This document shows, piece after piece, positions 1 through 54,763 of a stretch of 54,763 nt of DNA. The DNA comes from an uncultured Microcaldota archaeon (GTDB lineage Archaea > Micrarchaeota > Micrarchaeia > Norongarragalinales > CAINOH01): contig CAINOH010000003.1 of assembly GCA_903851445.1 (NCBI GenBank), positions 1 through 54,763 on the forward strand, read 5' to 3'. A program made the translations under genes and the position numbers. Below the pieces are notes generated by a model. That model did no database searches. It was not told the origin of the DNA and saw only the letters and a program-made list of their open reading frames with translations. Position 1 is the stretch's first letter, and each line of letters begins with the position of its first letter.

Positions 1-1
1 G

Positions 2-109
2 GGCCGCGGATACTTCCACCGCTCCGCAGGCGACGCCGACCTCGCAACAATCACGCGCTACGTCCGGACAGATAATGACCCCCGCCAGCAAAAGCTGGCG
101 GCATACTAA
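2..109 (+). CDS. C-terminal end of probable IS200/IS605-type transposase (TnpA), cut by window edge
   Basis: Only the last 35 codons are visible, in the frame starting at base 2 and ending with TAA at 107-109. The peptide contains GRGYFHRSAGDADLATITRY, which resembles the end of IS200/REP-type HUH transposases, where a Tyr in a late helix attacks the single-stranded DNA. The Tyr in ITRYV is the candidate nucleophile. The Gln usually found four residues later is not obvious. Two perfect hairpins follow at once, as expected at the right end of such an element. The family call rests on a short fragment, so another small DNA-binding protein is possible. Confidence 0.5.
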   Translation, partial: GRGYFHRSAGDADLATITRYVRTDNDPRQQKLAAY

Positions 110-132
110 AAACCTACGCCTTTAGGCGTAGG
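82..132 (+). repeat. two consecutive perfect hairpins, probable right end of IS200/IS605 element
   Basis: Hairpin 1 (82-101) has 8-bp arms CCGCCAGC/GCTGGCGG and an AAAA loop, and overlaps the end of the transposase frame. Hairpin 2 (113-132) has 8-bp arms CCTACGCC/GGCGTAGG and a TTTA loop. IS200/IS605 elements carry subterminal hairpins recognised by TnpA on single-stranded DNA. Alternatively, one of the two could be a transcript-end structure. Confidence 0.55.
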
Positions 133-141
133 TAATTTATT

Positions 142-705
142 ATGAGTTGCCCTATCCTTTCAACGATGCTTATGGAAATACCCAACATTTTTGGTTTTTT
201 ATCCCGTCATAAGGGTACGTGCTCGCTTGCTGAAGAGCTCAAGACTGACTACCGCAGGAAGGCATCCGAGCTGCGTTTTTCTCTTTCGGACAAGAACGTG
301 GCGGAGAAGTCGCGTGAGTTCTTCGGTCTTGTCCACTCTTCTTTTTCGCGCCTTTTGGGCATCACGCAGGCCACCACTTTTTCCGAGGTCAAGCGCACCG
401 TCCGGGATGCGGACCACATTGACGACGGCTACAAGATTGCGCTGCTTTCCTTCCTTGACGAGATCGAGCACCTGGAGTACGACTTCCCGGAATTCGTGAG
501 CGAGGCCGAGCTTGAGATTGCAAAGGAAAAGGACGCGGCAATGCACTACCTGAGTTACCTGAAGAAGAAGGCGGGCGGGAACGCAAGGAAAAAGCTTGCG
601 GAGCTTGACCGCATCCTTCTTGAGGACGAGCCGGTCACCGCAAAGGCAATCCTGGAGAACTATATCGGGAAGTTCGAGGAGCTCCTGGAAGGCTTCAAGG
701 TATAA
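142..705 (+). CDS. hypothetical protein, helical
   Basis: A 187-codon ORF that I do not recognise. It has no signal peptide or clear membrane segment. From about residue 25 it is rich in charged residues and looks helical. The C-terminal third (ARKKLAELDRILLEDE onward) could form a short coiled coil. Met10 and Met12 are alternative starts, and the latter gives a product beginning MEIPNIFGF. It sits just after the transposon end and its stop overlaps the convergent vWA gene by 11 nt. That tight convergence suggests a real resident gene and not transposon cargo. Confidence 0.6.
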   Translation: MSCPILSTMLMEIPNIFGFLSRHKGTCSLAEELKTDYRRKASELRFSLSDKNVAEKSREFFGLVHSSFSRLLGITQATTFSEVKRTVRDADHIDDGYKIALLSFLDEIEHLEYDFPEFVSEAELEIAKEKDAAMHYLSYLKKKAGGNARKKLAELDRILLEDEPVTAKAILENYIGKFEELLEGFKV

Positions 706-1633
706 TCCGGTATTTCGTCCCCGAAAGCGCCCAGTCCAGGAACACGAATGCGAATGCCACAATCATCAGCCATACTGAAAGTTCCAGCGGCTGCTTTATG
801 CTCGCAGTCTGCGTCGAAAGTTCGGAGAACGCAGCCCCAAGCTCCCCGTTGTTGAACGCGATTACCGCGCTCCCGCCGGTCGTATCCGCAAGCGACTGGA
901 GCGTTCCCATGTCCAGGCTGGAGAGTATCCCTCCCGCGGTCTGCGACCCGGCGCCTTGCCCTCCCACCCCTATCGCATAGACCTTGACGCCGTCCTCCGC
1001 CGCGTACCTTCCGGCCTCGTCAACGGAAATCCCTGTGTTGGTGTTGCCGTCGGTCAGCACGACTATCGCCTTGGTGCGGTCCGAGCCTATGAGCGCGTTC
1101 GTCGATGCGACTATGGCGTCGCCCATGGCCGTGCCGCCTATCGTGGAGGCGGTGACGTGCGAGAGCGCATCGAGCGCCTCCTGCTTGCCGGACTTGAGCG
1201 GGTCGGAAAGCATCATCGCGCTTGATGAGAACACCACGACGCCGACGTGCGTCGAGTTTGGCAGCTGCGACACGAAGGCGGACGCCTGTTCAAGCGATGC
1301 GTTGAGCCTGCTTGGCGAAAAGTCGGTTGCGCTCATGCTTGGCGAAGTGTCGATTGCGATTACCATGTCGTACTTTGCCGAGGTCTGGTCAAGCATGAGC
1401 GTCGCGCCCGACGCGGAGAGCACGAAGATTGCAAGCGTGACGAGGCGGCCTGCGAGCAGCAGGTAGTTCTTCGGAACCGGCTCGCCCCCGGTAATCCTGC
1501 GCAGCGCCTTGTAGTTCGAGAACATCACCGCCTTCCGTTCGACGTTCTTCAGGCTGTAGAAGTGCACCACCACGAGCGCCGGCAGCAGCACCAGGAACCA
1601 CAGGAATTCGGGTTGGCGGAAAATCAGCTCCAT
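695..1633 (-). CDS. vWA-domain membrane protein (BatA/BatB-like)
   Basis: Membrane-anchored von Willebrand A protein of about 312 aa. Residues 9-25 and 58-78 form N-terminal membrane segments (BatA-type N-terminus). The vWA fold spans about 88-270 with a complete MIDAS: DTSPS, the Thr in GGTAMGDAI, and the Asp in VLTDG. A last membrane segment lies near 290-305. I chose the ATG at 1633 because it overlaps the upstream DUF58 stop by 10 nt; the ORF extends to 1663 without support. In the MoxR-DUF58-vWA module the vWA protein is thought to work with the AAA ATPase in protein maturation or metal insertion. It is the last gene of the operon that starts with the giant surface protein. Confidence 0.88.
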   Translation of the reverse strand: MELIFRQPEFLWFLVLLPALVVVHFYSLKNVERKAVMFSNYKALRRITGGEPVPKNYLLLAGRLVTLAIFVLSASGATLMLDQTSAKYDMVIAIDTSPSMSATDFSPSRLNASLEQASAFVSQLPNSTHVGVVVFSSSAMMLSDPLKSGKQEALDALSHVTASTIGGTAMGDAIVASTNALIGSDRTKAIVVLTDGNTNTGISVDEAGRYAAEDGVKVYAIGVGGQGAGSQTAGGILSSLDMGTLQSLADTTGGSAVIAFNNGELGAAFSELSTQTASIKQPLELSVWLMIVAFAFVFLDWALSGTKYRIIP

Positions 1634-2535
1634 GACTTCTTTCTCCTCCTCAGCATGCCCCATATGGGTGCGGCAAAATCTTTGTCCGTGGCAAGCTCGA
1701 TGAACGTGACGCCGTGCCTTGTGAACGTCGCCTTGACCTCGTCAAGGTCCCTCTTCGCCTCCTCGTTGTAGCGCTTGCGGATTTTCTTGGTGTCCACGAG
1801 CATCTGCTCGCCGGAGAACGGGTCCTGCAGCATTATGTGGCCGGACGCGGGAAGCTCGTTGTCTATAGGGTCGCGGACTATTATTGCTATGACCTGGTGC
1901 TTTCGCGCGGCCACGGCCAGGTTCTTCTTCCAACCCTTGTCGTTGTTGATGAAGTCCGACACCAGGAAAATCAGGCTGTTCCGCGTCATCATGGCGCTTA
2001 CCTTGCCCAGTTGCGCGCCGTAGAGCCCGTGGCCGCCGTAGTTGCGCGCGTCCACCAGTGCGCGCATCATGTTCTTGCACTGCTTGAGGCCCAAGGAGGG
2101 GGCTATGAACTCGCGTATCCTGTTGGACGCCATGCACAGGCCGACCGCGTCGCTTGCGGTAAGCGCGCCCATTGCCATCGAGGAGACCAGCTCCGCAGCA
2201 TACTCATGCTTTAGCTTTTCCTGCGAGCCTAGAAGCATCGAGTTGGAAGTGTTGACCAGGAACATTATGGTGAGGTTGCGCTCCTCGACGTACTCGCGCA
2301 CAAGCAGCTTGTTCGCCTTGAGCGAATGCAGCCAGTCTATCTTGCTTGCGTCGTCGGATGGTGAATACTGGCGGTAGTCGGCAAACTCTATCCCCGTGCC
2401 CTTGAAGACGCTCGGATATTCACCCATAAACTTGGTCGTGACGTTGCGCGCCGCCGAGACGTAGAGCGGCCTTATCTTAAGGTTCTTGCCGATGCTTATC
2501 TTCTTCAGTTCCTGCAATGCCCCCCCGTTGCTCAA
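1624..2535 (-). CDS. DUF58 domain protein
   Basis: Soluble protein of 303 aa with the DUF58 signature: GIEFADYRQYSPSDDASKID around residues 48-67, followed by a degenerate vWA-like fold (FLVNTSNSML) whose MIDAS is incomplete. DUF58 proteins accompany MoxR AAA ATPases and vWA proteins. The start is TTG at 2533-2535, overlapping the MoxR stop codon in a TTGA junction. No ATG lies near enough to compete, so translation is probably coupled to MoxR. Confidence 0.9.
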   Translation of the reverse strand: MSNGGALQELKKISIGKNLKIRPLYVSAARNVTTKFMGEYPSVFKGTGIEFADYRQYSPSDDASKIDWLHSLKANKLLVREYVEERNLTIMFLVNTSNSMLLGSQEKLKHEYAAELVSSMAMGALTASDAVGLCMASNRIREFIAPSLGLKQCKNMMRALVDARNYGGHGLYGAQLGKVSAMMTRNSLIFLVSDFINNDKGWKKNLAVAARKHQVIAIIVRDPIDNELPASGHIMLQDPFSGEQMLVDTKKIRKRYNEEAKRDLDEVKATFTRHGVTFIELATDKDFAAPIWGMLRRRKKSWS

Positions 2536-3554
2536 GTCACCGGCACCTTTGAGAGGATTTCGCGGATGATGGCATCCTGGTTGACGCGCTCCGCTTGGCC
2601 TTCGTAGTTTACTATGATGCGGTGGCGCAGCACGTCGGCGGCGACCTCCTTGACATGTTCTGGCGTGACGAAAGTGTTGCCCGAAAGCAGCGCCTGCGCC
2701 TTGCTTGCAATGTATATTCCTATTGATGCGCGCGGGCTTGCGCCTTCCTCGATGTACTTTCCGGATTCAACGTTGTACTTTCCCGGGTTGCGCGTCGCGT
2801 CGATGATACTCACTATGTATTCTTCCACCTGCGAGCTTAGGTAGATGCTCTTGGTAAGGTTCTGCATCTCCGCAAGCTCCTTCAGGTCGGTGACGCGGTG
2901 CAGGTTGAAGTCGGAAAGCGAGTAGAGCGTGATGTTGCGGTGGAGCACGAGCTTCTCCTCCTCGGGGGTAGGGTAGCCCATGACGAGCTTGAACAGGAAA
3001 CGGTCAAGCTGCGCAGCCGGGAGGTCATACACCCCGAGGGACTCCACGGTGTTCTGCGTGGCAAGCACAAAGAACGGCCTCTGCAGCGGGAACGTCTCGT
3101 CGCCGATGGTGACCTGGTATTCCTGCATGGCCTCGAGCAGCGCGGACTGGACCTTCGGCGGCGCGCGGTTGATTTCGTCAGCGAGCACGAAGTTGGTGAA
3201 AACCGGGCCCTTGATGGTGGTAAAGCCCTTCTTCGGGTCGTAAGTCTTGATGCCTGTGATGTCCGATGGCAGCATATCGGGAGTAAACTGGATGCGCTTG
3301 AAGTCGGCCTTCATCACCTCGGCAAGCGAGGTCATGAGCAGGGTCTTTGCGATTCCGGGCACTCCCTCGATGAGCACGTGGCCGTTGCAGAGCATCGCGC
3401 GAAGCAAAGCGTCAACCACCTTGTCCTGGCCGACCACCACCTGCTTTATCTCGTTCTTTACGCGTGCGAACGTGGCCCTCGCAGTGTGTATCCTCTGCGT
3501 GTCCATGTGCATCTCGGGCGCGTTTTTTTCCTGGATTGTTTTGGACTTACTCAT
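2532..3554 (-). CDS. MoxR-family AAA+ ATPase
   Basis: A 340-aa ATPase with Walker A GVPGIAKT, Walker B VLADEINR, the sensor/arginine-finger stretch ATQNTVESLGVYDLPAAQLD, and the C-terminal lid. MoxR ATPases act as chaperones for assembly or activation of partner proteins, usually with the DUF58 and vWA proteins encoded next to them, as here. The ATG at 3554 (MSKSKTIQ) is preferred because it overlaps the giant-protein stop by 8 nt and has GGGGAG upstream. The longer frame to 3572 is less likely. Overlap with the surface-protein gene makes a shared transcript very likely. Confidence 0.93.
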   Translation of the reverse strand: MSKSKTIQEKNAPEMHMDTQRIHTARATFARVKNEIKQVVVGQDKVVDALLRAMLCNGHVLIEGVPGIAKTLLMTSLAEVMKADFKRIQFTPDMLPSDITGIKTYDPKKGFTTIKGPVFTNFVLADEINRAPPKVQSALLEAMQEYQVTIGDETFPLQRPFFVLATQNTVESLGVYDLPAAQLDRFLFKLVMGYPTPEEEKLVLHRNITLYSLSDFNLHRVTDLKELAEMQNLTKSIYLSSQVEEYIVSIIDATRNPGKYNVESGKYIEEGASPRASIGIYIASKAQALLSGNTFVTPEHVKEVAADVLRHRIIVNYEGQAERVNQDAIIREILSKVPVT

Positions 3555-6500
3555 ATAACTCCCCTGAATCATCCCGTTTCTTGGGCGTAACTACGCGCTT
3601 TAGCATCACGATGGCCAGGCCCGCAACAAGGCCAACCGACGCGATTATCGCGTAAGTGTAATAGTCGTCCCCGGACTTTGACGTGCGGGCAAGGAAAAGC
3701 CCGGTGCCCGCGCCGCTGCCCTGCTTTGAGATTAGCGACAGCGACGACTTGCAGCCGTTTATCGCGTTCGAGGAAAGCTTCATCGCGGTGTCAACCTCGC
3801 CTGCATCCAGGGCCGTCCTTGCGGCCGCCAAATTCGAGTCGAACTCGCGGCATTCCTGGTTCTCCGCCGAAAGCTTCTGTGCAAACGAAAGCTGCTTTTC
3901 CGCCTCCAGCTTCTGCGCAGTGAGGTAGCGCACGACGTTGACTTTCACTTCAACCGAATCGGTGTAGTTGCTTGTCTTTGCCGTAAGCCTCACCTTGTAC
4001 GCGCCAATGGGCACGTTGTCCGTCTTGATTGTGAGCTTGGAGGACTCCGCGGCCCCGGGCTCGATTTTTTCAAACGACGCGGTCCCAAGGTCTGCGGTTA
4101 TGCCAAGCGTCGTTTCGGCCTGGAGTGTCACGGCTTCGAACGTGGTCTGGCCGGAGTTGTAAAGCCCGACGGTGGTTTCAGTCTGGTTGTTCTGGAGCAC
4201 CTCGACGTCTGCAGGCGCCTCGAAAAGGTGGTCTGACACCATCTGGGTCTTCTCGACCTCGTAGGGCACCGGCACGGATTTTTCCACTATCTTCGTTTCG
4301 ACGACGGGGTACGAGCTTGTGCTGTAGACCGTCTGCACGATTGTCTGCGGCTCGTCGAACGCGGGCTCCAAAAGCGCCCACAGGCTCATGTGCGTTGTGT
4401 TTGCGACGATGTAGTCCGTGGTGGTGTTGAGCGTGAAGTTGACCGGTTCCCACGTGCAGGTGTTGTTTACGACTTCGCAGTGCTGGAACTCCACGCTTGC
4501 CTCAGCAACGAGCGACGCGGCCTCGTCGGAGTAGTTGTACGCCACCTGGACGCCGTTGTAGTCGAGCGGGCTTGAGATGTTGAACAGCCGTATGAACCGT
4601 CTGTTCGTGGGCGGCGAGAAGTCCACGCTGGTCGGCGAGTTGTAGGAGAACAGGTTGTTTCCCGTGCTTGCGTTCAGCACTACGTTGCTTACCGTGACGT
4701 TCGGCCCGTTCTCGTTTATCGCCCTGACCTTGTACAATCCGGGCGGGATTGTGACGTTCATGTTAGCCGTTCCGTTTTCCGACGTGGCGTTCCCGATGGT
4801 GGCCTCCGAGTTGAGGTCAAGAAGCTGTATTGATTCCGCGCCCACGCCCGTAAGGCTGAAGTTTTCCTTTGCGGCAAGGCACTCTATCGAGATGTTCTGC
4901 GCCACGGTCTGGTCGCTTGCGTCTCGGACGAGCACCGAAAGGTTGTACGTCCCCACCTGGTCCATGTCCAGGTCGTAAAGCGTCGCGTACACGTAGCTCG
5001 TTTCGTCGCCGGAGTAGTACCACCGGGTAAGCGGCACGGTGGTGCCGTTGGGGTACGTCACGTTCAGGTCGGTGCTGTAGTGGATGGTGTCAAGGTCGGA
5101 CGTGACGTTTATCGCCACCCTGTCGCCAAGCGTGGAGTACGTCTGGTTTGCGAAGAAGTAAGTTATCTTCGGCGTCTCAATCCCGCCGCCGACGTTGCGC
5201 GTGACCACGAAGTGCCTCACGGCGCTGACGTTCGCGGTGCCGTTGTGCCCGTATGCGGTTAGCGTAATCGTCCTTGCGGTCATTGCCGGGTCAATAGGGT
5301 ACGAGTACGTCCAGAGGTTCGGCGACGTCTCGGCCGCGGCGTATATGCCGTTGATCCCGTCGTTTGATATGTTGAGCGTCACGTTGGTAATCCAGCCCGT
5401 GCCCTTCGTCTCATTGACAACTATCGACGCGGTCTGGCCCTGGAAGTAAATCCTGCCGTCCTCCGGGCTTGTGATGTCGAGCGCTGCGGAAATCACCCTG
5501 ATTGTCATGTTGGTGTTCGTGGTCGTGTTCTCGTTGACGGCCGTGGTCTGCAGCGTCTCTGGGTGCGTCGCGCTGTAGGTAAGCGGCGCAAAGTCGGTCC
5601 AGGAGCCGTTGTCAAGCTGGTATTGCCTGACCAGGGTGCAGAACGTGCCGTTCTCGTTCGCGGTGCCGTTGGTCTCGTTGGCGCCCTGCGCGTTCAATAT
5701 CGATATCGTGGCGTTGGGTATGACCTCGTCCGCAAGGCCGATGACGTTGACCTGCGCGTGCCAGTAGCGGGTGAAGTTGAAGCTCTGGTCGTCCATGAAC
5801 ACGGGTAGCACAGACGGGGTGGTGTTCACCGCCATGGTATTGTGAGCGTTGACCATCCCTATGGCGGGCGAGCCGAGCGTGGTTATTGTGGTGTTGTCGA
5901 TTTGGGAATAGTTGGACGACTCGAGGTATATCCCATAGGCGTCCGGGAAGGCGCCTCCCTGGACGATGTTGCAGTTGCGCATCTTCAGCAGGCTTTTCCC
6001 GGAAGCGCTGATCCCGTACCCCGCGCCGGCCTTGGAGTAGTTGATGGTGTATCCTGCGCAGTCAATCGTGATGCCCGGCATGATTGCGTTGAAGCACGTG
6101 CCGGCCGCGTGCACGTTGTTGGTGAGCGTGGTGCTTGCGCTCAGGCTGCCGCAAGTTACCACGTCCAAGTCGAGCGCGACGTCGTCCCGGTTTTGCGTGA
6201 GGTTTACCGCAGTATCGTTGTGTATTATCCCCGCGGTGATGTTGACTATGTAATTGCTGTAGTAGAACTTGCCCGTCGAGTTCTGGAAGAATTCGCGCAG
6301 CGAAACCCGCGGTATCCTGCCGCTTGAGTTCGTCTGGCCCGACGCCCACAGGTAGTTGCTGTTGTCGCGCACGGTCACGCTCGCGCCCTCGAAGCCGGTC
6401 TGCGTCCTGTCAAGCGCAGTCACCTGGGCGTACCACTCGCGGGTAAGCGAAGAGCCGGTGCCGTTGAACAGGATGCTTGACGTGTTCAACGTGGTTGACC

Positions 6501-9500
6501 GGAGCGTGTTGTTCGGCGAGCTGCCCTCGAGGTAGATTGCGTATGCCGTTGACGTCTGGTTGGTGATGATGGTGGAGTTCTCGATGAGGTTGCTTCCGCC
6601 GTTCTTCCAGATGATTGCATGGGACTGGTTGTTGTTCCCGCGCTGGCTTATCGCGCAGTTCTTCAGCGCCACGTTGCTCTGGCCCGTCATGTTCACGGCC
6701 GCGCCCTTCTGCGTGCGCGAGTAGTTGATGGAATACCCCGCGCAGTCTATCGTGATGCCGCTTGCCCAGGTGGTAAAGCAGGTGCCTTCGGAGTAGACGT
6801 TGTTCTTCAGCGTAAGGTCCGAGTTCACCGTCCCGCACGTTGTAGCGTCAAGGTACACCGATGCCTGTGTATTTGAAAGGATGTTGGTCGAGCCGCTCTG
6901 CCCCGTGCTTGACGTGAGCACGGCGTTGGCAACGTATGGGTAGTATAGCGTCGAGCCAGCCTGCGTCTGCATGTACGCCAGCACGGGCGTCGGCGGGGTC
7001 GAGCCCGTCTCATTGGTGAACAGGTTGCGCGCGACCGTGGTGTCAAACTTGTTGTTTATGGATATGTTCACGCCCTCCAGCGGCATCTCGTTGCTCGCCT
7101 TTGCGTTTACCTGCAGGTAGTAGCTGACGTTGAGCATCGATACCGCGTCCGCGAAATACGTGCTGTACGCGTCAGGAGTCACCGCGAACGTGACGTTGAG
7201 GAAGAGGTTCTTCGACGCGGTGCTGTACACGTCGTACCCGCCGGTCGGCGCCAACGCGGTCAGCGTGGAGTCGTTGAACTGGTTGAAGTTCGCGTTCGAC
7301 GCGAACTGGATGCCGTAGTTGTTGGCGTTCAGGCCGGCGGTGATGTTGACCCTGCGGAACATGTTATACGTCGAGGCTGACAGATATACCGCGCTTGTAT
7401 TGGAGTAAAACACGGAATCGTTGAACTGGTTGCTGTTGGATACCGCGTCGAGGTATAGTGCCCATTGCACGCTCGTGATGTTAATGAACGAGAACTTGTT
7501 GTTCTGCGACGATGTCGAAAGCCGGATTCCGTAGCTCGTGTTGGATGCTATTGTGATGTTGGAGAACGTGTTGTTGTTCACGTTGTTGTTCAGCATTGCC
7601 CCGTAGGACGCGTTCGAGACGATGGAGCCTCCTGAGAACGTGTTGAGCTGGGCGTAGCTGTTCAGGTACAGCCCGTATGACGAGTTGCCGTAGATCGTGT
7701 TGTTCGTGAACGTGTTCTCGTTTGACGTGTCGATGTAGACTCCGTAGCCGGCCACCCCTGCGGACGTGTTGGCCCTTATCGCGTTGTTCCGGAAGTCGTT
7801 GCTCTTCGCATTGGACGTGATTGCGACTGCGGTTGACCGGTTGGCGGTGATGTTGTTCTCGTCGAACTGGTTGTCGTCGGAGTTTCCGGTGATGACCAAG
7901 CCGTAGTTGGTGCCGAACGAGATGATGTTGTTGCGCAGAAACGAGTTGTTGACCGACGTTGTCGTTATCGTGATGCCTTCCGCGTTGGTCGCGGTGCCCG
8001 TGATGTTGTTTGACGTGAAGTTGTTGTTGTTTGCCGAGTTTGTAAGCCACACCGCCGAGTCGCCAGCGGTGTCGTTCGAGGTAATCCTGTTGGAGAAGAA
8101 GTTGTTGAACTTGGACGAGTACATGTACAGCCCGTAGTAGCCGGCCGCGTTGCCCGTCTCCATGGAGTTGTCAGTGAATGAGTTGTAGTTGGCGTCGCTT
8201 GTGATGTAAATGCCGTGCTGGGTCCTGCTCCGCAGGTAGTTGCCCGTGAAGTTGTTGCTGGTCGACGCGGAGAGGTATGCCGCTATCGTGTATGCCGTCA
8301 TGAAGTTGTTGTAATACGTGACGTTGGAGGAGCCTGCAAGGTAGGTGCCGTAGCTTGTAGTTGAGGAGACGTTGTTGTTTGTGACTACTCCGCTGTTGCA
8401 TGAGCTGTCGAAGTAAATCCCGATTGCGCTTGATGTGATGTTGTTGCTGTCAATCCTGTTGTTCGTCGCGGTGGTGATGAACTGCACCCCCTGGCCGCCT
8501 GTTGCGTTTATCGTGTTGTTTATGATCGAGTTCGAGGACGTGTACGTCTGGCCGTATATGCCAGTGCCGGCGCGGCCCGTGACGTTGTTCCAGTAGAAGT
8601 TGTTGCTGCTGCAGTCGCCGTTGAGGTAGATGCCATATGTGCCGCTTACGTTGTTCCAGCTGATGTCGTTGGAGCGCGTGTTGGACGTGAGGTAGATGCC
8701 GTACGAGTTCCTTGACGTGACGTTGTTGAACGATATGTTGTTGAACTGCACGTACAGGTACGTGTAGATGCCGTAGTTGTAGTAGGACAGGTTGTTGAAC
8801 GTCACCGTCTCGTTGTTGCAGGTGTTCTGGAGGGCGATTCCGTTATTCCCTGCACTGCCCGTGTTGTTCATCAGGTTGCCGACTATCCTGCTGTTGTCGC
8901 CCATTCCCTGGCAGTCTATCTGCACGCCTCCCGCGTTGATGCCAGTGAGGTTGTTGTACAATACTTGCGTGCCGGCGGAGCTGTAGATGTTGACCGCATA
9001 GTTGGTGCTCGAGGCGGCGATTAGGCTGTTCTGGATGACGTTGTTGTCCGCGTAGTTCTGAATGTATACTGCGCTGTCCCCTCCGGCAGTGACGTTGATT
9101 TTGGATGCGTTGACCAGGTTGTTGGTGGAGGAGTCGTGCAGGTACGCCCCGTAAGTCGAGGCTGCAGCGCCACCCCACAGCGTGACGTTGGAGAAGTTGG
9201 AGTACGAGAGCATGTTGCCCTCGAGTCCGTTCAACCCGGTTGACTTGAACGTTGACGTGTTGACGCTGTTGTAGGAGGAGTTTGAAAAATACGCCGCGGT
9301 CCCGTTTACCAAGACGGTCGTGTTGAATATCGTATTGTTGTTGGTGTTGAGGAAGTTGATTCCCCGGGCAGCGGCGTCGGCCGTCCACTGGCTTATGACG
9401 CAGTTCTTCACCGTGACGTTGTGGAACCCGCCGGGGTTGTAAATCCCGTAGCCCGTTGCGCTTGCGCGGAAGGCTATCATGAAGTTCGCGCAGTTGAGCA

Positions 9501-9708
9501 CGATGTTGCTTGCGCCTATGGTGTAGCAGGTGCCTGCAGTCAATGCGGTGTTACCCGTGAGCGTGAAGTCCGCGTCAAGCGTCCCGCATGCGGTGGTGTT
9601 CACCGGGTTTGCGAGTGCGAAAGGCATCACAAGCAGGACAATGGCTATGGCTGCAACGTGCCAGTTATTACCCAATTTACCCAACCTATTTTTTATGTAA
9701 ATTTCCAC
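3547..9708 (-). CDS. giant beta-helix (NosD/PbH1-type) surface protein with C-terminal membrane anchor
   Basis: About 2053 aa. The N-terminus has a signal/anchor segment (WHVAAIAIVLLVMPFALA). Three cap modules share the pattern CG..L....GTC(Y/F)...I.(L/I)(N/D)CA near residues 41, 956 and 1183. They are followed by long runs of Asn-rich right-handed beta-helix rungs (NxxxNN, YGIY.., SSNNN). Residues from about 1300 carry Ig-like and stalk regions with many NxT/S sequons. The C-terminus has one membrane helix (YAIIASVGLVAGLAIVML) and a basic tail. It is presumably an exported, heavily glycosylated cell-surface protein. The start is GTG at 9706-9708, because a symmetrical TATA box centred at 9730/9731 places the mRNA 5' end there. 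The frame stays open to 9837 but would cross the divergent gene. It is the first gene of the MoxR/DUF58/vWA operon. Ligand unknown. Confidence 0.85.
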   Translation of the reverse strand: MEIYIKNRLGKLGNNWHVAAIAIVLLVMPFALANPVNTTACGTLDADFTLTGNTALTAGTCYTIGASNIVLNCANFMIAFRASATGYGIYNPGGFHNVTVKNCVISQWTADAAARGINFLNTNNNTIFNTTVLVNGTAAYFSNSSYNSVNTSTFKSTGLNGLEGNMLSYSNFSNVTLWGGAAASTYGAYLHDSSTNNLVNASKINVTAGGDSAVYIQNYADNNVIQNSLIAASSTNYAVNIYSSAGTQVLYNNLTGINAGGVQIDCQGMGDNSRIVGNLMNNTGSAGNNGIALQNTCNNETVTFNNLSYYNYGIYTYLYVQFNNISFNNVTSRNSYGIYLTSNTRSNDISWNNVSGTYGIYLNGDCSSNNFYWNNVTGRAGTGIYGQTYTSSNSIINNTINATGGQGVQFITTATNNRIDSNNITSSAIGIYFDSSCNSGVVTNNNVSSTTSYGTYLAGSSNVTYYNNFMTAYTIAAYLSASTSNNFTGNYLRSRTQHGIYITSDANYNSFTDNSMETGNAAGYYGLYMYSSKFNNFFSNRITSNDTAGDSAVWLTNSANNNNFTSNNITGTATNAEGITITTTSVNNSFLRNNIISFGTNYGLVITGNSDDNQFDENNITANRSTAVAITSNAKSNDFRNNAIRANTSAGVAGYGVYIDTSNENTFTNNTIYGNSSYGLYLNSYAQLNTFSGGSIVSNASYGAMLNNNVNNNTFSNITIASNTSYGIRLSTSSQNNKFSFINITSVQWALYLDAVSNSNQFNDSVFYSNTSAVYLSASTYNMFRRVNITAGLNANNYGIQFASNANFNQFNDSTLTALAPTGGYDVYSTASKNLFLNVTFAVTPDAYSTYFADAVSMLNVSYYLQVNAKASNEMPLEGVNISINNKFDTTVARNLFTNETGSTPPTPVLAYMQTQAGSTLYYPYVANAVLTSSTGQSGSTNILSNTQASVYLDATTCGTVNSDLTLKNNVYSEGTCFTTWASGITIDCAGYSINYSRTQKGAAVNMTGQSNVALKNCAISQRGNNNQSHAIIWKNGGSNLIENSTIITNQTSTAYAIYLEGSSPNNTLRSTTLNTSSILFNGTGSSLTREWYAQVTALDRTQTGFEGASVTVRDNSNYLWASGQTNSSGRIPRVSLREFFQNSTGKFYYSNYIVNITAGIIHNDTAVNLTQNRDDVALDLDVVTCGSLSASTTLTNNVHAAGTCFNAIMPGITIDCAGYTINYSKAGAGYGISASGKSLLKMRNCNIVQGGAFPDAYGIYLESSNYSQIDNTTITTLGSPAIGMVNAHNTMAVNTTPSVLPVFMDDQSFNFTRYWHAQVNVIGLADEVIPNATISILNAQGANETNGTANENGTFCTLVRQYQLDNGSWTDFAPLTYSATHPETLQTTAVNENTTTNTNMTIRVISAALDITSPEDGRIYFQGQTASIVVNETKGTGWITNVTLNISNDGINGIYAAAETSPNLWTYSYPIDPAMTARTITLTAYGHNGTANVSAVRHFVVTRNVGGGIETPKITYFFANQTYSTLGDRVAINVTSDLDTIHYSTDLNVTYPNGTTVPLTRWYYSGDETSYVYATLYDLDMDQVGTYNLSVLVRDASDQTVAQNISIECLAAKENFSLTGVGAESIQLLDLNSEATIGNATSENGTANMNVTIPPGLYKVRAINENGPNVTVSNVVLNASTGNNLFSYNSPTSVDFSPPTNRRFIRLFNISSPLDYNGVQVAYNYSDEAASLVAEASVEFQHCEVVNNTCTWEPVNFTLNTTTDYIVANTTHMSLWALLEPAFDEPQTIVQTVYSTSSYPVVETKIVEKSVPVPYEVEKTQMVSDHLFEAPADVEVLQNNQTETTVGLYNSGQTTFEAVTLQAETTLGITADLGTASFEKIEPGAAESSKLTIKTDNVPIGAYKVRLTAKTSNYTDSVEVKVNVVRYLTAQKLEAEKQLSFAQKLSAENQECREFDSNLAAARTALDAGEVDTAMKLSSNAINGCKSSLSLISKQGSGAGTGLFLARTSKSGDDYYTYAIIASVGLVAGLAIVMLKRVVTPKKRDDSGELYE

Positions 9709-9724
9709 TACAGTAGCGCGATTT

Positions 9725-9736
9725 GGTTTATAATTC
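9725..9736. promoter_or_regulatory. bidirectional TATA box shared by the giant surface protein and 9755 genes
   Basis: GGTTTATAATTC contains the palindrome TTATAA centred at 9730/9731. It lies about 24 nt from the ATG at 9755 on the plus strand and about 23 nt from the GTG at 9708 on the minus strand. Archaeal transcription starts about 22-27 nt from the TATA centre, so both mRNAs would be leaderless or nearly so. Confidence 0.6.
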
Positions 9737-9754
9737 GTACGGATATTGTTGTAT

Positions 9755-10399
9755 ATGGCAATATCGCCGCGCGATGCGTTCTCGCGCTTTCCAAAGGGGC
9801 TGCTTTCGGTGCTCCGCAGGCTTGACTCTCCCAACAAAATCCAGGACTACCTTGACAAAGGGCTTGAATACAACGAGGAGCGGGACGGCGAGACCTGCCT
9901 TTCAGTCCTCGAGGCGCTCAGGCAGGGCAGGGCGCACTGCATCGAGGGAGCGATGATTGCAGCTGCAGCGAGGCTTTACCACAAAAAACCGGCACTGCTT
10001 CTTGACCTTCGGGCGAACTCAAAGGATGACGACCACGTCATAATGCCTTTCAAGGAAAAAGGCAGGTGGGGTGCTGTTGCGCAGTCGCACTTCATGGGCC
10101 TGGGGTTTCGCGAGCCAATCTACTCCTCAACCGCGGAGCTTGCCAGGAGTTACTTCGAACTGTATTATGACATTGATTCGGCAAAGAAGACGCTGCGCGA
10201 GTATTCCTTGCCGCTTGACGTGCGCACGCTCAGGCCGGACTGGCTGTATTCGAAGAGGAACGTCTATTACGTGTGCACGGTGCTGGACAAGGTTAGGCAC
10301 TACAACGTCCTTTCGGGCTTTCCTGCAAGAATGCTCAGGCAAGCAGACTCGCGGCTTCTGGCTGCTGAGAAGCTTTTGCGCGCTCAGGGCAAAAAGTGA
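9755..10399 (+). CDS. transglutaminase-like fold protein, predicted cytosolic
   Basis: A 214-aa protein with a likely papain/transglutaminase-like Cys-His-Asp arrangement: Cys in HCIEGAM, Asp in LLLDLRA, His in DDDHVIMPF. The stretch RWGAVAQSHFMGLGFREPIY matches what I recall of a conserved family usually annotated as hypothetical or transglutaminase-like. No signal peptide is visible. The ATG at 9755 fits the TATA box as a leaderless start; the TTG at 9746 is an in-frame alternative. Substrate unknown. It is divergent from the giant surface-protein operon and shares its promoter, so co-regulation is plausible. Confidence 0.65.
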   Translation: MAISPRDAFSRFPKGLLSVLRRLDSPNKIQDYLDKGLEYNEERDGETCLSVLEALRQGRAHCIEGAMIAAAARLYHKKPALLLDLRANSKDDDHVIMPFKEKGRWGAVAQSHFMGLGFREPIYSSTAELARSYFELYYDIDSAKKTLREYSLPLDVRTLRPDWLYSKRNVYYVCTVLDKVRHYNVLSGFPARMLRQADSRLLAAEKLLRAQGKK

Positions 10400-10670
10400 A
10401 TCAGTGCGTAGCCGAGTGCGCACGCTATGCAGAAATCCAGTATGTACCTTGCGTGATGTTCCAACGTGCCACCAAAAAGCAATGCGGTCCGGCCAGCTAT
10501 TGGTTTGTAGTGAACGGAGCTAGTTCTGAGTGTGCTGGATTGGTTTTATCCGCAAGGTTTCATAAATGTTTTCCAAAAGTTGCACTCCATTTAGAAAAAT
10601 CCGCCAAGGCCTGCCAACCTAAAACCAACCCAATCGTCTTTTGCCGTATTTTGCATCGTCACTTGGGAAA

Positions 10671-10680
10671 CCTTATTATT
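10671..10680 (+). promoter_or_regulatory. candidate TATA box for the COG1709-type regulator; remainder of 303-bp gap
   Basis: CCTTATTATT is centred about 26 nt before the ATG at 10703, consistent with a leaderless transcript. The rest of the gap 10400-10702 shows no convincing gene, tRNA or strong hairpin. A 136-codon frame through it overlaps the regulator and lacks any recognisable feature. Confidence 0.45.
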
Positions 10681-10702
10681 CCGGTTTTGCAACAACTTCC
10701 TA

Positions 10703-11404
10703 ATGGAGCAGCTCAAGGTAAAGATTGCAGGCGAGATTGCCCTGTCCTCCGACGCCGGGAACACGATGAAGAAGTGGCGCGAGGTCTTCGGCATCAGCCA
10801 GATTGACCTGTCGGAATTCCTCAAGATTTCACCAAGCACGATCTCCGATTACGAGTCCAACCGCAGGAAAAGCCCCGGCATCGCCGTAATCCACCGCTTC
10901 GTTGACGCAATATTCGCAATAGACCTGAAAAAGGGCGGGGAGCTTGTAAGGCGTTTTGCGGAAAGCGATGGCTCGCAGAAGTATTTCGATGCAATCGATT
11001 TCAAGAAGTCCCTTCCTGCAAAGGAATTCATCAAGATGATTGACGGAAAGTGCGTGGCCAATGCGGAGAAGCTGGATTCGATAGACATCTTCGGCGTGAC
11101 CATACTCGACTCGATGAAGATAATCCTCGAGATGCCCTACGAGTCGTTCATAAAAGTATACAGCACAACCACACAGCGCGCGCTCATATTCACCCAGACT
11201 GCTGCAGGCAGGAGCCCGATGGTCGCAGTCCGCGTCGCTCCAATCAAGCCTGCAATAGTAGTGATGCACGACTTGGACGAGAGCAGCGTGGACAAGCTTG
11301 CAGTGAAGATTGCGGAAAGCGAGGGAATCCCGCTAATAGTCACGCTCAAGCCGATTGAGGAAATAAAGAAGGCGCTCAAGGACGCGCTTGGCGTGAGCAA
11401 CTAA
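10703..11404 (+). CDS. XRE-type HTH transcriptional regulator, COG1709-like
   Basis: A 233-aa protein. Residues about 15-60 form a Cro/C1-type helix-turn-helix (WREVFGISQIDLSEFLKIS, then STISDYESNRRKSPG). The C-terminal half (about 100-230) is an alpha/beta domain with TTQRALIFTQ and the DLDESS region. This architecture matches archaeal predicted regulators of COG1709. Residues about 188-222 resemble a small ligand-sensing domain, but no ligand can be read from sequence. The stop overlaps the stop of the convergent gene at 11401. A TATA box sits 26 nt before the ATG. Confidence 0.82.
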   Translation: MEQLKVKIAGEIALSSDAGNTMKKWREVFGISQIDLSEFLKISPSTISDYESNRRKSPGIAVIHRFVDAIFAIDLKKGGELVRRFAESDGSQKYFDAIDFKKSLPAKEFIKMIDGKCVANAEKLDSIDIFGVTILDSMKIILEMPYESFIKVYSTTTQRALIFTQTAAGRSPMVAVRVAPIKPAIVVMHDLDESSVDKLAVKIAESEGIPLIVTLKPIEEIKKALKDALGVSN

Positions 11405-12609
11405 TCAGTTGAAACCGCGGCAAGCTGGGCCCGCGCCTGTTCCGCCCTGGCATAGAGGTCCTTGTATCCGGACCACTTCCAGATGCCGTCGTCTGATTTT
11501 GCGTACAGGTAATAGTCGTCATCCGTGATTACCGCCCAGAATGACGGCTGGGTGTAAAGCTGGTTCTCTGAATAATTCTGGCCGTCCTGCGGCTTGAGGA
11601 ACACGTTGTCGCCTGCAGTTGCGGCGTAGTAGTACCCGGTCTGCGGTTCGACAAGGATTGCATCGGAAATCGCAGGGTAGATGTCCGAGCTTCCTGCTAT
11701 GCCATTCCTTGAGAACGCAAGCAGGCAGTGGCCCGAGACTCCCGCGGCAGCATTGGGTATGCCCGATGCGGAAGGGAACGCGCCGCACAGCACGAAATAC
11801 TTGTCGTATCCTTGCGGCAAGTCGTACGCCTTGGCGTTCTTGTACCCCCAAGTCTGTGGCACGTCAACTGCATAGACGCCATTGATGTTTTCCTGAGCGG
11901 CCTCGAACGAGAGCTTTGTCTTTCCGGCTTTCGCGCAATACGACTTGATATAGTTTAGCTCTGCCTTGGATGCCAGCGAATAGTCCTCGCAGTCGCCTCC
12001 CTTGTTGTCGTAGAATTCGGAAAGCGACTGCAGCTTGTCAGTCCTGTTCGACGTCTCCTCGTCGGTCTGGTAAGTGACGCCCATGTATATGTCGTTGACA
12101 AGCGGGAGGCAGGCAAGCTTGACGTTGCAGTATCCGCCAGACAGTTGCACGCAGGAAAACTCGATGCGGAACAGGTAGCTGCGGTATTGGTCGAAGTTAG
12201 TGATGTCTGCGTTGGTCTTGAACCACGCGGAGGATTCGTTGAGGCTCTTTTCGAACGTGTCAAGCTCGGCCTTGGTTTTGTTGATGTTCCCCGAAAGCGA
12301 CTGTATGCTGCTTTCCTGGCTTTCAATGGTGCTGTTGAGCATGGCAATGTCCGCCTCGCGCTGTGCAATTATCTTTTGCGCAAGCGCATTGTCGCTTGCA
12401 AGTTTCGCGTTCTCTCCATAAAGCGCGCTGACTTTGCTGTTAAGGATTTGGATTTGGCCAGAGAGGTTTGCGTTTGCCCGGCCGCTTTCCAGAAGCGATG
12501 AACTCAGCGCGTCCTTTTCGCCGGACAAAGTATATGCGAGCCCGCCAAGGAATGATACGAGGACAAGAAGAACGGCGATTGCGGCGATGTGGGCGTTTTT
12601 CAGGGCCAA
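11401..12609 (-). CDS. membrane-anchored coiled-coil protein with transglutaminase-like domain
   Basis: A 402-aa protein. Residues 8-27 form an N-terminal signal anchor. Residues about 35-125 form a coiled coil (SGQIQILNSKVSALYGENAK onward). The C-terminal domain has a transglutaminase-like triad: Cys in NKGGDCEDYS, His in VSGHCLLAF, and an acidic residue in ILVEPQTG. Several other cysteines suggest disulfides in an extracellular domain. It is probably a surface protease or cross-linking enzyme anchored in the membrane. It lies 6 nt downstream of nmd3 and is likely co-transcribed with it. Its stop overlaps the stop of the convergent regulator. Confidence 0.75.
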   Translation of the reverse strand: MALKNAHIAAIAVLLVLVSFLGGLAYTLSGEKDALSSSLLESGRANANLSGQIQILNSKVSALYGENAKLASDNALAQKIIAQREADIAMLNSTIESQESSIQSLSGNINKTKAELDTFEKSLNESSAWFKTNADITNFDQYRSYLFRIEFSCVQLSGGYCNVKLACLPLVNDIYMGVTYQTDEETSNRTDKLQSLSEFYDNKGGDCEDYSLASKAELNYIKSYCAKAGKTKLSFEAAQENINGVYAVDVPQTWGYKNAKAYDLPQGYDKYFVLCGAFPSASGIPNAAAGVSGHCLLAFSRNGIAGSSDIYPAISDAILVEPQTGYYYAATAGDNVFLKPQDGQNYSENQLYTQPSFWAVITDDDYYLYAKSDDGIWKWSGYKDLYARAEQARAQLAAVSTD

Positions 12610-12615
12610 GCGGCA

Positions 12616-13281
12616 TCACAACCTTACGCAATAAGACCTGCGGTAGAGATTCTTTCCCTTCTTCTTTCCCGCAAGCTTGTTGGCCTGTGTGTATGGAAGC
12701 TTGAGCTTGGAAAGCACGTTGGTTGCGACCTTGAAGCTGCCCACGTAAAGGTCCGTTCCTTCCTTGAGCTCCTCGGTTTTGGACACGAAGCTTTCGTTGC
12801 CGACCATCGCCTTGATGAGCTCGGTCTTCCTTGCAATCTTTGCCGGGTCTCCCCGAAGTTGTATGATTGCCTCGAAGTATCCGCCGCTCCGCTGGCTGCA
12901 GCTTGCGCACTGCGACGGCAGGAGCGTCACAGTCCGCGTGGTTTTCTTTTTTGCCGTGCTTCCTTGCGGAAGCTCAAGCGAAATCTCAACCTCGATTTGG
13001 AGTTGGTTATTCTCAGGCGACGAAAGGCCGCAGGCCTTGACCGTGAACGGGTACTCGCTGCGAATCTTTCCAGTAAGGTACATTGCAAGCCTCTCAGCAT
13101 TGGGCCTTTCCCATACGCCCGTGAACCTGGCCTTCCCGCATTTAGGGCAGTACTCCAGCTCAAGGGGCTGCTTGACCTCGAAGAGGCTTTTTTTGCTTGC
13201 AAAGCAGTCGGCACAGAACGCGGCAACGAACGGCTCGTCGCATTCGCTCTCGGGCTTTCCGCAGGAAGGGCACGATTTCAT
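12616..13281 (-). CDS. nmd3: NMD3-family ribosome-associated protein
   Basis: A 221-aa protein. The N-terminus has the NMD3 zinc-binding pairs: CPSCGK, CADC, CPKCGK and later CASC. The mixed alpha/beta body includes RTVTLLPSQC and ends in a basic tail (AGKKKGKNLYRRSYCVRL). In eukaryotes NMD3 is the 60S export adaptor. Archaeal homologues lack the export region and are assumed to act in large-subunit maturation. The ATG at 13281 is divergent from a small gene, with a shared TATA region between them. Confidence 0.88.
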   Translation of the reverse strand: MKSCPSCGKPESECDEPFVAAFCADCFASKKSLFEVKQPLELEYCPKCGKARFTGVWERPNAERLAMYLTGKIRSEYPFTVKACGLSSPENNQLQIEVEISLELPQGSTAKKKTTRTVTLLPSQCASCSQRSGGYFEAIIQLRGDPAKIARKTELIKAMVGNESFVSKTEELKEGTDLYVGSFKVATNVLSKLKLPYTQANKLAGKKKGKNLYRRSYCVRL

Positions 13282-13310
13282 GATATCAAACTACGTTTAG
13301 GTTATCCGAA

Positions 13311-13319
13311 GTTATAAAA
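13311..13319. promoter_or_regulatory. TATA element between nmd3 and the 13343 gene
   Basis: GTTATAAAA is centred about 28 nt before the ATG at 13343, giving a nearly leaderless mRNA. Read on the other strand it lies about 34 nt from the nmd3 ATG, so it may serve both directions. Confidence 0.45.
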
Positions 13320-13342
13320 CGCTTCACCGCCGCATTACTACC

Positions 13343-13585
13343 ATGGCCGAGGAAGAACCGTTCTCAGAGAACTCCGAGATGCGCTTTCTGGTTGTCGAGC
13401 TGATGAAGCTTGCCGCAAGGAAGGGCACCAGCTTCGACTTCGAGCTTGCGGAGTTCATCGACAACACCTACAAGCTGCGCGAGGCGCTCTTTGACGAGCA
13501 CGACCTATCAGAAGAGGAGCTCAAGGCCGGGCTTTCGGGAATCCTCCAGAAAGCGCCAGGGCTTACTGCAAAGGAACGCCGCTGA
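13343..13585 (+). CDS. small acidic protein of unknown function
   Basis: An 80-aa acidic, helical protein (MAEEEPFSENSEMRF; DEHDLSEEELKAGLSGILQK) that I do not recognise. No membrane segment or metal-binding motif is visible. A TATA box at the right distance and the absence of a better overlapping frame support it. It is followed 82 nt later by the DUF2070 gene. Confidence 0.6.
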   Translation: MAEEEPFSENSEMRFLVVELMKLAARKGTSFDFELAEFIDNTYKLREALFDEHDLSEEELKAGLSGILQKAPGLTAKERR

Positions 13586-13667
13586 AACCAACGGGCAATT
13601 CCGGCGCCCGTTTTTAATACCCGGATTGTAATTATACTGCCCGCCTACTGGCGGCTGGGCGTTTGCG

Positions 13668-15509
13668 ATGGAAGACTCGATGAATTCAAGGGCTGCTGAC
13701 CTTACGCACTTCATCTTCGAGGTGCCCACCTACCGCAAGCTCATCTTCGCCGCAATAGCAATCTCCTTCGCTGCCGGAGTCCTGCTCCACACGGTGTTCA
13801 AAGTCGGCGGCCACCCACAGTTCCTTGACGCGTTCTTTTTCGGCGGCGCGGACGGCGTGATCCTCTTCTGCCTCCCTGCGCTTGTTGCGTCCGTGCTGGC
13901 AACGTCAATCCTTTCCCTTTCGTCGTTTCGCCAGGCCTCCAAATACTTCCTCCTGATAGCAGTCATCTCGATGGCAGTGTTCATCACAACCTACCTTCTT
14001 GGTCTTACTGCAATCGAGAACCTGGCGTTTCCAGCAAAGGCAACGGAGTTTGCCCTGCTTGCCGGCGCGCTCATGATTGCAATCTGGTACGTCAGCCTGC
14101 GCGTGCCGCTGACTTTCACCTGGAAAAAGTCCATATCAGTAGCACTGCTGCACCCGGTCCTCCAGCTGTCCTTCCTTTTTTTGTGGCGCGCTTACGCGCT
14201 TGTGGAAATCCATTCGCCCGTGCTTTTCGCGCTCCAGTTCATCGTCGCATCGGCAATACTTTTGATTGCAATGTGGACGATAATGGTGATAGTCAACGCG
14301 CCCGTAAAGCGCAACTTCGGCATCTCGGCAATACAGGCGTCCGCGCTCTTCTTCGCCCAGTGGGTGAAGGGCGGCAAGGGCCTTGAGGAAATTCTTGCGG
14401 AGGTCGGCACGCTCGTCGAGACCGAGGTCGGCGTGGTCGGTTTTCGCACCAAGGACGGCACGCTCAAGGCGTCCTTCGTAGTCCCGCTCGTGCACTTCGG
14501 CCCCGTTGGCACGCTTGGCGGCAGCGAGTACCCCGCGCTCATTTCAGCTGAGCTTACGCGCAACCTAGGCGGCACGCACTTCATATTCCACGGCACGGTG
14601 ACGCACGACTTCAACCCCGTGTTCTCGTCAAGCCACGTCCACATCTCGCAGAAGGCTGCGGAGCTTTTGGGCGACGCGGCCGGCTATTCCTCCGAGGCAA
14701 CCGCCTGGGAATCCAAGGACGGCAATACCCGCGTGTTCATGCTCTCGATAGGGAAAGACAGCCAGGCTTTCGCCGCCCTGACCCGCGCGCCATACAAGAC
14801 GGACGACATCGACATCTCGCTCGGGTTTTCAGTTCGCAACCTCATCCTGTCTCGGGGCTTTTCGCACGCCATAGTCGTTGACATGCACAACTCGTCAGGC
14901 AGCGACCTTGACATGACCGCTGGGGGCAGCGCCTACTACGAGCTTGAGGACGCCATCCGCGACCTTGCGGTGCGGTCAAAGGGCAGGCTGCAGATGGGGG
15001 TGGCCTTCGATTCGCTTTCCGACTTCACGCCCGCCCAGGGAATAGGCAAGGCCGGACTCCGCGTCGCAGTGTTCCAGGTTGGAAAGAAGAAATACTGCAT
15101 CGTCCTGCTTGATGCCAACAACGCGTATCCCACTTTCCGCATGCACATACTGGAGTCCCTTTCGGCAATGGGCTTTGAGTTTGTGGACATCTTCACAACG
15201 GACTCGCACGCGGTCAACGTGGTTGGTGGTGTGCACAACCCTCTCGGGTGTTCCGTGTCTTCGCACCAGCTGGTGCACCGCATTTCGACTTCTGTCGAGC
15301 GGGCTGTTGCGGACATCGAGCCGGTGACTGCAAAGGCCGCAAGCGCAAGGATAAAGATCCACGTCCTTGGCGCGAACCGCACGTCCGAGCTCGTGTCGAC
15401 AATCAACGCCGTCATCGCGATAGTGCGGATTGTAGGCCCGGTGATACTGGCGGCCTCGCTCGTGCTTGCATTCCTCGCGCTAATCTCAATGGGCGGCATA
15501 CTACTGTAG
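13668..15509 (+). CDS. DUF2070 family membrane protein
   Basis: A 613-aa protein. The first ~225 residues hold about seven membrane helices. A large soluble domain (about 235-580) follows, with the family motifs VPLVHFGPVGTLGGSEYPAL and FHGTVTHDFNP. A final membrane helix lies near 588-612. DUF2070 is an archaeal family of unknown function. The His- and Asp-rich loops (VVDMHNSSGSDLDMTAG, TTDSHAVNVVGGVHN) look like metal-ligand clusters, so an enzymatic role is conceivable, but this is inference. The ATG at 13668 has a TATA-like ATTATAC about 33 nt upstream. Confidence 0.88.
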   Translation: MEDSMNSRAADLTHFIFEVPTYRKLIFAAIAISFAAGVLLHTVFKVGGHPQFLDAFFFGGADGVILFCLPALVASVLATSILSLSSFRQASKYFLLIAVISMAVFITTYLLGLTAIENLAFPAKATEFALLAGALMIAIWYVSLRVPLTFTWKKSISVALLHPVLQLSFLFLWRAYALVEIHSPVLFALQFIVASAILLIAMWTIMVIVNAPVKRNFGISAIQASALFFAQWVKGGKGLEEILAEVGTLVETEVGVVGFRTKDGTLKASFVVPLVHFGPVGTLGGSEYPALISAELTRNLGGTHFIFHGTVTHDFNPVFSSSHVHISQKAAELLGDAAGYSSEATAWESKDGNTRVFMLSIGKDSQAFAALTRAPYKTDDIDISLGFSVRNLILSRGFSHAIVVDMHNSSGSDLDMTAGGSAYYELEDAIRDLAVRSKGRLQMGVAFDSLSDFTPAQGIGKAGLRVAVFQVGKKKYCIVLLDANNAYPTFRMHILESLSAMGFEFVDIFTTDSHAVNVVGGVHNPLGCSVSSHQLVHRISTSVERAVADIEPVTAKAASARIKIHVLGANRTSELVSTINAVIAIVRIVGPVILAASLVLAFLALISMGGILL

Positions 15510-15550
15510 GGCAACTCAAGATGCCGGCCACGCGCCTGCTTCTGAGCGCG

Positions 15551-16450
15551 CTATTTCTTTTCAAGCTTGGCAAGGGCCTGCGCAAGGAGCGGGGACACGT
15601 CAGCCTTGCTCACTTCGGACTCTATGGTATTAGTTGCGATAATCTCGTCGCAGCAGGCGCGCAGCTTCTCAAGCGCGTTGCCGCAGAGGATCGGGTGCGT
15701 GAAAAGCGCCGCAGTGCGCGTCGCGCCGTGGTGCGAGCAGGCCCGCGCAGTCTCGACCATCGTGCCTCCTCCGGACACCATGTCGTCTACTATGATGACG
15801 CTCCTTGCCTTGAGCAGCTCGACGTTCTTGGGCGTCATGGTAATCTCGCCAGTGCGGACGTCGCGCTTCTTCTCAAAAACAGTGTACTTGCGGCCCCCAA
15901 GGAGCGCGGCAAAGGCCTTTGCCATTTCCTCGGCGCCGTCGTCCGGCGCCACCACAACCGCGTCGGAGAATGCAGGGTTCTTTGCAATGTAGTCCGCAAG
16001 CGTGCTTGTTGCCGAAAGGTTTATTGAGGGTATCGTGAATATCTCGGGAAGCGAGGCCGGCTCGTGTGCCGTGACCGTGATGAACGCGTCTGCTCCAAGG
16101 TTCTCAAGCGCGCGCGCAACGGTGAGCGCCGAGACCGGCTGGTTTGGGAGGTATTGCTTGTGCTGGCGCGAGTAAGCAAAGTAGGGCATGCAGGCGTAGA
16201 TTTTTGAAAAGCCGGCGTCCTTGGCCGCGTTGAGCACCAAAAAATAGTTCATAAGGTAGGCGTTGATGTTCTCGTTGCGGTGCTGCTGCAGGATTATCGC
16301 CGCAGTCTGGCCCATGGCCGGGTTTCCCGAAGACTCGAAGCGCGGGCACAGCTCGCCGTCCGCAAACGTGCGCTCAAGCACAGGATAGAAATCCGCGCCG
16401 AGCCATTTGGCGGTGTTCTCCGCAAGTGATGTGTTGCCGATTACCTTCAA
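15551..16450 (-). CDS. prs: ribose-phosphate pyrophosphokinase (PRPP synthetase)
   Basis: A 299-aa enzyme making PRPP from ribose 5-phosphate and ATP for nucleotide, His and Trp synthesis. The PRPP-binding loop VIIVDDMVSGGGTM, the flexible-loop region TVFEKKRDVRTGEI and the Arg/His-rich ATP region FAYSRQHKQY are present. Its length is normal for archaeal PRPP synthetase. The start is TTG at 16448-16450; no in-frame ATG lies nearby. A palindrome at 16471-16487 lies upstream. The gene is convergent with DUF2070, with a 41-bp gap. Confidence 0.94.
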   Translation of the reverse strand: MKVIGNTSLAENTAKWLGADFYPVLERTFADGELCPRFESSGNPAMGQTAAIILQQHRNENINAYLMNYFLVLNAAKDAGFSKIYACMPYFAYSRQHKQYLPNQPVSALTVARALENLGADAFITVTAHEPASLPEIFTIPSINLSATSTLADYIAKNPAFSDAVVVAPDDGAEEMAKAFAALLGGRKYTVFEKKRDVRTGEITMTPKNVELLKARSVIIVDDMVSGGGTMVETARACSHHGATRTAALFTHPILCGNALEKLRACCDEIIATNTIESEVSKADVSPLLAQALAKLEKK

Positions 16451-16470
16451 AGGATAAGACCCCTAAGAAC

Positions 16471-16487
16471 CGATAACACTATTATCG
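16471..16487 (-). promoter_or_regulatory. palindrome upstream of prs
   Basis: CGATAA/TTATCG arms of 6 bp separated by CACTA, about 20 nt upstream of the prs TTG start. It could be an operator or a small 5' hairpin. No known regulator motif is recognised. The rest of the gap to 16625 shows no gene. Confidence 0.35.
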
Positions 16488-16625
16488 TTGAAAAGCAATA
16501 AGAAGCATTCCAAGGGTCATCGCTTGGCTTTGTCGATGAGATTGTTAGACCTTCTTGCAACCAACATTGTGTGAACGGCGGTTTTTGCGCAAAACCTATT
16601 AAACAAAACAAAGCAGATGATTCTC

Positions 16626-17396
16626 ATGCCTCAAAATCAAAGGCGTAACCCAGACGAGTTGCCCAGTGAAAGCGATCTCGTTGTCGGCGTCTTCCGCAGG
16701 AAAACTTTGGAATCTGACCCAACCCTGCCACCAATAAGCACGTATGAATACGATGTCGCGGTGGGAACGCATAGTGCGATGAAGAAAGCAGTCACAGGTA
16801 AGCGGCTCGATTGCGTACGGATGTTTCCCGCACACTATTTACCCTATCAAACCAGTACGCAGGCAATCCGCAAGTACTACTACTCACTTATTGATTACAA
16901 GCCCCCAAAGGAGCTCGAACAACTGTCGCTTGAGCAGCTTCGGGATTGCTACAATAAACGTCCTGTGGATGGGGCTGCAAAAAAGGTGGAGAGCGAAGTA
17001 GTGCCGTTGAAGTCTTTTTTGTATACTGTCTTTAACCACGAAGGCAAGGTCATTGCCTGCCCAAGATATGTCCCGTTGAGTAGCGCGCCGAAATCCAAAT
17101 ACAAGGGAACCGACACGACCCTAGAAGGCATATGCGCAAATCACTTGGCACTCGAAGGCATCACACATTTTTGCACCGAAACTGCGGCTAAGAACTACCT
17201 GGCAAGCCGTATGCATGCAGATGCCGTTGCCGGTGATTTGCACAACCTGCTGTTCAAGCGCTCAAAACCAGATTCGATACGTGATGCCCACCTGAAAGGG
17301 CATAAACTGGGCGTGCAAAAGCCCATCCTGACCGCGGATTGGCTTGCGGGGCTTGGCAATGATTTCCGCTCCTCCCGGACATACGAAAGAAAGTAG
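16626..17396 (+). CDS. orphan protein of unknown function
   Basis: A protein of about 256 aa that I do not recognise. It is basic, with Tyr-rich stretches (IRKYYYSLIDY) and a Cys/His-containing middle (CANHLALEGITHFCTETA). No signal peptide or membrane segment is visible. Base composition is visibly more AT-rich than the flanking genes. The ATG at 16626 fits a TATA-like CTATTAAAC about 25 nt upstream; the ATG at 16617 is the alternative. It stands between prs and the glycan locus with its own promoter. The frame is long and intact, so probably real and possibly acquired. Confidence 0.55.
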   Translation: MPQNQRRNPDELPSESDLVVGVFRRKTLESDPTLPPISTYEYDVAVGTHSAMKKAVTGKRLDCVRMFPAHYLPYQTSTQAIRKYYYSLIDYKPPKELEQLSLEQLRDCYNKRPVDGAAKKVESEVVPLKSFLYTVFNHEGKVIACPRYVPLSSAPKSKYKGTDTTLEGICANHLALEGITHFCTETAAKNYLASRMHADAVAGDLHNLLFKRSKPDSIRDAHLKGHKLGVQKPILTADWLAGLGNDFRSSRTYERK

Positions 17397-17518
17397 TATC
17401 TGGACGTATCACATAGAAGACGTCTTTTGGCTACTCGATGTCAATGGCGATTCGAATGCCTTTTATCCGTTCCACGCCAAATCTTGGTTGTGAGTATTTT
17501 GATATTTTGGTGACTTAG

Positions 17519-18808
17519 ATGAAGATTTCTGTCATAGGCTCAGGCTACGTCGGTGCAATCACCGCAGCTGGCTTTGCGAAGCTCGGCCACGACGTGGTGT
17601 GCGTCGATGTTGACAAGCGCAAGGTCGACCTCATCAACTCAAAGACCCCGCCCATATTCGAGGAAGGCCTGCCCGAGCTCCTTGCGGAAGTCGTGCCTTC
17701 GAAGCTGCACGCGACGCTTGACATCGCAAAGGCGGTCAAGGAGTCCGAAGTCACCTTCATCTGCGTGGGCACTCCGAGCGCAAAGGACGGCTCAATCGAC
17801 CTTTCCTACATCCGCTCGGCTTCTGAAGGAATCGGCGCTGCGCTAAAAGGCGAGAAGGAATTCCACGTCATAATCATGAAGAGCACAGTAGTACCCGGGA
17901 CTTCCGACACCGTTGCAGCAGTGGAAATTTCAAAAGCTAGCGGAAAGGTTGCAGGCAAGGACTTCGGGATGGCAATGGTGCCCGAATTCCTGCGCGAGGG
18001 CAAGGCAATCGAGGACTTCTTTACCCCTGACCGCATAGTGGTTGGCACGAGCGACGACAGGACCCGAAGCATCCTTGAAAAGCTCTTCTCGCAGTTTTCC
18101 TGTCCAAAGCTTTACGTGGACGTAAGGACAGCTGAGATGATAAAATACGCCAGCAACTCCTTCCTTGCAACCAAAATTTCCTTCATAAACGAGCTTGGGA
18201 ACTTCTGCAAGACCCAGGGCATCGACACTTACAAAGTCGCTGATGGCATTGGTCTGGACAGCCGCATCGGCCGCAAGTTCCTCAACTCTGGCTGCGGCTT
18301 TGGAGGCTCGTGCTTTCCAAAGGACGTCTCCGCGCTCCAGCACCTGATGAAGAGCAAGGGCTTCGAGCCGATCCTTCTGGACTCGGTGATGGAAGTCAAC
18401 GCAAGGCAGCCGACAAAGATGGTTGACATTGCCTGGCGCCGCATCGGTTCCCTTTCGGGCAAGGCAGTAGGCCTCCTTGGCCTGGCATTCAAGCCAGGAA
18501 CCGATGACGTTCGTGATTCCCCGGCAATCCCGATTGCCGAAGCCCTCCTAAAGGCAGGCGCGAAAATAGTCGCCTTTGACTCGGAGGGGATGGAGAACTT
18601 CAAAAGGAAATTCCCGTCAGCTGCAGGAATCGAATACACCAAGACCGCACAGGATGCTATTGACAAGTCCGACGTTGTCCTCCTTGTCACCGACTGGCCG
18701 CAATTCAACAGCCTCAACTACGGCGAAAAGAACGTAATCGACGGCAAGAACGTGCTCGACTACTCCTCAAGAAAGAAGGTTAAAAACTACGAAGGAATAT
18801 GCTGGTAA
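17519..18808 (+). CDS. ugd: UDP-glucose 6-dehydrogenase
   Basis: A 429-aa NAD-dependent enzyme oxidising UDP-glucose to UDP-glucuronate. It has the Rossmann motif GSGYVG at residue 7, the central region GTPSAKDGSIDLSYI, the catalytic Cys in FGGSCFPKD, and the C-terminal UDP-binding domain with FKPGTDDVRDSPA. GGTGA lies a few nt before the ATG. It is followed by galU, which makes its substrate, so the pair supplies UDP-glucuronate for the glycan locus downstream. Confidence 0.95.
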   Translation: MKISVIGSGYVGAITAAGFAKLGHDVVCVDVDKRKVDLINSKTPPIFEEGLPELLAEVVPSKLHATLDIAKAVKESEVTFICVGTPSAKDGSIDLSYIRSASEGIGAALKGEKEFHVIIMKSTVVPGTSDTVAAVEISKASGKVAGKDFGMAMVPEFLREGKAIEDFFTPDRIVVGTSDDRTRSILEKLFSQFSCPKLYVDVRTAEMIKYASNSFLATKISFINELGNFCKTQGIDTYKVADGIGLDSRIGRKFLNSGCGFGGSCFPKDVSALQHLMKSKGFEPILLDSVMEVNARQPTKMVDIAWRRIGSLSGKAVGLLGLAFKPGTDDVRDSPAIPIAEALLKAGAKIVAFDSEGMENFKRKFPSAAGIEYTKTAQDAIDKSDVVLLVTDWPQFNSLNYGEKNVIDGKNVLDYSSRKKVKNYEGICW

Positions 18809-18852
18809 TAGGATAATTGCGGCCAGCGCGCCGGTAAATGCAGGTCACCACA

Positions 18853-19722
18853 ATGGCAAAGAACAAAATCACAAAGGCAGTCATCCCAGCAGCAGGGCTC
18901 GGAACGAGGCTTCTTCCGGCAACAAAGTCGATGCCCAAGGAAATGCTGCCAATTGTTGACAAGCCAATCATACAGTACGTAGTCGAGGAGGCTGTTGCAA
19001 GCGGCCTGGACGACATCCTCATAATCACCGGCCGCGGCAAGAACGCCATCGAGGACCACTTCGACCGCAACCTCGAGCTTGAGGACCTTCTCAAGCACAA
19101 GGAAAGCCACGCGATGCTTTCGGAGCTTGAGCACATCGAGAACATGGCCGACATCCATTACATCCGGCAGAAGGACCCCAAGGGCCTAGGCCACGCAATC
19201 CAGTGCGCACAGAAGCACACCAACGGCGAGCCTTTCGTGGTGCTCCTCGGAGACACCATAGTCAAGGCACACCACTGCACCAAGCCCATAGTCGACCTTT
19301 ACGCAAAGCACGAAAAATCCATAATCGGAGTCGAGGAAGTCGATGCGTCGGTTGTGAGTCAGTATGGCATAGTCAGCGGCAAGAAGGCAAGCGACGGCCT
19401 GCTCCTGCTTGACAAGCTCGTTGAGAAGCCCAAAGCCGCAGAGGCGCCAAGCAACCTAGCAATCTTCGGCCGCTACGCGTTCACTCCCGGAATATTCGAC
19501 TGCCTCGAAGGCCTTGCGCCCGGTGCCGGCGGCGAAATCCAGCTCACTGATGGAATCGCAAAGCTTGCAAAGAAGGAACCCGTTTACGCGTTCACGATTA
19601 CCGAGCCGCGCTACGACATCGGCAAGAAGCTGAACTACTTCAAGGCATTCGTGGAGTTCGGCATCGCACGGGAAGACATCGGGCCGGAAGCGAAAGCGTA
19701 CTTGAAGACGCTGAAGCTCTAG
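18853..19722 (+). CDS. galU: UTP-glucose-1-phosphate uridylyltransferase
   Basis: About 289 aa. It forms UDP-glucose from UTP and glucose 1-phosphate. The nucleotide-binding signature AAGLGTRLLPATKSMPKEML and later motifs LLGDTIV and VEKPKAAEAPSNLAI..GRY are typical of bacterial-type GalU. The ATG at 18853 (MAKNKITKA) matches the family start; the ATG at 18838 adds five residues. It lies 44 nt after ugd on the same strand, a functional pair. Confidence 0.94.
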   Translation: MAKNKITKAVIPAAGLGTRLLPATKSMPKEMLPIVDKPIIQYVVEEAVASGLDDILIITGRGKNAIEDHFDRNLELEDLLKHKESHAMLSELEHIENMADIHYIRQKDPKGLGHAIQCAQKHTNGEPFVVLLGDTIVKAHHCTKPIVDLYAKHEKSIIGVEEVDASVVSQYGIVSGKKASDGLLLLDKLVEKPKAAEAPSNLAIFGRYAFTPGIFDCLEGLAPGAGGEIQLTDGIAKLAKKEPVYAFTITEPRYDIGKKLNYFKAFVEFGIAREDIGPEAKAYLKTLKL

Positions 19723-19792
19723 GTTGCATCCTTCGCCTATTTTGCCTAAGCTTTTAATCTGGCAGCATCTTTCATTGTATTAGTCGTTCCCC

Positions 19793-20959
19793 ATGTCCCG
19801 AATCTGCCTTCTCAACCCGTTCTTTTTGCCCTACCAGGGCGGCACGGAAAAGCACATCCACGAGGTGGGCATGAGGCTTGCAAAAAAGGGCTTCGACGTC
19901 ACCGTGCTGTGCTCGCGCATACCGGGGAACAAAAAGCACGAGATGATTGACGGAATCAGCGTCAAGCGCGTTGACACGCTCTTTTACATAGACACGCTCC
20001 CGCCGTACTCGCCGGTCCCCCCGCCCATTGCGATTGCGCCGCTCATGAGCAAGGCAATCCTGGACGAGTGCAAGAACCAGGACGTATTCCACATCAGCAA
20101 CCGGTTCTTCTACTCGCCGGCTGACGCGAAGGCAATCAATGACGAGGAGAAAGGCCTGTGCCTTACGCTTCACAACGCGCGCACAAAGGGCATCAACCCC
20201 ACAACGGACTTTCTTGGCACGCTGTACGACCGCACGAGCGGGGTGCAGATAATGAAGGAGTGCGACCACATCTTCGGAGTTAGCCAGAACACGCTTGACG
20301 TGACCGTGCCTAGGAAGTTCAAGGCAAAGACCAGCGTTTCATACAATGGAGTGAACACTGAAATCTACAATCCAAAGGTCTCGGGCGATGGTGTGCGCAA
20401 GAAGTACGGCCTGAAAAACAAGAAAGTCCTCCTGACGGTCTGCAGGCTTGAAAAGCAGAAGGGCATCCAGTACCTGCTTGAGGCCGTGAAGAAGCTTGCA
20501 AAGCGAGACAAGTCCTTCGTCTGGGTGGTTCTTGGGAAGGGCACGATGCTTCCCCTGCTCAAGGTTGCAAAGCTTGACCCGCGGTATTCTGAAAATATCG
20601 TCATAATCGACGAGAAGATTTCCGAGCGGGAACTTGCCGCGCTCTACTCCGCGTGCGACGCTTTCGTCCTGCCCTCGATTTGGGAACCCTTCGGGATGGT
20701 AGTATGCGAGGCGATGGCTGCAGAAAAGCCTGTTGTGAGCACGACAGCGGGCGGCATCCCCGAAATAGTCGCACCTGACTGCGGCATCCTCGTGCGGCCA
20801 AAGGACGCCGAGGGCCTCTATCTTGCAATCAACAGGCTGTTCTCCGACGAAGACAGGATGCGCAGGATGGGAAAGGCGGGCAGGCAGCGCGTCAAGAAGT
20901 ATTTCACCTGGGACCTCACTGCAGACTGCTATGCGAAGGTCTACCGCGAGATATTCTGA
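19793..20959 (+). CDS. GT4-family glycosyltransferase
   Basis: A 388-aa GT-B fold enzyme. The N-terminal domain opens PFFLPYQGGTEKHIHEVGMRL, as in family 4 transferases. The C-terminal domain has the nucleotide-sugar site VCRLEKQKGIQYLLEA and the E-x7-E motif within PSIWEPFGMVVCEAMA. Donor and acceptor cannot be read, but a UDP- or GDP-sugar is likely given the neighbours. It is the third gene of the plus-strand block ugd-galU-GT4-UPF0104. Confidence 0.9.
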   Translation: MSRICLLNPFFLPYQGGTEKHIHEVGMRLAKKGFDVTVLCSRIPGNKKHEMIDGISVKRVDTLFYIDTLPPYSPVPPPIAIAPLMSKAILDECKNQDVFHISNRFFYSPADAKAINDEEKGLCLTLHNARTKGINPTTDFLGTLYDRTSGVQIMKECDHIFGVSQNTLDVTVPRKFKAKTSVSYNGVNTEIYNPKVSGDGVRKKYGLKNKKVLLTVCRLEKQKGIQYLLEAVKKLAKRDKSFVWVVLGKGTMLPLLKVAKLDPRYSENIVIIDEKISERELAALYSACDAFVLPSIWEPFGMVVCEAMAAEKPVVSTTAGGIPEIVAPDCGILVRPKDAEGLYLAINRLFSDEDRMRRMGKAGRQRVKKYFTWDLTADCYAKVYREIF

Positions 20960-20991
20960 CTTTGTAAGGAAACCGGACGAGTGCTTCTTGG

Positions 20992-21930
20992 ATGGACCGC
21001 GGAAAATCACTTTTCGTACTCGCAAACGCCGTGGTTCTCGTAGGCCTTGCCTACTTGCTGCTTTCCCAGGTTGACGCCAACGCAATAATGGCTGCGCTTT
21101 CGGCCGCAAGGTTCGAGCTCATCCTCTTCGGGATACTCTGCTACGCCAGTGTAATCATAGTCACTGCAGCAAGGTACAAGGTCCTCTCCGACAAGCTGGG
21201 TTTTCGCATCTCCCTCTGGCAGTTTGTCAAGGCGCACCTGTCCTCGCTCATCCTCTCCGACGTCACGCCCGGCAGGGTCGGCTACGCGTATTTTGCGGTC
21301 ATACTTGGAAAGGAGGGCGTGCGGCCGTCGCAAAGCACGAGGATACTCGGCGTGGGCCTTGCGTTCGACTTCCTGTTCCGCGCGCTTGCGCTTGCGTTCC
21401 TTGCGCTTGTTGCCGCGCCCCTGGTGTTCGGCCAGAACGTCGCAATCGCATTCATAATCTCGGCTGCGACCCTGTTTGTCGTACTTGCCCTTTCGATTCG
21501 CAACGCGTTTGCCTACAAGGCCCTTTCGTGCATTCCGATTTTTGGAAAGAAGCTCTCGCAGGCCTATGACGCCGTGCATTCCAAGGGCCTCGGCGCAAAA
21601 ACGCTATTCTGGTCCCTTGCGCTCAGCGGCCTTGGCACGCTCCTGCGCGGCCTTGGCTGGCTCTTCGTGTTCAACGCGCTGCTTCCGATAGGCTTCTCAA
21701 TTGACACGATAATTCTTTTCTCTGCAGTAATGGCCGTAGTCACCGGGCTCACCTTCATTCCGCTGTCAATAGCCGGGCTTGGTGTGCAGGAAGGAGTCGG
21801 CACAGCCGTGTTTTCCAGCATCCTTGCCGCGTCTGCGCCAGCTTGCGCTGCCGCGATGCTTTTGTGCAGGGCGATGGAAATCCTGGTTGACTGCACCGGC
21901 CTTTTGTGGCTGGGCCTTGGTAAGAAATAG
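20992..21930 (+). CDS. UPF0104/AglD-like integral membrane protein (lysylphosphatidylglycerol synthase TM family)
   Basis: A 312-aa very hydrophobic protein with about eight membrane helices. Conserved features are the region LSDVTPGRVGYAYFAVIL and the C-terminal PLSIAGLGVQEGVG. This family includes membrane domains of LPG synthase and of the archaeal glycosyltransferase AglD, and members are suggested to flip or handle lipid-linked substrates. It follows a GT4 gene by 32 nt and ends the plus-strand block, which suggests lipid-linked glycan handling. Confidence 0.82.
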   Translation: MDRGKSLFVLANAVVLVGLAYLLLSQVDANAIMAALSAARFELILFGILCYASVIIVTAARYKVLSDKLGFRISLWQFVKAHLSSLILSDVTPGRVGYAYFAVILGKEGVRPSQSTRILGVGLAFDFLFRALALAFLALVAAPLVFGQNVAIAFIISAATLFVVLALSIRNAFAYKALSCIPIFGKKLSQAYDAVHSKGLGAKTLFWSLALSGLGTLLRGLGWLFVFNALLPIGFSIDTIILFSAVMAVVTGLTFIPLSIAGLGVQEGVGTAVFSSILAASAPACAAAMLLCRAMEILVDCTGLLWLGLGKK

Positions 21931-21961
21931 TCTTTAGCAAAATCGGCGCGGGGCGTTTGCA

Positions 21962-22699
21962 TCAGCCAAAAAGCCACTTGTGCTTTCCCGCTGCGATTTC
22001 GGACTCTATCCTGTGCAGGTCCGCAAGCGTGCCCACATCCACCCACTCGCAGCCCTTCGGGAGTTCCTCGCCGTAAATCCTCTTCTCGGAGCAAAGGCCG
22101 GGGAATATCTCGCGCTCCATGCTGAACGTGTCCTTGGTCACGCGCTCGAATATCCTCTTGTCCAGCGCGAACATCTGCAGGCTCGCAAGGTTGCTGCCTG
22201 TCTCGTGGCGCTTGGGCTTTTCCAGAAACTTGGTCACGCGGCCCTGGCTGTCAAGCTCGGCGATGCCGAACCGCTCGACATCTTTAACCTGCGCAAAGAG
22301 CATGGTCGCAAGCCCGCCTTGTTCCAGGTGGTGCGTAAAGAAGCCCCGAAAGTCAAGGTTGCATATTGTGTCGCAGTTGCACACGAAGAAGTGGTCGTCA
22401 AGCATTCCCTTGGCCCGGTGCAGCGCGCCCGCGGAGCCGAGCGGCTTGTCCTCGACCGAGTATTTGATTTCCATGCCGAACTCGGAGCCGTCGCCGAAGT
22501 GCTCCTCTATCATCTCGGCCTTGTATCCTGTAAGCATAACCGCCTTTGTGATGCCGCTCTTTTCTAGCCTGGAAATCACGAGCTCGAGCATCGGCTTGCC
22601 GCCCACTTTCAGCAGTGGTTTTGGCCTGTCCTTTGTAAGCGGCATCAGCCGCGTTCCAAGGCCGCCGCACAGAACCGCGGCCTGGTGGATTTGTTTCAT
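21962..22699 (-). CDS. sugar-1-phosphate nucleotidyltransferase
   Basis: A 245-aa single-domain enzyme. It has the signature LCGGLGTRLMPLTKDRPKPLL, the mid motif NCDTICNLD and FLEKPKRHETGSNLAS. It belongs to the RmlA/ManC/HddC-like NTP_transferase family and makes an NDP-sugar, probably GDP- or dTDP-hexose. Exact specificity cannot be read. The closest lookalikes are D-glycero-D-manno-heptose or mannose-1-phosphate nucleotidyltransferases, which lack the extra C-terminal domain. Its TATA box is set inside an inverted repeat. Confidence 0.88.
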   Translation of the reverse strand: MKQIHQAAVLCGGLGTRLMPLTKDRPKPLLKVGGKPMLELVISRLEKSGITKAVMLTGYKAEMIEEHFGDGSEFGMEIKYSVEDKPLGSAGALHRAKGMLDDHFFVCNCDTICNLDFRGFFTHHLEQGGLATMLFAQVKDVERFGIAELDSQGRVTKFLEKPKRHETGSNLASLQMFALDKRIFERVTKDTFSMEREIFPGLCSEKRIYGEELPKGCEWVDVGTLADLHRIESEIAAGKHKWLFG

Positions 22700-22717
22700 A
22701 TTAATTGATACTAACCA

Positions 22718-22742
22718 CCGGGAATTTTATAACCTATCCCGG
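22718..22742 (-). promoter_or_regulatory. promoter of the nucleotidyltransferase: TATA box inside an inverted repeat
   Basis: On the minus strand GGTTATAAAATTCC is centred about 30 nt upstream of the ATG at 22699. It is bracketed by the arms CCGGGA (718-723) and TCCCGG (737-742). A factor bound to the repeat would block TBP, so this looks like an operator. Confidence 0.45.
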
Positions 22743-22836
22743 GCCGCCTGCTTTTGCACGGGCTTTTCCTGGCCGCAAACGGCGCGGCATCCCCTTTTGC
22801 ATGGCGATGGCGCTTTCGGCCGTTCAAACGATGCGC

Positions 22837-23805
22837 CTAAATCAGCCTGTCAAGATTTCTGATTATGCCGTAAAGCGCGCCCAGCCCGCGTATTGGCCGG
22901 ATGACGAATGCAAATCCCAGGCCGTCAAGCAGCCTTGCACGCACGAATTCCTTCCTGCACACGAAAAAGTTTATCAAGAGCGCAAGGATGAACGCGGGCC
23001 ACCAGAAAAGCAAAAGAAGCGGCGAAAGCAGGAGCGCAAGGTAGTAGAGTGGTTTTGCAATGTCGTAAAGCCCCATCTTTCCTATCCGCACCATCGACAC
23101 CACCCCCCTGCCGCCGTTTGCCGACTGGAGGAAGACGTCGGAGTACGTGCCCGGGTCGATGGAGTACTCAAGCACAGCCGGGTCGTAGAGCATCCGCTTC
23201 TCAACAACAAGCGCTCTCTCGGTGATGTCGCCGTCCTCGAAGTAGAATATGCGCTCGTCGTAGCCGTTGATTTTTTCAAACAGTTTCCTGTCAAAGACAA
23301 ACACATAGCTCGGGAGCCTGCGCAGGTCCGGCTTTCCTGCTGCCTGGTATTCGATTCTCCTGTCCGGCATCGCGGCCCAGAGCCTGCCAAAATACCTTGC
23401 GACCAATCCGGTGCGCTCGATTTTCTTTATCCTGCGCACTCCCATCAGCCTGGCGCCGGACACGTAGCCCCTGGCAACAGCAGCAAGGTAGGCCTTTGCC
23501 ATAATCTGGTCCGCATCCACGAACGCAAGCACGTCTCCCCTTGCAGCCTTCGCCCCGGCGTTCCGCGCGCCCGATGCGCAGCGCTTGTGGACCTCGATAA
23601 CCCGCACTTTTTTTCCAAACCCGGACGCAATCTTTGCAGTGCCGTCAGTCGAACTGTCGACTACGACTATGATTTCCTTTTTTTCATAGTCGTTCGCAAG
23701 AACCGCCCCGATTGCGCGGCCGATGACTTCCTGCTCGTTGTGCGCGGGGATGACTACTGAAATGAACGGTGCGCCTTTTGCCTTCGAGTTCCCCTGCCTG
23801 CTCAA
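22837..23805 (-). CDS. GT2-family glycosyltransferase with C-terminal membrane helices
   Basis: A 322-aa GT-A enzyme. It opens FISVVIPAHNEQEVIGRAIG, with VVDSSTDGT and the DxD-like FVDADQ near residue 95. Membrane helices near residues 250-290 (YYLALLLSPLLLLFWWPAF) anchor it at the inner face, as in dolichol-phosphate-type or capsule transferases. Its start overlaps the next gene upstream (stop at 23802) by 4 nt, so the two GT2 genes are translationally coupled. Confidence 0.87.
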   Translation of the reverse strand: MSRQGNSKAKGAPFISVVIPAHNEQEVIGRAIGAVLANDYEKKEIIVVVDSSTDGTAKIASGFGKKVRVIEVHKRCASGARNAGAKAARGDVLAFVDADQIMAKAYLAAVARGYVSGARLMGVRRIKKIERTGLVARYFGRLWAAMPDRRIEYQAAGKPDLRRLPSYVFVFDRKLFEKINGYDERIFYFEDGDITERALVVEKRMLYDPAVLEYSIDPGTYSDVFLQSANGGRGVVSMVRIGKMGLYDIAKPLYYLALLLSPLLLLFWWPAFILALLINFFVCRKEFVRARLLDGLGFAFVIRPIRGLGALYGIIRNLDRLI

Positions 23806-24821
23806 GGTTTTCCACCAGTGCGCCTGAAGATTTCATCATCGCTTAGTTTTCGGTGCCTCTCATCTTGGCGGTTCTTTGCCCTCGCATCCTGAAAGCGCGC
23901 CGCTGCGGAAACGAACCCGTTAAGGAACGTCATCCCGTGCCTGAGGGTCCCTGCAATGACTATGAACGGCGCTGCAATGGCGTACTGCAGCAGCATCCCA
24001 CCATCTGAAATGTTCTTGACTATGAACAGGTGCTTGTTGCGGTTTACCCACCCCAGCACCGTTTCCTTCCTGTTCGTGCGTGAAATGGTCGCCTGGTGGT
24101 CGTGGACCGCAACCGCACCGGAGTCGTAGAGCGTGCTCCAGCCCCGCTTCCAGGCCGAGTAGCCCAGGTCAACGTCCTCCCAGTACGCCGGCAGGTAAAA
24201 CGGGTCGAAACCTCCAAGCGCCAGGAATTTTTCCCTGCTGAACGCCGAGATGATTGGCGGGCATAAGCTTGGCACCGGTCTTTTGAAGTCATACTGCCCC
24301 CTGTCCGGCTCGCCCGAACCGACGCGCTCTATCCACAGGAAGCCAAGGCGGAACCGGGGCCTGGCGAAAGTGAAGTTGATTGTCTTGCGATCCCTGCAAA
24401 GGACCTTGGGCCCGACTGCGAACACGTCCTTTTCAAGTCCGGCTGCAAGCCTGCCAAAGCAACCCCTGTCGGGAATCATGTCATTGTTTGCCAGTATCAC
24501 CACTTCATTTTTGGCCTTCGCAACCGCCTCGTTGAATGAGATGAGGAACAGGCCTTCCTTTTTCCTGATTATGCGCACAGCCGGGAACTTCCTGGCAACA
24601 AGGTCAGCTGACCCGTCCGTGCTTGCGTTGTCAATAAGGATTATCTCGGAATCCGCTGCCAAGCAGGATATTTCCCTTGTCATTGCCTTGAGGGTCCTTT
24701 CGAGTATCGCCCTGCCGTTATAGTTCAGCACCACGACGCTGACGGGCCTTGCGGTTTTTGAAGTCCCGCGCCGCTTGCCGGTTTGCCGGTGCTCCGTCCG
24801 AGTAATACGCATGATTATCAC
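23802..24821 (-). CDS. GT2-family glycosyltransferase (rhamnosyltransferase-like)
   Basis: A 339-aa protein. The GT-A domain begins PVSVVVLNYNGRAILERTL at residue 26, with IDNASTDGS and the metal-binding NNDM. The acceptor region has YWEDVDLGYSAWKRGW. This resembles WsaF/RfbN-type rhamnosyltransferases, but the donor is unproven. A basic N-terminal ~25 residues may be unstructured, or the start may be Met4 at 24812. It is coupled to the next GT2 gene and lies 51 nt downstream of the RmlC-like gene. Confidence 0.86.
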   Translation of the reverse strand: MIIMRITRTEHRQTGKRRGTSKTARPVSVVVLNYNGRAILERTLKAMTREISCLAADSEIILIDNASTDGSADLVARKFPAVRIIRKKEGLFLISFNEAVAKAKNEVVILANNDMIPDRGCFGRLAAGLEKDVFAVGPKVLCRDRKTINFTFARPRFRLGFLWIERVGSGEPDRGQYDFKRPVPSLCPPIISAFSREKFLALGGFDPFYLPAYWEDVDLGYSAWKRGWSTLYDSGAVAVHDHQATISRTNRKETVLGWVNRNKHLFIVKNISDGGMLLQYAIAAPFIVIAGTLRHGMTFLNGFVSAAARFQDARAKNRQDERHRKLSDDEIFRRTGGKP

Positions 24822-24872
24822 GTGTTGCCGTAAACCCTCAATAGGGCTGGAGGGAATCCAACGCCCTTTTTC

Positions 24873-25328
24873 TCATCCGTGCTTTATGTCCCACTTGTAG
24901 GGGATGTCCTTGGAAAACGGGTCGATGCGGGTGATTTCATCAGCTGAGTGCGGCTCAGTAGCGCAGTTTGCCACAATCGCAGGCTTTGACGCGTCACCGT
25001 ATGCCTTGAATCCGTTGACAACCCCCGGAGGGACTATTACAAGGCAGTAGTTGTCCTGGCCTATGAAAAGTTCCATAAGCTCGCCCTTGGTGGCCGACTT
25101 GGGCCTCCTGTCGTAAAGCACGAGCTTTATCATCCCGCTTACAACCGCGTAGTTGAGCGTCATCAACTTGTGGACGTGCCAGGCCTTTATCGCGCCGGGC
25201 CAGGCGAACGAGAAATATATCTCCCCGAACTTTTCAAAGTGCGGGTCCGTAGACTTGAGCATATGCATTATCTTCCCGCGTTCATCCGGGATTTGCCTGA
25301 GGGGCAGGACCTTGACTCCATCAATCAT
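24873..25328 (-). CDS. RmlC-like cupin, NDP-4-keto-sugar 3,5-epimerase family
   Basis: A protein of about 151 aa with the RmlC/COG1898 pattern: RQIPDERGKIMHML, the catalytic-His region WHVHKLMTLNYAVVSG, and the VPPGVVNGFKAYGD turn. It is shorter than typical dTDP-4-dehydrorhamnose 3,5-epimerase (about 180 aa). The start is ATG at 25328, because AAAGGTGG sits five nt before it; an upstream GTG at 25337 is less likely. It leads the block encoding two GT2 enzymes. No rmlB or rmlD is in the window, so a related deoxy-sugar or an isomerase role is possible. Confidence 0.82.
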   Translation of the reverse strand: MIDGVKVLPLRQIPDERGKIMHMLKSTDPHFEKFGEIYFSFAWPGAIKAWHVHKLMTLNYAVVSGMIKLVLYDRRPKSATKGELMELFIGQDNYCLVIVPPGVVNGFKAYGDASKPAIVANCATEPHSADEITRIDPFSKDIPYKWDIKHG

Positions 25329-25368
25329 TTTTTCCACCTTTTGCGCTCTATGTCTGTTTATGTTTGTT

Positions 25369-25380
25369 GCTATTTATAGC
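25369..25380 (-). promoter_or_regulatory. palindromic TATA region upstream of RmlC-like gene
   Basis: GCTATTTATAGC is a perfect 12-bp palindrome containing a TATA box (CTATAAATA on the minus strand), about 45 nt from the start at 25328. It would give a short 5' leader carrying the AAAGGTGG ribosome-binding site. Confidence 0.4.
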
Positions 25381-25476
25381 TGTCCGGTATAACCGGGCGA
25401 CGCGGCCGTTGCCGGGGGGCCAGCGCGGAAAAAGCATCGGTCTTTATAGTCCGGCTGCGATTCCTATTTTTAACGT

Positions 25477-27096
25477 GTGAGTGAAACAATGCCTCAGACA
25501 AAGCAAACGCATCCGGTTGCCCGTGATGACAAGAAGCGCAGCGCAAGCCCCGGCCACCTTAAGCTCATGGCCCGGGCTGCGGGTTTTTCGCTTGCAGCCA
25601 TGGTGTTCTCCAAGCTTGCAAGCTATGGCTTCCGCTGGGTGGGCGCAAAGCTCGGCACCGAGCAGTACGGCGCCTTTGCGATGGCCTTCGGCGTGTTCGA
25701 GATAGTCACCGCTCTTGCGCTGTTCGGCATCGACTCCGCAGTCGCCCGTTTCATAGTCGACGACTCCACTGCACCGAAAAAGGGGCTTCCGCACTACAAC
25801 TCGTTCTGGTACGGCACCAAGGTCATGCTCTGCCTGAGCATAGCCGCCTCGGTTGCGCTGGCCCTCCTCTCGCAGTGGATTGCATCCGACCTATTGCACC
25901 TTCCGCAGCTCTGGGTTTCGCTCGTCCTCTTTGCAGCAGTCCTCCCGTTCTTCATGTTAGTGCTCATATTCGTGGCTGCGGCGCGCGGCCGCAAGCGCTT
26001 CGAGTACGAGGCAGGAGCAAAGAGCGTGTTCGAGTCAGGCATACGGCCGATAGTCGCTTTTGCGGCCATTGCGATGGGCTTCGGCATACTGGGCCTTTCA
26101 ATGGCAGTGCTTGCAAGTTCGGTCATGGTGTTCGTAATCTGCCTCTACTGGGCGAGGAAGCTGTTCCGGCAGGACTGGCTGGACTCGCTTGTTGCCGCAA
26201 GGCGGCCCGACGGGTTCTTCCGGTTTTCGCTCCCGCTCTACGCGTCCAACCTCCTTTCCATACTGATGTCCAACGCGTCGCTCTTCTCGCTCGGCCTCCT
26301 GATAGGCACTTCGCAGGCCGGCGTGTTCAGCGCATTGATGCCGCTTGCGATATTCATCACCGCGCCAGCAACAGGCATACTCGCGATTTTCGTCAGCGTA
26401 GGCTCCGAGCTCCACAACCTCGGCCGCACCGGCGATTCCGAGCGGCTCTACCAGAGCCTGGTGAAGGTCATATTGATGGTGACCCTGCCCGTCTCGGTCA
26501 TACTCGCTTTCTTTGCGCGCGAGGCGCTCACTTTCCTATACGTGATAGACTACTCTGCCGGCGCGCTCGCCCTTTCAATCCTTGCCCTGGCATACCTTGC
26601 CTACTCGACTTTCCTGCCTGCCCTGAACTACCTGCAGATACTAAAGCGCACTGAAGTCTACCTGTGGAACATGCTCGCTGCGTCAATCGCGGTCTTTGCC
26701 GCAATCTACCTTTTCGTGCCGACACTCGGTACGACCGGCGCGGCAATCGCGTTCTCGATAGGCCTGGTGCTCCAGTCAATCCTTCCGGCAATCGAGGTGT
26801 ACCGGTTCTCAAAAATACAGCCAATCGGCGCGAACTTCCTGCGCACCCTCGCCGCCGGCCTGCTTGCAGTCATTCCATTATACCTTCTCAATGGCGCGTT
26901 CGGCCTGCGGGCATTCCCGCGCATCGCGTTCGGAGCGTTCCTGTTCTGTGCATCCTACGCGGTGCTGCTGTTTTTCCTGCGCGCCTTCGACCGCGACGAC
27001 ATCGAGCTGCTCAAGGCGGCCGAAAGAAAGAGCGGATTCAATCTTGGAGTTTTCCGCGATGTCTTGAAGAAGCTGTATTTTGGAAAGAACGCTTGA
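25477..27096 (+). CDS. polysaccharide flippase (Wzx/RfbX-like, MOP superfamily)
   Basis: A 539-aa protein with about 14 hydrophobic helices after a polar ~28-residue N-terminus. FSLAAMVFSKLASYGFRWVG and LGTEQYGAFAMAFGVFEIVT are typical of flippases that move lipid-linked oligosaccharide across the membrane. The start is GTG at 25477 (TTTATAG TATA-like about 30 nt upstream) or ATG at 25489. It is followed 18 nt later by a GT4 gene, so the two form a transfer-and-export unit of the glycan locus. Confidence 0.9.
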   Translation: MSETMPQTKQTHPVARDDKKRSASPGHLKLMARAAGFSLAAMVFSKLASYGFRWVGAKLGTEQYGAFAMAFGVFEIVTALALFGIDSAVARFIVDDSTAPKKGLPHYNSFWYGTKVMLCLSIAASVALALLSQWIASDLLHLPQLWVSLVLFAAVLPFFMLVLIFVAAARGRKRFEYEAGAKSVFESGIRPIVAFAAIAMGFGILGLSMAVLASSVMVFVICLYWARKLFRQDWLDSLVAARRPDGFFRFSLPLYASNLLSILMSNASLFSLGLLIGTSQAGVFSALMPLAIFITAPATGILAIFVSVGSELHNLGRTGDSERLYQSLVKVILMVTLPVSVILAFFAREALTFLYVIDYSAGALALSILALAYLAYSTFLPALNYLQILKRTEVYLWNMLAASIAVFAAIYLFVPTLGTTGAAIAFSIGLVLQSILPAIEVYRFSKIQPIGANFLRTLAAGLLAVIPLYLLNGAFGLRAFPRIAFGAFLFCASYAVLLFFLRAFDRDDIELLKAAERKSGFNLGVFRDVLKKLYFGKNA

Positions 27097-27114
27097 CTGG
27101 AGTGTAGGCTGGAC

Positions 27115-28257
27115 ATGGACGTGGCGATAAGTTCCGGGGGGCCGTGGCACGGGCTTTCGCTTTGCCGCGAGTTCGAAAAAATCCCCGTAGACTACAAGCT
27201 GTACACGATTTTTGTGGACGCGAAAAAGTCCGGCCTTGCGCCATCGCACGTCTCCAACCACCCGTACTTTCTTGCGGACTTCGTGCTCAACCGCACCAAG
27301 TTCCTCCGCCAGGTTCGCGACCGCGCGGGGTGGTTTGCGCACAAGCACGACCTGTTTGACCGGCTCGTGGCAGCGGAGATTGCGGCCGACAACCCGCGGC
27401 TCCTGCACGCCTGGGCTGGCTTTGGCCTGCGCACGCACAACGCGCTGAAAAAGCGGGGGGGTGGCGTGCCGTTCGTGGTTGAATCGGGTACAACTCACTT
27501 GCAATTTCAGGAGGACCTCCTCATAGAGGAGTATTCCCGTCTGGGCATCCCCTACTCTCGTCAGCCGCAGTCCTTCCTGCGCAAGGCCCGCGCGGAATAC
27601 GCCGCGGCCTCGAGGATAGTCGTCCCGTCAAAATTCGCGTTCGACTCTTTCGTTTCCAACGGCGTCGATGCGGGCAAGCTCGCGCTCATCCCATACGGCA
27701 CGGACTGGCCGAAGAGCCCGCAAAAAAAGCAGGACGAAGTGTTTCGCGTGCTGTTCGCAGGAGGCCAGCAGCCCGTGCGCAAGGGCCTATGCTATCTGCT
27801 TGAGGCGTTCTCGAAGGCGAAAATCCCGGATTCCGAACTCATCGTGCTGGGCCGCGGGGTTTTCGAGGACATCTCCCGGTTCGTCCCAAAGAATGCGCGC
27901 AATATCAAGTTCATAGACAAAGTCTCTAATGCAGAACTCAACAGGCTGTATTCGCAGTCATCGGTGTTCTGCCTGCCCTCCATAGAGGAAGGCAGCGCGC
28001 GGGTGGTCTACGACGCGATGGCCCACGCCGCGCCGGTCCTTGTGACGCCGAATGCGGGCGCGGTTGCCCGCAACGGAAAGGACGGCTTTGTGGTTCCCAT
28101 ACGCGATTCCAAGGCGTTGTGCAGAAAAATGATTTACCTGTCCGAAAACGAAAAGGAGCGCAGGCGCATGGGCCAGAACGCCAGAAGCTTCGTCAAAAAA
28201 TATTCCTGGACACGCTACGCAAGGCAAGTCGCAAAAGCATACGACGAACTACTTTGA
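27115..28257 (+). CDS. GT4-family glycosyltransferase
   Basis: A 380-aa GT-B enzyme. The C-terminal donor domain carries VLFAGGQQPVRKGLCYLLEA and the motif PSIEEGSARVVYDAMAHAAPV, with Glu-Glu in place of a classical EPFG. The N-terminal region VVESGTTHLQFQ is typical of a GT4 subfamily seen in surface-polysaccharide clusters. Donor unknown. Its stop overlaps the stop of the convergent GT4 gene by 9 nt. Confidence 0.87.
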   Translation: MDVAISSGGPWHGLSLCREFEKIPVDYKLYTIFVDAKKSGLAPSHVSNHPYFLADFVLNRTKFLRQVRDRAGWFAHKHDLFDRLVAAEIAADNPRLLHAWAGFGLRTHNALKKRGGGVPFVVESGTTHLQFQEDLLIEEYSRLGIPYSRQPQSFLRKARAEYAAASRIVVPSKFAFDSFVSNGVDAGKLALIPYGTDWPKSPQKKQDEVFRVLFAGGQQPVRKGLCYLLEAFSKAKIPDSELIVLGRGVFEDISRFVPKNARNIKFIDKVSNAELNRLYSQSSVFCLPSIEEGSARVVYDAMAHAAPVLVTPNAGAVARNGKDGFVVPIRDSKALCRKMIYLSENEKERRRMGQNARSFVKKYSWTRYARQVAKAYDELL

Positions 28258-29466
28258 TGCCTTCTCGTAGATTTTGAAGATTTTATTGCAGACACCCTTC
28301 GAGTCGAAAAGCCTTGTCGCCCTGTCAAAATCCGCTTTCCTGCCGTTGGCTTGCAGGACCCCGGTGTCGATTGCCTTCTGCACGACTTGCGCAAGCTTTT
28401 CCTCGTCGCGGTAGGTTATCCCGGTGCTGCCATCCACAAGCGGGTACCTGTCGCCTCCGTCAAAGGTCACTACCGGCCTGTGGCAGGCGATTGATTCCAT
28501 GTTCACGCGAAGCGCTCCTGCATTCAGCGTGGGGTTGAACGTAAAGTCGGATGCGTTGACCACGTACGGCAGCATCTCGGCAGGTATGGCGCCAAGGTAT
28601 TTTATCTTGGGGTTCTTCCTTGCCTTTTCAGCGACCTTTTTCTGGTACTTGCCGTTGCCTGTTATCAGGAGCTGGTACCTTCCGTGTATGTTGTCAATCA
28701 GGCGCAGGAGGTGCTCCGCGCCCTTGTCCTTGGCAAGCCGGTTTGTGTAGCAGAACGTGGGAATGTCCGGGTCAAGGGAAAGCGTCAGGACGGAATTGAG
28801 CTTTTTGCAGGCCCTGGCCTTTGCGATGGGCCGGAACAGCTTGGTGTCAATGGGGTTGAGCACGAACTCGAGCTTTTTGTGGTCGATTCCCCTGCGGGCA
28901 TTGAGCTCGTCGAACGCGTACTTGTCAACAACGATGACCTTGTCAGCACGCTCTATGTTCCTCTTTTCAATCTTCTTCCACAGGTCGAAATACAGGTTGA
29001 GCGCGGCGTTCTGGTAGTGCTCCTTGAGTATGGACTCGGAAAGCCCGTGGAACGTCATCACAACCGGCTTCTTCGTCGAAAGCCACGCCTGCCTGCTGTA
29101 GAACGGGTAGAATACCGGGCCCGTTGAGACCGTGTTGGAGTAGCAGACCGGGCCGTGCACGTGCAGCACGTCGTACTCAAGCTGCCGCAAAAGCTTCGTG
29201 CGCTGCCTCTGCCTTGCAAGCTCGCCGGTAATCATGTCAGTTACCTTGGAAAGCATCCTGCCCTCCCGCCTTGGCGGGTTCACGCGGAATACCTCCGCCT
29301 CGGGGTAGTACTCGTGCGCCTTCTGTCCGCTGCGCCTGTCCGTAATCACGGCAAAGCCGGCCTTGGGCTTGAGGTTCTCGCACACCGTGCGTATGTACGC
29401 CTCCACACCGCCCACGTCGGACTGCGAATAGTTGCGGTGGTAGTGCACCACCTGTAGCTTTGCCAT
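28249..29466 (-). CDS. GT4-family glycosyltransferase
   Basis: A 405-aa enzyme. The N-terminus VHYHRNYSQSDVGGVEAYIR has the donor-proximal glycine loop. The C-terminal domain has TFCYTNRLAKDKGAEHLLRL and the region NAGALRVNMESIACHRPVV, where Glu in NMES corresponds to the second E of the family motif. The start is ATG at 29466; the frame extends four codons further. A 16-bp palindrome lies in the divergent promoter region shared with the epimerase gene. Confidence 0.87.
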   Translation of the reverse strand: MAKLQVVHYHRNYSQSDVGGVEAYIRTVCENLKPKAGFAVITDRRSGQKAHEYYPEAEVFRVNPPRREGRMLSKVTDMITGELARQRQRTKLLRQLEYDVLHVHGPVCYSNTVSTGPVFYPFYSRQAWLSTKKPVVMTFHGLSESILKEHYQNAALNLYFDLWKKIEKRNIERADKVIVVDKYAFDELNARRGIDHKKLEFVLNPIDTKLFRPIAKARACKKLNSVLTLSLDPDIPTFCYTNRLAKDKGAEHLLRLIDNIHGRYQLLITGNGKYQKKVAEKARKNPKIKYLGAIPAEMLPYVVNASDFTFNPTLNAGALRVNMESIACHRPVVTFDGGDRYPLVDGSTGITYRDEEKLAQVVQKAIDTGVLQANGRKADFDRATRLFDSKGVCNKIFKIYEKASK

Positions 29467-29488
29467 AAGTAAGACCAAAATGCGATTT

Positions 29489-29519
29489 GCCTATTAGAAT
29501 AGGCCGAAAGGGCATTTAT
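29489..29519. promoter_or_regulatory. divergent promoter region with 16-bp palindrome and TATA box
   Basis: GCCTATTAGAATAGGC (29489-29504) has perfect 7-bp arms and a 2-nt centre. It is followed by CATTTATAG (29512-29520), a TATA box about 31 nt before the ATG at 29547. The palindrome sits where a dimeric regulator could control both the minus GT4 and the plus epimerase. Confidence 0.45.
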
Positions 29520-29546
29520 AGCTTTAGAGGATTCTAACATTACCTT

Positions 29547-30524
29547 ATGCAAAAACAGGGAATGGTGGTTGTGACCGGCGGAGCGGGCTTCATCGGGAGC
29601 CATCTCGTGGACCGGCTTGTTGCCGAGGGGAACGAAGTAGTCGTCATAGACAACCTCTCAAGCGGCAAGCTCGAGTTTTTGGAAAAGTGCAGGGGCAAGA
29701 AAAACTTCAAGTTCGTGAAAGCCGACCTGCTAAAGCCGGAGCAATATTCCTCCGAGCTTGCAGGTGCCGGTGTAATCTACCACCTTGCGGCAAACCCCGA
29801 CGTGAAGGCGGCAATCACCAACACCCGCGTTGAGATAGACCAGGGCGTCCTTTCCACCTACAACCTCCTTGAGCAGGCGCGAAAGCGCGACGTGACTTCC
29901 ATAGTGTTCTCCTCTTCATCAGTAGTCTACGGCGAGCCGCGGGTCGTCCCCGTTGCCGAGGATTACGGCCCGCTCACTCCGATTTCACTTTACGGCGCTT
30001 CCAAGCTTGCAGGCGAGGGCTTCCTTTCCGCCTATTGCGGCACGTTCGGCATGAAAGGCATCGCATACCGCTTTGCAAACATAGTTGGCGCGCGCGCAAC
30101 GCACGGCGTCATCTACGATTTTTCCTGCAAGCTGCGCAAGGACCCCTCATCGCTCGAGGTTCTGGGTGATGGCAAACAGACAAAGTCCTACGTTCTTGTT
30201 GAGGAGTGTGTTGACGCGATTCTTTTCGGAGCGTCCAAGAGGCTTGACAAGATTTCATCAAGCATGGACGTATTCAACATCGCAAGCAGCGACTGGGTGA
30301 GCGTTGCCGAAATCGCAAAACAGGTCATCGCTGCGTCCGGCTCCAAGGCCACGAAAATACGCTTCACCGGCGGAGCGCGCGGCTGGCCTGGCGACGTGCC
30401 GAAGGTGATGCTTGACGGAGCGAAGCTCGCCAAGCTCGGATGGAAGCCCAAGCTCAACTCGCTTGAGACAATAAAGGCCGCTGCGAAGATAATCTGGAAG
30501 GAGACCGCGGCCGGGAAGAATTAA
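29547..30524 (+). CDS. NAD-dependent nucleotide-sugar epimerase (GalE-like, SDR)
   Basis: A 325-aa extended short-chain dehydrogenase. It has the NAD motif GGAGFIGSHLVDRL near residue 12, FSSSSVVYGEP, and the catalytic Tyr/Lys in SLYGASKLAGEG. The substrate is probably a UDP-hexose or UDP-hexuronate, since UDP-glucose and UDP-glucuronate are made from this locus. Met6 (29562) is an alternative start. It stands alone between two minus-strand transferase genes. Confidence 0.9.
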   Translation: MQKQGMVVVTGGAGFIGSHLVDRLVAEGNEVVVIDNLSSGKLEFLEKCRGKKNFKFVKADLLKPEQYSSELAGAGVIYHLAANPDVKAAITNTRVEIDQGVLSTYNLLEQARKRDVTSIVFSSSSVVYGEPRVVPVAEDYGPLTPISLYGASKLAGEGFLSAYCGTFGMKGIAYRFANIVGARATHGVIYDFSCKLRKDPSSLEVLGDGKQTKSYVLVEECVDAILFGASKRLDKISSSMDVFNIASSDWVSVAEIAKQVIAASGSKATKIRFTGGARGWPGDVPKVMLDGAKLAKLGWKPKLNSLETIKAAAKIIWKETAAGKN

Positions 30525-30559
30525 TTGCAGCTCCCTGAAGGGCCTAAAGCGTCCCAGCA

Positions 30560-31510
30560 CTATTTCTTTCTTGCCAGCATCTTCCTTTCCTGCCTTGCAA
30601 GAATCATCCCTTCAAGGTACGCGTTCGCCTTCAGGATGTAATACGGGTTGGCGTGTGCAATCGTGCGAAAGATGGTGTAGACTGCCTCCAAAAGAAGGAA
30701 TGAGATTGCATGCAGCGGGTTGCCGTCGTAGACGTCCTTGAAGAAGAAAAGCGCGTTGTTTCGGTTGTACCAGTACGCCCACTGCCTCTTCTTTTCCGGC
30801 GGGACATTTCCCCCGACTGAGGCAAGGCCGTGGTTCGCCCCGGTTTTCGGGTTGAGCAGGACGCGAAACCCCGCCTTGCGGATGCGGTACAAAAAATCAG
30901 TCTCGTCGCGGTGGTGGCCTACGAACACCTCGTCAAAGCCGCCGACCCTTTCCAGGGCCTTTTTCGAGAACGCGAAGTTGGAGCCGTGAAGGTGGTCGAC
31001 TCTGATGATTTTTTCTCCGCAGTCAGGAATCGGGATTACGTTGCCCCACTTGGAGATTTTTCCTTCAGGGAAAACCTTTCGCCAGACTGCGTGAACAGCA
31101 GCGCTGAACGCGGAAGTTTTCCTCTTCCTAATCTCAAGACCGCCAGCTGCGCCGACTTTCGGGTCGTCAAAAAGCGGGATTATCTTGGAAAACCAGTCCG
31201 GTTGCGGGAACGCGTCGTCGTCGAATATCGCGATTATTTTTCCAGATGCCTTTGCAATGCCTGCATTCCTTGCGCCGGCGGACCCGAGGGTCTTGTTCAC
31301 CCTGATTTCCCTTACCTTGAACCTTTTGCATACTGTGTGGTTTTCCGCAGTCATGGCCTCGCCGTTGTTGACCACTATTATTTCCCAGTCCCTTGACGGG
31401 TATTCCGCAAGCGACGCCGTGACTGCCTTGAGGCACTTTTCCAGCACCGCCGGCCGGCCAAGGGTGGGGATGACTACTGTCAGTCCTGCGGGCTTTCTTG
31501 CCATATGCAT
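30560..31510 (-). CDS. GT2-family glycosyltransferase
   Basis: A protein of about 316 aa. The GT-A core starts GLTVVIPTLGRPAVLEKCLK, with VVNNGEAMT and the DxD motif IFDDDAF. HHRDETDFLYRIRKAG is the acceptor-side helix. The C-terminus is basic. The ATG at 31510 lies about 25 nt from the TATA box GGTTAAAAACC (31527-31537), suggesting a leaderless start; the ATG at 31504 is the alternative. It is the last transferase of the glycan locus. Confidence 0.87.
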   Translation of the reverse strand: MHMARKPAGLTVVIPTLGRPAVLEKCLKAVTASLAEYPSRDWEIIVVNNGEAMTAENHTVCKRFKVREIRVNKTLGSAGARNAGIAKASGKIIAIFDDDAFPQPDWFSKIIPLFDDPKVGAAGGLEIRKRKTSAFSAAVHAVWRKVFPEGKISKWGNVIPIPDCGEKIIRVDHLHGSNFAFSKKALERVGGFDEVFVGHHRDETDFLYRIRKAGFRVLLNPKTGANHGLASVGGNVPPEKKRQWAYWYNRNNALFFFKDVYDGNPLHAISFLLLEAVYTIFRTIAHANPYYILKANAYLEGMILARQERKMLARKK

Positions 31511-31594
31511 GTAATTTCTCAATCCGGGTTTTTAACCGGCCCGTTGGTGCGCAGTTAAAATCTTTTGTCCCGTTAATTGTTCGGAAGACCCCGT

Positions 31595-32341
31595 ATGGCA
31601 ATGCAACTTTACCACTCAAGCATACTCGACGGCTCCACTGACCACTACCCAGGCAAAGTCTGCACGGTCATATTCCTGGGAGGCTGCCCGCTCCGCTGCC
31701 CGTGGTGCTACGTTCCCGCACTGATGGAACGCAAGAACACCAAGCCCGAGGACCTATCGTTCTTTTTGGACCACTACCGCCGCCAGCCGTCATCCCAGGC
31801 GGTGTGCATCACAGGCGGCGAGCCTTTTGACCAGGCTGCTGCAGTGGTTGATTTGTGCAAGTTCCTCAAGCAGGACGGCGCAAAGGTCAAGGTGGAGACG
31901 TGCGGCTATTTTCCGGACGCGCTTGCAAAGGCGTTGCCCTACATCGATTACGTGGCGCTTGACGTAAAGGCGCGGCTTGACGCCGGGCAGTACTCGCAGA
32001 TGACCGGAACCAAGTCCAACCCCCTTAACCTGATGACGTCGGTAATCCGCTCGATGGACCTGCTCAAGAAGGCCCCGCGGGTGTTCCGCGAGGTCCGCAC
32101 CACAGTCATCCCGGGCTTTACAGACGACCCCGAAACGATTGCAGCGATAACCAAGGAATGTTCGTGGGCCGACCTTTACGTGCTCCAGCAGTTCCGGTCC
32201 GACCTTGAGATGAACGACCCGCTTTTCCTCGGCATAGCGCCGCCTTCAAAAGGGCGGCTCCTCGAGCTTGCGGAAGTCGCCAAGAAGAACGTGCCAGCAG
32301 TTGCCATACGCACAACTGACGAGGGCGAAACAAGGGTTTAA
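31595..32341 (+). CDS. radical SAM activating enzyme (NrdG/PflA-like)
   Basis: About 248 aa. The radical SAM cluster is CPLRCPWC near residue 29, followed by the SAM-binding TGGEPF. The small size and the N-terminal FLGGCPLRCPWCY match anaerobic ribonucleotide reductase activating enzymes (COG1180/COG0602). No nrdD is in the window, so the target glycyl-radical enzyme is unknown. The ATG at 31595 has CGGAAG upstream; frames from 31577 are less likely. It is followed 14 nt later by nucS. Confidence 0.87.
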   Translation: MAMQLYHSSILDGSTDHYPGKVCTVIFLGGCPLRCPWCYVPALMERKNTKPEDLSFFLDHYRRQPSSQAVCITGGEPFDQAAAVVDLCKFLKQDGAKVKVETCGYFPDALAKALPYIDYVALDVKARLDAGQYSQMTGTKSNPLNLMTSVIRSMDLLKKAPRVFREVRTTVIPGFTDDPETIAAITKECSWADLYVLQQFRSDLEMNDPLFLGIAPPSKGRLLELAEVAKKNVPAVAIRTTDEGETRV

Positions 32342-32355
32342 GGCGAAAAACCATC

Positions 32356-33132
32356 TTGGACAGCGGCCATTCCAACCATCCCGATGCGGTTTCCGCAAAG
32401 AAGGAGATAGACTCCGCGCTCAGCCAGGGCAGGATGGTCATCGCAGTAGGCAACTGCACCGTGCGCTACGAGGGCCGAGCTGCATCCAAGATAAGCGCAG
32501 GCGACCGGGTAGTGGTCATAAAGTCGGACGGCACGTTCCTGGTGCACCAGTCGCGCAAGATGGCAGCGATAAACTACCAGGGGCCGGGGGCCAAGGTGCA
32601 TTGCGTCGCGTCACCGCAAGGCAAGCTGTGCATTACCGCCGAGCGCAAAAAGCCGATGCACGAAAAGATCGAGGTCGAGTTCTCCTCAATAATGTTCATT
32701 CATTCCTTCCACGTGCGCGACGATGCCGAAATCAAGGTCATGGGCACCGAACGCGAGCTCTCCAACCTTTTGATGGCCGACCTTTCGGTAATCGAGTCCG
32801 GGCTCGTGCCGCTGCAGCAGGAAAGCGGCCTGGCAAAGGGCATGATAGATATCCTTGCCGAGGACCGCGAGGGAAACATAGTTGTTGTGGAGCTCAAGCG
32901 CCGCACTGCGGGCCTTGCAGCAGCGTCCCAGCTCATCCGCTACGTCCAGGAGCTGCAGAAGCGCAAGAACAGGAAAGTCCGCGGGATACTGTGCTCTCCA
33001 GAAATATCGCCAAACGCGAAGTCGTTCATAGAAAAGGAAGGCTGCGAGTGGCGCAAGCTCGACTACAAGGTGGAAGGCGAGGCCAGGATTACCGGCCTAC
33101 AGAAGAAGCAGAGGTCGCTGGGCGACTACTAG
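32356..33132 (+). CDS. nucS: endonuclease NucS (mismatch/branched DNA nuclease)
   Basis: A 258-aa protein. The N-terminal DNA-binding domain includes GNCTVRYEGRA and VVVIKSDGTFLVHQ. The C-terminal RecB-like nuclease core has Asp in GMIDILAED, VVVELKRR (ExK) and Gln in AASQLIRY. In archaea NucS/EndoMS cuts mismatched DNA on both strands and substitutes for MutS/MutL. The start is TTG at 32356, 14 nt after the radical SAM gene; no better ATG is present. Confidence 0.93.
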   Translation: MDSGHSNHPDAVSAKKEIDSALSQGRMVIAVGNCTVRYEGRAASKISAGDRVVVIKSDGTFLVHQSRKMAAINYQGPGAKVHCVASPQGKLCITAERKKPMHEKIEVEFSSIMFIHSFHVRDDAEIKVMGTERELSNLLMADLSVIESGLVPLQQESGLAKGMIDILAEDREGNIVVVELKRRTAGLAAASQLIRYVQELQKRKNRKVRGILCSPEISPNAKSFIEKEGCEWRKLDYKVEGEARITGLQKKQRSLGDY

Positions 33133-33143
33133 TTTTATCTTTA

Positions 33144-33401
33144 CTATATGTTGCCGTAAAGCGACTTGTTGTCGCGTTTTCCAAACTTTAACATGATTAT
33201 TTTGTCATTTTGGACACAATATATTATTCGATATTGTAGAATCCTTTCGCTAAACACATGTGCCCTTCCATGAAGCGGTTTTCCCAAAAGGGGAGTTTCA
33301 GCAATTTTCTTAATGCGCTTTTCAACAGCCTCTTTTATGGTGTTGTCTAGGTTCTTAATCGACTTGACGAAGTCCGAGTCAAATATTATCTCATAATTCA
33401 T
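33144..33401 (-). CDS. RelE/ParE-family toxin
   Basis: An 85-aa protein with the RelE pattern: MNYEIIFDSDFVKSIKNLD, KPLHGRAHVFSERILQYRII and a C-terminal basic end (KFGKRDNKSLYGNI). RelE toxins cut mRNA in the ribosomal A site. The start codon overlaps the upstream 214-aa gene in an ATGA junction, so its expression is coupled to that gene and not to a small antitoxin. The region is AT-rich relative to its flanks, suggesting acquisition. Confidence 0.85.
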   Translation of the reverse strand: MNYEIIFDSDFVKSIKNLDNTIKEAVEKRIKKIAETPLLGKPLHGRAHVFSERILQYRIIYCVQNDKIIMLKFGKRDNKSLYGNI

Positions 33402-34039
33402 ACTTTGTCGAGCCCTTCTTTTTTCTTACGCATTGTCTTGATGATTGATTCCACAAGATCCCAGTCACTGTCTTCCCGAATCCAAATTTTGTGTTGGTTA
33501 TTACCCCGAATTTCAATGTATATCCCCGTGTGTTTTCCTTCTTCAGGTGTTTCGTTTTCTTCTTCTGGTTGCTCGTTGTAAGTGGATGCGTTTGAACCAC
33601 CTGCAAATTGGGATGAACTAATGAAAACTACTGCTACTCGTTTAGAAGTTTTATCTGGTACATTGTATTCTCTGTGAAGTATGTTCGAAAGAAGACTGGC
33701 ATCAGGAATCCTCGCTCCACTTGAAGAAAATTTTTCAAGAAGTTTTGCGAAAACTGGTGGGAATGCAAGTGCTTCTTTTATTGCTCTTTCCTTCTCTCCG
33801 TCTTCTTTTGGACGGAGTATTTTTTTGGCTAATTCTGTGACTGTGACTTGGTTTTTTCCTTCGATAAGTCCGAAGCTTTTAGCAGCGCTTATTTTCATTT
33901 GGAACGCCCCGCCTTTTTCGTCCATAGTAAGTGCTTGAGCTAATGAACTAACCTTTGCAGAACCACCAAGTTCCATCGCCTTTGTCGCCACAATAATTGC
34001 ATTTTTTAGGTCGTATTTTGGATAAGCAAATCTTGCCAC
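33398..34039 (-). CDS. winged-helix DUF5343-like protein coupled to RelE
   Basis: About 213 aa. The N-terminal half is a winged-helix pair: YPKYDLKNAIIVATKAMEL, GGAFQMKISAAKSFGLIEG, VTVTELAKKILRP. This resembles what I recall of DUF5343, often found in defence or toxin operons. A flexible Gln/Glu/Asn-rich linker around 150-175 leads to a C-terminal beta segment. The start is GTG at 34039 with GGTGA just upstream; the frame extends to a GTG at 34048. It is probably the regulator or antidote for the coupled RelE. AT-rich composition. Confidence 0.6.
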   Translation of the reverse strand: MARFAYPKYDLKNAIIVATKAMELGGSAKVSSLAQALTMDEKGGAFQMKISAAKSFGLIEGKNQVTVTELAKKILRPKEDGEKERAIKEALAFPPVFAKLLEKFSSSGARIPDASLLSNILHREYNVPDKTSKRVAVVFISSSQFAGGSNASTYNEQPEEENETPEEGKHTGIYIEIRGNNQHKIWIREDSDWDLVESIIKTMRKKKEGLDKV

Positions 34040-34147
34040 TATATTCACCCGTAGTTATTTTATATGTTTTAGTCGTATTTTTTTAGCTTGTTAGTTCTTT
34101 TAAATGCTTCCATTGGTCATTTCCTCTGTTTTTTATTGTGCTTTTGG

Positions 34148-34163
34148 TATCATAAGTGTGATA
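34148..34163 (+). promoter_or_regulatory. small inverted repeat before the RHH gene
   Basis: TATCATAAGTGTGATA has arms TATCA/TGATA, ending a few nt before the ATG at 34167. The position suits autoregulation by the ribbon-helix-helix protein it precedes. Confidence 0.3.
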
Positions 34164-34166
34164 AAA

Positions 34167-34427
34167 ATGAATATGACTATACGCCTATCTGGAATTCCCG
34201 AAAAAATCATCTCTGGTGCGATATTCGCCGGGCTTGCAAAGACGAAAACGGACGCTATAACCTTGGGTTTGCTTGAGCTTGACAATAAGTACAAACTTCT
34301 AGAACAGCAAGAAGATGCAGAAGATCTCCGCGATGCAGAACGGATAATGGCAGAAATAAAGCAAGGTAAAAGGACGCTTCTTTCCGCAAAAGAGTTTGAA
34401 CAAGAAACCGGAATGAAAATCCGCTGA
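34167..34427 (+). CDS. ribbon-helix-helix antitoxin-like protein
   Basis: An 86-aa protein starting MNMTIRLSGIPEKIISGAIF, a beta strand and two helices of the RHH/CopG kind, with an acidic helical tail (EDAEDLRDAERIMAEIKQGK) of the sort that wraps a toxin. I chose the ATG at 34167 because the longer frame begins with an unlikely hydrophobic stretch. It is divergent from the winged-helix/RelE pair 118 bp away and could be the RelE antitoxin. AT-rich. Confidence 0.65.
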   Translation: MNMTIRLSGIPEKIISGAIFAGLAKTKTDAITLGLLELDNKYKLLEQQEDAEDLRDAERIMAEIKQGKRTLLSAKEFEQETGMKIR

Positions 34428-34464
34428 TTTAGAATAAAAAAATGAAAAACTGGTTACTTTGCCT

Positions 34465-34698
34465 TCAGCCTATGGCATCAGTCACGCTGGCGTTCAGGTC
34501 CTGGCTGTTGATTGCCGAAAGCTCGTCAGTGACGTTGTCCATTTGCGCAACGGCATCGTCCGCCTGGCTGACAGCCGCGTTCAACTGCGCATCGCTCACA
34601 CCCGAGTGCGTCGCGTTCTGCGCGCCCAGATAGACGTAGGCTGCGGCAACGATTACGACAACTGCGATTACCCCGATAATAATTTCCTTGTTGTCCAT
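34465..34698 (-). CDS. small membrane-anchored protein
   Basis: A 77-aa protein. The N-terminus MDNKEIIIGVIAVVVIVAAA forms one membrane helix. The remainder is an extracytoplasmic, Ala/Asp/Asn-rich helix (VSDAQLNAAVSQADDAVAQM). It lies 19 nt downstream of the secreted coiled-coil gene at 34718 and is probably co-transcribed. I recognise no family. Confidence 0.6.
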   Translation of the reverse strand: MDNKEIIIGVIAVVVIVAAAYVYLGAQNATHSGVSDAQLNAAVSQADDAVAQMDNVTDELSAINSQDLNASVTDAIG

Positions 34699-34717
34699 AG
34701 GTCATCATCACCTCTCC

Positions 34718-35755
34718 CTATTGCGACGCGGTGGCGTTAGCCACCGGTGTCGGCGTTGGTGTTGCAGTGGCCTCAACAGTTGCCGTTGGCGTCGGTGTTA
34801 TTGTCGGTCTTGGCATTGTAATATCGGTCTCGTCCTCGACATCAAGCCCTTTCGGCTCTTTCCGCTCCTGCATATCCTCGACCGGGTCGGCCCTTACCGC
34901 GCGCCTTACCTGGTTTGCAAGGTGCACAAGCCCGTCGCGCGCGTAGGCAAGGTTCCATTCGGCCTGGCGCAGCGTGATGTTCTGCTGCCTTGCGGCGTCT
35001 ATGCGCTTCTGCACCCTGTTGGATATATTCTCAAGCTTGGTGGTGTTGACCCCATTCTGCGAAAGGTTCGATATTATCACGTTCAGCTTGTCAAGCGCGG
35101 CCTGTGCCTTGACCGTCGCGTTGAGTACGCGCGCCAGTGCTGCTTGCTTGACCACCATCTTCTTGAAGTCAGCCCACTCGCGGTTGGCCTGGTTGATAAG
35201 CATCCTGCGCTCCTGGCTTGAGTTTGCCGACATTATCCGGTCCTTTATGTCCTCAACTGACGCGTTGTAATCAGCGAACATTGCCGGGTTCATTCCGCGC
35301 GTTTCAAACCTGCTCGCAGCATCCACGCGGTTTTCCAGGCTCTTGTTGATAAAGCCGAAGACCGCCATCGCAAGCTTTTGGTGTTGCGTCGAGTTAAGGT
35401 TCTTCAGGAAGCCATTTGCCTGCACGAGGAGCTCCTCGGTCTGGCGGGCGTCTTGGTCGCGGTTCTGGATGCGGTCCAGCCGCTGCCCAATCGTGGCGTT
35501 GATGTCGCTTGTGTTGAGTGCGATGGGCCTTCCTGCCTCGGCAAACCTGTTCCTGATTTCATTTATCACACTATTGGCATTCTGCGGGTTCGCTGTAATC
35601 GGGTGCGCGCCCCTCGTCGCGTTCAGGCCAGGAAACGCCAGCGTGGCATTACTCCTGCCGTGTGGCAGCGGCGTGTTCGACTGCATTGCGGATACTGGCA
35701 TCACGAAAAGCGCCAAAACGAAGAATGCAAAGAGGGCGTACGAGAGCTTAACCAT
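34718..35755 (-). CDS. secreted helical protein with Thr/Pro-rich C-terminal tail
   Basis: A 345-aa protein. It has a signal peptide (SYALFAFFVLALFVMPVSA), a long helical body with repeated Asn/Gln/Ala heptads (about 90-270), and a low-complexity tail PTITPTPTATVEATATPTPT near the end. The tail resembles O-glycosylated spacers. No membrane anchor is visible at the C-terminus. NxS/T sequons are frequent. Function unknown; probably exported and cell-surface associated, with the small membrane protein downstream as a partner. Confidence 0.7.
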   Translation of the reverse strand: MVKLSYALFAFFVLALFVMPVSAMQSNTPLPHGRSNATLAFPGLNATRGAHPITANPQNANSVINEIRNRFAEAGRPIALNTSDINATIGQRLDRIQNRDQDARQTEELLVQANGFLKNLNSTQHQKLAMAVFGFINKSLENRVDAASRFETRGMNPAMFADYNASVEDIKDRIMSANSSQERRMLINQANREWADFKKMVVKQAALARVLNATVKAQAALDKLNVIISNLSQNGVNTTKLENISNRVQKRIDAARQQNITLRQAEWNLAYARDGLVHLANQVRRAVRADPVEDMQERKEPKGLDVEDETDITMPRPTITPTPTATVEATATPTPTPVANATASQ

Positions 35756-35866
35756 TTAATCAACCCCTTCTGGTTTTACCGGATAATTACTATGGATTTG
35801 AAGCTATAAACCTATCGAAAACGCCAGGGAGATTTGAGGCGGTCTTGGGCAAAAGCCCCACAGCCG

Positions 35867-36805
35867 CTACATTGCGCGAAGCGTCCTTATGCGCTCCTCA
35901 ATCGGCGGGTGGGTAGCAAAGAGGCCGTCAAGGCTTGACTTCACCGGGTCGGTAAAGAACAGGTGGGATACCGCCTCGTTGACCTTCATATCGCCCTTGT
36001 TGTTGCCCGAGATTTTCTCAAGCGCGCTTGCAAGGCCCTCGGGGTAGCGTGTGAGCCTCGCTCCGCTTGCGTCTGCGAGGAACTCGCGCTTTTGCGAGAC
36101 CGATGCCTGCACTATGCGCACGATGATTGGCGCGAATATGGCGAGGATTATTCCAATCACGATGAGTATCCCGGCGCCCCCTTTCGAGTCGTTGTCCCTT
36201 CCCCGTGCCCCGCCGTACCACATCGAGCGAGTGAGCAGGTCCGCAAGGATTGCCACAAGCCCCACCATCACCGCCACTATCATCGAGAAGCGGATGTCGT
36301 AGTTTGAGACGTGCGAAAGCTCGTGCGCCGCAACGCCCTCAAGCTCGGTGCGGTTAAGCTTGTCTATTATTGCGGTTGTGAATGCGATTGAGGAGTGCTC
36401 GGGGTCGCGGCCTGTTGCGAAGGCGTTCATCTCCGTGCTTTCGATGATGTAAATCTTCGGCTTGGGTATGCGAGCTGCGATGCACAGGCCCTCGACCACG
36501 TTGTTGATGAACGCGCCCTTCTGCGTGTTCGTGTCAATTGGCTTTGCATTTGTCGCGGCGAGCACAATCCCGTCTCCGTAATAATATGAGGCGAACATGT
36601 AGATGCCGACAAAGACCAAGCCAATGGCAATCGTCACCCCTGCTGACGCGGGGTCCCAGAGCTGGGCAATCGTCCAAATCAGCACGCAAAGGAAAAGCAG
36701 GACCACCGCCGCAAGGGCGTAGGACTTCATCTTGTTCTTTGAAATCTCGGCCTGGAAGCTGGTCCGGAATCCAGGGTCGGGCTCTATGCGCGCAGGTTTT
36801 TGCAT
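35867..36805 (-). CDS. htpX: HtpX-like M48 membrane metalloprotease
   Basis: A 312-aa protease. Two N-terminal membrane helices (about 28-70) are followed by zinc site HELSH in GVAAHELSHVSNYDIRF, two more helices, and the third zinc-ligand region REFLADASGARLTRYPEGLA. HtpX degrades misfolded membrane proteins. It lies 58 bp downstream of lemA on the same strand, a pairing seen across bacteria and archaea. Confidence 0.93.
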   Translation of the reverse strand: MQKPARIEPDPGFRTSFQAEISKNKMKSYALAAVVLLFLCVLIWTIAQLWDPASAGVTIAIGLVFVGIYMFASYYYGDGIVLAATNAKPIDTNTQKGAFINNVVEGLCIAARIPKPKIYIIESTEMNAFATGRDPEHSSIAFTTAIIDKLNRTELEGVAAHELSHVSNYDIRFSMIVAVMVGLVAILADLLTRSMWYGGARGRDNDSKGGAGILIVIGIILAIFAPIIVRIVQASVSQKREFLADASGARLTRYPEGLASALEKISGNNKGDMKVNEAVSHLFFTDPVKSSLDGLFATHPPIEERIRTLRAM

Positions 36806-36863
36806 TTTGGAAAAAACTCCGTTGGTTGAAAATAAAATTAAAGAAAAAGGAACGAAAGACCGT

Positions 36864-37430
36864 TCAGTCCTTCAAAAGATTGGCAACGTCGGGCGCCTTC
36901 TGTGCCGCCTTGTCCGCCTCGAAGTACGGCCACTTGTCCGCCTCGAACCCGAAGATTGGCGCGAAGAACGAGCCGGGGACCATGGTTGTCATGTTGATGT
37001 ACTGCTGCACAGTGTACTGGTAGGTCTGGCGGCCGTACTTTATCTTGTCCTCGATTCCGCTTATCTGCTCCATCACGACCTGCATGTTCTGGTTGGACTT
37101 CATCTCAGGGTAAGCCTCCGCGCGGGCGTACAGGTTCCCAAGGAGAGCGCCGACCTTTTGGTTGGCCTTGATCTTTCCCGCCATCCCGATTGCCTTGAGC
37201 GCCTCCTCGCGCGCCCTGGATATTCCGATGAAGAGGTCCTTTTCCTGCTTCATCACGCGCTTTGCTACCTCGATGAGGTTGGGGATGGTGTCAAGCCTCT
37301 GCTGGAGCAAAGGCTCGATGAGCTTCCAGTCAGCCTGTGCCTGGTTGTTCAGGCCCATGAGCGAGTTGTAGTAATATACGACAAGCAGTACGAAAAGTAC
37401 GATTATTCCAATGACAATCCATTCAATCAT
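36864..37430 (-). CDS. lemA: LemA-family membrane protein
   Basis: A 188-aa protein. One N-terminal membrane helix (IEWIVIGIIVLFVLLVVYYY) is followed by the helical-bundle motif YNSLMGLNNQAQADWKLIEP and QQRLDTIPNLIEVAKRVMKQ. The N-terminus is predicted outside. LemA function is not settled, but the gene is commonly linked to htpX, as here. Its own TATA is not obvious; the intergenic region towards 37575 contains T-rich stretches. Confidence 0.93.
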   Translation of the reverse strand: MIEWIVIGIIVLFVLLVVYYYNSLMGLNNQAQADWKLIEPLLQQRLDTIPNLIEVAKRVMKQEKDLFIGISRAREEALKAIGMAGKIKANQKVGALLGNLYARAEAYPEMKSNQNMQVVMEQISGIEDKIKYGRQTYQYTVQQYINMTTMVPGSFFAPIFGFEADKWPYFEADKAAQKAPDVANLLKD

Positions 37431-37574
37431 TTGAATCCCCCCTGTTCCGGGCGTTGTTTTTTCCCAATACCTTCTTTTGTTTTTCCCGAATTTAAAACGG
37501 TGCTTTAGCTTTTTTCTCTCTCTGACGACCGGTTAAAAAAACTAGCCCGACCAAAAACGTTTGGTGTTTAGGAA

Positions 37575-38093
37575 ATGGCTGCGTCGAAGGCACTTGAAGC
37601 GAAGAAACAGCCCGTATTTACTCGAAGCGGGCTCTTGTGCATAGAGAACAATCACATGGTCGAACAGATGACTCCTAAAGGTAATGTCATTTTGAAAGAA
37701 TTCTGCAAACATTACCCCCACGAAGTCATTTTGGAAGGCGTAGATGAAAAAGGCGCCAAGATCATTTACTCAAAGGCAATCTCGCAGTTCACCGGGGAGG
37801 AGCTTGCCAAAAACTTCCCACAGTCGATTACAGTCGGCCGCGAGGCAACTTATTTTATTCCCAAGGGCAAGTTTGCCACTGCGAAAGGAACGGCATTTGC
37901 GCTTCCCCGCAGTATTATTGCAACAATTCGTCAGGAACTCTCCTCAAAGGACCTGCACAACCGTGTCTACCACAACAGGACGTACCCGGGTTGCATGATT
38001 GGTGCGTGGAAACTTGCACAAGATAACGAAGATGTAACTGCGGGATATGCCGCTAAAAAGGCGCAAGCCAAAAAGGCGATTGAAGGAAAATAA
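37575..38093 (+). CDS. hypothetical protein, basic
   Basis: A 172-aa basic protein that I do not recognise, with no membrane segment. Mid motifs are VILEGVDEKGAKIIYSKAIS, YFIPKGKFATAKGTAFALPR and RVYHNRTYPGCM. The C-terminus is Lys/Ala-rich (AAKKAQAKKAIEGK). TTTAGGAA lies just before the ATG, and a T/A-rich promoter-like stretch GGTTAAAAAAAC lies about 40 nt upstream. It precedes the aromatic leader region by 69 bp, but a separate TATA box makes shared transcription unlikely. Confidence 0.6.
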   Translation: MAASKALEAKKQPVFTRSGLLCIENNHMVEQMTPKGNVILKEFCKHYPHEVILEGVDEKGAKIIYSKAISQFTGEELAKNFPQSITVGREATYFIPKGKFATAKGTAFALPRSIIATIRQELSSKDLHNRVYHNRTYPGCMIGAWKLAQDNEDVTAGYAAKKAQAKKAIEGK

Positions 38094-38126
38094 TACCTTG
38101 TCATATCGCCGCGTCATCAATCATTA

Positions 38127-38137
38127 AAATTATAAAC
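38127..38137 (+). promoter_or_regulatory. promoter (TATA box) of the aromatic leader transcript
   Basis: AAATTATAAAC is centred about 30 nt before the ATG of the leader peptide (38163). Transcription would start near 38157-38162, so the leader peptide would be translated from the extreme 5' end while DAHP synthase has an untranslated region of roughly 255 nt. Confidence 0.6.
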
Positions 38138-38162
38138 CGCCGTTCCCATTCTAATTGTCCTT

Positions 38163-38243
38163 ATGGCCAGCGAACCTTGCTCTGCCGCGGTTACCGCTCA
38201 GAACAGCTGGCGCTTTGGATATTTCTATTTCTACTTTGCCTAA
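38163..38243 (+). CDS. aromatic-rich leader peptide upstream of DAHP synthase
   Basis: A 26-codon ORF ending TAA at 38241-38243. From codon 16 it reads WRFGYFYFYFA: eight of the last eleven residues are Trp, Phe or Tyr (one Trp, four Phe, three Tyr), the three end products of the pathway encoded just downstream. The peptide starts MASEPCSAAV. A TATA box sits about 30 nt upstream, so the ATG would be within a few nt of the mRNA end. Alternative RNA hairpins and a U-tract follow before the DAHP synthase Shine-Dalgarno. This is the layout of bacterial Phe/Trp leader peptides. I see no longer frame or homologous domain that would explain it otherwise. Confidence 0.82.
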   Translation: MASEPCSAAVTAQNSWRFGYFYFYFA

Positions 38244-38246
38244 GGC

Positions 38247-38380
38247 GGAAAGTTCACCCGGACTTTCCTGCTTTTCGCGGTTTGGGTCGGCAACTCAAAA
38301 CGCGTCCGGGATTCTTCCAAGACTAACCTAGGCTTTATCGCTTTCGTCCTGTCCTGGAGCCAGTTTCCTTCGGGTTTTTT
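38247..38380 (+). promoter_or_regulatory. putative attenuator between leader peptide and DAHP synthase
   Basis: Hairpin A (38247-38268) has 7-bp arms GGAAAGT/ACTTTCC and starts 3 nt after the leader stop codon. Hairpin B (38276-38304) pairs CGCGGTTTGGGT with ACTCAAAACGCG, with one mismatch and one G-U. An alternative stem pairs CCCGGAC (38257-38263), which lies in the loop and 3' arm of A, with GTCCGGG (38304-38310), and excludes A. A run of six T (38375-38380) follows. A ribosome stalled on the aromatic codons would cover or approach the 5' arm of A and shift the choice. Pairings were found by eye only. Confidence 0.5.
38375..38380 (+). terminator. U-tract, candidate conditional terminator before DAHP synthase
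   Basis: TTTTTT after CGGG, 35 nt before the DAHP synthase ATG. Archaeal RNA polymerase can terminate at U-rich tracts with little or no hairpin, so this is where a leader transcript could end. No strong hairpin directly abuts it. Confidence 0.35.
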
Positions 38381-38415
38381 CCCTACCAGAAAATCGAGAA
38401 AAAGAGGTAAGGAAA

Positions 38416-39432
38416 ATGTTGGTTACAATGAAAAACGGCGCGCGTACCGAACAGGTGATGCGTGTCAGGGATTGCGCCGAACGCTCCGGCCTGCGCACAA
38501 AGGAAATCCATTCTGCAGCAGGCTCGCTTGTAATCGGTCTTGTAGGCGACGACTCACTGTGCCCCATGGGGCTTGAGGCCCTTGAGGGTGTGGAGTCGGT
38601 TGAGAAGGAAAAGCACCCGTTCAAGCTCGCGTCCAGGCAGTACCAGAACCACGACACAATAGTGCGCGTCGGAGACGAAGTCTCAATAGGCGGCCAAAAA
38701 ATAGTTGTGATTGCCGGGCCTTGCGGGATTGAAAGCGAGGACCAGCTTCTGGACGCGGCAATTGCGGCAAAGGACGCCGGCGCGAAAATCCTGCGAGCCG
38801 GGCTGTTCAAGCCGCGCACCTCGCCGTACGGCTTCCAGGGAATCGGGCTTGCGGGCCTTGGCATCCTTGAGAAGGTGCGCGACGAGACAGGAATGCTCTT
38901 GGAGACCGAGGTGCTGCACACCGACCAGGTAAAGCTGGTCGAGCCTTTCGTTGACATGATTCGCATCGGGATGCGCAACATGCAGAACTTCGACCTTTTG
39001 CGTGCTGCGGGAAGGAGTGAAAAGCCGGTCATACTCAAGCGCGGGTGCTCGGCGACCCTGACGGAGTTCCTGCTTGCTGCGGAGTACATACTCAACGAGG
39101 GCAACCCCAATGTCGTGCTTTGCGAGCGCGGGATACGCACGTTCATGACCGAGACGCGCAACACGCTTGACCTGAACAGCGTGCCGCTCCTAAAGTCGAT
39201 GACGCACCTTCCAGTGATAGTGGACCCATCGCACGGGACTGGCGTGTACTCGCTTGTCACTCCGATGTCGCGTGCAGCAATCGCGGCTGGCGCTGATGGC
39301 CTGCTTGTCGAGATGCACCCGCACTCGGAGACCGCGCTTTCGGACAAGGCGCAGCAGCTGACCCCTGCTGATTTCCGCACGCTGATGGCACAAGTGTCGG
39401 CAGTTGCAGGCGCAGTTGGACGCTCGATGTGA
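38416..39432 (+). CDS. aroF: 3-deoxy-7-phosphoheptulonate synthase (DAHP synthase, AroA-I-beta type)
   Basis: A 338-aa enzyme. The N-terminal ferredoxin-like regulatory domain spans about 1-70. The KDO8P/DAHP barrel follows, with VVIAGPCGIESEDQL, RAGLFKPRTSPYGFQG and VDPSHGTGVYSL. It condenses PEP and erythrose 4-phosphate in the first shikimate step. The N-terminal domain is the site of aromatic feedback inhibition in this subclass. Unlike many neighbours it has a long 5' leader and a strong ribosome-binding site (AGAGGTAAGGA) just before the ATG, consistent with the leader-peptide control upstream. aroB follows directly. Confidence 0.95.
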   Translation: MLVTMKNGARTEQVMRVRDCAERSGLRTKEIHSAAGSLVIGLVGDDSLCPMGLEALEGVESVEKEKHPFKLASRQYQNHDTIVRVGDEVSIGGQKIVVIAGPCGIESEDQLLDAAIAAKDAGAKILRAGLFKPRTSPYGFQGIGLAGLGILEKVRDETGMLLETEVLHTDQVKLVEPFVDMIRIGMRNMQNFDLLRAAGRSEKPVILKRGCSATLTEFLLAAEYILNEGNPNVVLCERGIRTFMTETRNTLDLNSVPLLKSMTHLPVIVDPSHGTGVYSLVTPMSRAAIAAGADGLLVEMHPHSETALSDKAQQLTPADFRTLMAQVSAVAGAVGRSM

Positions 39433-39440
39433 AAAGGAGG
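39433..39440 (+). promoter_or_regulatory. ribosome-binding site that sets the aroB start
   Basis: AAAGGAGG directly follows the DAHP synthase stop and lies 11 nt before TTG at 39452. It supports this TTG as the aroB start over the longer frame that runs back into the upstream gene. Confidence 0.6.
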
Positions 39441-39451
39441 ATTGTGTTGCG

Positions 39452-40543
39452 TTGCCCAAGCTTTTCGTGCAGACAAAAACCGAGCCGCACCTGTCGACAA
39501 TATGCGTCGGCGCTTCGGTGGAGGATGCGGCAGCGGTTTGCAAGGAGAACGGCTACTCCAAGGTCGGTGTGGTCTTTTCCAAAAATACCGAAGGGATTGC
39601 AGGACGGGCAATCGCCGCCTTGCGAAAGGCAAACGTCCTGTCTGAAAAAATCTGCATTGACGATTGCGAGAAAAGCAAGGGCGTGGAAAACGCAACCAGC
39701 CTCCTTTTGAAGATGAAACTGGCCGGGTTAGACCGCCATTCGGCCGTAGTTGCAGTTGGCGGCGGGGTGCTCGGTGACGTGTCGGCATATGCGGCGTCAA
39801 CGTATATGCGCGGAATCCCGATAGTGCAGGTGCCGACAACGCTGCTTGCGATGGTGGACAGCTCGGTTGGCGGAAAGACCGGCGTCAACTTGGACGGGAA
39901 GAACATGGTCGGCACTTTTCACCCGGCTGACGCGGTCATAATAGATTTTTCCACGCTCGAGTCGCTTCCTGCAGACGAGTATCGCCAGGGGATTGCTGAA
40001 ATCGCCAAGGCAGCCTGCATAGGCGACGAAAAATTGTTCTCGCTTTTGGAGTCGGACGCGCAAAAAATCGTCAAGCGCGACCCGCAAACACTTTGCGCCG
40101 CAGTTGAGGCAGCGCTCAAGGTCAAGGCCAAGATAGTCGAGAGGGACCCGAAGGAATCGGTTTTGAACCCGTCGGAAAGCTCGCGGATGCTCCTCAATTT
40201 CGGCCACTCGTTTGCACACGCAATAGAGTCCGAGTCCGGCTACTCGGTCCGCCATGGCGATGCGGTCGCGATGGGCATGGTTGCTGCAGCGAACGCATCA
40301 AGCAAGGTTTCAGGGCTTGCAAAAAGCGATGTCGAAAGGGTAAAGAAACTGCTTTTGTCATTGGGGCTTCCTACTGCGGTTTCGCAAAACCCCGAAAAAC
40401 TCCTCCTACGCATGAAGTCGGACAAGAAGAATCGCGCAGGGGAAATTACCCTGGTCCTGCTCAAGTCAATCGGCCGGCCGCAGATTATGCGCAATGTTCC
40501 CGACTCAATCGTGCTTGATGCGCTAAAGGCCGCGTCCCCCTGA
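39452..40543 (+). CDS. aroB: 3-dehydroquinate synthase
   Basis: About 363 aa. It converts DAHP to 3-dehydroquinate using NAD and a divalent metal. Motifs are AVGGGVLGDVSAYAAS (NAD site), VPTTLLAMVDSSVGGKTGVN, and metal ligands in GIAEIAKAA, LNFGHSFAHAIE and VRHGDAVAMGM. This is the classical bacterial-type AroB and not the alternative archaeal DHQ synthase II route. The start is TTG at 39452 behind AAAGGAGG. It forms an operon with DAHP synthase, so both would fall under the aromatic leader. Confidence 0.94.
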   Translation: MPKLFVQTKTEPHLSTICVGASVEDAAAVCKENGYSKVGVVFSKNTEGIAGRAIAALRKANVLSEKICIDDCEKSKGVENATSLLLKMKLAGLDRHSAVVAVGGGVLGDVSAYAASTYMRGIPIVQVPTTLLAMVDSSVGGKTGVNLDGKNMVGTFHPADAVIIDFSTLESLPADEYRQGIAEIAKAACIGDEKLFSLLESDAQKIVKRDPQTLCAAVEAALKVKAKIVERDPKESVLNPSESSRMLLNFGHSFAHAIESESGYSVRHGDAVAMGMVAAANASSKVSGLAKSDVERVKKLLLSLGLPTAVSQNPEKLLLRMKSDKKNRAGEITLVLLKSIGRPQIMRNVPDSIVLDALKAASP

Positions 40544-40611
40544 TTTTACAACCGTTTTTTCCTGCAGGCCTCCAAAATTCTGGCAGTATTATATTAGCAA
40601 TCAGCGCAATG

Positions 40612-40619
40612 CTTATATC
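40612..40619 (+). promoter_or_regulatory. TATA box of the CorA-like gene
   Basis: CTTATATC is centred about 27 nt before the ATG at 40643, predicting a leaderless mRNA and a promoter independent of the aro operon. Confidence 0.5.
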
Positions 40620-40642
40620 AAAAGCAAGGCACGTTGAGTCCT

Positions 40643-41758
40643 ATGGCAAAGCGGCGCGAAAAAGAAAAGGTACAGGCTCCCCAGCCAAAGCAGGGCGGTG
40701 CCGAGGCGCGCGAAATCTATGAGCAGACCTCGTTCTGCAGCGCATTGTACCCTACTGGCGAGCGTTACCGCCACGGCGGGGACACGCCTTCGGCTTTCCT
40801 TCCGATAATCAACAAGGCAAGCGTGGCCTGGATAGACCACTGCACCGAGCACTTTGACAAGGAGGCTTTCGAGGTTGCGACCTCACTTGGGTTTTCGCCC
40901 TCGCTTCTGAATTCGCTCCTCAACGAGTCCATGTCCGGGTACGAGGACTTCGACGACGAACTCGGCCTTCTCCTCCCGGCGGTCCTTGTCGAGGGCTTCG
41001 ACGTAGTGACTTCCCCGCTCCTAATACTCATCCGCAAGAACTTCATGATTACCATCCACGGCGCCGGGGTGCGCAGGTTCGTGCGGCTGCGCCGCTATTC
41101 CGACTCGTTCATGCGCAAAATCCCGGTAAAGGCAAAGCAGAACGACAAGATAACCCTCCTTCTTGTGCGGCTCATCGACGAGAACAACGACCGCAACTTC
41201 GACCACCTCCGCGAGATTGAGACGCACGGCGACCACCTGAGCCGGATACTCTCCGACACCAACACGCCCCGCCACGTCCTCGGCCCGGAAATCTACAACA
41301 TGAAGCACGCGCTCATATCCTACCTGAACGCGCTCTGGTCAACTCTTGAGGTCATCAACAACCTGCGCTACGGCGACGCCGAGCTTTTGACCGACGATTC
41401 CAAGATTCTTCGCAGGATTGGCGGCCTTGCGTCGGACGTCAACGGCCAAATCGGGCTTGCGGAGCACCTGTCCGAAGTGCTCGCGTCCGGCCTTGAGGTC
41501 CTGCAGAGCATCTACAACAACCAGCTCCAGATACTCAACAACAAACTGGCGATGCTTGCCACTTACCTTGCAGTCATCGGCACTGCGGTTCTTGTGCCGA
41601 ACACCCTTGCGACAATACTGTCCAATCCCGCGTTCAACATGACTCCCAAGGACCTGTGGTGGTTTTTGGCGGTCCTGATAGTCTCGACCCTGGCGTCAGT
41701 TTATGTCGTCTACTGGTGGATACAGAAGAGCAACCTCCTTCCGAAGAGCCCGGAGTGA
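40643..41758 (+). CDS. CorA-like divalent cation transporter with altered signature
   Basis: A 371-aa protein. The long N-terminal cytosolic domain has the CorA helix pattern (LRRYSDSFMRKIPVKA, then HALISYLNALWSTLEVINNL). The stalk region IYNNQLQILNNKLAMLATYL leads to two C-terminal membrane helices (about 310-330 and 345-365). Canonical CorA has GMN at the end of the first helix; here the matching place reads LVPNTLATI, so GMN is replaced by VPN. It may select a different ion or act as an efflux/ZntB-like channel. The ATG at 40643 fits a leaderless TATA. Confidence 0.82.
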   Translation: MAKRREKEKVQAPQPKQGGAEAREIYEQTSFCSALYPTGERYRHGGDTPSAFLPIINKASVAWIDHCTEHFDKEAFEVATSLGFSPSLLNSLLNESMSGYEDFDDELGLLLPAVLVEGFDVVTSPLLILIRKNFMITIHGAGVRRFVRLRRYSDSFMRKIPVKAKQNDKITLLLVRLIDENNDRNFDHLREIETHGDHLSRILSDTNTPRHVLGPEIYNMKHALISYLNALWSTLEVINNLRYGDAELLTDDSKILRRIGGLASDVNGQIGLAEHLSEVLASGLEVLQSIYNNQLQILNNKLAMLATYLAVIGTAVLVPNTLATILSNPAFNMTPKDLWWFLAVLIVSTLASVYVVYWWIQKSNLLPKSPE

Positions 41759-41782
41759 AAATTTTCCCAAAGGTGAGCGCAA

Positions 41783-42061
41783 ATGGTAAAACACGTCTTT
41801 TCAGCAGAGCAGGCAAAGTCAGTTGGCGAAAAAATCGGCATCAACTGGTCGGGCAGCCCCTTTGACGTCGAGCAGTTCCGGATGGGAATGGACGTGGAGC
41901 TCGAGCACGGGAAGGTGGACAGCCAGACCAACGTGACAGACGACGACCCGGTCGTGACCGGCAAGATTTCGCTTGCGCACCTGAAGGAATTCCCCGACTA
42001 CTACACGCGGCTTTACAGGATGGAAAAGGAAGCCGACGCGTTCTGGGGAAAGGAAGACTGA
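41783..42061 (+). CDS. DUF5661 family small protein
   Basis: A 92-aa protein with the family core FDVEQFRMGMDVELEHGKVD, then NVTDDDPVVTGKISLAHLKE and FPDYYTRLYRMEKEADAFWG. Function unknown. Family members are small soluble proteins found in diverse archaea, bacteria and viruses. It starts 24 nt after the CorA-like gene and may share its mRNA. Confidence 0.82.
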   Translation: MVKHVFSAEQAKSVGEKIGINWSGSPFDVEQFRMGMDVELEHGKVDSQTNVTDDDPVVTGKISLAHLKEFPDYYTRLYRMEKEADAFWGKED

Positions 42062-42140
42062 GGTTTTCCTTCCTGGTTTTATTTTTTTGTTTTCCGCAGT
42101 CCCAATCCTTTTATTCGCTTTTTCCTTTCTTTCTTACAAG

Positions 42141-42851
42141 ATGGCGCCATTAATCTCCGTAGTAGTTCCCACTCTCAACGAGGAAAAGAGCCTGCCCGCG
42201 TTCTTCAAGTCGCTCAAGCGCTGCAAGCTTGAAGACTACGAGGTCATAGTTGTTGACAAGTTCAGCCCCGACCGAACTGCTGAAATTGCGGAAAAAAACG
42301 GCGCGCTGGTGCTTTGCCGCAACCTGTGCCTTGGCGACTCGCGCACAGCCGGGCTGAAGGCTGCGAAGGGAAAGATTGTCGCCTCGCTTGACGCCGACTC
42401 GATACTGTGCGACGGCTGGCTCGACATCGTCGCAAAGGACTTCGGTATGATTGACGGCCTGCAGGCCCTGGGCGGGCCAAGCTACTACGGCAGCATGCTT
42501 TACGACACGCTCTCGGTTGCGACACAGTTCCAGAACCACTTTCTGCCCCTCACCGGCTTTGCGTTCATTCCCGGCAACAATTCCGCGTTCGACCGGCGGA
42601 ACCTGCTCAAGCTTGGCGGGTGGAACGGAAAGTACCAGGAAGAGGTCGACCTGTCGCTCCGGCTATACGAGAGCAAGGCCAAGATATACTACGACTGGGA
42701 CCTCAAACTCAAGCTTTCCGACCGCAGGTTCAAGCAAGTCGGCTTTGCACCGACAGTATACCAGTGGGTGAAGGACAACGCCGACATTGTCATGCGCAAG
42801 GAGCGCGACCGCGGCGACTACTCGGCGTGGAGAAAAGCAAAGCAGAAGTGA
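42141..42851 (+). CDS. GT2-family glycosyltransferase
   Basis: About 236 aa. The GT-A fold has ISVVVPTLNEEKSLPAFFKS, VVDKFSPDRT, the DxD motif SLDADSI, and the acceptor region GWNGKYQEEVDLSLRLYESK. It is short and soluble, with no membrane anchor. It lies outside the main glycan locus. The ATG at 42141 is preferred over the hydrophobic extension starting at 42087. Confidence 0.86.
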   Translation: MAPLISVVVPTLNEEKSLPAFFKSLKRCKLEDYEVIVVDKFSPDRTAEIAEKNGALVLCRNLCLGDSRTAGLKAAKGKIVASLDADSILCDGWLDIVAKDFGMIDGLQALGGPSYYGSMLYDTLSVATQFQNHFLPLTGFAFIPGNNSAFDRRNLLKLGGWNGKYQEEVDLSLRLYESKAKIYYDWDLKLKLSDRRFKQVGFAPTVYQWVKDNADIVMRKERDRGDYSAWRKAKQK

Positions 42852-42894
42852 CTTTTTTTCCAAGCTGGTAAAAAGTGCCGTTGGGAGACGCGGT

Positions 42895-45072
42895 TCAGCC
42901 CAGCCTTCCGAACATCCTCACGTAATCGTCCCCGTAAGCGGCAACAATCTTGTCCCCGTTTTCGGAAATGAAAGTATCCATAGTTCCTTTCTGGGTGCCC
43001 ACGCTTGCATCCTGGCCGATTCCCGCCCACTTCAAGTTCAATATCGGGTCGGGGTTCTCCAAAGCTTGATACGTGAAAATGCGCGTCCCGTTCTCGTCAT
43101 AGACGTAAAGCTTATTCTGCGGTGCGCCGCCAACTGCGACCAATTTTCCATCCCCGGTCATCGAGACCGCGTTGTGGCCCACGTTTTCGCCATCGGTCTG
43201 GTCCTTCCATAGCACCTTTCCGGTCTTGCCGTCCAAGTAGTAGACCCACGCGCCAATAGTGCCTATTGCGACCCTTGAGCCATCCATACTTATCGCGCCT
43301 TGCGTCACCACGTGGTCGGGAATTCGGAAGCTCCACCTTTCCTTTCCTTGCGGGTCATATGAGAAGATCGTCCTGCCCTTGCCACCAACATAGGTGTTTC
43401 CCGAGCTGTCGATTTCTAAAAATAGCGGGAATTCGCCTATGTAGTTTTTCCATACCTGCGTGCCATTAATGTAATACATTGCAACGTTGCCGAAGCTTGC
43501 GCCGGTCACGAAGTATTTTCCGTCAGGCGTGAACCTTGACCTGCGCAGGGCCTCCCTGGCATCCTTTGCAGTGCTTACGACATTGCCGGTCTTTGCATCC
43601 AAAAGCACGTAGTCGTCCTGGCCGCACGGCCCGGTCAGAAGAATGCTTCCGTCAGGCGAGAACTCGACCTCCCGGTTCATGCTCCCGCAGTCCTTTTCCC
43701 ACTTGTCCTTGCCATCCACTCCGACCACGTACACGTGGCCATCCGAGCACCCGGCTGCAACAAGACTGTTTTTTATGTCAAAGCCCCAGCACTCGTTGCC
43801 AGTTGCCTTCTTCCATAAGAGCGAGCCGGTTGTTGCGTTGAAAAGGTAGAAGTTAGTGGGCTTGTTAAGTTGGGGGTCGTGCTTTGCCTGCGCAGCTGCG
43901 ATTACGTTCCAGTCCCTGTCAGGCATTGCGTAGAAGAACCCGTAGTAGTCGGAAACGTTGCTCTCCCATTTCATCTCATACCCTTTTTGCACGGACGCCT
44001 TATGCAGTGTCAAGTTGACTTCCAGCTTTTCGTCCCTCTTCGGTGCAAAACCGGCCTGGTAGAAATGCTCGTACCCAGCCACGTCCAATGTTGCAAAGTA
44101 TTCTATGCTGTTGAGGAGCTCCTGGCCTCCAAAGAATGTTTGTATGTCATCAACCCCCGGGACTTGCGTGAAATACCTCCCGAAGCCGTCCGTCTGGGCG
44201 TGGTACGTTTCCCTGCCGCTGTACGTGTAAAACTTCAGGTCGGCATTCTGAATCGGATTTCCATTCTCGTCCTTGGCCGTCCCGTAAATCATCGAGGTTG
44301 CGGCAAGCCGCGCCTCGTCCATCGAGCCGCTGTAAACAGTTATGTTCGCAGTAACCTTGGTTGAGTCCTGCGTAAGGCCGATTACTACGTCAAACTGGCC
44401 AGAATCGTCCGCCGATGCCATGTAGTGGATGGTCTTTTCCTCGCCAGGCTGCAAGGTCAGGTTGTCCGACTGGAATGAAAAGAAGTGTCTGTTCCAGTTC
44501 GGGACCGTCGTACGCAGCTCCTTGATGGGCGTAGTTGAGAATTCTTCAGTTGCGCTTCCGGTGTTCCTTGCCTTGATGAGAATGTCCGTGCCAAGCGTGT
44601 AGATTGGATAGGTAGCGGCAACCGAATAATAACTGAACTCAATATTTCCAAGCCTGATTGTCTTGTTCTCTCCCGAAAGGATCGGGCCCTTGGCTTGAGT
44701 TGAAAGGTCGAGAGCGGGAAGGTTCTGGGGCGGCACCCGCTGTCCAAAGCTGTTGTTTACCGGCGGCACGTTGCCGGGCTGTTGGGCTTGGCCGCCCGGG
44801 TTCTGCGGCTGGCCCGAGCCTTGCACTGGCGTTTGTTGGGCGTAGTTCGGCCAACCCTGCGGGCTTACATTGGTCTGGTCAGTGCCTTGCGAGTTCTGGC
44901 CAACGTTTTGATTGACGCACCCTGAAAGCAAAAGCGCGATTGCAAATACTGTAAAGGCAACAAAAAAAGCCGGGATTGCAGGGCGACTGTCCAACCATAC
45001 CACCAAATGGGTTGCAAGGCCGCAGAATTTAAACCGTGGTTGTCCGGCCTTTGCACGCTTGTTGGCATCCAT
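42895..45072 (-). CDS. lipoprotein-like beta-propeller (PQQ/WD-type repeats) surface protein
   Basis: A protein of up to 725 aa. The membrane segment FFVAFTVFAIALLLSGCVNQ carries a lipobox-like LLSGC near residue 51. A Gln/Pro/Asn-rich linker (about 55-110) is followed by a beta-sandwich region to about 350. An eight-bladed-type propeller follows, with recurring blades such as NATTGSLLWKKATG, DGSILLTGPCG, DGKYFVTGASFGNVAMYYIN and DGKTGKVLWKDQT. The start is uncertain: ATG at 45072, or a TTG/GTG nearer the membrane segment. It is probably a membrane-attached binding or sensory protein. It is divergent from the methyltransferase gene. Confidence 0.8.
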   Translation of the reverse strand: MDANKRAKAGQPRFKFCGLATHLVVWLDSRPAIPAFFVAFTVFAIALLLSGCVNQNVGQNSQGTDQTNVSPQGWPNYAQQTPVQGSGQPQNPGGQAQQPGNVPPVNNSFGQRVPPQNLPALDLSTQAKGPILSGENKTIRLGNIEFSYYSVAATYPIYTLGTDILIKARNTGSATEEFSTTPIKELRTTVPNWNRHFFSFQSDNLTLQPGEEKTIHYMASADDSGQFDVVIGLTQDSTKVTANITVYSGSMDEARLAATSMIYGTAKDENGNPIQNADLKFYTYSGRETYHAQTDGFGRYFTQVPGVDDIQTFFGGQELLNSIEYFATLDVAGYEHFYQAGFAPKRDEKLEVNLTLHKASVQKGYEMKWESNVSDYYGFFYAMPDRDWNVIAAAQAKHDPQLNKPTNFYLFNATTGSLLWKKATGNECWGFDIKNSLVAAGCSDGHVYVVGVDGKDKWEKDCGSMNREVEFSPDGSILLTGPCGQDDYVLLDAKTGNVVSTAKDAREALRRSRFTPDGKYFVTGASFGNVAMYYINGTQVWKNYIGEFPLFLEIDSSGNTYVGGKGRTIFSYDPQGKERWSFRIPDHVVTQGAISMDGSRVAIGTIGAWVYYLDGKTGKVLWKDQTDGENVGHNAVSMTGDGKLVAVGGAPQNKLYVYDENGTRIFTYQALENPDPILNLKWAGIGQDASVGTQKGTMDTFISENGDKIVAAYGDDYVRMFGRLG

Positions 45073-45123
45073 CCAACCCTTGCATTATGCACGTCTTTTA
45101 AGCGCCAGTTGCTTCCTGAATTC

Positions 45124-45801
45124 ATGGCTGATGTTCCGGCATTGGGCAGGAAGGCCGTCCTTTATTTTGCAGCTGCACTGGCCGTAACGTTCCTGGTGCT
45201 GTTCGTGCCAGCAGGCACCACGGATTACTGGCAGGCGTGGCTGTTCATCGCAGTGCTTTTCATCCCGGTTGCTCTTGTCTGCGCCTATTTTCTTGAAAAG
45301 GACCCCGCGTTCCTTGAGCGGAGGCTGAAACTCAAGGAAAAGGAAAAGCAACAGAGGGCAATCATTCGTGCAAGCCAGGTTATTTTATTAATCGCCATTT
45401 TGGTTCCGGGCCTGGACCGCCGATTCGGCTGGTCCGCGGTCCCTTCCGAGCTCGTCATTTTCGCTGACTTGGTGTTCGTGCTCGGCTATTTCCTCACATT
45501 CCTGGTATTCAAGGAGAATTCCTTCGCGGCAAGGACAGTTGAAGTGTTCAAGGGCCAAAAGCTCGTCTCAACAGGGCCTTACGCAGTAGTCCGCCACCCG
45601 ATGTACTTTGCCCAATTGCTCATCTACCTGTCGATACCGATTGCCCTGGGCTCCTACTGGGCTTTTCCGCTTTTTCTTGCGATGCCGGTCATTCTGGTCT
45701 TGCGCATCCAAAACGAGGAGCAGGTCCTGCTGAGGGGGCTGCCTGGATACAAGGCGTACCAGAAAAAGACTCCCTATCGCCTGATTCCATATGTTTGGTA
45801 G
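45124..45801 (+). CDS. isoprenylcysteine carboxyl methyltransferase-like membrane protein
   Basis: A 225-aa protein with about five membrane helices and the ICMT/PEMT signature GPYAVVRHPMYFAQLLIYL plus the C-terminal NEEQVLLRGLPGYKAYQ..PYRLIPYVW. The family binds SAM at the cytosolic face and methylates small or lipid-linked substrates; the archaeal substrate is unknown. The ATG at 45124 is preferred; the longer frame overlaps the divergent gene. Its stop lies 32 bp before the first tRNA-derived repeat. Confidence 0.85.
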   Translation: MADVPALGRKAVLYFAAALAVTFLVLFVPAGTTDYWQAWLFIAVLFIPVALVCAYFLEKDPAFLERRLKLKEKEKQQRAIIRASQVILLIAILVPGLDRRFGWSAVPSELVIFADLVFVLGYFLTFLVFKENSFAARTVEVFKGQKLVSTGPYAVVRHPMYFAQLLIYLSIPIALGSYWAFPLFLAMPVILVLRIQNEEQVLLRGLPGYKAYQKKTPYRLIPYVW

Positions 45802-45833
45802 GCACGCCGGATCCGCGGTTACGTGGAGCGGTT

Positions 45834-45873
45834 ATAGTGCAGGGGGAGCGGCTCAAGTATGATGCTAGTGTCT
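45834..45873 (-). repeat. tRNA-Leu 3'-end-derived direct repeat, copy A (most distal)
   Basis: TATAG followed by TGCAGGGGGAG (45838-45848), the reverse complement of the tRNA-Leu(CAA) 3' end. Then come a GGCTCAAGTATGATG core and CTAGTGTCT, which differs by one base from the CTAGAGTCT arm of copies B and C. Compared with B and C it lacks about nine bases (TCTGAAGGA). It marks the outer edge of the Fic cassette. Confidence 0.8.
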
Positions 45874-45880
45874 TCAGGGT

Positions 45881-45924
45881 TTAACCCCACTAATACGTAT
45901 ATTTATATATTTTTGTGGGGTTAA
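45881..45924 (+). promoter_or_regulatory. Fic promoter: TATA region framed by a perfect 10-bp inverted repeat
   Basis: Arms TTAACCCCAC (45881-45890) and GTGGGGTTAA (45915-45924) enclose a 24-nt A/T stretch with TATATTTATATAT. The ATG at 45932 follows 8 nt later. It is a strong candidate operator for autoregulation, possibly by Fic or by an AMPylated regulator. Confidence 0.6.
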
Positions 45925-45931
45925 TTATTGC

Positions 45932-46876
45932 ATGGTGCACTTATCGAAAAAAAAGATCAACGGGCACGAATACCTGTATGCAGTCCACTCGTTTCGCCTT
46001 CCCAGCGGAAAGGTCATGAAGCTGAGCAAGATAGTGAAAAATGGGGTGGAAGCCGCTTCATTGGGCGGCTTTTTCGAGGAAAAGCAGGCAAATGCCGTGG
46101 CGGACTATTACAAAGACAACAAAGCAGAGTTCAAGTTGCGTGACCCCGGAGCGCTTGAAAAAATAGAGCACGCCCGTCAGGAATACAAGGCGATACTGCG
46201 GAAACTGACTGTGAATCAGCGAAAAGACCTGTTCGACCGCTTCACCGTCAACTTTACCTACGAGTCCAACGCGCTTGAAGGCAACTCCCTTACGCTGAAA
46301 CAGGTCGCGATAGTAATACGCGAGAACTCGTCAATAACCGGAAAAGACCTGCGCGAAATATACGAAACGCGCAACTCACGGGAAGTAGTCGACCTGATAT
46401 TCAAAAACGAGTTCAAGGTCAACGAGAAGGACTTACTCCGAATGCACGCGATGCTGGTCAAGGACATGGGAATTCCGGAAGGCTACAAGAAGTTCCCGAA
46501 CTACATCCACGGACGACAAGTCCTAACGGCACCACCCGAAGAAGTCCCTGCTGAAATGGGAAAACTCTTCGAATGGTATCGCGAAAACAAGCGCAAGATG
46601 CACCCCCTGCAGCTAGCCGCGCACCTGCACTGCAAATTCGAAGAAATACACCCGTTCGAAGACGGCAACGGTCGCGTCGGCCGCTTCCTGATACTGACTG
46701 TTCTGGCGAACGCAGGCTATCCGCCCCTGATAATTCGGAAGACCCAGCGGCTTTCCTATTTCAGCGCTCTTGAGGATTTTGACAACCGGCGCCCCGGAAC
46801 CATGGAACGGTTCTTGTACGAACGCCTCAGGGAAACGCACGAGAAGTTCTTTAAAATATATGTAAAATACCTGTAA
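45932..46876 (+). CDS. Fic family AMPylase-like protein
   Basis: A 314-aa protein. The Fic motif HPFEDGNGRVGR lies near residue 249, with the catalytic His and the phosphate-binding GNGR. An N-terminal inhibitory-type motif is present, SNALEG within TYESNALEGNSLT, matching (S/T)xxxE(G/N) of self-inhibited class II Fic. An N-terminal ~90-residue extension precedes it. Fic enzymes transfer AMP from ATP to Ser/Thr/Tyr of target proteins; the target is unknown. It sits alone with its own promoter between tRNA-derived repeats A and B, on the opposite strand to the two following cassettes. It is more AT-rich than the surroundings. Confidence 0.9.
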   Translation: MVHLSKKKINGHEYLYAVHSFRLPSGKVMKLSKIVKNGVEAASLGGFFEEKQANAVADYYKDNKAEFKLRDPGALEKIEHARQEYKAILRKLTVNQRKDLFDRFTVNFTYESNALEGNSLTLKQVAIVIRENSSITGKDLREIYETRNSREVVDLIFKNEFKVNEKDLLRMHAMLVKDMGIPEGYKKFPNYIHGRQVLTAPPEEVPAEMGKLFEWYRENKRKMHPLQLAAHLHCKFEEIHPFEDGNGRVGRFLILTVLANAGYPPLIIRKTQRLSYFSALEDFDNRRPGTMERFLYERLRETHEKFFKIYVKYL

Positions 46877-46917
46877 AATCGAACGGCCACCAAGCTAAGT
46901 GGCGATACGCAGCTAGC

Positions 46918-46974
46918 TTCATTCTAGAGTCTGAAGGATGCAGGGGGAGAGGCTCAAGTATGATGCTAGAGTCT
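46918..46974 (-). repeat. tRNA-Leu 3'-end-derived repeat, copy B, with 15-bp inverted-repeat arm
   Basis: TTCATTCTAGAGTCT (46918-46932) is the exact reverse complement of 47728-47742. It leads into GAAGGATGCAGGGGGAG and a GGCTCAAGTAT core, then CTAGAGTCT (46966-46974). A 34-nt stretch from 46929 is identical to copy C. The last nine bases encode the end of the PIN toxin, including its stop codon. Confidence 0.88.
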
Positions 46975-47391
46975 GCTGCCCAGCCGCTCCAAGGCGGTCT
47001 TGGTCGTTATTATCGGAATGCCTTTGAATGCTCGCAGTTTTAGGAGGTGGTTGTCGCCTGACACGATGAAGTCCGCGCCTGCCGCCAGGGCGCACTCTAG
47101 GACTTTGTTGTCAGCAGGGTCTTCTTTTATGATTTCAACAGATTCCTTGGGCTCGACGAGAACCGTCATCGACTCGAGTTTTTCGGCCAGTTCGCTCGGG
47201 TTTTGGATGAGCGGACGGAGGCGCGGATAGCCGAGCACCCTTGAAAATTCCGACAATAGTTCCGGCGAGGTAAATAGCACTGCTTTTCTTTCGAGTATCT
47301 TTGAAAGCAGTAGGTACTCGTTGCCTCTCCAGAGAACGCCTGAAACCAGCGTGTTGGTATCGCAAACGATTTTCGTTGGCATCGGGGTCAC
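46966..47391 (-). CDS. PIN-domain toxin (VapC-like, COG1569 type)
   Basis: A 141-aa putative ribonuclease. Acidic PIN residues are Asp in VCDTNTLVSG, Glu in LLSEFSRVL, Asp in EDPADNKVLE and Asp in FIVSGDNHLL. The start is GTG at 47391 in a GTGA overlap with the AbrB stop, or ATG at 47382. The final codons for Ser-Arg-Leu and the TAG stop fall inside repeat copy B. It forms a toxin-antitoxin pair with the upstream AbrB-type gene. Confidence 0.9.
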   Translation of the reverse strand: MTPMPTKIVCDTNTLVSGVLWRGNEYLLLSKILERKAVLFTSPELLSEFSRVLGYPRLRPLIQNPSELAEKLESMTVLVEPKESVEIIKEDPADNKVLECALAAGADFIVSGDNHLLKLRAFKGIPIITTKTALERLGSRL

Positions 47392-47672
47392 CTTTGCCGT
47401 GTTTGTTCTATTGCCTCTTCCACAAGGTTGCGGCGGCTTTGTTCGGTGACGAATCCTGCTTGCCTGAGTTTCCGTTCGCTTTGCGCCACCAGTTTTTCAA
47501 GCTCTTTTTGGGAGAATTTTGGAAGCGCTATTTTTCTCAGTACTATTGTGTTGCCGCTGCCGAAAACCACGAACTGGGTTCCGACAACTGCTTCGACCGC
47601 GTTCCTGACACCTTTCGGTACCACTACTTGGCCTTTGGAAGACATCACGACTACGTCGGCGTTGTTTGTCAT
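47388..47672 (-). CDS. AbrB/SpoVT-type antitoxin
   Basis: A 94-aa protein. The swapped-hairpin AbrB domain is at residues about 7-50: VVVMSSKGQVVVPKGVRNAV and GSGNTIVLRKI. An acidic/basic helical tail (FSQKELEKLVAQSERKLRQ) probably binds the toxin. It is the first gene of the cassette. Inverted repeats overlap its predicted transcription start, fitting autorepression. Confidence 0.88.
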   Translation of the reverse strand: MTNNADVVVMSSKGQVVVPKGVRNAVEAVVGTQFVVFGSGNTIVLRKIALPKFSQKELEKLVAQSERKLRQAGFVTEQSRRNLVEEAIEQTRQR

Positions 47673-47709
47673 GTGAACATCACATTAAAAGTAAGCCAGT
47701 CTTACTTTT
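47671..47709 (-). promoter_or_regulatory. double operator and promoter of the AbrB-PIN cassette
   Basis: Repeat 1: ATGTGA/TCACAT with a 3-nt spacer (47671-47685). Repeat 2: AAAAGTAAG/CTTACTTTT with a 5-nt spacer (47687-47709). TTATAAAAA on the minus strand (47706-47714 region) is the likely TATA, about 39 nt before the ATG. Confidence 0.5.
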
Positions 47710-47727
47710 TATAACTTTTGTTTGGCG

Positions 47728-47794
47728 AGACTCTAGAATGAACCTATAGTCTGAAGGATGCAGGGGGAGAGGCTCAAGTATATTTCTAGAGTCT
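47728..47794 (-). repeat. tRNA-Leu 3'-end-derived repeat, copy C, with inverted arms
   Basis: It begins AGACTCTAGAATGAA (inverted partner of 46918-46932), then CCTATAGTCTGAAGGATG, GCAGGGGGAGAGG, CTCAAGTATATTT, and ends CTAGAGTCT (47786-47794). Outer arms AGACTCTAG and CTAGAGTCT are perfect inverted repeats, so this 67-nt junction can fold on itself. Confidence 0.88.
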
Positions 47795-47809
47795 TGATGC
47801 AAGACCCTA

Positions 47810-48304
47810 TTATTTGTGGTAGGTTTCAATTTGTTTGCGGGTCCATTCGACCAAGTCTGCGGTAAGGTACATGCTTGATTGGGTGCGCAGCTTTTCAAGG
47901 CACATGATGGCTTTTTGTTTGCTGATGGTTTCCTCGCGGACGGCTCGCGTAAGTATTGCAAGTGTTCCGTGTGGCGTAAGCCCAAAGCGTTTTGCGGTTT
48001 CGCGGGCGGTCAAGTCGTCTGTAAAAAACAATTTGATTCCCTCCTGCTTGGCCAAGGCTATTGCGCTTGACTCGCCTAGGCCGAGGTCGTAGCGTTCGCT
48101 TGTCATCTTGGTTAAGTCCTTGGATTTTCCGGTCAAGCCTACCACTATGCAGTTCTTTGGGAGCGGGAAGCCGCCAAGAAGTTCGTCCTTGACCTGTTTG
48201 CTTATGATGATTTTCCGAAATTGGGTGAGTACTTCGAGCGAGCCGATTTGCTGGAGATGGATGAACGGGCCCGCGTCGAAAATGGCAGTATCAATCTTTG
48301 CCAT
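47810..48304 (-). CDS. PIN-domain toxin (DUF3368-like)
   Basis: About 164 aa. PIN acidic residues are Asp in AIFDAGPFIHL, Glu in VKDELLGGF, Glu in LGLGESSAIALA and Asp in FFTDDLTARETA. The motif DLGLGESSAI is typical of the DUF3368/COG2405 branch of PIN nucleases. The ATG at 48304 overlaps the RHH gene stop (48291) by 14 nt; the frame extends to 48322. It is the toxin of the tRNA-proximal cassette. Confidence 0.9.
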   Translation of the reverse strand: MAKIDTAIFDAGPFIHLQQIGSLEVLTQFRKIIISKQVKDELLGGFPLPKNCIVVGLTGKSKDLTKMTSERYDLGLGESSAIALAKQEGIKLFFTDDLTARETAKRFGLTPHGTLAILTRAVREETISKQKAIMCLEKLRTQSSMYLTADLVEWTRKQIETYHK

Positions 48305-48485
48305 GCAAGCCCCACTCGACATCTTCTTTCAACGCGGCTTCCAGGCGCTCGGAGTGCGCCCGCCGGATGGCGTTCCTGACCGCGTCGCGTATTAACTCAG
48401 AACGGTTGGCGAACCAGCCGTCCGCGACCAGCGCGTCCATTTCCTCGACTAGCCTATGGGTGAGTTTTGCCGGGATGGCTTCCAT
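48291..48485 (-). CDS. ribbon-helix-helix antitoxin
   Basis: A 64-aa protein: AIPAKLTHRLVEEMDALVAD strand-helix, GWFANRSELIRDAVRNAIRR helix, then an acidic tail. This is a standard RHH antitoxin partner for PIN toxins. GAGGTG precedes the ATG. The gene overlaps the toxin start, so they are co-translated. An imperfect palindrome lies 15 nt upstream. Confidence 0.88.
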   Translation of the reverse strand: MEAIPAKLTHRLVEEMDALVADGWFANRSELIRDAVRNAIRRAHSERLEAALKEDVEWGLHGKD

Positions 48486-48499
48486 ATGAACACCTCAAT

Positions 48500-48519
48500 C
48501 GTTATACTATGGTATTACG
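48500..48519 (-). promoter_or_regulatory. operator-like palindrome of the RHH-PIN cassette
   Basis: CGTTATAC and GTATTACG flank TATG with one mismatch between arms. It sits between the RHH start codon (48485) and a TATA-like ATTAAAAATAT on the minus strand, as expected for RHH autorepression. Confidence 0.45.
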
Positions 48520-48593
48520 ATATTTTTAATGCTTTCTTTTGGCCTGCGGCCTCTAGCGTAGCGTCCCCGTCTTGCAAGCTCGTTATTAGGTCA

Positions 48594-48636
48594 AGACTCT
48601 AGACAAAAGTTATAGTCTGGAGTATGCAGGGGGAGG
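48594..48636 (-). repeat. repeat D: intact tRNA-Leu 3' end with downstream flank and AGACTCTAG arm
   Basis: AGACTCTAG (48594-48602) is the inverted partner of the arm at 47786-47794. It is followed by ACAAAAGT, TATAGTCTGGAGTATGCAGG and GGGAG. The stretch from TAGTCT to GGGGGAG (23 nt) differs from copies B and C at only two positions, and here it is continuous with the functional tRNA gene. Confidence 0.85.
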
Positions 48637-48709
48637 GATTTGAACCCACGAACCCCTAAGGGAAAGGATCTTGAGTCCTTCGCATTTGACCAGGCTTTGC
48701 TACCCCTGC
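48625..48709 (-). tRNA. tRNA-Leu (CAA anticodon)
   Basis: An 85-nt type II tRNA. Acceptor arms are GCAGGGG/CCCCTGC with discriminator A. The D stem is GCA/TGC with a GGTC-containing loop. The anticodon stem AAGGA/TCCTT closes the loop CTCAAGA (anticodon CAA). A long variable arm follows, and the T loop is TTCAAAT. The T stem GTGGG/CCCTC has one T-T mismatch. CCA is not encoded. Three partial copies of its 3' end lie downstream. Confidence 0.93.
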
Positions 48710-48782
48710 ATTTGATTGGAATATATTTTACCCGCCCAAGGCTAAAAAGGCAAGCGGGTTTCGTCCCGGCCCGGCCAAGGTT

Positions 48783-48795
48783 AAACTTAAAAACT
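48783..48795 (+). promoter_or_regulatory. TATA box upstream of the small ORF and H1-like gene
   Basis: AAACTTAAAAACT is centred about 24 nt before the ATG at 48812, placing the mRNA start at that small ORF and not at the GTG of the basic protein. Confidence 0.45.
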
Positions 48796-48811
48796 CGACC
48801 TCGGTATTGTG

Positions 48812-48874
48812 ATGCATTACCTTCCCCAAGGTACTAAGGCAGTTCAACCCATAAGCAAGAGAGTGGCAGAGTGA
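48812..48874 (+). CDS. 20-codon upstream ORF coupled to the H1-like gene
   Basis: ATG at 48812 opens MHYLPQGTKAVQPISKRVAE and stops at TGA 48872-48874. The stop overlaps the GTG start of the basic protein (GTGA). A TATA box about 24 nt upstream makes the small ORF leaderless. It could feed ribosomes to the downstream start by reinitiation. No family is recognisable. A chance ORF cannot be excluded. Confidence 0.4.
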   Translation: MHYLPQGTKAVQPISKRVAE

Positions 48875-49230
48875 AAAAGAAAGCAAGGAAAGCCAAGAAG
48901 TCCGCAGCCCGCAGGCACCCCAAAAAGGCAGCGAAGCGGGTTGCGAAGAAAAAGTCCAAGCCATCCCGAAAGAGTTTCAAGAAAGTCAGGAGGCCGAAGG
49001 CAAGAAAGGCTTTCAAGAAGTCCAAGAAGTCGGTGGCAAGAAAAGCCGCAAGGAAGACCGCAAAGCGGCCGGCTGCAAGGAAAGCCAAAAAATCGGCAGT
49101 CCATAGGCACCCAAAGAAGGCCAAGGCAGTCGCCCGCAGGCGCGAGCATTTTGAGAAGCGGCCTATTTTCGAGGAAGAGTGGTCCGACGAGTGGGAGGAC
49201 GACGACTCGGACTTTTCAGAAGACGAATAG
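48871..49230 (+). CDS. Lys/Arg-rich histone H1-like protein with acidic tail
   Basis: A 119-aa protein. Residues 1 to about 95 are almost entirely Lys, Arg, Ala and Ser, with imperfect repeats (KKSAARRHPKKA, KKSAVHRHPKKA; KPSRKSFKKVRR, KAFKKSKKSVARK). The last ~22 residues are acidic (FEEEWSDEWEDDDSDFSEDE). The basic part resembles H1/AlgP-type DNA-compacting tails; the acidic tail may mask it or bind partners. The start is GTG at 48871, overlapping the upstream small ORF stop. Probably nucleoid- or RNA-binding. Confidence 0.75.
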   Translation: MKKKARKAKKSAARRHPKKAAKRVAKKKSKPSRKSFKKVRRPKARKAFKKSKKSVARKAARKTAKRPAARKAKKSAVHRHPKKAKAVARRREHFEKRPIFEEEWSDEWEDDDSDFSEDE

Positions 49231-49319
49231 CTTACTTACCTAGTGGCCGTTGCATCGGAAAGCCGGCCTAGTCCTTTTTTTATTCCCTTCCAAGCCTTTA
49301 GACTATTCGTGCATTGCCT

Positions 49320-50507
49320 ATGAGGATAGCAATTACCGGAGACTTCCATCTCGGGTTCAACCAGGATGCCCTGGCACAGGCTAGGAACGCGCTGGACGCG
49401 TGCAAGGACGCTGTCGCGATAGTCATTGCAGGCGACGTCTTCGACTCGCGCATCCCGCGGCAGGAGACGCTCAACGAGGCGCTCCAGCTTTTTTCGCAGG
49501 CAGCAGAGTCGCTTTCATCCAATGCTGTTGTTTTTGAACTAGATGCGGATGGGGTCATCACCGGCCTTTCCAATTACCCTCCGATTCTTGCTGTTGCGGG
49601 CACGCACGAGCGCCGCTCCAAAGGGCTTGCAAACCCAATCCACCTTTTAGATTCGGCACTGGCTGCTGTGAACTTGCACGCAAGGAAAATCTGCGTCCAA
49701 AAGGACGGCGAGAAAGTGGTGTTCCAGGCAATGGCAGGGGTCCCGGAGGAGTTCTCGCGCCAGGTGCTGAAGAAGATGGAGTTTAAGCCGGTCAAAGGAG
49801 CTTTCAATGTCTTCGTGTTCCACCAGTCGCTTGCAGAGGCAATGCCCTTTGGTGAATCACTTGCTGCGCAGGACCTGCCCGATGGCTTCGACCTTTACGT
49901 TGACGGCCACATCCACTGGATGATGGAGCTAATCGAGGGAAAGAAAAGGATAGTCATCCCCGGAAGCACCGTTGTCACGCAGATGCGCAAGAACGAGACG
50001 CGAAAAAAACAGGTCATAATTTTCGACACACAAGCCGGCACTTACGAGACCCGAGAGTTTTCAACTCGTTCATTCCTTTACCGCGACATTGTCTTTGAAA
50101 ACCCGGCCACAAGCGCAGAAGTGGCTGCGCAAGTGGACTCCGCGCTTACGGAGATGCTGGCAGCAGGCAACCAGTCCCAAGTCCCCATAGTGAAGCTCAA
50201 GCTTAGCGGCAGGCTTGCGAACGGCCTTGAGTCCAAGGACTTGGACCTCACTGCAATAGCCAAGCGTTATGCTGACAAGGCAATGCTGCATATAGACCGT
50301 GACTTTGAGCGCAAGGACCCGTTGCAGGCAGATGCGGAGGAACTGCAAAAGGCCAGGAGCGACCCGCGCGGAGTGCGCGAAATCTCAGTCGAGCTTTTCA
50401 TCGAGGCTCTGAAACGCCGCGACATCGAACTCTCCCACAGCCAGGCCGAGGAGTTGCTGGATGCTCTCTGTGAGGAGGACGCGGCAAGGGCTGCGCAACT
50501 TATTTAG
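49320..50507 (+). CDS. Mre11/SbcD-like metallophosphoesterase (predicted DNA repair nuclease)
   Basis: About 395 aa. Phosphoesterase motifs are ITGDFHLGF, IAGDVFDSR, AVAGTHERR, VFHQS and VDGHIHW, matching Mre11/SbcD order. Motif III has Thr where the usual GNH has Asn. The C-terminal ~150 residues are a capping region with charged helices (ESKDLDLTAIAKRYADKAML). No Rad50/SbcC, HerA or NurA gene is in the window. The ATG at 49320 is preferred over TTG at 49314. The stop is 12 bp from the convergent acdA stop. Confidence 0.82.
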   Translation: MRIAITGDFHLGFNQDALAQARNALDACKDAVAIVIAGDVFDSRIPRQETLNEALQLFSQAAESLSSNAVVFELDADGVITGLSNYPPILAVAGTHERRSKGLANPIHLLDSALAAVNLHARKICVQKDGEKVVFQAMAGVPEEFSRQVLKKMEFKPVKGAFNVFVFHQSLAEAMPFGESLAAQDLPDGFDLYVDGHIHWMMELIEGKKRIVIPGSTVVTQMRKNETRKKQVIIFDTQAGTYETREFSTRSFLYRDIVFENPATSAEVAAQVDSALTEMLAAGNQSQVPIVKLKLSGRLANGLESKDLDLTAIAKRYADKAMLHIDRDFERKDPLQADAEELQKARSDPRGVREISVELFIEALKRRDIELSHSQAEELLDALCEEDAARAAQLI

Positions 50508-50519
50508 ATGCAGTGCCCA

Positions 50520-51914
50520 TTAGAGAAGCCCGAGCAGCGCCGCCATTGTGCGCGCTGCCCTTCTCGGGTCGTTGAACTCGGCAATCCCGTGCTCAACAAG
50601 CAACTTCGACCCCGGCCGGGTGAACCTCCCGCCCATGAACACGCAGGCAATTGGCTTGTCGGGGAACCTTTTTTTGGCCTCGATTACAATCTTCGCGTCC
50701 TCAACAGTGTCCGTCATTGTCTGCAAAGTCTGGATGACTATGAGCCCTCCGATGTACTCTGTTGAAATCAGGGTGTCAACAGCAGTCTTGTAGCGTTCGG
50801 GAAGCGCGTCGCCAACCAAGTCAAGCGGGTTCCTTCTTGAATACGCCTTGTGCATTCCCTTGCTTTCAAGGGTCTTGAGCGTGTCCTCGGTAAGCTCGGC
50901 AAGCTTGATGCCGTTCTCCTCGCAATAATCCGCGCACAGCACCCCCGCCCCGCCTCCGTTGGTGATTATTGCGATGCTGTTGTGGCTGCTCCTTTTCTGG
51001 CTTGCAAGGCCTCCTGCGAATTCGAACATCTCCTCAAAGTCATTTGCCAATACCACGCCGGACTGCCTGCAAGCCGCCTTCCAAACGCGATAGGCGCCAA
51101 CAAGCGCGCCCGTGTGCGCGCCTGCTGACTTGGTGCCTGCTGCGCCGCGTCCTGCCTTGAGCAGGACGATTGGTTTTGTCCTGGAAACACGCCTGCATAC
51201 TTGCATGAACCTGCGGCCGTCCTTGAGCCCTTCGAGGTAGACTGCGATTGCCTTGGTGTGCGGGTCTGTTTCGCACCACTCGATGAAATCAGTGGTGTCA
51301 AGCTGTGCAGAATTTCCCACGCTTACAAGGAGGCTGAACTTGAACCTGTTCTCAATCGCCCAGTCTATCACGCTGTCGCTGAGCGCGCCGCTCTGCGAGA
51401 TGAACGCGACCTCGCCGTCCTTTGGCGCCGCAAGCGCAAAAGAGGCGTTGAGTGACTCTGCCGGCCGGATGATTCCAAGGCAGTTGGGCCCAAGCAGCGC
51501 CATGCCATACTTGTCTGCTTCCTGCACGAGCTGTTCCTGCAGGAGCCTTCCCTGCGGCCCGGTCTCGGCAAACCCTGCTGTTGTGACAACAACTGCCTTG
51601 ACTTTTTTCTGGCCGCACTCGCGCACAACTTGCAGCACAACCGCAGCAGGCACGCAGACTACCGCAAGGTCAACCGGGCCCGGTATGTCGTGCACGCTCG
51701 GGTAGCATTTCTTTCCAAGGACCTCCTTGTGGTGCGGGTTTACCGGATAGATTTTTCCGCGAAACGGCTTTGCGCCGCCGACTTCGAACACCGAGCCGAA
51801 AAGCAGGCTCTTGAGCACGCCCTGGCCCACTGACGCGGGGTCTGTTGACGCGCCGATTACTGCAACTGACGCGGGCGCGACGAGCTGGTCAATAATTTTT
51901 TTGTCAAAGGCCAT
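50520..51914 (-). CDS. acdA: acetate-CoA ligase (ADP-forming) alpha subunit
   Basis: A 464-aa protein. It has the CoA-binding N-terminus PASVAVIGASTDPASVGQGV, the succinyl-CoA-ligase-like core, and the phosphohistidine region KSAGAHTGALVGA. With the beta subunit it converts acetyl-CoA, ADP and Pi to acetate, CoA and ATP, a main energy step in fermentative archaea. Length matches the separate alpha subunit form. It follows the beta gene by 6 nt in one operon. Confidence 0.95.
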   Translation of the reverse strand: MAFDKKIIDQLVAPASVAVIGASTDPASVGQGVLKSLLFGSVFEVGGAKPFRGKIYPVNPHHKEVLGKKCYPSVHDIPGPVDLAVVCVPAAVVLQVVRECGQKKVKAVVVTTAGFAETGPQGRLLQEQLVQEADKYGMALLGPNCLGIIRPAESLNASFALAAPKDGEVAFISQSGALSDSVIDWAIENRFKFSLLVSVGNSAQLDTTDFIEWCETDPHTKAIAVYLEGLKDGRRFMQVCRRVSRTKPIVLLKAGRGAAGTKSAGAHTGALVGAYRVWKAACRQSGVVLANDFEEMFEFAGGLASQKRSSHNSIAIITNGGGAGVLCADYCEENGIKLAELTEDTLKTLESKGMHKAYSRRNPLDLVGDALPERYKTAVDTLISTEYIGGLIVIQTLQTMTDTVEDAKIVIEAKKRFPDKPIACVFMGGRFTRPGSKLLVEHGIAEFNDPRRAARTMAALLGLL

Positions 51915-51920
51915 TCATTG

Positions 51921-52574
51921 TCACTTATGTGTCTCAATCAGTATGCGCGCATCAACAGCATAGCAGCTGTCAGCAGTCGCAATGACTGGGTTTAAGTCCA
52001 TCTCGCAGATTTGCGGGTTTTCCTCAATCATCCTCGACGCGTTGACCAAGAGGTTTGCAGTTGCATCCAGGTTTGCGCGGATTCCCCGGAAACCTTTGCT
52101 CGTAAAGAACGCCGCGGCCTTGGTCTCAAGGAGCATCGCCTTGGCATGCTCGGCGTCAAGCGGGCACACCCGCACCGAGAAGTCGGCAGTAAGCTCGACG
52201 TAGGTTCCGCCCATTCCGAACATTATTGTCTGGCCGAACACGTCGTCCTTTTTCGAACCCACTATGAACTCAATCCCCTTGACCTGCTCCTGTATTGCAA
52301 AGCACTCAAGCGGAACGCCCTGCGCCCGCTCCGTCAGCGTCACGAAAGCCTGCTTTGCCTCCTTGGCCGAGTGCAGGCCCGTAATTACAAGCTGCTTTTC
52401 GGTCTTGTGGCCGGCATCAAGCGGAATGGCCTTTACCACCAGCGGGTAGCGCATCCTGTCCGCAATCGCGTAGTCGAACTGCTCGGAAGTGCGCACTAGC
52501 ACCTGCACCGGAGTCTCGATGCCGTACGACTCAAGAAGGGAAAGCGACTGCTTGTAACCAAGCGCCTCTGCCAT
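51921..52574 (-). CDS. acdB: acetate-CoA ligase (ADP-forming) beta subunit
   Basis: A 217-aa ATP-grasp subunit. It includes RYPLVVKAIPLDAGHKTEKQ near residue 43, the nucleotide-binding FGMGGTYVELTADFSVRVCP, and the C-terminal MDLNPVIAT metal/ATP site. It is encoded as a separate chain, as in Pyrococcus-type enzymes. It is the first gene of the beta-alpha operon. Confidence 0.94.
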   Translation of the reverse strand: MAEALGYKQSLSLLESYGIETPVQVLVRTSEQFDYAIADRMRYPLVVKAIPLDAGHKTEKQLVITGLHSAKEAKQAFVTLTERAQGVPLECFAIQEQVKGIEFIVGSKKDDVFGQTIMFGMGGTYVELTADFSVRVCPLDAEHAKAMLLETKAAAFFTSKGFRGIRANLDATANLLVNASRMIEENPQICEMDLNPVIATADSCYAVDARILIETHK

Positions 52575-52697
52575 ACAATCGCATTACATTATTTTGCCTG
52601 CGTAAAAAAGGCTGCCGGAACGAAGTAAAATACCGGGACTACAACTGGCGAGGGGGTTTGCAAACAACCGCGCAAAAACCCAAATTTTTTCAAAACG

Positions 52698-52706
52698 TTT
52701 AAAACG
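52698..52706 (+). promoter_or_regulatory. TATA box of the pilin-signal FISUMP gene
   Basis: GTTTAAAAC is centred about 25 nt before the ATG at 52727, predicting a leaderless mRNA. Confidence 0.5.
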
Positions 52707-52726
52707 CGTAAATGACTTGTTTAGTT

Positions 52727-54763
52727 ATGGGGAAGTTGAAGGGCCAGGATTCGACCGAGTACCTGGTTGTTCTGGCCGGGGTTTTGCTAGTTTCATTCTT
52801 AATATTGGTGTTGCTTGGCAGGTCCCCATCAAGCAGCAGTTCGGTAACGGACCAGCAGTTGCAGGCGTACTGGACCGGGACAACCCCGTTTGCAATCTCA
52901 ACAGCCAAAGTGACCAACGAGAGCATCTCGTTGGCTGTTTCGAACACACTAACTGAGCAGGTTTACCTCACTGCAATAGAGGCGCAGGACGATTCAGGCA
53001 ACAACGGGACTATCCTGATACCTAATAAAAGCTTCAACGCGGGAGAGAAGATAGTGCTGTCTAACGATTCGTTCACCACGCTCAACCCGTGCACTGGCAA
53101 GGCAGCAGGAAGCGCGTACAAGTTAAAGTCAATAACCTTCATCTACTCGCAGGGAGCTATATCTGGCATCCGGCAGCAGGGCACGCAACCGCTTATGGGC
53201 GCGTGCTCAGGTTACGTGCAGTCGGGCGAAAGCTTGACTCCGACTTCCACACCCATTCCAGAGTCAACATCTACGCCTACACCCGCGCCCGAGTTTGATT
53301 GCGGTACGAGCGTCTCGTTCACTTACAACGGTGGCGCAGTCACTTATGGCACGGTGACATCGCAAGCGGGCAAGTGCTGGCTGGACAGGAACCTCGGGGC
53401 TACCCAAGTTGCCAATGCTTCTGACGACTCGGCTGCTTACGGTGGCCTATTCCAGTGGGGCCGGTTGGATGACGGGCATCAGGCCCGCGACAGTGAGACG
53501 ACCCTCAACTTGTCCTCCACTGACAACCCTGGACACAGCAGCTTTATCGATGGAGAAGATTTCACTTGGGATTGGAGGTCCCCCCAGAACGATAACCTGT
53601 GGCAAGGAACTAGCGGAATTAACAATCCCTGTCCTAGCGGCTGGCGCGTGCCAACTATAACTGAATGGCAGGCTGAAATTGATGCAGGCAGTTGGGCGGG
53701 CTTTGAGTCCGCTTATGATTCACCCTTAAAATTGACACGGGCCGGCTACCGGTACGGCTTTGTAGACTCGGAAGGCAGCTACGCATGGTATTGGAGCAGC
53801 ACAGTAGATGGAACGAATGCTGAATACTTGTATTTCTACGATGGCGACGCGGGTGCATATTCAGATAGCAGGAGCAATGGCGGCTCGGTAAGGTGCGTCA
53901 GCGATACGTTTTCTTGCGGCAATAACGTCACGTTCACTTACCGGGGTGGCCAAGTCACTTATGGCACGGTTGAATCACAGGCAGGCAAGTGCTTTATGGA
54001 CCGTAACCTTGGCGCCAGCCAAGTTGCCAATGCTTCTGACGACTCGGCTGCTTACGGTGATTTGTTCGAGTGGGGACGGCTGGATGACGGTCATCAGGCC
54101 CGCGACAGCGAAACAACCAACAGCCTGTCCTTTGCTGACAACCCGGGGCATAGCAGTTTTATCTCAGCGGCAAATTTCTCTTATGATTGGAGATACCCTC
54201 AAAACGATAACCTGTGGCAAGGAACCAGTCAAATTAACAACCCCTGTCCTAGTGGCTGGCGCGTGCCAACCATAGACGAGTGGCAGGCTGAAATTGACGC
54301 GGGCAGTTGGTCTGGCCCTGAATCCGCTTACGCTTCGCCATTAAAATTGACACGAGCGGGCTACCGGTACTACGAGTCCCCTGAGAGTGAAGGTAGCTAT
54401 GGTGAATATTGGAGCAGCACAGTAAACGGCGAGTATGCGGACTGCCTGTACGATGGTGACTATCAGATTAACCCGGGTTCGGATGACAGGGATGCCGGCT
54501 TCTCGGTAAGGTGCGTCAGTGATGCTGCGTCAGTAATTAGCCTAGCTGCGATACCCGGGGTAACCCCGCCAGTGACACTCGCAACTCCAGTAACAACGAT
54601 TACCACGACGGGCCAATATACCGGCACGGTGACCTGGTCGCCTGAAGCTGAACTTTTTGCTGGAGAAACGGTGTACACGGCGACGATTAACCTCACGCCA
54701 AAGACCGGTTACACGCTGACTGGCGTGGCTGGGAATTCCTTTACCGTGGCGGAAGCGGCGAAC
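52727..54763 (+). CDS. pilin-signal surface protein with tandem FISUMP repeats (runs off the window)
   Basis: An open frame of 679 codons without a stop at the window end. Residues 5-30 (KGQDSTEYLVVLAGVLLVSF) are a class III signal peptide of archaeal pilins/archaellins: KGQxSxE followed by a hydrophobic helix. A beta-rich domain (about 35-165) and a Thr/Pro linker (TPTSTPIPESTSTPTPAPE) follow. Two FISUMP-type domains start at Cys192 and Cys397. Each holds GKC..DRNLGA, DDSAAYG..F.WGRLDDGHQ, NPCPSGWRVPT..EWQAEI and a closing VRCVSD, about 205 residues apart. From about 615 an Ig/Big-like repeat begins (TVTWSPEAELFAGETVYTAT). It is probably a pilus-like adhesin processed by a prepilin peptidase. 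Confidence 0.85.
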   Translation, partial: MGKLKGQDSTEYLVVLAGVLLVSFLILVLLGRSPSSSSSVTDQQLQAYWTGTTPFAISTAKVTNESISLAVSNTLTEQVYLTAIEAQDDSGNNGTILIPNKSFNAGEKIVLSNDSFTTLNPCTGKAAGSAYKLKSITFIYSQGAISGIRQQGTQPLMGACSGYVQSGESLTPTSTPIPESTSTPTPAPEFDCGTSVSFTYNGGAVTYGTVTSQAGKCWLDRNLGATQVANASDDSAAYGGLFQWGRLDDGHQARDSETTLNLSSTDNPGHSSFIDGEDFTWDWRSPQNDNLWQGTSGINNPCPSGWRVPTITEWQAEIDAGSWAGFESAYDSPLKLTRAGYRYGFVDSEGSYAWYWSSTVDGTNAEYLYFYDGDAGAYSDSRSNGGSVRCVSDTFSCGNNVTFTYRGGQVTYGTVESQAGKCFMDRNLGASQVANASDDSAAYGDLFEWGRLDDGHQARDSETTNSLSFADNPGHSSFISAANFSYDWRYPQNDNLWQGTSQINNPCPSGWRVPTIDEWQAEIDAGSWSGPESAYASPLKLTRAGYRYYESPESEGSYGEYWSSTVNGEYADCLYDGDYQINPGSDDRDAGFSVRCVSDAASVISLAAIPGVTPPVTLATPVTTITTTGQYTGTVTWSPEAELFAGETVYTATINLTPKTGYTLTGVAGNSFTVAEAAN

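Follow-up and report, generated by a model that had tools for sequence, protein, structure and literature searches.

A putative ribosome-mediated leader-peptide attenuator upstream of aromatic amino acid biosynthesis operons in archaea

Could an archaeon sense its supply of aromatic amino acids by translating a short leader peptide ahead of the genes that make them? Attenuation by leader peptides is familiar from bacteria as a textbook mechanism, in which operons such as pheA (leader pheL), pheST and trp (leader trpL) in Escherichia coli are preceded by leader ORFs carrying codons of the regulated amino acid. The question is raised here by the window, the whole 54,763-nt stretch of archaeal DNA that was analyzed, which is contig C3 of a 1.09-Mb Micrarchaeota genome that is 81% complete. 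A preliminary description of this DNA, made from the sequence alone, had pointed to a 26-codon ORF ending WRFGYFYFYFA*, with eight aromatic residues among its last 11 codons, lying between a TATA box and DAHP synthase (DAHPS)-aroB; the sequence is exactly as claimed, and direct reading confirmed the placement, which leaves 172 nt before the DAHP synthase ATG (Table 1). From the distance between the TATA box and the leader ATG, the transcript would begin at the ATG or a few nucleotides earlier. The earlier proposal that the ATG lies at the mRNA 5' end thus agrees with TATA spacing in the window but does not extend to most relatives, which have a 5' UTR of 5 to 30 nt and are not strictly leaderless; nearly every homologous leader is preceded by a TATA-like element, for the most part between -31 and -57.

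Table 1. Features of the putative leader, its promoter, its predicted RNA segments and the downstream genes in the window.
Feature	Position	Strand	Basis and remarks
TATA box TTATAAA of leader promoter	38130..38136	+	Read directly; 27-33 nt before leader ATG
Segment 1, 5' arms of helix 1:2 (38156-38160 and 38166-38171, over start codon)	38156..38171	+	RNA fold, pairing with 38217-38221 and 38206-38211, respectively; covariation in relatives
Predicted transcription start, near-leaderless	38157..38163	+	~25-27 nt after TATA center; inferred from archaeal TATA-to-start spacing
Leader ORF MASEPCSAAVTAQNSWRFGYFYFYFA*	38163..38243	+	Direct reading; homologous leaders in relatives
Segment 2, codon part, 3' arms of helix 1:2 (38206-38211 and 38217-38221), W-R-F-G-Y codons	38206..38221	+	RNA fold; swap test
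Aromatic codon run W R F G Y F Y F Y F, presumed sensor	38208..38237	+	Direct reading
Segment 2, tail, 5' arm of helix 2:3, from leader stop codon	38242..38255	+	14 pairs with 38260-38274; swap test; covariation
Segment 3, 3' arm of helix 2:3, overlapping U4 tract 38272-38275	38260..38274	+	RNA fold; covariation
U6 tract, candidate archaeal termination signal	38375..38380	+	36 nt before DAHPS
DAHP synthase, first gene of regulated operon	38416..39432	+	
aroB (3-dehydroquinate synthase), second gene	39404..40543	+	Start codon uncertain; DAHPS-aroB order also in L211 and L212

Such an ORF rarely arises by chance. Only 3 of 740 dinucleotide-shuffled 400-nt upstream regions contained a qualifying ORF (12 to 45 amino acids, with at least 6 of the 12 C-terminal residues aromatic), whereas in the real sequences of related genomes an aromatic ORF precedes most of the DAHP synthases that stand first in a transcription unit. 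Across 37 loci, Phe, Tyr and Trp make up 49% of the last 14 leader residues, and the observation is far beyond chance.

When the regions upstream of DAHP synthase in relatives were checked, Phe/Tyr-rich short ORFs were found at the equivalent place, a feature shared by many archaea of the DPANN type. The nearest relative (L003/L005), whose DAHPS is 67 to 68% identical to that of the window, carries MSKQDFSQSNALFSSFSFDYFYWQE* at the same position, so that absence of the aromatic run from close relatives, which the preliminary description had named as grounds for rejecting its reading, was not found; G295, from the same order, has the same contig and the same leader as the window. The leader is present in ~32 of the 48 Micrarchaeota genomes examined that have a convincing DAHPS, a count that leaves out three further genomes with weaker or partial DAHPS matches as well as the doubtful locus L020, which the 37-locus statistics, from swap tests and shuffles to codon counts and accessibility models, include. 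Examples within the phylum, besides that of the nearest relative, are MTEVKANQQNWSFGFSFGYFG, MKVAKDSSEFFFAVFFYSFSY, MSNKAKVNNKVFYFFSFSFWY and MERAKPKTINYFYYSRFFWFSFFYYYFRFFWF, and five genomes of a second archaeal phylum also carry leaders (e.g., MAKAFSKTWTGNNFYYLSFGYAFW and MDSAEIQAIHSVNAFWPAGATIFFSYYFYG). Homologous leaders comprise 18 to 40 codons with aromatic-rich C termini, often containing FSF[GS]Y, and the gap between leader and DAHPS is usually 57 to 212 nt, reaching 266 nt in L115 and 453 nt in L017. On the minus strand, the L017 gap appears to have been expanded by short inverted repeats (CAACAAGAT..., GGACAATCG...). In the long gap of the window, CCTAGGC at 38327-38333 is shared with L003/L005, with CCTGGGC in L006, and is perhaps a further structural element.

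Leaders accompany DAHP synthase genes that come first in a transcription unit, and the clearest cases without a leader are those in which DAHPS lies inside an operon, for example behind transketolase. No leader was seen upstream of the operon-internal DAHPS of L084, L086 to L088 or L094. The sole strong DAHPS match in a third phylum, in G353, is likewise operon internal and without a leader, and none was apparent on reading the upstream sequence of L004, the only bacterial relative found. In a DAHPS tree, leaders are found with several DAHPS lineages, and the second-phylum leader operons L120 and L122 nest among those of Micrarchaeota, which suggests, with several nodes weakly supported, that the gene moved together with its leader. 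At L052/L092 (G276 C14:40947-42715), tandem DAHP synthase genes of a short and a long form share one aromatic leader.

The leader is not tied to DAHP synthase. A DNA pattern for FFSF[GS]Y gave 14 matches in 301 genomes of the phylum, 9 of which were DAHPS leaders. In G091, which has no DAHPS match, the pattern found a leader, MRNAKVCISGNSFFFSFSYY*, behind a TATA box and directly 5' of an aromatic operon ordered aspartokinase, aspartate-semialdehyde dehydrogenase, ADTH synthase, DHQ synthase II, aroD, aroE/aroK and aroA (aspartokinase is backed by Pfam; the other names come from reading of the sequences). In G176, the leader MEIAKASLRSCRSASYFSSFSYGSY precedes ADTH synthase-DHQ synthase II, and lysC and asd look to have been lost upstream of ADTH synthase: an apparent C-terminal remnant of aspartate-semialdehyde dehydrogenase between leader and ADTH synthase (L205:7860-8040) suggests that lysC-asd was deleted while the leader was kept. 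In archaea, ADTH synthase and DHQ synthase II form the DKFP entry to shikimate, and these entry genes are unrelated to DAHPS. Since leaders stand before both DAHPS and the nonhomologous ADTH operons, their common denominator is the aromatic product and not the adjacent gene. The suggestion that the leader was simply acquired with the gene is contradicted by its presence with several DAHPS lineages and with the ADTH pathway.

Operon content narrows the likely signal. Judged from reading of the sequences, the L211 operon runs DAHPS-aroB-aroD-aroE/aroK-aroA-aroC-chorismate mutase/PDT-tyrA-aminotransferase, and that of L212 is the same without aroD. In most leader genomes, pheA (PDT) is on the same contig ~5 to 6 kb from DAHPS. 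Many genomes have trpE on that contig too, but outside this run of genes. In the incomplete genome of the window, neither PDT nor trpE was found, and only aroB adjoins DAHPS. That the operons run to pheA and tyrA agrees with the makeup of the leaders, in which Phe and Tyr abound and Trp appears only now and then. Of the original proposal that Phe, Tyr and Trp are all sensed, what stands is mainly Phe and Tyr with some Trp, and the genes in the two operons read are those of the shikimate pathway, pheA and tyrA, not trp. Scanning of trpE loci for Trp leaders gave none that was consistent and no aromatic leader of the kind described here. Many of the trpE loci L054 to L076 have, ~50 to 100 nt upstream, an ATG-TAT-ATT-TTT-GTA-CA-like stretch (MYIFVHKSFKY) running into a TATA box, which may be a promoter/operator of the trp operon, where no such leader is present.

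In the RNA of the leader region, three recurring segments were recognized. Segment 1 comprises the mRNA 5' end and the leader start (GUGGUUU...AUGGCUAAAG in a large subgroup), segment 2 joins the aromatic codons (CUUUAGCUAU) to the tail at the leader stop (AAAACCAC), and segment 3 is a GGUGGUUUUUCC-like stretch downstream of the leader. RNAalifold on 12 leaders recovered helices 1:2 and 2:3 unprompted, with 94% of cells paired and double-sided changes in 10 of 20 pairs; none of 500 shuffles reached any of these measures, and sliding the partner reduced pairing to 35 to 53%. In a swap test of matched against exchanged segments at 37 loci, z was 5.85 for 1:2 and 6.68 for 2:3, with no signal in the negative controls, which paired the 5' UTR or the leader start with segment 3 (-1.1 and 1.4). 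Synonymous-codon shuffles supported helix 1:2 (Stouffer z = -6.7), and dinucleotide shuffles supported 2:3 (Stouffer z = -9.7). Synonymous-shuffle support for 1:2 was lacking in the second phylum, in f18 and at L053 and L018; in the window itself, 1:2 is modest (synonymous-shuffle z = -0.66) and 2:3 strong (z = -3.2). Codon choice points the same way: AGC accounts for 71 of 116 Ser codons in leaders compared to 170 of 549 in DAHPS, an excess that fits a need for GCUAAAG:CUUUAGC pairing.

Helices 1:2 and 2:3, which covary strongly, are part of a set of mutually exclusive helices overlapping the leader, whose further member is less well supported. The helix that the mRNA 5' end would form with the segment 2 tail (GUGGUUU:AAACCAC), and which would exclude 2:3, is 94% paired with two double-changed pairs, among them a replacement of U-A by C-G seen in three sequences; as many double-changed pairs turned up in 75 of 500 shuffles, and the swap test gave z = 2.1, so this pairing is moderately supported by comparison of the sequences. 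A cmscan of eight loci against 4,227 Rfam families returned no relevant match and no riboswitch or T-box family. At f8/f9 loci, a conserved TAG[AT]GT-A-like motif lies between segment 3 and the DAHPS start (A2 columns ~190-205), and the 5' UTR has similar words ahead of GTGGTTT.

Downstream of the leader, the candidate termination signals are U-tracts. Runs of four or more T number 68 in the leader-to-gene gaps against 24 ± 4 expected from mononucleotide shuffles, with at least one such run in the gap of 36 of the 37 loci, and the U-tracts mostly sit in the 3' arm or the loop of 2:3. Modeled exposure of the last U-tract rises from 0.29 with segment 2 free to 0.53 with segment 2 blocked; the tract is better hidden with segment 2 free at 16 loci, the reverse holds at 3, and the others are without clear change. 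At some loci a U-tract lies in the loop of 2:3 and is exposed in both states. Archaeal termination is driven by aCPSF1, which binds at least two U4 tracts (PMC8716108, PMC11616081), and hairpins are not needed for it (PMC8716108). We found aCPSF1 in all 10 genomes checked, that of the window included, 9 of them above the cutoff and the tenth split.

With the leader, its position, the operon content and, through covariation, helices 1:2 and 2:3 demonstrated in the sequences, we propose the following mechanism. A ribosome would translate the short leader once the mRNA emerges. When charged tRNA-Phe and tRNA-Tyr (and tRNA-Trp) are plentiful, it would reach the stop codon, cover segment 2 and then leave, upon which segment 2 would go back to its 1:2 partners, the leader start and the 5' end of the mRNA; the U-tract of segment 3 would thereby be left single stranded, and transcription would terminate before DAHP synthase via the U-tract and aCPSF1 (FttA). 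When the aromatic tRNAs are uncharged, the ribosome would instead stall on the Phe/Tyr codons, breaking 1:2 and freeing the segment 2 tail, which would pair with segment 3 (2:3), bury the U-tract and so allow RNA polymerase to read through. Because the operon is biosynthetic, 2:3 must be the "on" state, and the lower U-tract access with 2:3, together with hairpin-free termination by aCPSF1, leads us to propose 2:3 as an antiterminator that buries the U-tract. Leader translation, stalling, this sign for 2:3 and the role of aCPSF1 as terminator are what we infer, and the direction of regulation comes from the same logic.

These elements may be held with differing confidence. It is very probable from the comparative data that the element is an attenuator that senses the ribosome, and we put the probability of the whole account, a ribosome-mediated leader-peptide attenuator of an archaeal aromatic operon, at roughly 0.65. 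The modeled burying of the U-tract has about even odds of being correct. The same balance applies to the broadest form of the claim, in which a native archaeal attenuator, serving two nonhomologous shikimate routes in at least two phyla, would sense charged tRNA and use a hairpin as the "on" state by hiding an aCPSF1/FttA U-tract. The central idea of the preliminary description, a leader-peptide attenuator in an archaeon, is backed by conservation in two phyla, independent occurrence with a nonhomologous aromatic route, covarying alternative helices overlapping the leader and selection on synonymous codons.

An alternative hypothesis keeps the same sensing leader and places the output at translation, with alternative folds hiding or exposing the ribosome-binding site of DAHP synthase. 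A leader-to-gene gap of often just 57 to 120 nt would suit this arrangement, but modeled accessibility of the gene start (-14 to +3) is unchanged, at 0.494 with segment 2 free compared to 0.480 with segment 2 blocked (of 35 loci, 9 go up and 6 down), and segment 3 lacks matched pairing to the downstream region (3:4 swap z = -1.3), making control of translation unlikely. Rather less probable is a bacterial-type attenuator in which 2:3 is itself the terminator, its GC stem and U-rich 3' arm releasing RNA polymerase. While the A-rich 5' arm and U-rich 3' arm of 2:3 do resemble bacterial terminators, the U-runs lie mostly within the paired arm or the loop and not behind the stem, the independence of archaeal termination from hairpins removes the need for one, and the sign would be wrong for a biosynthetic operon, because stalling frees segment 2 and would terminate transcription under starvation. 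A search for a GC-rich 3:4 hairpin with a U run behind it, as in bacterial terminators, was also negative. Bacterial terminator-hairpin logic was thus not seen, and the archaeal U-tract logic of our proposal is more likely.

The peptide itself might also act, as a TnaC-like nascent-chain arrest peptide that senses an aromatic amino acid in free form, or some specific peptide, and not tRNA charging. The FSF[GS]Y motif recurs in one large subgroup, as an arrest sequence might, yet from one family to another aromatic richness alone persists (YFYFYFA, FYYYFRFFWF, FSYYFYG, YFFWFC); conservation of FSF[GS]Y is in part what the helix formed with the GCUAAAG start region would call for, given the AGC preference described above, and selection acts on synonymous codons, leaving arrest a slightly poorer candidate than the bacterial-type terminator. 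A small functional hydrophobic microprotein cotranscribed with the operon is very improbable, since the conserved ORF that would favor it varies in its N-terminal half and its length (18 to 40 amino acids), has an aromatic run that drifts and is embedded in covarying RNA structure.

Read as a ribosome-mediated attenuator, the element works like the trp and phe attenuators; it is not filed as a member of the bacterial type because the defining terminator hairpin was looked for and not found. It shares with pheL, pheST and trpL of E. coli the codons for the regulated amino acid, a protector-like 1:2 and an antiterminator-like 2:3, and differs in that the archaeal 2:3 seems to have a U-rich segment as its direct target, with no 3:4 GC hairpin found. 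Like T-boxes and amino acid riboswitches, it would sense amino acid supply upstream of biosynthetic genes; unlike them, it would do so via an ORF, and no Rfam family matched at the eight loci scanned. Its proposed terminator module is that of aCPSF1/FttA U-tract termination, the factor being encoded in the genome of the window, and we found no report in the open-access literature of such termination in a leader-peptide attenuator. A close bacterial counterpart is the aroR leader of Corynebacterium glutamicum, which contains Phe-Tyr-Phe and precedes the aroF (DAHP synthase) operon, where stalling at Phe/Tyr codons raises transcription, according to the summary of Neshat et al. 2014 within PMC11802643. 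The two are alike in having a leader peptide with Phe/Tyr codons before a DAHP synthase operon and differ in that aroR belongs to a bacterial host with bacterial termination machinery, while the archaeal leaders have a longer run of 6 to 10 aromatics, TATA promoters and U-tracts, with no 3:4 terminator seen.

The preliminary description had known of no characterized archaeal example, and within the open-access literature, to which this result is limited, we found no archaeal leader-peptide attenuator of amino acid synthesis. A tool paper remarks broadly that archaea make use of uORFs, its passages on the subject giving no example (PMC10219788), and Ribo-seq in Methanosarcina lists small ORFs in 5' UTRs, without attenuation (PMC11456600). 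A conserved, covarying leader in two archaeal phyla would imply tight coupling of transcription and translation in uncultured archaea and would offer a natural substrate for studying how RNA folding and ribosome position control archaeal U-tract/aCPSF1 termination, and its signature could be used for finding further such leaders. A different architecture is seen at L020 (G077 C42; contamination, 6%), where an aromatic ORF is followed by a GC hairpin, CCUCAGGC..GCCUGGGG-AUUUUUU, a classic terminator. The contig in this contaminated bin may come from a bacterium, the reason the locus stands outside the count of ~32, and so may offer a bacterial attenuator for comparison.
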